DNA of 27,734 nucleotides, from the IMG/VR virus record IMGVR_UViG_3300023093_000072, positions 1 to 27,734 of that record. One strand, 5' to 3'. Shown here piece after piece: positions 1-27,734 of this stretch (position 1 is the stretch's first letter; each line of letters opens with the position of its first letter). A program made the position numbers and the translations under genes. The notes beneath the pieces were generated by a model. That model was not told the DNA's origin and did no database searches. It was given only the letters and a program-made list of their open reading frames with translations. The stretch is from a virus.

Positions 1-816
1 TTCTACAGTAGGTAGAGCTTCAAGTGTGTTTTCATCGAACCCGTTACCAACGTTGTTAGTAGATGAGTAAGGTGTACGCAGGTAAGTTTTACCGTTCCAG
101 TTAGACTTTTGGTTTAGATCAAACTCAGTGCCAGCTGGGTACGCTTTGATACCGTTACCAGTTTTAACTTCGACGAGCGTTGTACCACCAGCTTTAGCTC
201 GCATACGACGTGGTGCGTCCATTGCTTGCCAGCTTGGGTCAGCAGGTTTAGGTGGTTGAGGTGGGTTATTGATGTAGTTAACGATTGCATCACGTTGTTC
301 CATGATACGTGCAGGACAAGCAGTACCGAGTTGCGATACTTCGTGGTGACCTACAACTGCGGTTGTGCCACCAAGAGCTACGTCTTGCGGTCGCCAGAAT
401 GCAGCGATAACTTTATTGTCACCATCACGGAGAGTGTAGTTTCGGTAGTCACCGAGGTTTTCAATACCGATAGATCGAGTGTTGATGTCCCAGTTACCAG
501 CATGCCAAGTGATTTGACCGAATGGGTCGCTAATTAGAGGCACAAGACGGTACCCAGCGGCTCGCTCAGCATCAGTTGCGTCAGGAGTGCTACCATCTAC
601 TCGTTGCCCCGCAAAGTGGGCTTGTGAGTAAGAACGAGCGCCAGTGTAAGGGTTGATAAGACCAGACCAGTTACCAGCATTTGAACCGTAAGCACGAGCG
701 TACCCGTTGTCGCTAAACCATTGTGCGAGCCATGCTTTTGACTTTTCAGTCCAGAGAGGAGTCACCGCGTGGTGAAGAACGAGGTAATCTACCCTTTTTC
801 GGTTAACATCAGCCAT
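1..816 (-). CDS. N-acetylmuramoyl-L-alanine amidase endolysin (Amidase_2/PGRP fold), C-terminus cut by window edge
   Basis: This is a peptidoglycan amidase that would cleave the MurNAc-L-Ala bond at the end of infection; 272 residues are visible. The N-terminal part has the family pattern: a first zinc-ligand motif (YLVLHHAVTP, about residues 11-20), a central WHAGNWDINTRSIGIEN stretch, and a last motif GHHEVSQLGTACP supplying the distal His and Cys ligands. A proline-rich linker (NNPPQPPKP) leads to a C-terminal region (MRAKAG...GKTYLRTPYSS) that resembles the small SH3-like wall-binding tails of phage lysins. There is no signal peptide, so a holin would normally be needed, but none is seen in the window. 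The start codon overlaps the stop of the upstream 58-aa gene (TAATG), so the two are translationally coupled. The amidase call is secure; the binding-domain call is tentative. Confidence 0.88.
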   Translation of the reverse strand, partial: MADVNRKRVDYLVLHHAVTPLWTEKSKAWLAQWFSDNGYARAYGSNAGNWSGLINPYTGARSYSQAHFAGQRVDGSTPDATDAERAAGYRLVPLISDPFGQITWHAGNWDINTRSIGIENLGDYRNYTLRDGDNKVIAAFWRPQDVALGGTTAVVGHHEVSQLGTACPARIMEQRDAIVNYINNPPQPPKPADPSWQAMDAPRRMRAKAGGTTLVEVKTGNGIKAYPAGTEFDLNQKSNWNGKTYLRTPYSSTNNVGNGFDENTLEALPTVE

Positions 817-992
817 TATTCTGATTCCACCTTCCCAGGTAGCGCCTTCCAAACAGCTTCAGGTATAACACCCTGACCGTTGTTCACAAAATCTTTGTTT
901 TGCTTTGCTTGTGACGCTTTTTTCTTTTCGTCAGCCTTTTCTGCTTGCTCTTGCAGTTTCTTGATTTCTGCTTCTGTTGGTACGTTTGCCAT
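816..992 (-). CDS. Small charged protein of the lysis cassette (58 aa), unknown function
   Basis: This 58-aa ORF begins MANVPTEAEIKKLQEQ and is a Lys/Glu/Gln-rich predicted helix for its first half, followed by a short non-charged tail ending WKALPGKVESE. It has no membrane segment, so it is not an obvious holin. An AGAGAGG ribosome-binding site lies 9 nt before the ATG, buried in the hairpin at 998-1044. Its stop overlaps the endolysin start by one base (TAATG), so lysin translation probably depends on it. I see two possibilities: a real small protein (perhaps an antiholin-like or chaperone-like partner), or mainly a coupling leader for the lysin. The coding call rests on start, RBS and overlap; the function is unknown. 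Confidence 0.7.
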   Translation of the reverse strand: MANVPTEAEIKKLQEQAEKADEKKKASQAKQNKDFVNNGQGVIPEAVWKALPGKVESE

Positions 993-997
993 ATAAA

Positions 998-1044
998 ATA
1001 ACCTCTCTGTATATTCACTACTTATTATACAGTTTTGAGGTTAT
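998..1044 (-). promoter_or_regulatory. Hairpin masking the lysis-cassette RBS, with a TATAAT box inside it
   Basis: Read on the minus strand, ATAACCTC (1044-1037) is perfectly complementary to GAGGTTAT (1005-998), and inside it CTGTATA (1032-1026) pairs with TATACAG (1013-1007) around a 12-nt loop. The 3' arm contains the GAGG of the ribosome-binding site of the 58-aa gene, and the 5' arm contains the stop codon of the upstream 131-aa gene. A perfect TATAAT lies at 1029-1024. A transcript started from it (about 1017) would lack the 5' arm and leave the RBS free. No good -35 is visible, so the promoter may need a phage factor or may be fortuitous. Confidence 0.6.
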
Positions 1045-1436
1045 GCGCTATAAGATGTGATATAGTCGCGAGCTTGCTCTTTGGTGTAGAAGTTACCGTC
1101 CCAGTCGTTCTGAATGGTACCGTTGCACTCTTCGATCATTTCTAAGATTATCTCTTTTTGACGTGGGTTGTCTTTCTGAAGCATTGCGCTCATAGACCGA
1201 CCGTTGTTAATGTAGTCGTCAGATAAGTTCTTACCCTTTGCACTATGAAGATCCCAGCCCTTGAGACTACCCCACTTTAAGAGTATGTAATCTTCACCAG
1301 TTTTGTACGAAAGGTTTTCGAGCTTTTTAGTAGCTTCTCTCACGAAGTTTTGCAGCTCTGCAGCCGCGTCTGTTGAAACGACCTTGCCATCTAGTGACAA
1401 CGCTAATTCATCAATTGCTTCAAGTATTTTACTCAT
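1041..1436 (-). CDS. Hypothetical protein (131 aa)
   Basis: I do not recognise this protein. The N-terminal third (MSKILEAIDELALSL, then an Ala/Glu/Lys stretch to about residue 45) reads as amphipathic helix. The rest is mixed and polar, with WGSLKGWDLH and a C-terminal helix ending ARDYITSYSA. The start chosen is the ATG at 1436, which overlaps the end of the preceding 42-aa gene by 8 nt. A longer reading from 1526 would overlap nearly all of that gene and is less likely. The stop codon sits inside the hairpin that covers the next RBS, so ribosomes terminating here could affect translation of the lysis genes. Confidence 0.7.
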   Translation of the reverse strand: MSKILEAIDELALSLDGKVVSTDAAAELQNFVREATKKLENLSYKTGEDYILLKWGSLKGWDLHSAKGKNLSDDYINNGRSMSAMLQKDNPRQKEIILEMIEECNGTIQNDWDGNFYTKEQARDYITSYSA

Positions 1437-1557
1437 GGTTCTTTTTGCCACATCGCTGACAAGTAGCGTTCCAAGAAACTCGCTCTTGGTAGTAACCGTT
1501 ATATTTGTCCCAGTCGTGAAAACCAAACTTGCATTTCAACTTGTCCAGAAAACTCAT
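1429..1557 (-). CDS. Small Cys/His phage protein (42 aa), DUF1660-like pattern
   Basis: This is a 42-residue ORF beginning MSFLDKLKCKFGFHDW and ending CQRCGKKNHE. The arrangement Lys-Cys-Lys-Phe-Gly-x-His-x-Trp followed about 25 residues later by Cys-x-Arg-Cys-Gly-Lys is typical of very small phage proteins that probably bind one zinc ion (DUF1660-type 'prophage protein' pattern). It is preceded by a weak AAAGAG ribosome-binding site. Its last codons overlap the start of the 131-aa gene in another frame. The coding call rests on this motif pattern and on its fit in the overlapping operon. The function is unknown; RNA or DNA binding would be a guess. Confidence 0.7.
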   Translation of the reverse strand: MSFLDKLKCKFGFHDWDKYNGYYQERVSWNATCQRCGKKNHE

Positions 1558-1568
1558 ATTTACTCTTT

Positions 1569-1985
1569 TCATTTGTTAATGCTATTAGAGTGATTATATA
1601 ATTTCTCTAGGTCTTCGTCAAGACTTTTTAAACAGCGTTGACACTTAAAACTGCTGATTGCGCAGTTAGTGCAAATCTGTGGTGTAGCGGTGCTTCCGTG
1701 CATCTTCGAAGTCTTGCAAACTGGGCATTGCCACGTGGTCATTGCAGCCCCACCAAACCAACCGCGACTACGACAGTCTTCGCAGACAATGTCTTTGAAA
1801 CGCCACGCTTTGAGCACTTCTAGCTCTGGTGCTTTCATAGCTTGCTTAACAGCGTCTTCTTTGTCCCACTGAATATGTGTCAGTAAAGACTTAAAACCGC
1901 TCTTACTGAAGCGGTAGTCTGCTTTTACGCGAGTTTTACCGACCATGTTGTACAAGTCGATGTAATACTTTAGAGGTTGTCTCAT
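1569..1985 (-). CDS. Multi-zinc-ribbon protein (138 aa), unknown function
   Basis: The N-terminal 60 residues (MRQPLKYYIDLYNMVGKTR...) are basic and aromatic-rich. The C-terminal half carries four Cys-x-x-Cys pairs in about 55 residues: CEDC, CPVC, CTNC and CQRC. These are enough ligands for two zinc ribbons. A glycine-rich RGWFGG follows the first pair, as in DnaJ-type or rubredoxin-like knuckles. The start ATG overlaps the stop of the upstream gene (ATGA), consistent with operon coupling. Such proteins often bind nucleic acids or other proteins. The zinc-binding prediction is firm from the sequence, but the specific role is not known. Confidence 0.8.
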   Translation of the reverse strand: MRQPLKYYIDLYNMVGKTRVKADYRFSKSGFKSLLTHIQWDKEDAVKQAMKAPELEVLKAWRFKDIVCEDCRSRGWFGGAAMTTWQCPVCKTSKMHGSTATPQICTNCAISSFKCQRCLKSLDEDLEKLYNHSNSINK

Positions 1986-2263
1986 AGGAGCTCCTCTAGT
2001 TGCTTCTTCATTTCTTCAAGACGGTGCGGTAACCAGATCGTGATGACTTGCGAGAAACTACTCGAGTCTGAGTATAGGTTTGCAGACATAAGCATTTGCT
2101 CTAGCGTCTCGATACTAGCTTCAAGTTTTGCAATTTTTACGTGACGCTCTGAATATACTGCGCTTTGTAGCTTAGCTGTGCTGAAAAGCATTTCGTCTTC
2201 ACATTCGTTCCAACCTTGCTTGTACGCTTGCTTCTTAATCTCTTCGATTTCATTCTTCGTCAT
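1982..2263 (-). CDS. Predicted coiled-coil protein (93 aa)
   Basis: The protein opens with a strongly helical, charged stretch (MTKNEIEEIKKQAYKQGWNE). It continues through a heptad-like region (KIAKLEASIETLEQMLMSA) and ends with another helix (RLEEMKKQLEELL). No family is recognised. It overlaps the upstream 151-aa gene by 14 nt and the downstream zinc-ribbon gene by 4 nt (ATGA), so it is embedded in a compact co-translated operon. A dimerising or adaptor role would fit the composition, but that is only inference. Confidence 0.75.
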   Translation of the reverse strand: MTKNEIEEIKKQAYKQGWNECEDEMLFSTAKLQSAVYSERHVKIAKLEASIETLEQMLMSANLYSDSSSFSQVITIWLPHRLEEMKKQLEELL

Positions 2264-2705
2264 CGTGACCCTCTTTGCGACCTTGCGTTAAACCGTGAAA
2301 GAACGCGTTTTCACGATCTTGAGCCATCAACTGAATAAGTGAGTGAACAGCTTCTGTCTGCCTACCTGTCTGAGATACCATAACGTACTCATTAAACCAG
2401 TTGTCGAGCGGGGTAAGCTCTTCGTCGTCACTATCTTCGAGGGGTTCAATACCGTACGCATAAACTACGTTGCGGTAAATCTCTGGGCCATAATGCTCCA
2501 TACCGTCGGTAATGAGATAATCAACGACCCCGTGTTTGGTAGTGCGAGCTTTCCACTCCCACTTACCGTCTACGTGTGTAGGTTCGTTGAGAACCTCAAA
2601 CTGAATACTGCCGTACTGACCGCTCTCCCAGAGAATGTCACCCTTGTGAATATCACGGGGGTTTACTTGGTTAAAATCGGTCTCGTTATGATTCGTTTGA
2701 TTCAT
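2250..2705 (-). CDS. Hypothetical acidic protein (151 aa)
   Basis: I do not recognise this protein. After a polar N-terminus (MNQTNHNETDFNQVNPRDIH) comes a beta-rich segment (KGDILWESGQYGSIQFEVLN...KWEWKARTTKHGVVDYLITD) that reads like a small beta-barrel. An acidic linker (EPLEDSDDEELTP) follows, and then a helical C-terminus ending EGHDDEE. The ATG at 2705 is chosen; an extension to a TTG at 2711 is possible but weaker. It overlaps the end of the upstream 96-aa gene by 20 nt and the downstream coiled-coil gene by 14 nt. No membrane segment or signal is present. Confidence 0.75.
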   Translation of the reverse strand: MNQTNHNETDFNQVNPRDIHKGDILWESGQYGSIQFEVLNEPTHVDGKWEWKARTTKHGVVDYLITDGMEHYGPEIYRNVVYAYGIEPLEDSDDEELTPLDNWFNEYVMVSQTGRQTEAVHSLIQLMAQDRENAFFHGLTQGRKEGHDDEE

Positions 2706-2976
2706 TTTCAACTACGGTACTTACTGTGAAGTTAATCTTAGCACCTGTTTGTTGTTCAATCAAGTCGACCGTGTCAAGGATAACGTCTGGGTGGTACGCG
2801 TTGTTCGGGATTTCACTTACGACGAGCGAAGCCTCTAAAGTTGGGCGTTCGAATAATTCTTTTGGTACGTCGATGTTCAATTTTACCGCTACTTCGTCCC
2901 AGTCAAGTGATGGTTTTTGTTTGCGTACTGATTTAACACCGTTTTTGTTGACTACTAGCCAGTTGGTCAATATCAT
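2686..2976 (-). CDS. Hypothetical protein (96 aa)
   Basis: The gene starts at an ATG with a good ribosome-binding site (AGGAGA, 9 nt upstream). The product begins MILTNWLVVNKNGVKSVRKQ, then has a predicted alpha/beta middle section with two segments reading as beta strands (EASLVVSEI and KINFTVSTVVE). It ends in a polar NESNES tail. The internal LDWDEVAVKLNIDVPKELF and RPTLEASLVV pattern recalls small phage proteins seen in actinophage-type early regions, but I cannot name a family. It is part of the leftward operon and overlaps the next gene by 20 nt. Confidence 0.75.
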   Translation of the reverse strand: MILTNWLVVNKNGVKSVRKQKPSLDWDEVAVKLNIDVPKELFERPTLEASLVVSEIPNNAYHPDVILDTVDLIEQQTGAKINFTVSTVVENESNES

Positions 2977-2994
2977 TTTCTTTCTCTCCTATTG

Positions 2995-3270
2995 TTACTT
3001 CGTAATCGTAGGGTACTCTTTATCCTCTGGTTTGTCAACAGAAGCCTGTGTACCCATCCAACTCTGCGGTTTCTCAATCGGGTAAGAGTTGGGTGGGGTA
3101 GGTGTCGTGAAGATAGGGGTTATGGGTGAAAACGGTCGTGCTGGTTGCAGAGTCGGTTGTACGCTCACAGGTGCGGGTCGACGCAGTTCGTCGATAACGA
3201 CTTGTGCGAGTTCACGCTTTTTGTTGCGATACAGATACTCTAGTACATCACTGATTGTTTTCTTTGCCAT
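2995..3270 (-). CDS. Proline-rich small protein (91 aa)
   Basis: A basic helical N-terminus (MAKKTISDVLEYLYRNKKRE...) of about 30 residues is followed by a long low-complexity Pro/Thr/Ser tail (for example PARPFSPITPIFTTPTPPN), which is probably disordered. The start has a strong AAAGGAG ribosome-binding site. It lies 17 nt after the SPFH gene in the same operon. The N-terminus could bind nucleic acid or a partner protein, with the tail as a flexible tether. No family is recognised. Confidence 0.75.
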   Translation of the reverse strand: MAKKTISDVLEYLYRNKKRELAQVVIDELRRPAPVSVQPTLQPARPFSPITPIFTTPTPPNSYPIEKPQSWMGTQASVDKPEDKEYPTITK

Positions 3271-3287
3271 AGCCCCTACTCCTTTAT

Positions 3288-4121
3288 TTATCGTCCAGTT
3301 GGAATGTTGAAGAACGTGTTGCCATCAGTTGAGTAAACTGGTAGCTTACCGTCCCACTTTTCAATAGCTTGCTTTTGCAATAGCTCTGGTGTCAATGATT
3401 GTTGCTGTGCGCGTTGTGCTTCTGCTGCCGCGTTTGCAGCTGCTACTGTCTTCTCTGCTTCAACCTTTGTTGTTTCGAGCTCCTGACGAGCTTGTGCGAT
3501 CTTCTGGTTAGCAATCTGTACTGCTTCAATAGCTTGGTTGAATGCCGCGCTGAATGTGAAGTTGGTAATCGCTACGTCTTGGATAACATATCGCTTCTTG
3601 TGTTCTGGGTTGTTTTGAATGCGTTCTTTCAATAGGTCGAAGAACTCAGTCTTTACAGCCGCACGTTCAGTGATTAGTTCACTCGCTGTGTATTTAGCTG
3701 AAACCGCTTTGAATGATTCGACAATTTGCTGTTCGATGATTGTCTTGTAATAGTCTTTACCGACGTTCTGGTGAATGTCACCGATCTTACCTGCGTTAAT
3801 GCGGTAGTTAAGTACGATTGTTGCGTTAACGTCTTGCAAGTCTTTTGTCGCTGATGGTGCAGACGACTCAGAGCGTAGAGTCTTCACGTCGTATTCTGTG
3901 ACTGATTCAATACCCCAAGGTGCTTTGAAAGAAATACCCTCAGTTAGTTCGCGACCAGTTACACGACCGTAGTTGGTTACGACACCGACCTTACCTGTAC
4001 CGATTGTTGTTAGTGAGCTAAATAGAGTGATAATCAAAAGAAGAGCTACAAAGCCCCAGATTCCCCACTTAATATATTTTTTGATGTCTGCGCTTGTATT
4101 GCGACTTTCTCCGTAATTCAT
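3288..4121 (-). CDS. SPFH/band-7 (prohibitin-like, HflC-type) membrane protein
   Basis: This 277-aa protein has one N-terminal membrane segment (about residues 18-36, IWGFVALLLIITLFSSL). Then follows a full SPFH domain: VGVVTNYGRVTG, then GISFKAPWGIESVTEYDVK, and ATIVLNYRINAGKIGDI. The alanine/glutamine-rich coiled coil (AQARQELETTKVEAEKTVAA) and the C-terminal KWDGKLPVY motif are typical of prohibitins. Family members assemble into ring scaffolds on membranes and modulate AAA proteases such as FtsH (HflKC). It has a good AGAGGAG site. A phage copy could shield phage proteins from host proteolysis or organise the membrane; this is inference. The family call is strong. Confidence 0.92.
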   Translation of the reverse strand: MNYGESRNTSADIKKYIKWGIWGFVALLLIITLFSSLTTIGTGKVGVVTNYGRVTGRELTEGISFKAPWGIESVTEYDVKTLRSESSAPSATKDLQDVNATIVLNYRINAGKIGDIHQNVGKDYYKTIIEQQIVESFKAVSAKYTASELITERAAVKTEFFDLLKERIQNNPEHKKRYVIQDVAITNFTFSAAFNQAIEAVQIANQKIAQARQELETTKVEAEKTVAAANAAAEAQRAQQQSLTPELLQKQAIEKWDGKLPVYSTDGNTFFNIPTGR

Positions 4122-4123
4122 GT

Positions 4124-4312
4124 CTACTCCTCTGTAGTTTGATTTATTTGCTCGATTAGTGTATCAAGTTCATCATAGTCTACTTCGGGGTCTGGTGCAA
4201 GATAAATAGCTTTAACAGGGGTGATAAAGTCATCGTTTAGCTTGAAAACCATCTCGTCAGCTTTCTCGTGATCTTTCAGAAACTTCAATCTTAGTTCATC
4301 GTATTTGCTCAT
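4124..4312 (-). CDS. Small acidic protein (62 aa)
   Basis: This is a 62-residue acidic ORF (MSKYDELRLKFLKDHEKADE...), with a central beta-type segment (DDFITPVKAIYLAPD) and an acidic helical tail ending NQTTEE. It has an AGGAG ribosome-binding site. Its start lies within the 3' end of the upstream 99-aa gene (17-nt overlap), and its stop is 2 nt from the SPFH start, so it is likely co-translated with the SPFH protein. I do not recognise a family. A small partner of the SPFH protein is possible from position alone. Confidence 0.7.
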   Translation of the reverse strand: MSKYDELRLKFLKDHEKADEMVFKLNDDFITPVKAIYLAPDPEVDYDELDTLIEQINQTTEE

Positions 4313-4595
4313 CGCGGTTCTCCTGTAGATATTCTATCGCACGACGCTTCACTTCGTCGACGTTTATACGCTTATCTTCTTTGCTGATACTTTCAAGTTG
4401 CATACGCAAGAACATAGCAATCGTCATCTTGACCGCGTACTCATCACGAAAGGCAAGCTCTTTAACGACAGCTTCCATCGCTCGCTTTTCTGCCCGCAAT
4501 GAGTTACGACCTGCTGCCATATTGTCGTGTGCGTCTTGCATGAACTTATCAATGATGTCAGTAAGGTCATTTATGTCTGGTACGTTTTTGTGCAT
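4296..4595 (-). CDS. Helical protein (99 aa), unknown function
   Basis: The sequence is almost entirely helical and charged: MHKNVPDINDLTDIIDKFMQ, then NSLRAEKRAMEAVVKELAFRD and a C-terminal VDEVKRRAIEYLQENRDEQIR. No motif is recognised. It starts in a TGATG overlap with the stop of the upstream 95-aa gene and runs 17 nt into the downstream 62-aa gene. It is translated by coupling, with no separate strong RBS. Confidence 0.7.
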   Translation of the reverse strand: MHKNVPDINDLTDIIDKFMQDAHDNMAAGRNSLRAEKRAMEAVVKELAFRDEYAVKMTIAMFLRMQLESISKEDKRINVDEVKRRAIEYLQENRDEQIR

Positions 4596-4882
4596 CAGCG
4601 GTACTTCCAGGTTTTAACCGCAGCCCATGCTTCTTCCATGGTGTTGTATTGGTGCAAACGGTGTGGCCCAAACAAGTAGGAGTAAACCTCACAACCAACT
4701 TCGGGCTTTGCGTTCAGGTAATCATCGGTTTCGAACCAGTTAGGGTAACTTAGCATAAGACCGACATAGCCTTCTGTGCTTTTGCAGTGCCCATCAGTTT
4801 CTGGGTCGTTCTCCCATTCGACGTGCAAATCGTGTAAGTGTTGACGAATCTTCTTCAAGAGCCGTATATCTTTATCAGTCAT
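4595..4882 (-). CDS. Hypothetical protein (95 aa)
   Basis: The N-terminus is basic and helical (MTDKDIRLLKKIRQHLHDLH). The remainder is aromatic-rich: YVGLMLSYPNWFETDDYLN, then VYSYLFGPHRLHQYNTMEEA and a WAAVKTWKYR end. Single Cys residues occur but not in pairs. It looks like a compact alpha/beta phage protein of the early-operon type; I cannot assign a family. It overlaps both neighbours (8 nt upstream gene, 1 nt downstream). Confidence 0.7.
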   Translation of the reverse strand: MTDKDIRLLKKIRQHLHDLHVEWENDPETDGHCKSTEGYVGLMLSYPNWFETDDYLNAKPEVGCEVYSYLFGPHRLHQYNTMEEAWAAVKTWKYR

Positions 4883-5201
4883 CTTCTCTATCCTCGTTGA
4901 CGGTTACGATTACGTTTCCCACTTTTACTGATTGCTTCGATTGAGATACTTTCAGCTTTAGGTCATTTATATCATAGCCCTCCACGCGTTGCAAATAACG
5001 AACAATAGCGTGATCGGTCACCTCTGGCACCATACCGTCGTGCTTCAAATCGTAGATTGCCATACCAACTCGGTGTCTTCGTGAGTTCAGCTTTCGCAAG
5101 CGGTTTTCGATAGGTTTCTTCTGCTCTTGTAGCTCTTTGATTTCATTCAGTAATAACGTGTGTTCTCGTTGGTACTTGTTCAGCTTTTCTTCACGATTCA
5201 T
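4875..5201 (-). CDS. Coiled-coil protein with H-x4-RYLxRV motif (108 aa)
   Basis: Residues 1-50 form a charged coiled coil (LLLNEIKELQEQKKPIENRL). The C-terminal half contains TDHAIVRYLQRVEGYDI, a motif (His-Ala-x-x-Arg-Tyr-Leu-x-Arg-Val) that I have seen in small phage and mobile-element proteins of unknown function. It is followed by a short beta-rich end (VGNVIVTVNEDREDD). The conserved His, Arg and Tyr could be catalytic or RNA-binding, which is speculative. The gene overlaps the upstream Cys-rich gene by 11 nt and the next by 8 nt. Confidence 0.72.
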   Translation of the reverse strand: MNREEKLNKYQREHTLLLNEIKELQEQKKPIENRLRKLNSRRHRVGMAIYDLKHDGMVPEVTDHAIVRYLQRVEGYDINDLKLKVSQSKQSVKVGNVIVTVNEDREDD

Positions 5202-5394
5202 TTTTCAGCTCCTTGATACGGTATTCCCAGTCGACGTTGCAGTCTTTCCACCCGTCTGCAATTGCATAGAATGTGCAGTCTGTATCCTTACACCCCAAAT
5301 GCAAATAGTCACAACCGCAACCTTCTTCGCATTGTGACGCATAATACTCGTGTTCGTGGTCTTTACCTTTTAAGATGTCTTCGTCAGTCTTCAT
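5191..5394 (-). CDS. Small Cys-rich protein (67 aa)
   Basis: Six cysteines are packed between residues 22 and 40 (CEEGCGCDYLHLGCKDTDC), plus a later WKDCNVDWEYR. This suggests a metal-binding knuckle or a disulphide-stapled miniprotein. The N-terminus is acidic and His-containing (KGKDHEHEYY). It begins by overlapping the end of the first gene of the operon (ATG inside the GAATGA context) and is therefore co-translated. No signal peptide is present, so metal binding in the cytoplasm is more likely than secretion. Confidence 0.7.
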   Translation of the reverse strand: MKTDEDILKGKDHEHEYYASQCEEGCGCDYLHLGCKDTDCTFYAIADGWKDCNVDWEYRIKELKNES

Positions 5395-5551
5395 TCAAGC
5401 CCTTTTCTACCCCAAGTCGACCCAACATTCGTAACGCATATTCTCTCGCACGTTCTGAAACCTCAAGTTGGTGTTCCCAGTGCGCGCGTTGTTCAGGTGT
5501 TAACTCTTTCGGCACGGGTAGGTACCTTACGTTATCTAAATGCTCTGCCAT
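5384..5551 (-). CDS. First gene of the leftward operon, small helical protein (55 aa)
   Basis: The product starts MAEHLDNVRYLPVPKELTPE and continues as a charged helix (QLEVSERAREYALRMLGRLG). A longer reading to 5659 would run through the divergent promoter and the opposite gene and is rejected. The ATG at 5551 lies only 9 nt downstream of a TATACT box (minus strand, 5566-5561) with no Shine-Dalgarno sequence, so this mRNA is probably leaderless or nearly so. The family is not recognised. Confidence 0.72.
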   Translation of the reverse strand: MAEHLDNVRYLPVPKELTPEQRAHWEHQLEVSERAREYALRMLGRLGVEKGLNED

Positions 5552-5593
5552 TTGAAAGTCAGTATAGCATTTTCCAGTACAATAATATACAGA
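5552..5593. promoter_or_regulatory. Compact divergent promoter region
   Basis: Only 42 bp separate the leftward 55-aa gene and the rightward 138-aa gene. On the minus strand TATACT (5566-5561) precedes its ATG by 9 nt. On the plus strand TACAAT (5578-5583) precedes its ATG by 10 nt, with a further ATATAC-rich stretch. Neither side has a clear -35 or a Shine-Dalgarno sequence. The two -10 boxes are 11 bp apart, so polymerases on the two strands would compete, which is a natural switch point. Confidence 0.55.
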
Positions 5594-6010
5594 ATGAGTG
5601 AGATATATAGCGACAAAATAAAAACCCCGATTTATACGCCAACTGGCGATAAGCCACAAATCGACGAACTGGTCGACGACAAAAAGGTGCGCGACCTCAA
5701 CGAGCGTATTCGTTCATCAAATATACCGTCTGATATTCAAGTGTTCCTTCGCAAAGCTGCGACCCGACACTATGTCTATGACTACCGAAAAATCGCTGAG
5801 TATTATGCTCACGCACCTAAAGAAGTACAAGAACTATTCGAAGCGTCGCACCTCGTGATTATTGACTTTGACAAAGCAATCGAAGAGGGCTACGTTCAAA
5901 TGAATAAACGCCTTATGAGCGTACGATCAAAACAAACAAATTACGACAAAGAAATACATGGAAAACAAAAACTTCGTAGCACTGATACTGACCCACGGGC
6001 GACCGAATAA
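5594..6010 (+). CDS. Phage protein with conserved YYAHAP...VIIDFDKAI domain (138 aa)
   Basis: The conserved part is residues 45-110: a helical segment (VFLRKAATRHYVYDYRKIAE), then YYAHAPKEVQELFEASHLVI and IDFDKAIEEGYVQM. I associate this pattern with phage proteins near or fused to ParB-like/DNA-methylase genes, where its role is not established. The start at 5594 follows a TACAAT box by 10 nt without an RBS; the longer reading from 5540 would overlap the opposite gene's start. Its last 53 nt overlap the next gene in another frame. It is probably part of the DNA-modification or packaging module, by position only. Confidence 0.75.
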   Translation: MSEIYSDKIKTPIYTPTGDKPQIDELVDDKKVRDLNERIRSSNIPSDIQVFLRKAATRHYVYDYRKIAEYYAHAPKEVQELFEASHLVIIDFDKAIEEGYVQMNKRLMSVRSKQTNYDKEIHGKQKLRSTDTDPRATE

Positions 6011-6872
6011 CCAAGTCACCGTAAACACGCTCAAGCGTCACGGTTACACGGGTGATTGGAAGCTGGTCGTGGATGATGAAGACATAACATTACCCGAGTA
6101 CCGCAGAGTATGGGGCGATGATAAGGTCGTCACGTTTAGTAAGAATGAAATCGCAGAGCGGTTCGATGAAGTCGACAACTCAGGTGAACGTCGCACGATC
6201 TTTTACGCTCGCAACGCTTCGTTCGATATTGCCGAGAAGCTAGGGTATAAATATTTTATCCAGCTTGACGACGACTACGACAGTTTCAGGTGGCGAATGA
6301 ACGAGGAAATCGAATACTCATCACTTATGCTATCACCACTACCCGAAGAACAGACGCTCGATAAGGTTTTTGACATTATGCTCGAGTACTTCATATCAGT
6401 ACCGCTTATGTATTCACTCTGCATGGCGCAGTCTGGTGATTACATCGGTGGTGGCGGTTCTAAGATGGTAAGTGACCAATTCAGACGCAAGGTTATGAAC
6501 AGCTTCATTTGCTCAACAGACAGACGGTTCAACTTTGTCGGTCGTATCAACGAAGACGTAAACACCTACACGTCACTCGCGCACCAAGGTTTCTTGTTCT
6601 TGACGACAGCATTCATCGCACTCAACCAGAAGACTACCCAAACAAATACTGGCGGTATGTCTGAGATGTATAAATCGCTCGGTACATATACCAAGACCGC
6701 ATACACGATTATCACTCACCCGTCTGGTGCAAAGTTCTCGGTACTTTATAACACATCAGCGATCAAGGGCGCAGGTAAAGAGAAAGACAACAACGCGTTT
6801 CGCATTCATCACCGCATTAACTGGCGTAACACTGCACCTCTTATCCTTCGAGAAGAGCATAAGAAAGTATAA
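5958..6872 (+). CDS. TET-associated-type glycosyltransferase (TAGT-like), 304 aa
   Basis: The N-terminus FVALILTHGRPNNQVTVNTL, the strand KLVVDDED, and the acidic motif IQLDDDYDSFRW (about residues 101-112, a DxD-type metal/nucleotide-sugar site) match the phage TET-associated glycosyltransferase pattern. In some phages such enzymes glycosylate 5-hydroxymethylcytosine made by TET/JBP dioxygenases. No dioxygenase or other base-modifying enzyme is seen in this window, so the acceptor is open: modified DNA, or protein. The long overlap (53 nt) with the upstream gene is unusual, but later starts would remove the first beta strand. It lies directly upstream of the terminase genes. The fold call is fairly secure; the substrate is unknown. 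Confidence 0.72.
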   Translation: MENKNFVALILTHGRPNNQVTVNTLKRHGYTGDWKLVVDDEDITLPEYRRVWGDDKVVTFSKNEIAERFDEVDNSGERRTIFYARNASFDIAEKLGYKYFIQLDDDYDSFRWRMNEEIEYSSLMLSPLPEEQTLDKVFDIMLEYFISVPLMYSLCMAQSGDYIGGGGSKMVSDQFRRKVMNSFICSTDRRFNFVGRINEDVNTYTSLAHQGFLFLTTAFIALNQKTTQTNTGGMSEMYKSLGTYTKTAYTIITHPSGAKFSVLYNTSAIKGAGKEKDNNAFRIHHRINWRNTAPLILREEHKKV

Positions 6873-6873
6873 T
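6868..6873 (+). promoter_or_regulatory. Candidate -10 box before terminase genes
   Basis: A perfect TATAAT overlaps the stop codon of the glycosyltransferase and lies 13 nt before the TerS ATG. A start about 7 nt downstream would give a 5' leader of only about 7 nt. No convincing -35 or ribosome-binding site is present. It fits the short-leader pattern seen elsewhere in the window, but the hexamer could be fortuitous. Confidence 0.4.
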
Positions 6874-6886
6874 AGGTAATAGAACT

Positions 6887-7462
6887 ATGAATAATCAACC
6901 CGACCAAAAACCCAAAGAGACCCCTGAAGAACGACGAGCCCGACTCATCGCTCAACTTGAACGTGGTCGCGAAATTGCAAAAGAAAAGAAAGAACTTATG
7001 GAAGCTGCGGGCATGGACCCGTCAGACTATCAACTAACAAAAGACGGTGACGTTGTGCAACGTAAACCATCGGTAAAAAACCTCTCAAAAATCGTGCAAG
7101 AAGTGCTTGCTGACCCTGAGTGGATTGACAAGGTGATTCGTAACCAGCCTGACTGGTGGCAAGGTCTACCTGTTAAAAATGCCGCATACATTATGACAAC
7201 CAGTATGATTACTATGGCTATGTCTGGTAACCTCAAGGCTGCTGACTGGGTTCGAAAGACTGGTTTCGGTGAAAAGGTAACAGTTGAAGCTGAAGACGAT
7301 TCATTCTTCGGTAAGCCAGACTTCACAATTCGTGTGGTCAACCCAACATACACCGTAGAGGAACTGCAGGGCGAAGAACCGAAATACATCGAATCGAACG
7401 CTTCTGAAATGATCGAAGAACACCTAGGCACCGAACTCGATGCAGAAGACGTTGAATCTTAA
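6887..7462 (+). CDS. terS: Terminase small subunit (probable), 191 aa
   Basis: The call rests on position and overall layout. The gene is immediately upstream of TerL, sharing TAATG with it, and the product has a charged N-terminal helix (ERRARLIAQLERGREIAKEK). The middle part is helical (LSKIVQEVLADPEWIDKVI; AAYIMTTSMITMAMSGNLKA), followed by KAADWVRKTGFGEKVTVE and a short beta tail (FTIRVVNP). The 'NLKAADWVRKTGFGEKV' stretch resembles the oligomerisation-to-tail junction of TerS proteins that bind the packaging site and present DNA to TerL. The acidic C-terminus (EEHLGTELDAEDVES) may contact TerL. The sequence alone is too variable for certainty. Confidence 0.72.
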   Translation: MNNQPDQKPKETPEERRARLIAQLERGREIAKEKKELMEAAGMDPSDYQLTKDGDVVQRKPSVKNLSKIVQEVLADPEWIDKVIRNQPDWWQGLPVKNAAYIMTTSMITMAMSGNLKAADWVRKTGFGEKVTVEAEDDSFFGKPDFTIRVVNPTYTVEELQGEEPKYIESNASEMIEEHLGTELDAEDVES

Positions 7463-8868
7463 TGGCAGATGTCGTATTTTCAGACGCGCAGTTGCTCGCT
7501 TATAACGAGTTCCTAAACCCTCAAAGTACCCGTATTCTTTATGGTGGTGGTGCGGGTGGTGGTAAGTCATTCTTTATATGTCTTATTGTTGCGCTTATGT
7601 CACGAAAGTACGCTGGTATACGTATTGGTCTAGCTCGAAAAGAGTTGATGAGCTTGCGTCAAACAACACTCTCGACGTTGCTCTCAAAGGTACACCCCGC
7701 TCTCGGTATCACCCAAGACGACTATGTTATTAACGGTCGCGAAAACTTTCTCGAATATCGTAACGGTTCGCGGGTTCAGTTTCTTGATCTAACTGCGAAG
7801 CCATCAGACCCTGACTTCGAAAGTCTCGGTTCACTTGAATTGACTATCGCACTTGTCGACGAGGCAGGTGAAACAGATAAGCGCGCAGTTGACGTGCTTT
7901 CTTCACGTGTAGGACGATGGATGAATCGTGAGTTTGGTCTAGTCGGCACAACCCTTCTCGCGTGTAACCCTTCAACTAACTGGCTTCGACAAGAGTTCTA
8001 TGACCCTTATGAAGAACGTGGCATGGGACCAGTGCAAAAGTGGGAAAACGGTGAAGTATGGGTAGACGGCACAAAGGTGCCAGCTTACGACGTATACATT
8101 CGTGCAACCGTAACATCGAACCCGTTCATCGACCCTAACTACATCGAAAACTTGAAGAAGCTACCGCCACAAGAACGCAAGCGTTTGCTTGATGGCGACT
8201 GGAACTATCTTGATGACGACGACTCGCTATTCCCAATGAAACTGCTGGATAAGGCAACGACGCTCCACCCAGACACGGACGAGCCAGAAGATGCGAAGTT
8301 CAACAAAGCAATCGGTGTCGACCTTTCAGACAGCGGTAAGGACGCAACTGTAGCTGTTCTCGTTGAAAACGGGGTTGCTACTAAGTCAGTTGAAATCAAA
8401 TCACCAAAAGGTAGCGACCAAGCAATCGGTCACGCCATCGCAGAGAAACTTATCGACTTTGCGCTCAAGAACGGGTTCACTCCCGCAGTTGCTAAGTACA
8501 TCACCATTGAGGGTAACGGTGTGGGGGCTTCTGCACGTGATGCCTTGCGTTCTAAGGGCTGGAAGGTAAATGTATACATCGCAACTCAACAGACCCGCTC
8601 AGACGGCTTCTACAACCTTATGCTCGATCTAGACTCTGGGCGTATGCGGTTGCTCGATGGGTCTAAAGACTTCAACGTATCAGAAGTTAAGAAAGAACTT
8701 ATTGCTCACACCTACGACCTCGACACAGGTAAAACTCGGGTGGTCAAGAAAAGCGTACTTCGCAAGAAAATCGGTCGGTCACCTGACTGGGCTGACGCGA
8801 TGATGATTGCTAACATGGCTTACAACGCGTTTAAACCAAAGCCTGTTGGCGCGTATATTAGGTGGTAG
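7462..8868 (+). CDS. terL: Terminase large subunit (packaging ATPase and nuclease), 468 aa
   Basis: It pumps DNA into procapsids and cuts it. The ATPase domain has a Walker A GGGAGGGKS (residues 28-36), a Walker B LTIALVDE (127-134) with catalytic Glu, and a coupling motif LLACNPSTNW (about 165-174). The RNase H-like nuclease domain begins with AIGVDLSDSGKDATVAVL (about 285-302), has a second acidic site in YITIEGNGVGASARDAL, and a third Asp in SPDWADAMMIANMAY near the C-terminus. Length is normal and all three acidic sites are present, so the protein is probably functional and uninterrupted. One base after its stop comes an intein-like gene in another frame. Confidence 0.95.
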   Translation: MADVVFSDAQLLAYNEFLNPQSTRILYGGGAGGGKSFFICLIVALMSRKYAGIRIGLARKELMSLRQTTLSTLLSKVHPALGITQDDYVINGRENFLEYRNGSRVQFLDLTAKPSDPDFESLGSLELTIALVDEAGETDKRAVDVLSSRVGRWMNREFGLVGTTLLACNPSTNWLRQEFYDPYEERGMGPVQKWENGEVWVDGTKVPAYDVYIRATVTSNPFIDPNYIENLKKLPPQERKRLLDGDWNYLDDDDSLFPMKLLDKATTLHPDTDEPEDAKFNKAIGVDLSDSGKDATVAVLVENGVATKSVEIKSPKGSDQAIGHAIAEKLIDFALKNGFTPAVAKYITIEGNGVGASARDALRSKGWKVNVYIATQQTRSDGFYNLMLDLDSGRMRLLDGSKDFNVSEVKKELIAHTYDLDTGKTRVVKKSVLRKKIGRSPDWADAMMIANMAYNAFKPKPVGAYIRW

Positions 8869-8869
8869 T

Positions 8870-9955
8870 ATGCTCACGCCCTCAAACAACCTCTTAACCG
8901 TCAACGGTTGGAAAAACGTTACCGAATTAAATGTAGGTGACGAGATTTTGACGACCAACTTCGCGGGTCACGGTATATTCTCCCCGATACTCAACATTAC
9001 AGAGTACGATTACGATGGATATATTTATGAACATGTGCATATCTTCAAACGACAGGGTGGTATTATCAGTCACTTTTCGCTTACCGAAGACAGCACGTTA
9101 CCCATTAGAAAGACGTTGTTTCGAAAGAGCGTTCTCACGGGTAACCGTATTGCGGTTGAACAAATCGACAATATCAAAATCAAAGACATCAAGAAGAATG
9201 TTCAAGCGATCGTCAAAAGCCCTCTACAATTCACGATGAAAGATAAGCGTCATCAAGCTGGTATCGTAAAAAACGGTTCAGTTGATATGAGCGAATCAGA
9301 ATACTTTACGCTACTTGCGTATGCAGTGCTAAGAGGCACGATCAAAAGCGATACCACGAGCCGTTCTACCTACACTATGTTCAGGGTACGAGAGAAAGAT
9401 GACCCGACACGTCTCATGGATTTGCTTGATCGCAACCGAATCGCGTATAGAACATCAAGTGCTGTGCGAAATGGCAGTCTCGAACGATTAGTAATACTTC
9501 GTAGTGGTGCGGGTGCGGCTCGCTCTTTAAAGCGGTTCATCGGTAAACGTATCTCGCAACGAACGATACCGAACGTAATTATGCGTTCAACTTCACCCGA
9601 CGCGGTTTATGCGTTCATTATAGAGTTCCTTCGTATCAAGAAACCCGAATGGGACTTTAGCAACGGTATACCTTCAAAAGGTCCACCGCTCGACTTTACC
9701 GTGAGCAATGTTGAACAAGCTGAACAGCTCGCAGACCTTTTCTTTAAGATTGGTTACCCAACAACAATAACTACAACAAGCTATTCTACACAGTTGGTTG
9801 TGAACCGTCCAAAGTTCGCTAGAATAAAGGTAGAGGACATTATCAAAAAGAAATACACTGGAAAGGTGTACGCAGTCGATGTCATCAATGAAATGGCAGT
9901 CTGCAACCCCACAAACCTCGGCCCCCGTTTTTCAATGGTGGTCAAAGTAAATTAG
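8870..9955 (+). CDS. Free-standing degenerate intein-like (HINT plus LAGLIDADG-like) protein, 361 aa
   Basis: The first residues (MLTPSNNLLTVNGWKNVTEL, then NVGDEILTTN) align by eye with intein block A, with the initiator Met in place of Cys1. The last residues (KVYAVDVINEMAV ... FSMVVKVN) resemble blocks F and G, ending exactly in Asn but without the usual penultimate His. Block B (LTEDSTLPI) lacks its His. The middle has two LAGLIDADG-like segments (YFTLLAYAVLRGTIKSD and VYAFIIEFLRIKKPEWDFS) without the acidic residues, plus NVEQAEQLADLFFKIGYP. There are no extein sequences. It starts 1 nt after TerL and stops just before the ParB-like gene. The homology call is by pattern only and needs a profile search; the function is unknown. 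Confidence 0.6.
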   Translation: MLTPSNNLLTVNGWKNVTELNVGDEILTTNFAGHGIFSPILNITEYDYDGYIYEHVHIFKRQGGIISHFSLTEDSTLPIRKTLFRKSVLTGNRIAVEQIDNIKIKDIKKNVQAIVKSPLQFTMKDKRHQAGIVKNGSVDMSESEYFTLLAYAVLRGTIKSDTTSRSTYTMFRVREKDDPTRLMDLLDRNRIAYRTSSAVRNGSLERLVILRSGAGAARSLKRFIGKRISQRTIPNVIMRSTSPDAVYAFIIEFLRIKKPEWDFSNGIPSKGPPLDFTVSNVEQAEQLADLFFKIGYPTTITTTSYSTQLVVNRPKFARIKVEDIIKKKYTGKVYAVDVINEMAVCNPTNLGPRFSMVVKVN

Positions 9956-9964
9956 GAGAAAATT

Positions 9965-10555
9965 ATGATTACAGTACACAACCCGACGAATCTACCACTC
10001 GTAAAAATTGGTGATGCAATACCCGTCCAGGGTGAATTAAAAGTGCTCACTCAAGAGAACTACGACAAGCTCAAACAATCAATTCTTAGCGACGGGTTCT
10101 ACCTACCGATCTTTGTCTGGAAGCACGATGGTGAAATCTATCTACTCGACGGCCACTCGCGACAAAAGGTCATGGAAAAAGAAGGTTGGGACGTTGAAGT
10201 ACCTTACGTGGCGGTTGAAGCTGAAGACTATGATGAAGCACGTCGCAAGATTTTGTACATCTCGTCACAGTACGGTGTCATCACAGAAGATGGCTTCAAT
10301 GACTTCGTAGTAGGCCTCGAGCACTTGGATATTTCGAACATACACTTTGACGCACTTGATTATACACTCGCAACTGACGCATTTGTGGACGTTAACGAAG
10401 AAGAAGACCAAGCTCTCGCAAGTATGGTTGATGAAAAAGAAAAAACCTACTCGCTTACCATTAAGGCTGCGGACGAAGAAACTATCCTTGAAATCAACGA
10501 TAGCATTCGAGACGTTCTCGACCAGTACAGCGGTATTAGCGTTCGGGTCAAGTAG
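9965..10555 (+). CDS. ParB/Srx-fold (ParB-like nuclease domain) protein, 196 aa
   Basis: The N-terminal domain shows the ParB signature: LVKIGDAIPVQGELKVLT, then ENYDKLKQSILSDGFYLPI and the nucleotide-binding loop YLLDGHSRQKVMEKEGW (about residues 59-75). In phages this domain often sits beside methylase or terminase genes and may bind CTP or cut DNA; it is not necessarily a partition protein. The C-terminal part is acidic (NEEEDQALASMVDEKEKTY) and ends with an alpha/beta module (TYSLTIKAADEETILEINDS). It has a good AGGAG site that overlaps the stop of the intein-like gene. It is the first of two ParB-like proteins in the window. Confidence 0.82.
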   Translation: MITVHNPTNLPLVKIGDAIPVQGELKVLTQENYDKLKQSILSDGFYLPIFVWKHDGEIYLLDGHSRQKVMEKEGWDVEVPYVAVEAEDYDEARRKILYISSQYGVITEDGFNDFVVGLEHLDISNIHFDALDYTLATDAFVDVNEEEDQALASMVDEKEKTYSLTIKAADEETILEINDSIRDVLDQYSGISVRVK

Positions 10556-10881
10556 TGAAAGCTACCGTCTGCAAATACTGCAAAGCGGTTGATAAGCACT
10601 ATTCATTTCAATGCTCGCAACGACCTCGCAAAGAGGTAGAAGCAAAACCACGCAAAGCAATCAAACAACGCGGTAAGCACTACGATCTGTGGCAAGAAGC
10701 TCGCAAAATCTTCGTGGCTAACAACCCTGATGCGAAGTGTTCGTTCTGTGGTAACCCCGCAACTGATGTTGACCATAAAATAAAACGAAGCGTTCGTCCT
10801 GACCTGCGGTATGTTCAAAGCAACCTGCAGTGGCTGTGTCGAAGGTGTCACAACCGTAAAGATAATGGTATTCAGCTATAA
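10555..10881 (+). CDS. HNH endonuclease (108 aa)
   Basis: The protein begins at a GTG that shares a base with the ParB-like stop. It has an N-terminal Cys pair (CKYC, residues 6-9) and a further Cys at 20. The HNH core follows: CSFC (62-65), the DVDHKIKR catalytic His strand (71-78), NLQW with the central Asn (90-93) and CRRCHNRK (95-102) carrying zinc ligands and the last His. HNH nucleases near terminase genes often assist TerL in cleaving packaged DNA, although those are usually beside TerS. A homing nuclease is the alternative. Confidence 0.88.
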   Translation: MKATVCKYCKAVDKHYSFQCSQRPRKEVEAKPRKAIKQRGKHYDLWQEARKIFVANNPDAKCSFCGNPATDVDHKIKRSVRPDLRYVQSNLQWLCRRCHNRKDNGIQL

Positions 10882-10882
10882 T
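10877..10882 (+). promoter_or_regulatory. -10 box for the 56-aa gene
   Basis: A perfect TATAAT overlaps the HNH stop codon and lies 8 nt before the next ATG. A start at the usual distance would fall at or next to the ATG, giving a leaderless message. No clear -35 is seen. Confidence 0.45.
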
Positions 10883-10890
10883 CAGGGTAA

Positions 10891-11061
10891 ATGGTAGAGA
10901 AAGAGTGGAAGTCACCCCGCAAAATCGAAGAAGAGGTTAAGCTCTATAGATTAAAACGGTTTGAAGACTATATGCAAATGGTCGACCGTGGTGAACTCAC
11001 TCGCATACTCGCTATCGCAGCCTTACGCGAAGAAATAGCGTACAGCGAACAAGAAGATTAG
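10891..11061 (+). CDS. Small charged helical protein (56 aa)
   Basis: This is a 56-residue ORF beginning MVEKEWKSPRKIEEEVKLYR and ending REEIAYSEQED. It is mostly charged helix, with a hydrophobic face around LTRILAIAAL. It has no strong Shine-Dalgarno sequence and sits 8 nt behind a TATAAT. Its stop overlaps the stop of the opposing gene by 4 nt (TTAG read on both strands), so the two convergent genes are packed without a terminator between them. It is probably a real phage gene; the function is unknown. Confidence 0.65.
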   Translation: MVEKEWKSPRKIEEEVKLYRLKRFEDYMQMVDRGELTRILAIAALREEIAYSEQED

Positions 11062-11804
11062 TGCTTTAAGCTCCAGCGACCATCTGCCCATACCCAGTGC
11101 CATGCACCGATACTCGCACCGATCAAAATGATAATTGCTACAATCGTCACAATGACATTGTTTACGACCTTATAATTCAGCGAGTCTTTTCTCAGTTGTT
11201 CAATAGACACAGTTTCTAGCTTCACTTGACCACCAAATGCAGAGTCAATGCGTCCCTCTGACGTGTTCGTTAAGAATGACGCTGTAAACTTTAAAGGTAC
11301 TACGTTGTAATAGTATCTGTCGCTAAAGTCTTTACGGTGATACCCGTCAACTCGAGTGACGAAGTTAGAGAGATTGAAGTTACTTGTAGGGTATTCTCGC
11401 CCGAAGTAGGTGGTTTTATCTGCATACTTTTCTTCACTACCAACTCTGTCCCAGCTGTAGTAGACACGAGTGCAAGTACGTGGGTGTTTGCTAGAACCGC
11501 AAGAATAGGTTTGTGTATGTCTAGTGTAGCGTTCATGTACCTCCTCTACGTAAGTAAATGACTCTTTCTGGTCATCAAACTTCGCACCATTTTTAGTTTC
11601 AAACTCACCACGAGAAAGAACGAGCCCCTGCTTTGAGTCAACGTCGTAGTTGAACTCGTCCTGCTTCTCTGCTGGTATAGCGATATTATATTTGTACGCG
11701 GTCTTCCACCCATCGGTGTCTGCGAAGTCCTTTATCCATAAGCATAGCAGAATCATAATGAATGCCGCAATACCAATAATGAGTATTCGCTTCAGGTCGT
11801 TCAT
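11058..11804 (-). CDS. Two-TM membrane protein with large extracytoplasmic domain (248 aa)
   Basis: It has an N-terminal membrane segment (about residues 7-24, ILIIGIAAFIMILLCLWI) and a C-terminal one (about 212-236, NVIVTIVAIIILIGASIG), separated by about 185 residues. The loop is Tyr/Arg/Asp-rich and contains two cysteines nine residues apart (SCGSSKHPRTC), which could form a disulphide outside the cell. The pattern RVYYSWDRVGSEEKYADKTT resembles phage membrane proteins of unknown function. It begins by an ATGA overlap with the 80-aa gene and is third in an operon with LemA. It probably acts in the host envelope (exclusion, signalling or lysis control); that is inference. Confidence 0.75.
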   Translation of the reverse strand: MNDLKRILIIGIAAFIMILLCLWIKDFADTDGWKTAYKYNIAIPAEKQDEFNYDVDSKQGLVLSRGEFETKNGAKFDDQKESFTYVEEVHERYTRHTQTYSCGSSKHPRTCTRVYYSWDRVGSEEKYADKTTYFGREYPTSNFNLSNFVTRVDGYHRKDFSDRYYYNVVPLKFTASFLTNTSEGRIDSAFGGQVKLETVSIEQLRKDSLNYKVVNNVIVTIVAIIILIGASIGAWHWVWADGRWSLKH

Positions 11805-12043
11805 TCGAACTTCTCAGCCAATCCCATGTCTACAGAGTACCCACCGTTAGCAAGAGGTACTACACCTGGCCCGTACCGCTTTTCACCTGCGGTTTGCGAG
11901 CAGAATGGGCACTTGTTTTGCTGGTACAGAAGTACCTTGTCGTCACCGTCACTCAACATAGTAGATTCAATAATCTTAGTATTCTTGCCCAGTGCTGGGC
12001 AGTCGTGCATATATACAGGTGTAGCTTCTGTATGTTCGGACAT
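11801..12043 (-). CDS. Small CxxC protein in the LemA operon (80 aa)
   Basis: The protein contains one Cys-x-x-Cys pair in NKCPFCSQTAGEKRYGPG and another single Cys in YMHDCPALGK, so a metal site with three Cys plus a His (MHDC) is possible. The rest is polar, with YGPGVVPLANGGYSVDMG. It starts 1 nt after the LemA stop and overlaps the downstream membrane-protein gene by 4 nt, so all three are co-translated. No membrane segment is present. The family is not recognised; a cytoplasmic partner of the two membrane proteins is a reasonable inference. Confidence 0.72.
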   Translation of the reverse strand: MSEHTEATPVYMHDCPALGKNTKIIESTMLSDGDDKVLLYQQNKCPFCSQTAGEKRYGPGVVPLANGGYSVDMGLAEKFE

Positions 12044-12044
12044 A

Positions 12045-12626
12045 TTATTGCTTATCGAAGAGGTCGCGAGCTTCTGCGTTGTTTACGTTGTAGTCGAGTA
12101 GAGGTTTACGTGAGAGGTCTTTACCAAGAATACTCAAGAATAGCGTGTTTGGGAACCCTTGAACGTATTGGTTGTAGTCTTTCACTGTATCGTTGTACTG
12201 TTCGCGGTATTGTGCGAGACGGTTTTCGGTCGCGCTAAACTCTAGCATTGTTTGCTTGTATAGTTCGGTTGACTTGATCTCGGGGTATGCTTCTGTCACA
12301 GCTTGAAGTGTCAATGCCGCTTGCTCTACGTTACCCTTATTAGCTTGTGAACGCGCTTCTGCAATGGTTGTCTGAGTTTCTTGCTCAAACGTACGAGCTG
12401 ACTGCACAGCGTCTACAAGGTTGTTGAAAAGATCGACACGTCGTTGTTCTTCTTTACTGATGTTTGACTTCGCGGTCGCTACAGTTTCAGACTTGTTAAC
12501 GTAAGTGTTATTGTACCCAGCGAGTGAACCAACGATGATCCAAAGTAACACGAAAGCGATGCCGATTCCGATGAAAACGTTGATCGCTTTGCTAGTTAAA
12601 TACCAAGGTTGTTTAGATGGTGCCAT
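12045..12626 (-). CDS. lemA: LemA-family membrane protein (193 aa)
   Basis: It has one N-terminal membrane helix (about residues 13-34, AINVFIGIGIAFVLLWIIVG) and then the LemA architecture: a YNxxV-type start (GYNNTYVNKSETVATAKSNI), LFNNLVDAVQSARTFEQET and TIAEARSQANKGNVEQAA. A final YNDTVKDYNQYVQGFPNTLF matches the typical YNxxVxxYNxxxxxFP motif. The family is a helical-bundle membrane protein of unclear role, linked to envelope stress. The ATG at 12626 is chosen because it has a GGAG site; the longer reading from 12674 crosses the promoter. Phage copies are uncommon. Confidence 0.88.
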   Translation of the reverse strand: MAPSKQPWYLTSKAINVFIGIGIAFVLLWIIVGSLAGYNNTYVNKSETVATAKSNISKEEQRRVDLFNNLVDAVQSARTFEQETQTTIAEARSQANKGNVEQAALTLQAVTEAYPEIKSTELYKQTMLEFSATENRLAQYREQYNDTVKDYNQYVQGFPNTLFLSILGKDLSRKPLLDYNVNNAEARDLFDKQ

Positions 12627-12657
12627 TATAATCTCCAAGTTAATATACTTTTCATAG

Positions 12658-12663
12658 ATTATA
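12658..12663 (-). promoter_or_regulatory. -10 box of the LemA operon
   Basis: TATAAT on the minus strand lies about 31 bp before the LemA ATG. TATAATCT (12663-12656) is also complementary to AGATTATA placed between the GGAG and the ATG, so a longer read-through transcript would fold over the start region. The -35 is weak. It faces away from the tmRNA promoter about 30 bp to the right. Confidence 0.5.
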
Positions 12664-12689
12664 GCACCGTACAACTGTTTTTATAAGTG

Positions 12690-12695
12690 TATAAT
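12690..12695 (+). promoter_or_regulatory. -10 box of the tmRNA gene
   Basis: A perfect TATAAT ends 9 nt before the first base of the tmRNA (12705), close to the expected spacing, so the 5' end could be made almost directly by initiation. No clear -35 hexamer is present at 16-18 bp. Confidence 0.6.
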
Positions 12696-12704
12696 AGACT
12701 TAAC

Positions 12705-13061
12705 GGGGGCGATATAGATTTCGACAGTAGTACCTAACAATTAAGTTGCAAGTACATGATTAGTACAATCACATTTTAAACGCAAACAACATCGTTTCAA
12801 AAGTTAAGAACGCAGTTGCGCAATTCGTTGCCAGTCCAGTTCTTGCGACAGCTGCTTACTAGCAGTGCGTTTTATACAAGTTCTTCATTAGCGTATAAAA
12901 CGTCATACACCCTATAAATGTCGTTGTCGTGGTTTGCACTACCACGCAAAATAAAAAGTGCTCACACCGCTCATTAGTTGTCTGACCTTAAACAGAACAA
13001 ACTTGTAGACGCTTAATTATTAAACCGCTGGACTCGGGTGCAATACCCGACGCTTCCACCA
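12705..13061 (+). ncRNA. ssrA: Phage-encoded tmRNA (one-piece), 357 nt
   Basis: This is transfer-messenger RNA for rescuing stalled ribosomes. The 5' end GGGGGCG pairs with CGCTTCC near the 3' end; the third pair is G-U, the identity element for alanyl-tRNA synthetase. The 3' end is discriminator A plus encoded CCA. The D region reads TAGATTTCGACAG. AATTAAG (12739-12745) pairs with CTTAATT (13012-13018) as helix 2. The resume codon is GCA (12782), and the reading frame runs 26 codons (starts ANNIVSKVKN, ends ASPVLATAAY) to TAG (12860-12862). A 10-bp inverted repeat (CGTTTTATAC/GTATAAAACG) follows the tag stop. Odd points are the T-loop TGCAATA and a tag ending in Tyr rather than Ala-Ala. Confidence 0.93.
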
Positions 13062-13113
13062 ATTAGAACTTTTACAACACGGCACGACTCACAAAGAAAA
13101 GACAAGAAAAGAA

Positions 13114-13566
13114 ATGACAAAAACACAATCAGTAGAGTTAGTATTTGAAAAGAACGGCACTAGCTGGGGCCTTAGTAGCGACATCGTTAAACACACGATT
13201 GAACTACCAATACCAGAAATGGGCTTCGACCAAGGTGTTCACCTAGTCGGGGCAAACGTAAAAAGCACCATCACCACTGGATCAGCAGACGGTAAATCGT
13301 CGGGTTCATCTGACACAGGTTGGATCAATATGGTACCGAACATCATCACAGACCGAGACGTTGAACAAATCGTAGGCGCAGTACTCACTATCGTAGACGC
13401 GACCATTACCGACAAAGATCAACGCAAGGCATTTAAATCGCTTATCAAGCAAGCAATCTACAACCGCTACAGCAACGTAACCACCCGCTCGGGTCAAATC
13501 GTTGGTGAAAGCGGTTATACAATTAACGCTGGGCCTGATGGCATCACCGAACCAACAGAATCTTAA
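13114..13566 (+). CDS. Hypothetical protein (150 aa)
   Basis: The N-terminal half is beta-rich and polar (MTKTQSVELVFEKNGTSW...), with a Ser/Gly linker (SADGKSSGSSDTGW). The C-terminal part has a helical segment (DVEQIVGAVLTIVDATI, then TDKDQRKAFKSLIKQAIYNRY) that looks like the charged helical ends of many small phage proteins. I do not recognise a family. It starts 53 nt after the tmRNA with only a weak purine-rich leader (AAGAAAAGAA), so it could be transcribed by read-through from the tmRNA promoter. Confidence 0.7.
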   Translation: MTKTQSVELVFEKNGTSWGLSSDIVKHTIELPIPEMGFDQGVHLVGANVKSTITTGSADGKSSGSSDTGWINMVPNIITDRDVEQIVGAVLTIVDATITDKDQRKAFKSLIKQAIYNRYSNVTTRSGQIVGESGYTINAGPDGITEPTES

Positions 13567-13577
13567 TAAATAAATAA

Positions 13578-13606
13578 TTGTCGTGCCGTGCTATAAAAGT
13601 TATAAT
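13578..13606 (+). promoter_or_regulatory. Promoter (TTGTCG-17-TATAAT)
   Basis: TTGTCG (13578-13583) and a perfect TATAAT (13601-13606) are separated by exactly 17 bp, just after the stop of the 150-aa gene. Transcription would start at about 13613 and run through a roughly 110-nt leader before the next likely ATG. Confidence 0.65.
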
Positions 13607-13612
13607 AGAAGT

Positions 13613-13726
13613 ACACCAGAGCTAGACTGTCAAACAAAACGAGCGTATCTATACGAACGAATGGGGTCAGCGGGCAGGATACGGTTCTGGGTCAATGATG
13701 TATTGTCTGACCCCAGAAATTATAAT
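13613..13726 (+). other. Structured leader or possible small RNA
   Basis: This is the stretch between a strong promoter and the 41-aa gene. CTGACCCC (13707-13714) can pair with GGGGTCAG (13663-13670) over 8 bp, or GGGTCA (13689-13694) can pair with TGACCC (13708-13713) over 6 bp; the two pairings exclude each other. That is the layout of an attenuator or switching leader, without a terminal U-run. An in-frame ATG at 13661 would instead extend the coding region by 22 residues. I cannot decide between leader RNA and coding. Confidence 0.35.
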
Positions 13727-13852
13727 ATGGCAAACCATAAACGAAAACCGAACTATAAATCGAAACGCTCTTGTGGGCTTTGCAAACCATGGAAACGAAT
13801 CGGTAATAGCAAAAAACTGGAAGATCGTAAGGCAATTCTTGCTATGACTTAG
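13727..13852 (+). CDS. Small basic protein with CxLCKPWKRxGN motif (41 aa)
   Basis: The product begins MANHKRKPNYKSKRSCGLCK and contains CGLCKPWKRIGNSK, a pattern seen in very small phage proteins (Lys-Ser-x-x-Cys-x-x-Cys-Lys-Pro-x-Lys, then a basic helix). It probably binds nucleic acid or one metal ion. The ATG at 13727 is preceded directly by TATAAT, too close to serve as its promoter. An in-frame ATG at 13661 would give 63 residues, but the extra part (MGSAGRIRFWVNDVL...) lacks the family pattern. Neither start has an RBS. Confidence 0.6.
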   Translation: MANHKRKPNYKSKRSCGLCKPWKRIGNSKKLEDRKAILAMT

Positions 13853-13886
13853 GTACAATCAAGTACCAATAAGCATAGGAGGTCCC

Positions 13887-14285
13887 ATGGGACAACTTAA
13901 ACGCGACCACGGGGGTTATCACTCAAGTGGTCTCTGGATCAAATATCAACAACCCGCTGTGGTTGAACGTAATGTTCACAAGAGCAAAAAAGACACAAAC
14001 AAATGGTGCAAAGGTAAAGTGGGTAAACCCCACGACTTTGTGCAAACGCTTCACCGCTCAAAATACGAAGCGTTCACGTGGTACACCTGCAAGTGCAACA
14101 CCTGCGGCAAACAAGTGTACAAGAAACGAGTAAAGTCGCTACCCCTCAAGATTCAAGTCGAGGGGTCTAGTGGCATTCGCTCATTCCCTATACAAGTTAA
14201 GGTAAACGGTAAAGCGATACCAATCGACCCGCGACGCTTCACCGAAGATTTTTGCTGGCAATGTATGGAGTGGCACACGTATTAA
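13887..14285 (+). CDS. Zinc-finger-like protein (132 aa)
   Basis: It has a perfect AGGAGG site 4 nt before the ATG and a TACAAT box at 13854-13859. The protein is basic, with Cys/His clusters: WCKGKVGKPHDF, YTCKCNTCGKQVYKKR (three Cys, treble-clef-like) and a terminal FCWQCMEWHTY. The middle (LPLKIQVEG ... FPIQVKVNGKAIPI) is predicted beta. Binding of zinc and nucleic acid is likely from composition; no named family is recognised. The ATG sits in a perfect 12-bp palindrome (13883-13894 region), which may be chance. Confidence 0.75.
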   Translation: MGQLKRDHGGYHSSGLWIKYQQPAVVERNVHKSKKDTNKWCKGKVGKPHDFVQTLHRSKYEAFTWYTCKCNTCGKQVYKKRVKSLPLKIQVEGSSGIRSFPIQVKVNGKAIPIDPRRFTEDFCWQCMEWHTY

Positions 14286-14289
14286 AGCG

Positions 14290-14318
14290 TTGTGCCCTCT
14301 GTCATATTCCTGTATAAT
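14290..14318 (+). promoter_or_regulatory. Promoter (TTGTGC-17-TATAAT), leaderless type
   Basis: TTGTGC (14290-14295) and TATAAT (14313-14318) are separated by 17 bp. The next ATG (14328) is 9 nt after the -10 and has no Shine-Dalgarno sequence, so transcription should begin at about the A of the start codon or within 3 nt of it. It drives the glycosyltransferase/methyltransferase cluster. Confidence 0.65.
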
Positions 14319-14327
14319 TAGCACTAG

Positions 14328-14696
14328 ATGAGAATAGAGGACGTAATCAAAGGTATCAAAGAGACTCGCGAGGAATTGCGCTCTCCCGATGCGATTACCG
14401 CCCCTGTTCTGCTTAGCGAAAATATGTACAAGCTCGCTCAATACGTTTCAGCCGCAGAAGAGATCGTAGCTGACATCGAGTCAGAGATGATTCTATTCGA
14501 AGCTGAGAAGGTAAAAGAGCTGTCTCGCAACAACTGGTCAGACACGAAAGTCAACCAGAAGGTGCGGCTTGAAAGCGCAGCGAACCGTGCAATCGTAGCA
14601 CGTCTCAACAAACTGATCGACTCATCATGGCGACTTATCAACGTATCGCAATCACGACGTAACCATATAGCAGAGGAGCTAAAAAACTTACTATGA
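14328..14696 (+). CDS. All-helical hypothetical protein (122 aa)
   Basis: It is composed of long charged helices: MRIEDVIKGIKETREELRS, then YVSAAEEIVADIESEMILFE and AKVKELSRNNWSDTKVNQKV, ending RNHIAEELKNLL. The layout resembles small coiled-coil phage proteins of unknown role, sometimes found near replication or structural genes. It is the first gene of the transcript that continues through the two glycosyltransferases. It ends in an ATGA overlap with the 84-aa gene. The function is unknown. Confidence 0.75.
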   Translation: MRIEDVIKGIKETREELRSPDAITAPVLLSENMYKLAQYVSAAEEIVADIESEMILFEAEKVKELSRNNWSDTKVNQKVRLESAANRAIVARLNKLIDSSWRLINVSQSRRNHIAEELKNLL

Positions 14697-14947
14697 AAAT
14701 CTTTGACAAATACTTCTACAAGGCTGATGACACGATTCTTATTCGTTCGTCAGTTATGCAACAAAAGACTGGTCTGGCTCTATTTCTTGCTGGTGACCGT
14801 CTACCGCCCTACATTTACAAGGTGCAGGTAACCAACCGCACTTGGCGTGGCTACACTGTCGTCGATGGTGATAACCTCAAGTACTTTGTTAAGTTCAAGT
14901 ACGTCATCACACGGGAAGATGTAGTCGAACCCGCTAAGAAGAAATAA
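14693..14947 (+). CDS. Small beta-rich protein (84 aa)
   Basis: The sequence is mostly beta-like and aromatic: MKIFDKYFYKADDTILIRSS, then LFLAGDRLPPYIYKVQVTNR and WRGYTVVDGDNLKYFVKFKY, with a basic end (EPAKKK). It reads as a single small domain, perhaps SH3- or OB-like, but I cannot assign a family. It is co-translated with the helical protein upstream (ATGA overlap), with 1 nt between its stop and the next ATG. Confidence 0.7.
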   Translation: MKIFDKYFYKADDTILIRSSVMQQKTGLALFLAGDRLPPYIYKVQVTNRTWRGYTVVDGDNLKYFVKFKYVITREDVVEPAKKK

Positions 14948-14948
14948 G

Positions 14949-15608
14949 ATGGACGCGGTATATCTTTACAAGCATACAAACAGCGATGAGTTATTCTACT
15001 CGATTCGCTTGCTTCAGAAGTTCTACCCTGACCTAGGCACCATCTACGTTATCGGTGATCTGCCCCCAACAAGGCTTTACGGTGAAGTAGTCCATATTCT
15101 ACACCGCTCAATCGCAGGTAAGTTCGCTGACCAAATGCTCAAGTTCGCACTCGCAGTACGCATACCAGAGCTGACCGACCAGTTCATTCTTATGATGGAC
15201 GATGTCTATCTCACTGCACCTTTTGAGCCATACCGAATGTACGACCGTAAGTACCCAATGCTAAACGAGAAAATAAAATCTCGCGCTGATGACCCGTACC
15301 GCAAATCACTTATCAAGACGGACGTGTACCTGAAGCAAAATGACCTCGGTACCCGTAACTACGAACTCCACGTACCTGCTGTGATTGAAAAAGAGAAGGC
15401 GTTGTATATGACAAACAACCTCATCGACACGGATTTCGACCTGCAAATTAAAAGCCTGTACTTCAACTTCTACCCTTCGCTTGACGGGCTGGGTTCAGTG
15501 CCGTATGATGATGTTAAAAACATTAAAATCGAAGACGTTAATGCCTACTTATCGACAAGCAACGTAAAGTTCGCAAAATATAAGAAGTTCTTGGACCAAT
15601 TACTATGA
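14949..15608 (+). CDS. GT-A-type glycosyltransferase (Stealth/capsular-like), 219 aa
   Basis: The protein opens with MDAVYLYKHTNSDELFYSIR, then LLQKFYPDLGTIYVIGDLPP, the typical 'Ser-Ile-Arg ... Val-Ile-Gly-Asp' Rossmann-like start. It then has DQFILMMDDVYLTAPFE (about residues 78-94), where the DD pair is the metal/nucleotide-sugar site. The length is that of a minimal single-domain enzyme. It overlaps the next glycosyltransferase (ATGA), and a sugar methyltransferase follows. The acceptor may be a virion protein, DNA or cell-surface glycan; sequence does not tell. The glycosyltransferase fold is likely, the exact family less so. Confidence 0.68.
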   Translation: MDAVYLYKHTNSDELFYSIRLLQKFYPDLGTIYVIGDLPPTRLYGEVVHILHRSIAGKFADQMLKFALAVRIPELTDQFILMMDDVYLTAPFEPYRMYDRKYPMLNEKIKSRADDPYRKSLIKTDVYLKQNDLGTRNYELHVPAVIEKEKALYMTNNLIDTDFDLQIKSLYFNFYPSLDGLGSVPYDDVKNIKIEDVNAYLSTSNVKFAKYKKFLDQLL

Positions 15609-16999
15609 ATGAACCAGTAGTCGGGGTTGCAATATCAACCTACAAAAGACCAGATGTTTTCAAGAAAACATACAAAGAAATTAAAAAGTATCTACCAAAA
15701 GGTGCCGTACTTGTCGTTGTATCAGATCACGATGAAAATGCACCAAAAGAAGCTGACTACGTTTTCCCTGAACGGGGTGGCGTTGCAAGGGTTAAAAACA
15801 AATGTCTCGAACTTCTCGAAGAACGCGGTGCGACCGATTTCTTCCTTTTCGATGACGACACATACCCAAAGGTGAAAGACTGGTCGAAACCTTACGTCGA
15901 TAGCGAAGAACCTCACTTGATGTACCAGTTTCGGGAGTTCGCAAATAACCCAGCGAAACAACTCACCGATATGCTTGAAATATACCGCGACAGCACGATT
16001 GTTGCGTACTCGCATACTCGCGGTTGTATGATTTACGCTAATAAGGTAGTGCTTGAAAAAGTGGGTGGCTTAGACCCCCGATTCGGTATCTCGATGTTCG
16101 AACACACCGCATGGACTAACCGCATCTTCAATGCTGGCCTTACTACGTTCAGAGCAATGGACGTACCCGATAGTTCGAAACTGATCTACAGCATGGACGA
16201 ATACCAAGAGGTTTCAAGCTCAATCGAACAGCAAGCACGACGAACTGGTCTCGCGAACAACGCGAAATTGTACCGCGAATCGCTAAAATCCAGCGAATAC
16301 ATTGATTACCGAGAAGTTAAGAAGTCTGACAGTGCAGGAATGAACAACATAATTATTGCTTCTTACTTTACTTCGCACGAAGACCCTCAACGCAAGGTGA
16401 ACTGGTCAGCAGACTACAGCGCGATGAAGCCGCTTATTGATTCATTGCAGGGTGAAAAGCTAGTGCTTCTGCACGACTGCTTCGACGAGCCCGATACTGA
16501 GCAGGTGACGCACATAAAAGTTGAAAGCGTGTTGAACCCGTACTTCCAGCGGTGGCTCAGCATTTATCGCTACCTGAAACAACACCCCGAAATTGATAAT
16601 GTTTTCTGTGTAGATTCAACCGATGTCGAGGTGGTCAATAACCCATTCAGAGATATGCAACCTGGAAAGATTTATTCTGGTATCGAGCAGGGTGTGCCTT
16701 CACAAAGTAGATGGTTGCGACAACACTCAACCGTTGAACCATATCGCACTTTCACCGCGCGAAACCGCCAGCATATACTCAACTGCGGTGTAGTTGGTGG
16801 CTCTCGCGAAGACATTATCGACATTTGTAGGGGTATTTACACCCGATACTTCGATAGCGGTAAGAAAATCACAGTCGAAATGCCGATTTATGGCTTTTTA
16901 CTGCGAACCTTCTACGCTGGCAGGGTTATCACTGCGGGTGTCACAAATCAATTCAAGTCGTTCAAGTCAGATGGCACCGAACGATTCAAACATAAATAG
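15605..16999 (+). CDS. Two-domain glycosyltransferase (464 aa)
   Basis: The N-terminal half is a family-2-like GT-A domain: VVGVAISTYKRPDVFKKTYK, then ADYVFPERGGVARVKNKCLE and FFLFDDDTYPKV (about residues 79-90, DxD-type site), and later GGLDPRFGISMFEHTAWTNR. From about residue 245 a second domain starts (MNNIIIASYFTSHEDPQRKV), with VLLHDCFDE and FCVDSTDVEVV (about 332-342), again a DxD-type motif, followed by GKIYSGIEQG. Such two-domain enzymes occur in phages, including actinophages whose virions are glycosylated. It may add two sugars in turn; this is inference. It is part of the same transcript as its neighbours. Confidence 0.8.
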   Translation: MNEPVVGVAISTYKRPDVFKKTYKEIKKYLPKGAVLVVVSDHDENAPKEADYVFPERGGVARVKNKCLELLEERGATDFFLFDDDTYPKVKDWSKPYVDSEEPHLMYQFREFANNPAKQLTDMLEIYRDSTIVAYSHTRGCMIYANKVVLEKVGGLDPRFGISMFEHTAWTNRIFNAGLTTFRAMDVPDSSKLIYSMDEYQEVSSSIEQQARRTGLANNAKLYRESLKSSEYIDYREVKKSDSAGMNNIIIASYFTSHEDPQRKVNWSADYSAMKPLIDSLQGEKLVLLHDCFDEPDTEQVTHIKVESVLNPYFQRWLSIYRYLKQHPEIDNVFCVDSTDVEVVNNPFRDMQPGKIYSGIEQGVPSQSRWLRQHSTVEPYRTFTARNRQHILNCGVVGGSREDIIDICRGIYTRYFDSGKKITVEMPIYGFLLRTFYAGRVITAGVTNQFKSFKSDGTERFKHK

Positions 17000-17011
17000 A
17001 AAAGAGAGAAA

Positions 17012-17527
17012 ATGGCTGGAGTTTCAGATTTCGAAAACAAACATATTATTAGACAGTGGCTTCTAGATCACGAAGATGATTTCAAAACCGTGCTCGACAT
17101 TGGTGCGGGTGTGGGTACATATTCGCTAATGGGTCGTATGCCCTCTCAGCACTGGACCGCGCTCGAGGTTTTTGAGCCGTACGTTGAGATGTTCAACCTT
17201 GAAAATAAATACAATGAAGTAATTGTCGAAGACGCTCGAACTCACGAGTATAAAGACTACGATCTTATCATTGCGGCAGATATGATTGAGCACATGGAAA
17301 AAGAAGAAGCAAAAACCCTCATTAAAAAACTGATTGAGCATTCAAAAACGTTGCTGATTTGCTTCCCTGTGATTCACCACGACCAACACGCAGGAGCCGA
17401 AGGTAATGATTTTGAGACACACGTTGACCATTGGGACGTAGAAGAGATGGACGATTTCTTGGCTGATAACGATTTCACTTCTATCGTTGGTGAAGTCTGC
17501 GCTTACTACCACGTTAGCAAACCCTAA
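17012..17527 (+). CDS. Class I SAM-dependent methyltransferase (171 aa)
   Basis: It has motif I VLDIGAGVGTY (about residues 27-37), an acidic end of strand 2 (ALEVFEPYVEMFN), a motif III region (VIVEDARTHEYKDYD), and LIIAADMIEHM followed by LLICFPVIHH. It has no DNA-methyltransferase DPPY/NPPF or target-recognition region, so the substrate is more likely a small molecule, sugar or protein. It lies 12 nt after the two-domain glycosyltransferase, with a GAGAG site. O-methylation of an attached sugar is the natural guess from context. Confidence 0.85.
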   Translation: MAGVSDFENKHIIRQWLLDHEDDFKTVLDIGAGVGTYSLMGRMPSQHWTALEVFEPYVEMFNLENKYNEVIVEDARTHEYKDYDLIIAADMIEHMEKEEAKTLIKKLIEHSKTLLICFPVIHHDQHAGAEGNDFETHVDHWDVEEMDDFLADNDFTSIVGEVCAYYHVSKP

Positions 17528-17715
17528 TCTTTTTTGGTGATTGTTTAAGGTGAGGAAACAGCCCCCCCTACCCCCCAAGAACTTAAACGTCTTGAAGGAT
17601 AGGTAAGCTGAATCTTTCTCGGAGCCATGCCGTCGGAGTATCATCAGTGTAACCACCCCCTATAAGTAGTACAATGACCTGTCACGTCAAAGGGTTACAG
17701 CGACAACCTGCTATA
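17528..17715. other. Non-coding stretch with C7-TA-C6 tract
   Basis: No convincing coding region or tRNA is seen here. It begins with a T-run (17530-17535) after a weak TTAG/CTAA stem, possibly a poor terminator for the methyltransferase transcript. C7 (17562-17568), TA and C6 (17571-17576) form an unusual low-complexity block. A TACAAT (17670-17675 region) occurs further on without an obvious gene. Confidence 0.4.
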
Positions 17716-17847
17716 TCATTCTGTCCAAACAGTAAACTGCAAATCAGAAGTCGATAAGAATATAGCGTCGAGGGTTTGCACCTCTTCCTGGTTCTCGTCC
17801 CAATTCATATCATACAGGGCGTCCTTTGCCAATGCTAGTTTTTTCAT
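17716..17847 (-). CDS. Possible small acidic protein (43 aa)
   Basis: A minus-strand ORF beginning MKKLALAKDALYDMNWDENQ and ending SDLQFTVWTE is preceded by AGGA and a TATACA box within about 12 nt. It sits opposite the direction of the flanking genes, back-to-back with the 49-aa gene promoter. The start context and sensible composition argue for a gene, but it is short and alone. It may be an antisense-side small protein or a chance ORF. Confidence 0.35.
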   Translation of the reverse strand: MKKLALAKDALYDMNWDENQEEVQTLDAIFLSTSDLQFTVWTE

Positions 17848-17854
17848 TGTCCTG

Positions 17855-17860
17855 TATAAT
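17855..17860 (+). promoter_or_regulatory. -10 box for the 49-aa gene (leaderless type)
   Basis: A perfect TATAAT lies 6 nt before an ATG with no Shine-Dalgarno sequence. There is no good -35 at 17 bp; TTGCCA occurs 23 bp upstream. It overlaps a possible promoter for the opposite 43-aa ORF. Confidence 0.5.
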
Positions 17861-17866
17861 AGTAAT

Positions 17867-18016
17867 ATGGTAGAAGATAAAATACACATCAGCAGCCCAC
17901 AAAACCGTGCACAACGACGAGCGACTAAGCCGTCAGATCCAAAGTACACGAAAGCACGTTGGGCAATGCAGCCGAAAGCTGAGCTACGACGCAAACGAAA
18001 ATTAGGGAGAAAATAA
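17867..18016 (+). CDS. Small very basic protein (49 aa)
   Basis: The protein is rich in Arg and Lys (RAQRRATKPSDPKYTKARW ... AELRRKRKLGRK) and has no hydrophobic core, so it probably binds nucleic acid or the ribosome, or is disordered. Its stop codon is immediately followed by the ATG of the 144-aa gene, with a GGGAGA site inside its last codons, so both are co-expressed. The role is unknown. Confidence 0.65.
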   Translation: MVEDKIHISSPQNRAQRRATKPSDPKYTKARWAMQPKAELRRKRKLGRK

Positions 18017-18451
18017 ATGGCAAAAACAACTGAATCACGATTGCTTGCGATTGAAAAAAAGGTGCAGCGCGTAATCCGCAAAAGCATTCGCAACAATGAA
18101 ACCGATTATCACGTTCAAATGAGCGTCTCTTCACTCGATCCAGGTGTAGTTAAGTACTCACTTAACATTCAGAACCTAGACGGTACATTCGCTCCTATTA
18201 CCTCTGTATTAACTTCGCTTGACGACCTTGAATCAGTAGCAAAAGAGCTGGAAAACAAGATCGACCGCGACCTGCTCGAGAAGAAATTCATTCAGTCACG
18301 TATCGACATCTTCGAAAAGCAACTAGAGGGTGCAAAGCAATCTCTCGCTGACCTTGAAGAGCTTGGTTACGAAGGGCTTCGCGAACGACAAACGCTCGAG
18401 TTCAACGCTAAATACAAACAAGCTGACGAAGACGAGGACGTAGAGAGCTAA
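18017..18451 (+). CDS. Coiled-coil hypothetical protein (144 aa)
   Basis: It has a basic helical N-terminus (SRLLAIEKKVQRVIRKSIR), a beta-rich middle (DYHVQMSVSSLDPGVVKYSL) and a long coiled coil (ENKIDRDLLEKKFIQSRIDI, then FEKQLEGAKQSLADLEELG). It ends in an acidic tail (ADEDEDVES). It follows the basic 49-aa protein with no gap. The acidic tail matches that of TerS (AEDVES), which may only reflect composition. No family is recognised. Confidence 0.75.
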   Translation: MAKTTESRLLAIEKKVQRVIRKSIRNNETDYHVQMSVSSLDPGVVKYSLNIQNLDGTFAPITSVLTSLDDLESVAKELENKIDRDLLEKKFIQSRIDIFEKQLEGAKQSLADLEELGYEGLRERQTLEFNAKYKQADEDEDVES

Positions 18452-18461
18452 ACACTCTCTG
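18441..18461 (+). terminator. Weak stem-loop after the coiled-coil gene
   Basis: AGAGAG (18442-18447) and CTCTCT (18455-18460) form a 6-bp stem with a 7-nt loop over the stop codon. No U-run follows, so it is a poor terminator and may just be a structural element. Confidence 0.25.
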
Positions 18462-18490
18462 CCAACTGTCTCCAGCTTACAGGAACGATT

Positions 18491-19027
18491 ATGGGTAAAA
18501 AGTTAACTGGTAACCCACATATCATCAAAAACGGGGTTTGCACCCTGTTTTTGTTAGATAAAGACGGTAAGGTACGCGCTAAGACAATCGTAGACGAAGA
18601 TGACGCTGAGCGTGTCTTAAAACGTCGCTGGTTAGTCGGTAGAAGCGGGTATGCAATCACAGTCGCTGGTGAGAAACAAATTGGTCTGCACAACTTCATT
18701 ATGAATAGTCAGATGATCGACCACAAAAGCGGCAACCGTTTCGACAACCGAAAGGTAAATCTGCGAAAGGTGACTCGACAGCAGAATGCACAGAATGTCG
18801 CCATCGGTAAGCAGAACACTTCTGGCTATAAAGGAGTCTCGTGGGACTCACGCCTTAACAAGTGGGCTGTGTTTATTCAAATCCCTGGTGCAAAGATCAA
18901 GCGGGTTTGGGCAGATGACGACCCGATACAAGCCGCGTACATCTACGACCAATGGGCTATGCAATTATTTGGTGAGTTCGCCCGCACCAACTTTCAATAC
19001 AACAACGAAAAAGAGACCAGCCCGTAG
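18491..19027 (+). CDS. HNH endonuclease with AP2-like domain (homing type), 178 aa
   Basis: The HNH core is in IGLHNFIMNSQMIDHKSGNR, followed by DNRKVNLRKVTRQQNAQN (catalytic His and Asn, residues 67-101). An AP2-like DNA-binding domain follows: TSGYKGVSWDSRLNKWAVFI, and QAAYIYDQWAMQLFGEFA at the end (about 110-163). This HNH/AP2 combination is the standard free-standing phage homing endonuclease. It has an AGGA site, its own start after a 39-nt gap, and ends within a terminator, so it looks like an inserted cassette. Its likely target is an uninserted copy of this site. Confidence 0.92.
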   Translation: MGKKLTGNPHIIKNGVCTLFLLDKDGKVRAKTIVDEDDAERVLKRRWLVGRSGYAITVAGEKQIGLHNFIMNSQMIDHKSGNRFDNRKVNLRKVTRQQNAQNVAIGKQNTSGYKGVSWDSRLNKWAVFIQIPGAKIKRVWADDDPIQAAYIYDQWAMQLFGEFARTNFQYNNEKETSP

Positions 19028-19042
19028 GTAGGTCTCTCTTTC
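19009..19042 (+). terminator. Rho-independent terminator
   Basis: AGAGACC (19012-19018) pairs with GGTCTCT (19031-19037) over a 12-nt loop. It is preceded by an A-run and followed by CTTTC, so it could work in both directions between converging genes. The HNH/AP2 stop codon lies in the loop. Confidence 0.6.
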
Positions 19043-19090
19043 GATACGTCGCTCAGGTTTTTACCTACGCGTACGCTAATTGTAACTCGA

Positions 19091-19825
19091 CTATTTTACT
19101 TCTGCAATAGCTTTGTCGTGAATGTTCATAATGATTGACACGTTGTCAAACCAGAACAGTTGCGCTCGGAAGATACCACCCGTAGCTTTGAAGTTATTGT
19201 AGAAACGGTCGTGTGAGAATCCTGGTGTACCAAGAGCTGAAAGATACGCTCGGATCATCTTACCTTGAATGAAGATAGGGTTGATACGTGCAATGTCTTC
19301 GATTTGTTGTACACGGTCTTCGATAGTTTCGTGGTCGAAGTCAGCAAGTTGTCCGAGCTTAAAGCGTCGGTTTTTACCTGATGATTCCCCACCGACGATG
19401 ATCGCTAGAAGAATTGTTGGTGTTAACCAAGTGTGGTTTTCTAGAATGTCTGCAAAGTTCTTGTAAGTCTGTGAACCTTGTGAGACGTAAAGGTGTAGGT
19501 AGTCCATGAGGTTCCAAGTCTTAGATGTGATGTTCATCTGTAGAGCGTCAGAAACTGTGAGACCTGGGCGCATAATGTAAGCTACTGGGATGCCTGCTGT
19601 TTCGGCAGCTTGTAGACGGTGTTGACCATCAATGACTTCCATCTTTTCGTTTACAGTAATAGGTGAGATTTCTGTAATGTTAGTTGGTTTACCTTTTGAG
19701 TCTGGTGTTTCAATTTGTGCGATAAGTCGCTTGACGTGCTTTTGGTCAACGTTTCGGTTACCACCGAGCACCTTGAATTGTCCATAGTCTACTGTAGACT
19801 GAACTTGGTTTGTTGTTCGTGACAT
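19091..19825 (-). CDS. ParB-like nuclease-domain protein (244 aa)
   Basis: The ParB/sulfiredoxin-fold signature is clear: a start strand (FKVLGGNRNVDQKHVKRLIA), then ISPITVNEKMEVIDGQHRLQ (about residues 54-71) with the conserved DGQHR loop, and AAETAGIPVAYIMRPG. The C-terminal 150 residues are helical and resemble phage ParB-like proteins rather than chromosomal ParB, with no clear helix-turn-helix. It has a strong AAGGAG site. It may bind CTP or DNA and regulate transcription or act as a nuclease. It ends opposite the HNH/AP2 gene, separated by the terminator. Confidence 0.85.
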   Translation of the reverse strand: MSRTTNQVQSTVDYGQFKVLGGNRNVDQKHVKRLIAQIETPDSKGKPTNITEISPITVNEKMEVIDGQHRLQAAETAGIPVAYIMRPGLTVSDALQMNITSKTWNLMDYLHLYVSQGSQTYKNFADILENHTWLTPTILLAIIVGGESSGKNRRFKLGQLADFDHETIEDRVQQIEDIARINPIFIQGKMIRAYLSALGTPGFSHDRFYNNFKATGGIFRAQLFWFDNVSIIMNIHDKAIAEVK

Positions 19826-19905
19826 AGGGTCTCCTTGCTTTAAGCAATGTTATTTTCTTCTTCTTATACACCGTAGTTTAGAGACATACCGCTCAGGTCA
19901 TTTTG

Positions 19906-20319
19906 CTACTCTATTGTTCGAGTTCGTGGTCGTACGTAGCCTTGCTTCTTATTAAGACCAAGACGAATATCTGCTGAACGAGCTGCTGGTTTATAGAACT
20001 TATAAGTGTAATCTTCACCTTCAACTTTTACGTACTTGCCGCGTGGTGCAATACCACTCTTAGCAAAACGAATTGAACGTAGTGTGTGGTTAGTCTTACC
20101 ATTTCGGGTCATAGACTTTAAGTAACCAACGCCTAAGTGTTCTTTTGTTGCTACTGGTTCGAACTTGACAATGCCTTCTTCTGGGTCGAAAAGAATTTTT
20201 GCGAACTCGAAGTCTGGTTTGTCTTGTCCGAAGTAGAAACCGTCAACTGTGTGACTGACGATATTCTCATCGTGCGATTTAGGGTCTCGCTTCCCGACTG
20301 TAAACTCAGTTAGTGCCAT
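19906..20319 (-). CDS. Hypothetical beta-rich protein (137 aa)
   Basis: The protein starts MALTEFTVGKRDPKSHDENI and contains FAKILFDPEEGIVKFEPVAT, then SMTRNGKTNHTLRSIRFAKS and GKYVKVEGEDYTYKFYKPAA. A basic C-terminus follows (KKQGYVRPRTRTIE). The short alternating strands suggest a small beta domain. No family is recognised. It starts in a TAATG overlap with the C2H2-like gene and is co-translated with it. Confidence 0.72.
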   Translation of the reverse strand: MALTEFTVGKRDPKSHDENIVSHTVDGFYFGQDKPDFEFAKILFDPEEGIVKFEPVATKEHLGVGYLKSMTRNGKTNHTLRSIRFAKSGIAPRGKYVKVEGEDYTYKFYKPAARSADIRLGLNKKQGYVRPRTRTIE

Positions 20320-20582
20320 TATGTATTCACCTCTTTCTTGAGTTGTTTATTGGTTTCTCGCAGAACTGCAGCCTTCTGCATTTTCTCTGCGTGTTTCTGT
20401 GTGTATAGCTTAGTGCCGAATGGTAACTTGTGTTTAGCAAGGTACTGGGTTCGATTTAGCTTATGCACACGAGATACATGTAACATCAAGTTAGTCTCAG
20501 ACTTGAAGTCACACTTTTTTTCTAGACAGTAGGTATTGTCTGCCGCTTGTTGCCAAGCATTGCGACCACCTTGCCTATACAT
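20319..20582 (-). CDS. C2H2-like zinc-finger protein (87 aa, start uncertain)
   Basis: The core is YCLEKKCDFKSETNLMLHVSRVH: Cys-x4-Cys then His-x4-His, a C2H2-type finger. It is followed by a region similar to those of phage regulators (KLNRTQYLAKHKLPFG) and a charged helix (AEKMQKAAVLRETNKQ). The ATG at 20582 is taken as start. An AGGAGG lies at 20624-20619, 6 nt before an in-frame ATC codon (20612), and transcription from a good promoter starts at about 20649, so an upstream non-canonical start adding 10 residues is possible. It is likely a DNA-binding regulator of its own operon. Confidence 0.7.
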   Translation of the reverse strand: MYRQGGRNAWQQAADNTYCLEKKCDFKSETNLMLHVSRVHKLNRTQYLAKHKLPFGTKLYTQKHAEKMQKAAVLRETNKQLKKEVNT

Positions 20583-20655
20583 TCGTGTAATCTGTGATTG
20601 AAAACTTGTGATAACACACCTCCTGTGAACTACCGATATTTTAATGTACACACCT

Positions 20656-20684
20656 ATCGTACCACCCATAAAACGAAGTGTCAA
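20656..20684 (-). promoter_or_regulatory. Promoter TTGACA-17-TACGAT of the leftward operon
   Basis: On the minus strand a perfect TTGACA (20684-20679) and TACGAT (20661-20656) are separated by 17 bp. It is the best -35 in the window and drives the C2H2-like, 137-aa and ParB-like genes. Confidence 0.7.
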
Positions 20685-20752
20685 CACATTTTTACCACCA
20701 TTCTCACCACGACTGTGCCGCCTCTCCGTAACCCCTGTTTTTCACCTTTATA

Positions 20753-20782
20753 TATACTAGATATAGATAAACAAGATATAGA
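20753..20782 (+). promoter_or_regulatory. Rightward promoter with paired AGATATAGA repeats
   Basis: TATACT (20753-20758) would initiate near 20765. Two copies of AGATATAGA (20759-20767 and 20774-20782) lie 15 bp apart from start to start across the start point, as an operator might. The gene's ATG is 13 nt beyond. The intervening gap 20583-20795 otherwise holds only the leftward promoter. Confidence 0.4.
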
Positions 20783-20795
20783 AAGAGACGACAAC

Positions 20796-21089
20796 ATGTC
20801 CGTGACTAACCCACAATTACTCTTAAAACTTAGCAAGAATAAGTTTTACAAGCTAACAAAAGCAGAACAGGAAATCTTAGACGATTTTTTAGCGAAAAAC
20901 TCGGAAAGCGATACGACGAACTCTCCGAAGACGAAATCACGCAAGCTCGCAAAGACTACCCCTGCAACTGTCAGCACAACCCCTGATGAAACACCTACGT
21001 TCACACGCAACTACTTCGAACGCGAAACTGGCGAAATACCAGAAGAAGATGTAGTGAATCTGCGAGATGACGACAATGCAGGCAAATAA
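20796..21089 (+). CDS. Hypothetical Ser/Thr-rich protein (97 aa)
   Basis: The N-terminal 35 residues (MSVTNPQLLLKLSKNKFYKL, then TKAEQEILDDFLAK) form one or two helices. A Ser/Thr/Lys/Pro-rich linker (SDTTNSPKTKSRKLAKTTPA) and an acidic end (EIPEEDVVNLRDDDNAGK) follow. It is probably a small, partly disordered phage protein; the function is unknown. The longer reading back to 20598 crosses the leftward promoter and is rejected. It overlaps the next gene by 23 nt. Confidence 0.65.
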   Translation: MSVTNPQLLLKLSKNKFYKLTKAEQEILDDFLAKNSESDTTNSPKTKSRKLAKTTPATVSTTPDETPTFTRNYFERETGEIPEEDVVNLRDDDNAGK

Positions 21090-21303
21090 CTTTCACGAAA
21101 TCCGCTGCCCATACGAGAAGCTATCTCGAACCAACGGTCAAAACTACAAATGTAATTCACTTTGTGTGAAAGTATCTGACGGCTCAGCTGGTGAAGCTCG
21201 GTGCCGCAAGTGCTACGCAAACTTCATCTTTACTGTAGTAGACGGTAACGTGCAAACTCAGACTATTCAACAGGTCGTAAGCGCGAACCACACTAAGAAA
21301 TAA
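21067..21303 (+). CDS. Com-like zinc-ribbon protein (78 aa)
   Basis: The pattern IRCPYEKLSRTNGQNYKCNS then LCVKVSDGSAGEARCRKCYANF recalls the phage Mu Com family (RC..C.klL ... KC.rC), although the second Cys of the first pair is Tyr or Glu here. The five Cys residues could form a zinc ribbon. In Mu, Com binds RNA and stimulates translation of mom, a DNA-modification gene. The start could be 21067 or the ATG at 21076. It overlaps the upstream gene. The Com relation is tentative. Confidence 0.6.
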   Translation: MTTMQANNFHEIRCPYEKLSRTNGQNYKCNSLCVKVSDGSAGEARCRKCYANFIFTVVDGNVQTQTIQQVVSANHTKK

Positions 21304-21315
21304 GCAGACTTATAG

Positions 21316-23844
21316 ATGAAGATCGTCCGACCCGATAAGCTCAGAACAATGAAGCAGACTATCAAGCGTATTCACTACGCTACTGCTTTCTATTCCGAAA
21401 CAGCGGTCGACTCAGTAGAATACTACGAGCAAGGTACAGACGCTCCTACAATCATCTCAAGCAACATCACTACAGCTGGCTCATTCAACTCTGCAGTTGG
21501 GTCACGAAATGTACTTAAAATACACGGTATTGTTGACCAAACAGAAGGATTGAGCGCAGACTCAGCACTTTTGGTGCAAAAAGAGACGCTTGCGGTTATT
21601 TATAACGGTGATTTGCAGTCTACGGATACTTGGGATACGTCAACTGTCGCTGGTTGGTACCTCAGCACAGAGGGTGGCGAAAGTTTAGCTTCAGTAACCG
21701 CTTCTGAACACCACAGCGGTACGCAATCACTACGGTTGCACGTTGACGATGAAGACAATTATGTTAAAGCTGGTGTTTCTGACGCTCTAGACGTACCAAA
21801 TATCATACGGCTTACCCCTGAAGGTCTTTATACCTTCTCTTTCTGGCACAAATCTACCGAAGAGGGGGTTCTAAACCTCGTTTTGACAATGCAACAAGCA
21901 AACGGGGATACAGTTTACCTTCAAGCAGATGGTACTTGGGGTGAAACACCTAACATCGCTATCTCAACAAGCGACACCTGGACTAAATATACGATCAACT
22001 TTGAAGCTCAAGACCGAGTTCGACTAATGCAATCACCACTTATGGATCTTTACTTGCAAACTGGTAACGGTTCTGCGGGTATCGACTACTTCTTAGACGA
22101 CGTGACCCTCGAACCACAAGTAACGAACAACGCTGACCTGGCTTACTTTGATCGTTTTATCCTTCACCGTGGGGAAGTAACGAAGGTTGAAAAAGACGAA
22201 GACGCACCTAGCACTACAATCACCATTGATGACGCTATCGTTGTCGCGGCTTCAACCCCTTACGGTGGTCTTAACCTCGATTACCCTGTGACAATTGAGG
22301 GCTTGATTAACGCAATCGCAACATCAGTTATTACAAATGGTAGCGCGGTTTATCCAGATAACCTACCTAACCTCGACTACTCACTCGAGTCTGACGCGTT
22401 CGCTAATATCCAGAACTATATGGTTCGTGACTTCATCGCGGACATCGCAGAAGCGACAGGGTCAACTGCTCGAATTACACCTCAAAATCAGCTAGAGTTT
22501 ACCCCACTCAGCATGGACCCAGTCGACACGCTCGACCACAGCACCCTCAGTAAGCTCAAGGTTATTGCTACAACTGGTAGGGTTAACCAATTGTCACTAT
22601 CTCGTCAACCACAAGATGACAACATCGTAGAAACTAACGAAGTATCAGCAGTCGCAGACGGTTTGACCACATATCGTATCGTAAATAACTGGATTATGGA
22701 CCCGAACCGAGCCGCTTTCATCGTCAACCTATTCAACGACGTGTATGACGGTATCGAATACTACACAGGTAGAGCAGAAACAATCGGGCTATGTGCTTAT
22801 GACGTTGGTGACGTGATCGTCATGGACAACGGTGGTGACGAATACAATATGTTCATCAACGAAATCGACCTCGTTCTAGAGGGTGGTAGCATTAAAGAAA
22901 CGCTCGTGTCAGTTCCATTTGACGACGGTACGACAAACCAACAAACTGCTGGTAATGTCTTAACTACGCTTTACAACACAAAGATTCAAGTAGACCACCA
23001 AAACAACAGCATCACGTCTCTCGTGGCTGAGTACACATCATTTGCAAACGAAACTACTTCGCAATTCACCCAAGTGCTTCAAACTCTCGAAAACATCACA
23101 TCAACGATTCAATCGACTGGTGGCGGTAACTTAATCCAAAACTCTGTCGGCTTCTCTCGCGAAGGTACAGCCCTATCTCACTGGACCGAATCTGGTACGG
23201 GCACACTCAGCTCTCAAGACGCTCCATCTTCACTCGCATACGGTGCGGTATCAGGTCACTCGATTATGCTTACAGGCAGCAGCAAGAAAATAAGCCAGCG
23301 CGTACCAGTTACGCTTGGTGGTGAATACTCATTCTCAGTCTATGCAAGCAAGACGACTGCAGGTAATGCTCATATCCGTCTTTCAAACTCAGTAGACAGC
23401 TACGAATTTGATCTACTTTCAGGGCAAATCTACACTTGGACTTTCTTCTACACGGAAGGTATAATAGCTTCAGACGTATACTTCGACATCGAAATCGAAT
23501 CAGACGGTGCGTCCGCATTTTACATCACCGACCCAATGCTCGTGACTGGTGTTTACCGCCAAGTTTGGTCACAGTTTAACGGTGAAATCCTCAACACGAG
23601 TGTCCAGATCGACACACGCGGTATTCGGGTATACTCAGATGAGAACGTTGGTTCATACACAATGATGACACCAAGCGAGTTCGCCTCATACGACTCAAAC
23701 AATGAAGTCGCGTTCCGAGCAAACAACGACACTATCGAAATGAACAATATGCTTGTAAATGGTGATACATATTACCAAAACTCGCGAGTATTCATTCGAC
23801 AGGACAGTGACGGTCTATCATATTACATTAGAGACCCAGCATAG
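21316..23844 (+). CDS. Tal-like tail/baseplate protein with two carbohydrate-binding-like modules (842 aa)
   Basis: The middle (about residues 430-540: RVNQLSLSRQPQDDNIVETN ... YRIVNNWIMDPNRAAFIVNL ... YDVGDVIVMDNG) matches the siphophage tail-associated (Tal/gp21-like) baseplate fold that closes the tail tube. Two jelly-roll modules are recognisable by the 'Gly-Trp/Ser-His...Ser-Leu-Arg' start and 'Asp-Asp-Val' or 'Asp-Pro-Met' end: about 97-270 (SGTQSLRLHVDDEDNYVKAG ... DYFLDDVTLE) and about 604-745 (GGNLIQNSVGFSREG ... FYITDPMLVTG). They probably bind host glycans. A coiled region (SQFTQVLQTLENITSTIQST) precedes the second. The start at 21316 has no RBS; an ATG at 21349 is an alternative. 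Confidence 0.78.
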   Translation: MKIVRPDKLRTMKQTIKRIHYATAFYSETAVDSVEYYEQGTDAPTIISSNITTAGSFNSAVGSRNVLKIHGIVDQTEGLSADSALLVQKETLAVIYNGDLQSTDTWDTSTVAGWYLSTEGGESLASVTASEHHSGTQSLRLHVDDEDNYVKAGVSDALDVPNIIRLTPEGLYTFSFWHKSTEEGVLNLVLTMQQANGDTVYLQADGTWGETPNIAISTSDTWTKYTINFEAQDRVRLMQSPLMDLYLQTGNGSAGIDYFLDDVTLEPQVTNNADLAYFDRFILHRGEVTKVEKDEDAPSTTITIDDAIVVAASTPYGGLNLDYPVTIEGLINAIATSVITNGSAVYPDNLPNLDYSLESDAFANIQNYMVRDFIADIAEATGSTARITPQNQLEFTPLSMDPVDTLDHSTLSKLKVIATTGRVNQLSLSRQPQDDNIVETNEVSAVADGLTTYRIVNNWIMDPNRAAFIVNLFNDVYDGIEYYTGRAETIGLCAYDVGDVIVMDNGGDEYNMFINEIDLVLEGGSIKETLVSVPFDDGTTNQQTAGNVLTTLYNTKIQVDHQNNSITSLVAEYTSFANETTSQFTQVLQTLENITSTIQSTGGGNLIQNSVGFSREGTALSHWTESGTGTLSSQDAPSSLAYGAVSGHSIMLTGSSKKISQRVPVTLGGEYSFSVYASKTTAGNAHIRLSNSVDSYEFDLLSGQIYTWTFFYTEGIIASDVYFDIEIESDGASAFYITDPMLVTGVYRQVWSQFNGEILNTSVQIDTRGIRVYSDENVGSYTMMTPSEFASYDSNNEVAFRANNDTIEMNNMLVNGDTYYQNSRVFIRQDSDGLSYYIRDPA

Positions 23845-23864
23845 AAATAAACAGGTATATATAA

Positions 23865-26800
23865 ATGGCAGGTTCATCAACACAACGAAATGGCTCAGGT
23901 TCTTTTGGAAACTGGGTTCTTCGTATTGTCTGGTCATCATCAGTAGACGTACCAAACAACCGCTCACGTGTTGACGCAACCCTTCAACTCGTTATCCCTG
24001 GCGGTGCCTCAATCGCCGCTACAGAATCTGGTTCGATCAACATTAACGGTCAGTCATTCGGTTTCTCACGTGGCTCAACAACTCGCGGTGCAGGTACGCA
24101 TAACCTTTACTCTTACTCAACTTGGGTGCCGCACAATGGTGACGGTACGAAAGCTATCTATGTAGGTGGTTCATTCAGCTCTGGTTGGTCATTCTATAAC
24201 AACTCAGGTGGTCCACGAGATGTCGGTGGTAACTTCGGTCTTGATAATATTCCTCGCAACCCTAACATTCAGGGGGCTTCTGACTTCAACGACGAAGGCA
24301 CACCTAGCGTGTCTTACGCAAACCCAGCAGGGAACACTGTTACTGGGTTCTTTATGCTACCGAGCATTACTGGTGGTACTCAATACGCATGGCGAAACTT
24401 CGGTGCGAACGGTGGGCAGACATACAACTGGTCACTAAGCACGGCTGAACGAAACGCTATCAGAAATGCGATGAAGAACGTCGCTTCTACGACTGTCCGC
24501 TACTACATCGGTAACGGTCTTGGTTCTGACCAAACAATCGACCGAACCGTCTCTATCGTTGGTGGTGAACCTACATTTAGCCAATTCGGCTACTACGACA
24601 ACAACCCTGACACGGTTGAAATCACAGGTAACGATCAATACCTAATCCAGAGCTACTCAGAACCACACATCACGATCGAGTACCCATCTCAAGCAGCCAC
24701 AGCGAACAAATACGCTACAATGAACTCATACCTAGCTGTTACACCTTGGAACTCTGTCAACATACCCTTTGACGACGAAGACATCGACGTTGGTGTAGAC
24801 ATTGCAAACTACGGTGACAACTTCAACTTTCAAGTAAGCGCAAAAGACTCACGTGGTAAAATGACGCTCGCAAGCAAAACTGCGAACCTATTACCATACA
24901 ATTCACCTATCTTAAACATCAATGCTGAACGTATTGACTCTGGTGAAGGCGATTTTGACGCAGTTCAAATGCAAATCGGTGGTCGTTTTTCACCACTAAC
25001 CGTGTCTGGCTCACCTAAGAATGCGGTAGATTCAGATGACGGTGTATCATACCGCGCTCGAAACCTCACATCTGCGGGTGAATGGGGTGCTTGGGACAAC
25101 GTGGATAATACCAGCGATGCTTCAGGTAACGTAACTGTACCTGACTTCACGGCTACTACTTTCGCTGCGGGTGAAACTACATACGCAGAAGCAAACACAT
25201 ACCAAATCGAAGTGAAGATGACTGATAAGCTCGAAACAAAGTCTTATTTCTTCACCCTAGAACGATCAATCCCTCTATTCAAAATCGGTAACGATGACGT
25301 TATTTATTACAAGGGTATCGCAATGGACGACTACATTGTGTCTGTCGCCCCTGAAGGCCCATCTGGTGCAACTGGTTCTCAAGGTGCAACTGGTGTTGGT
25401 CCAACTGGTCCCCAAGGTCAAATCGGTAACACTGGGGCTACGGGTCCAGCTGGTGTCCGTGGTTTCACGGGTGTAACTGGTGTTCGTGGATTTACAGGTG
25501 TCACAGGTGCTACTGGTGTCGGTGAAACTGGTCCAACTGGTGCAACAGGTGTTCAAGGCCCAAGCGGGCCAACTGGTCCTGAAGGTCAGACTGGTGCTCT
25601 CGGTTTCACTGGTGTAACTGGTCCATCAAACTACGACGTATGGGTCGCAGAGGGTGGTGTCGGTGGTACTGGCGCGTTCTTGATTACTGCTCGTGGTGCA
25701 ACAGGTGCCGCTGGTAATACAGGTGCCTCTGGTAACACAGGTTCAACTGGTATCCAAGGTCAAACAGGGCCAAGAGGGTTCACTGGTGCAAATGGTTCAA
25801 CTGGTGCTACAGGTACTGGTATTCAAATCGTCGGTACAGTTTCCACTGCGGGTAACCTACCTGCTTCTGGCGCAGACGGTGACGTTTACATTGCTACTGA
25901 TACTGGTCACGGTTGGACATACAACGGCACAACTTGGATTGACATCGGTCCGCTAACAGGTCCAACAGGTCCTCAAGGTGCGACGGGTGCTGGTGCAACG
26001 GGTGCCTCTGGTATTCAGGGTGTACAGGGTCAAACTGGTCCAATCGGTCGCACGGGTCCAACAGGGCCAATGGGTGCTTCTGGTGTTGGTGTTCGTATCC
26101 TTGGTACGGTCGACAGCGTTGAAGACTTGCCTACTGATGCCTCTATTGGTGACGGTTGGATGGTTGATGGCGAACTTTACATTTGGGACGGTGACAGCTG
26201 GGAATCTGTTGGTCGCATTATGGGTCCTACGGGGTCTACTGGTGTGCGTGGTTCAACGGGTGTACAGGGGCCTTCTGGTGGCACTGGGCCATCTGGTGCT
26301 CGCGGCTTCACAGGGCCTACTGGTCCTCGAGGTGAAGGTGTTCAAGTTAAGGGCACAGTCATTGAAGAGTTCGACCTTTACGGTATTCCATCACCAGCAA
26401 CAGGTGACATCTACATCGTCACAAACCCTAACCACGACGCTTGGATTTGGAACGGTGTCATTTGGGAAAACCTCGGTCCTATTACAGTGGGCGCAACTGG
26501 TACTCCTGGTGCCCCTGGTAGCCCAGGTGGTGCGACTGGTCCCCTAGGTTTCACTGGTTCAACTGGGCCAATTGGTGCGACTGGAGCTACTGGTTCTGGT
26601 GCGACAGGTTCTCCTGGGCCAACTGGTGCTACAGGCCCAGTAGGTGCAACAGGTACTCCAGGTTCAATCGGTACTATCGGTAACACTGGTCCTTCTGGTG
26701 CCGCTGGTAACACTGGTGCAACGGGTGTATCTGTTGGGTTCAGAATGTCTTACATTGGTGACACACCAAACGACCTAGACCCTACTTCAGGTAAGTTCTC

Positions 26801-27734
26801 AGCTGACTCCGCTACTTTCGGGTCAGTGACTAAACTCCGTCTCGACTCGCTTGACTTCGCAGGGCAAGATCGTGCTTCACTATACGAATTGATTAACAGC
26901 TCATTGGTATCACCAAAGGGTTACTTCTACGCGACACGAAGCACTGGGTCATTCCAGACAAATGTGTTCGCAATCGACACTGTTACAAATATGGTTGGTT
27001 GGTATATGTTCGAGGTCACTCCGATCTCGGGTACAGCTCTTTCAACAAACGACTATACCTTCATCTATATCCCTAACTCAGCAGAAGGTCCTCCAGGTCC
27101 AACTGGTGCGACAGGTCTACGAGGGTTAGCTGGTGTCGCAGGTGCGACAGGTCCACAAGGTTCTCCTGGTGGTGCTACTGGTGCAACTGGTCCTGCAGGG
27201 GCAACTGGTCCGATAGGTCAAACAGGTGTTCGCGGGTTCACTGGTCCGCAAGGTAACACTGGTGCGGGTGCTACGGGTGCTCAAGGTGTTCAAGGCCCTC
27301 CAGGTGCGACGGGTACAGCTGGTACGGCTGGTGCTACGGGTCCAGTCGGTGCGACAGGTGTGGGTGCTACAGGTGCGACAGGGCCAGCTGGTTCAAATGT
27401 CGTATCAGCTAAGGGTGATTTAATCGTAGGTGACGCAACTGCAACGCCTCAACCATTCAGTGTGGGTGTAAACGGTCACGTTCTGACTGCAGACTCAGCT
27501 CAGCCGCTCGGTGTGAAATGGGCACCACCTTCAGGTGGCGGGGGCGGTGGTGGTTCACTCGGTGAAATTCGTCACGCTCAAGCAACCATTTACGACTACA
27601 TGGGTACGGCACCAATCTCGACTTCAGAGTCTGATCCAGTTTGGTCACTCACCCGATTAACATTAACTTCACCAGTATTAGTAGAAGTAGCATACGATTC
27701 CTGGGATAACCGTGCTACAGCAACGTACTCATAG
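23865..27734 (+). CDS. Collagen-like tail fibre/receptor-binding protein (1289 aa)
   Basis: Residues 1 to about 495 form a beta-rich tail-attachment part ([20 protein letters not shown] ...) resembling DUF859-type minor structural proteins. From about 497 come Gly-X-Y repeats, mostly Gly-X-Thr, broken by three homologous inserts that begin [16 protein letters not shown] and GVQVKGTV (about 651, 741 and 823) and contain a Trp-x-Gly-x-x-Trp end. A globular insert lies at about 955-1072, then more repeats, and a C-terminal domain ([20 protein letters not shown] ... [10 protein letters not shown]) to 1289. Collagen repeats should make a triple helix, so the fibre is trimeric. The last codon is a stop that ends the window. 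Confidence 0.88.
25353..27400 (+). repeat. Collagen-coding repeats with three interrupting insert copies
   Basis: GGT-rich 9-nt units (often GGTGCNACN) make two main blocks, about 25353-26730 and 27085-27395. Inserts at about 25816, 26087 and 26335 are diverged copies of one roughly 50-residue domain. Such repeats are prone to length change by slippage or recombination, which would alter fibre length. Confidence 0.75.

Follow-up and report, generated by a model that had tools for sequence, protein, structure and literature searches.

Inteins are usually viewed as selfish elements that either splice or die. To our knowledge, the known stand-alone genes derived from inteins belong to the yeast HO/WHO family, whose members have retained DNA cleavage. 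These yeast genes are free of exteins, do not splice and keep a zinc finger besides the cutting activity, and WHO is seated beside an essential gene, FBA1 (PMC7282813). A LAGLIDADG domain retained without its catalytic residues is known from the transcription factor DUF199/WhiA, in which it is accompanied by a C-terminal HTH and no HINT domain, and by itself gives no footprint (PMC3781837). The Arth_1007 intein pseudogene of Arthrobacter FB24, of phage origin and with only 66 extein residues, has been shown not to splice; it lacks the block B His and the block F Cys, and the splicing failure accompanied this loss (PMC3196547). This was the only paper on orphan, free-standing or remnant inteins retrieved from the full-text literature, mostly outside subscription journals. 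Among phages, LAGLIDADG inteins are found in portal, terminase, NrdA and methylase proteins (e.g., Gordonia Woes portal, GMA6 TerL and Shivani NrdA). Here we describe, in a stretch of viral DNA of 27,734 nucleotides (IMG/VR record IMGVR_UViG_3300023093_000072; hereafter, the window), an intein homologue without exteins, referred to as the orphan, which directly follows the gene of the terminase large subunit TerL (Table 1).

The orphan ORF extends from the ATG at 8870 to the stop TAG at 9953-9955 (361 codons plus stop), with its start one base past the TAG (8866-8868) that ends TerL; relative to that gene, the orphan is read in the +1 frame. We found five IMG/VR contigs carrying the orphan with 83-100% identity, in all cases right after TerL. 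The junction reads TAG-T-ATG in the window and L002, and TAA-C-GTG in L003, L004 and L005, so that the one-base spacing is maintained across the five contigs despite differing start and stop codons. The position of the SD-like AGGTGG is consistent with a putative coupled re-initiation of the orphan after TerL. A +1 frameshift fusion of the orphan to TerL was rejected, since the stop switches between TAG and TAA, in contrast to the conserved start codon, SD and spacing. A 36-row profile search showed one orphan copy per relative genome record, and no second intein was detected with PF14890 over the whole relative genomes. No relatives of the orphan turned up in the phage-record, plasmid and prokaryote-genome collections. 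In six annotated phages, other genes follow TerL, the portal gene in four of them. The sampling of the orphan comprises only four lineages, on contigs with similar sample numbers, possibly from one region.

Table 1. Features of the orphan locus in the window.
Feature	Position	Strand	Remarks
Terminase large subunit TerL, uninterrupted	7462..8868	+	PHROG phrog_2 E 4.9e-31; tblastn to Bacteroidota phage TerLs
SD-like AGGTGG	8860..8865	+	Within last TerL codons, 4 nt 5' of orphan ATG; kept in four relatives
Extein-less stand-alone intein homologue, 361 aa (HINT-N + LAGLIDADG + HINT-C)	8870..9955	+	hhalign, AlphaFold, structure matches
HINT N-terminal half, residues 1-114	8870..9211	+	Start codon for Cys1; block B T72-E-D-S75 for TxxH
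Degenerate LAGLIDADG domain, residues 141-312	9290..9805	+	R155 at motif-1 acid; hypervariable
HINT C-terminal half, residues 313-361	9806..9952	+	A335 for block F Cys; Asn361 kept
ParB-like protein (neighbour)	9965..10555	+	PHROGs phrog_723, phrog_620
Small HNH endonuclease (neighbour)	10555..10881	+	Pfam PF01844 E 1.3e-7; phrog_144 E 8.6e-13

Scans of the single protein against Pfam, PHROGs and NCBIfam gave only sub-threshold matches to Intein_splicing (E 0.009-0.09) and Hint (E 0.08-0.2). As these were only suggestive, profile-profile comparison was used. The five-sequence orphan profile found nothing relevant among PDB sequences. When compared by hhalign with 11 phage inteins, the orphan family matched over its whole length (probability 98.5-99.3%, score 104-110). 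Against the best score of 109.7, 100 column shuffles reached no more than 22.9, the reversed family 17.6 and six other window proteins at most 17.2; true inteins left out one by one scored 105-252. Residues 1-130 alone matched inteins at 97.4% and the middle alone at 75.6%, and the short C-terminal part alone stayed below significance. In both sequence and structure alignments, residue 1 of the orphan aligns to residue 1 of inteins and Asn361 to the terminal intein Asn, bearing out the claim of an earlier note, made from the sequence alone, that the ORF starts at block A with Met in place of Cys1 and ends on the terminal Asn. The fold, order and length of the orphan are those of the phage LAGLIDADG inteins, with which it shares the block A, B, F and G positions. 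It differs from them in having its own start codon and no exteins, as it starts at residue 1 and ends after Asn361, whereas each of the 31 related viral inteins is flanked by exteins at both ends (one of them clipped by its contig end). These data show that the orphan is a full-length intein homologue, in which two splicing halves enclose a two-motif LAGLIDADG domain. The C-terminal CNPTNL was considered as a C-extein remnant of TerL CNPSTN and rejected, as in the 36-sequence alignment it forms an inserted hairpin ahead of the terminal Asn; an L007-type intein has a hairpin of similar length at this site. The NPTNL of the orphan end (VCNPTNL, 9899-9919) also occurs at the start of the ParB-like protein (VHNPTNL, 9965-9991), probably by chance, and the VHN at that start resembles an intein end.

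A first AlphaFold model, built with the five orphan sequences only, had a pLDDT of 42 and already gave the LAGLIDADG-type element order in residues 142-311. With 31 viral inteins added, pLDDT rose to 79 and pTM to 0.76; being informed by the intein rows, this second model provides support and no independent proof. The best solved structures matched by Foldseek were TliVMA, PhoVMA, PI-SceI and PI-PfuI (E 1e-12 to 5e-9). VIA-align gave Z 20-23 against TliVMA, PI-PfuI and PI-SceI with model residues 1 to 360 aligned end to end, and the model superposes over 1..360 on crystal intein residues 1..371. The predicted HINT fold is built from the N- and C-terminal segments, and residues 141-312 are modelled as a two-repeat alpha-beta-beta LAGLIDADG fold with matches to I-DmoI at E about 1e-5. 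Both folds for which the earlier note had proposed a search were thus found, and neither a missing HINT fold nor a match to another phage family, which it had named as counter-evidence, was seen. The best matches among viral structures are longer proteins, many annotated as intein hosts or Hint proteins; among the 50 listed, none is both free-standing and of a length like that of the orphan (target-normalised TM <=0.54). No free-standing phage equivalent of the orphan was found among these 50 structures or in the literature, mostly outside subscription journals.

To identify lost catalytic residues, the 31 related viral inteins served as reference; most were fetched with patterns containing Cys1, which biases the count for Cys1, and the other catalytic columns were absent from the patterns. 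Cys1, the block B His and the block F Cys are each present in all 31 inteins, and are replaced in the orphan by the start codon (Met or GTG in the orphans), Ser75 and Ala335 (nt 9872-9874), respectively. The motif-1 acid, present in 28 of the 29 inteins having the column, is Arg155 (nt 9332-9334); for the motif-2 Asp (31/31), the orphan has no counterpart, its helix ending F-L-R-I-K-K in a gapped, uncertain alignment. The replacements of Cys1, the block B His, the block F Cys and the motif-1 acid are common to every orphan relative. T72, G156 and N361 are retained, the last being also the terminal Asn of all 31 inteins and the only splicing residue kept. The earlier note had correctly listed the block B His and the LAGLIDADG acids as absent, and missed the loss of the block F Cys. 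It had also counted the absent penultimate His as a sign of dead splicing; the residue is indeed absent, but this is not diagnostic, because Gly occupies the position in 30 of the 31 related inteins. The motifs T-x-N-H-R-W, V-W-C and T-G-N are frequent among the control inteins and recall the W-C-T signature of class 3. The orphan lacks the W-C-T residues, so that it cannot take the Cys1-independent class 3 route either. Judged from these residues, the orphan cannot splice, and its nuclease chemistry is very probably lost. It descends from an intein but, with no exteins and no active site, is not classed as a splicing intein. The non-splicing Arth_1007 intein is likewise devoid of the block B His and the block F Cys (PMC3196547). 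As a separate observation, L205-L239 form a broad viral intein family in which Cys1 occurs together with the class 3-like signature (HRW, VWC, TGN).

We assessed selection on the orphan by comparing the window with its relatives. The dN/dS values were 0.111 (L003), 0.037 (L002) and 0.113 (L005), at dS of 0.55, 0.65 and 1.06, respectively, and the frame contains no indels and no stops in the four lineages. In contrast, all 2000 neutral simulations acquired stops (mean 6.5-9.7). These results show that the orphan is under purifying selection and is not decaying, in agreement with the proposal of the earlier note that the intact frame was kept for another job, for which it had suggested dN/dS across relatives as a check. 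By part, dN/dS was about 0-0.1 for the HINT halves and about 0.04-0.14 for the LAGLIDADG part where dS was estimable, and the constraint on the splicing-domain ends was about equal to that on TerL. Variable residues numbered 18/114 in HINT-N, 56/172 in the LAGLIDADG part and 1/49 in HINT-C. Within the LAGLIDADG part, 43% of strand residues varied as against 23% of helix residues, and K+R exceeded D+E by 25 to 17.

Nucleotide identity of the window to L002, L003 and L005 was 62-89% over about 9200-9800, in comparison with mostly 90-98% outside, and synonymous divergence was likewise raised in the LAGLIDADG segment. Exchange of divergent segments is therefore likely, and the pattern suggests a possible allele exchange of the LAGLIDADG domain alone between lineages. 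Phylogenetically informative sites divided 33:3:0 in the TerL 3' half versus 13:16:11 in the LAGLIDADG part, indicating recombination between the two, which argues against hitchhiking.

We lean slightly towards the reading that the orphan is a former intein, co-translated with TerL and retained as a protein that does not cut DNA and probably binds it. A complete LAGLIDADG-bearing intein would have shed its exteins along with the chemistry of splicing and, very probably, that of the nuclease, and the 361-aa protein would be translated independently, probably by coupled re-initiation after TerL. The LAGLIDADG beta-sheet saddle may contact a site in phage DNA sequence-specifically, with allelic saddle variants swapped between lineages, and the near-invariant HINT body may be a scaffold or a partner-binding surface. 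Made along with TerL, the orphan could act as a late-gene or packaging regulator or as a site occluder. We hold the fuller version more tentatively, at a little short of an even chance: here the whole intein, domesticated by the phage, would serve in the packaging operon as a free-standing protein that binds DNA but neither splices nor cuts, its HINT scaffold near-invariant and the specificity saddle on it exchangeable.

DNA binding by the orphan, which we put at about even odds, is inferred by analogy because of the fold, the basic excess and the concentration of variability in the strands; the strand variation could alternatively reflect relaxed constraint. The modelled LAGLIDADG domain resembles that of WhiA (Z 13.2 over 163 residues), likewise devoid of catalytic residues. 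However, the orphan ends in a HINT half with no HTH seen, in contrast to WhiA, and the lack of a footprint by the WhiA domain alone counts against DNA binding by the orphan (PMC3781837).

The strongest rival to DNA binding, though we consider it unlikely, is that the ex-intein was retained for contact with a protein partner such as TerL, HNH or ParB, the HINT fold being functional and the LAGLIDADG domain tolerated. The HINT halves are the most conserved parts, above all HINT-C, and the start geometry is tied to TerL, as such a role would have it. Mini-inteins are known to lose the LAGLIDADG domain. In the orphan, however, this domain is undeleted and is itself under purifying selection.

An intein-derived homing unit beside TerL, the phage counterpart of yeast WHO, that spreads by cutting alleles without it seems improbable to us. 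The orphan, a HINT-LAGLIDADG gene that stands by itself after the essential TerL gene in the five contigs, matches the architecture and position of WHO beside FBA1 (PMC7282813); its LAGLIDADG segment recombines independently of the flanks, and the HNH nuclease two genes downstream could supply the cutting. However, every relative has Arg in place of the motif-1 acid and nothing acidic fits motif 2, and the orphan, from a different domain of life, ends at HINT-C without the zinc finger of the yeast proteins and appears to lack their active endonuclease. Moreover, all close relatives carry the orphan with no empty alleles found among them, the informative sites of the TerL 3' end do not follow those of the orphan, and no duplications of TerL fragments were noticed near the orphan, although there was no systematic search.

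The suggestion of the earlier note that the orphan may be a recently ejected TerL intein did not hold up, and we regard it as very doubtful. In its favour, the orphan lies next to TerL, which does carry inteins in other viruses (L008-L012, L106, GMA6 and Cantare). However, the extein-less dead form cannot be recent, because it is common to lineages separated by roughly one synonymous substitution per site. Its own TerL is intact, and the proposed search of TerL homologues for a similar intein detected no related element by HMM in the loci of 77 homologues (~30% identity), some of them cut by contig ends. The tree, in which the orphan has a long branch, gave NrdA and TerL inteins as weak neighbours (support <0.65) and no reliable placement with the TerL inteins. 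The TerL inteins of L008 (4980-5936), L009-L012, L106 and L107 lie immediately in front of (T)ANP, a conserved motif of TerL, and extend from C1 to GN with the LAGLIDADG acids intact.

A dying pseudo-element linked to TerL, with decay still pending, is scarcely tenable: catalytic residues are lost and the Arth_1007 intein shows that such relics exist (PMC3196547), but that is a single decayed case, whereas the orphan, with zero extein residues, is under strong purifying selection in four lineages, its frame free of stops as in no neutral simulation, and recombination separates it from TerL.

Retention of the orphan as a non-cutting protein suggests that a selfish element was recruited to a new job. 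If this is true, an entire intein fold has been selected after the loss of both activities, which would be a further route of recruitment. It would also allow roles of the HINT fold other than splicing to be asked about directly, and the orphans are a natural source of catalytically dead intein folds.

Other genes of the same phage were also noted. A TET-associated glycosyltransferase (TAGT) gene (5958-6872; PF20691 E 3e-32) lies just upstream of the terminase genes and hints at possibly hypermodified phage DNA. Genes for a Stealth-like protein, a glycosyltransferase (phrog_1579 E 1e-123) and a methyltransferase are clustered at 14949-17527, and an HNH + AP2-domain endonuclease (phrog_99) at 18491-19027 is a typical free-standing homing-type gene.
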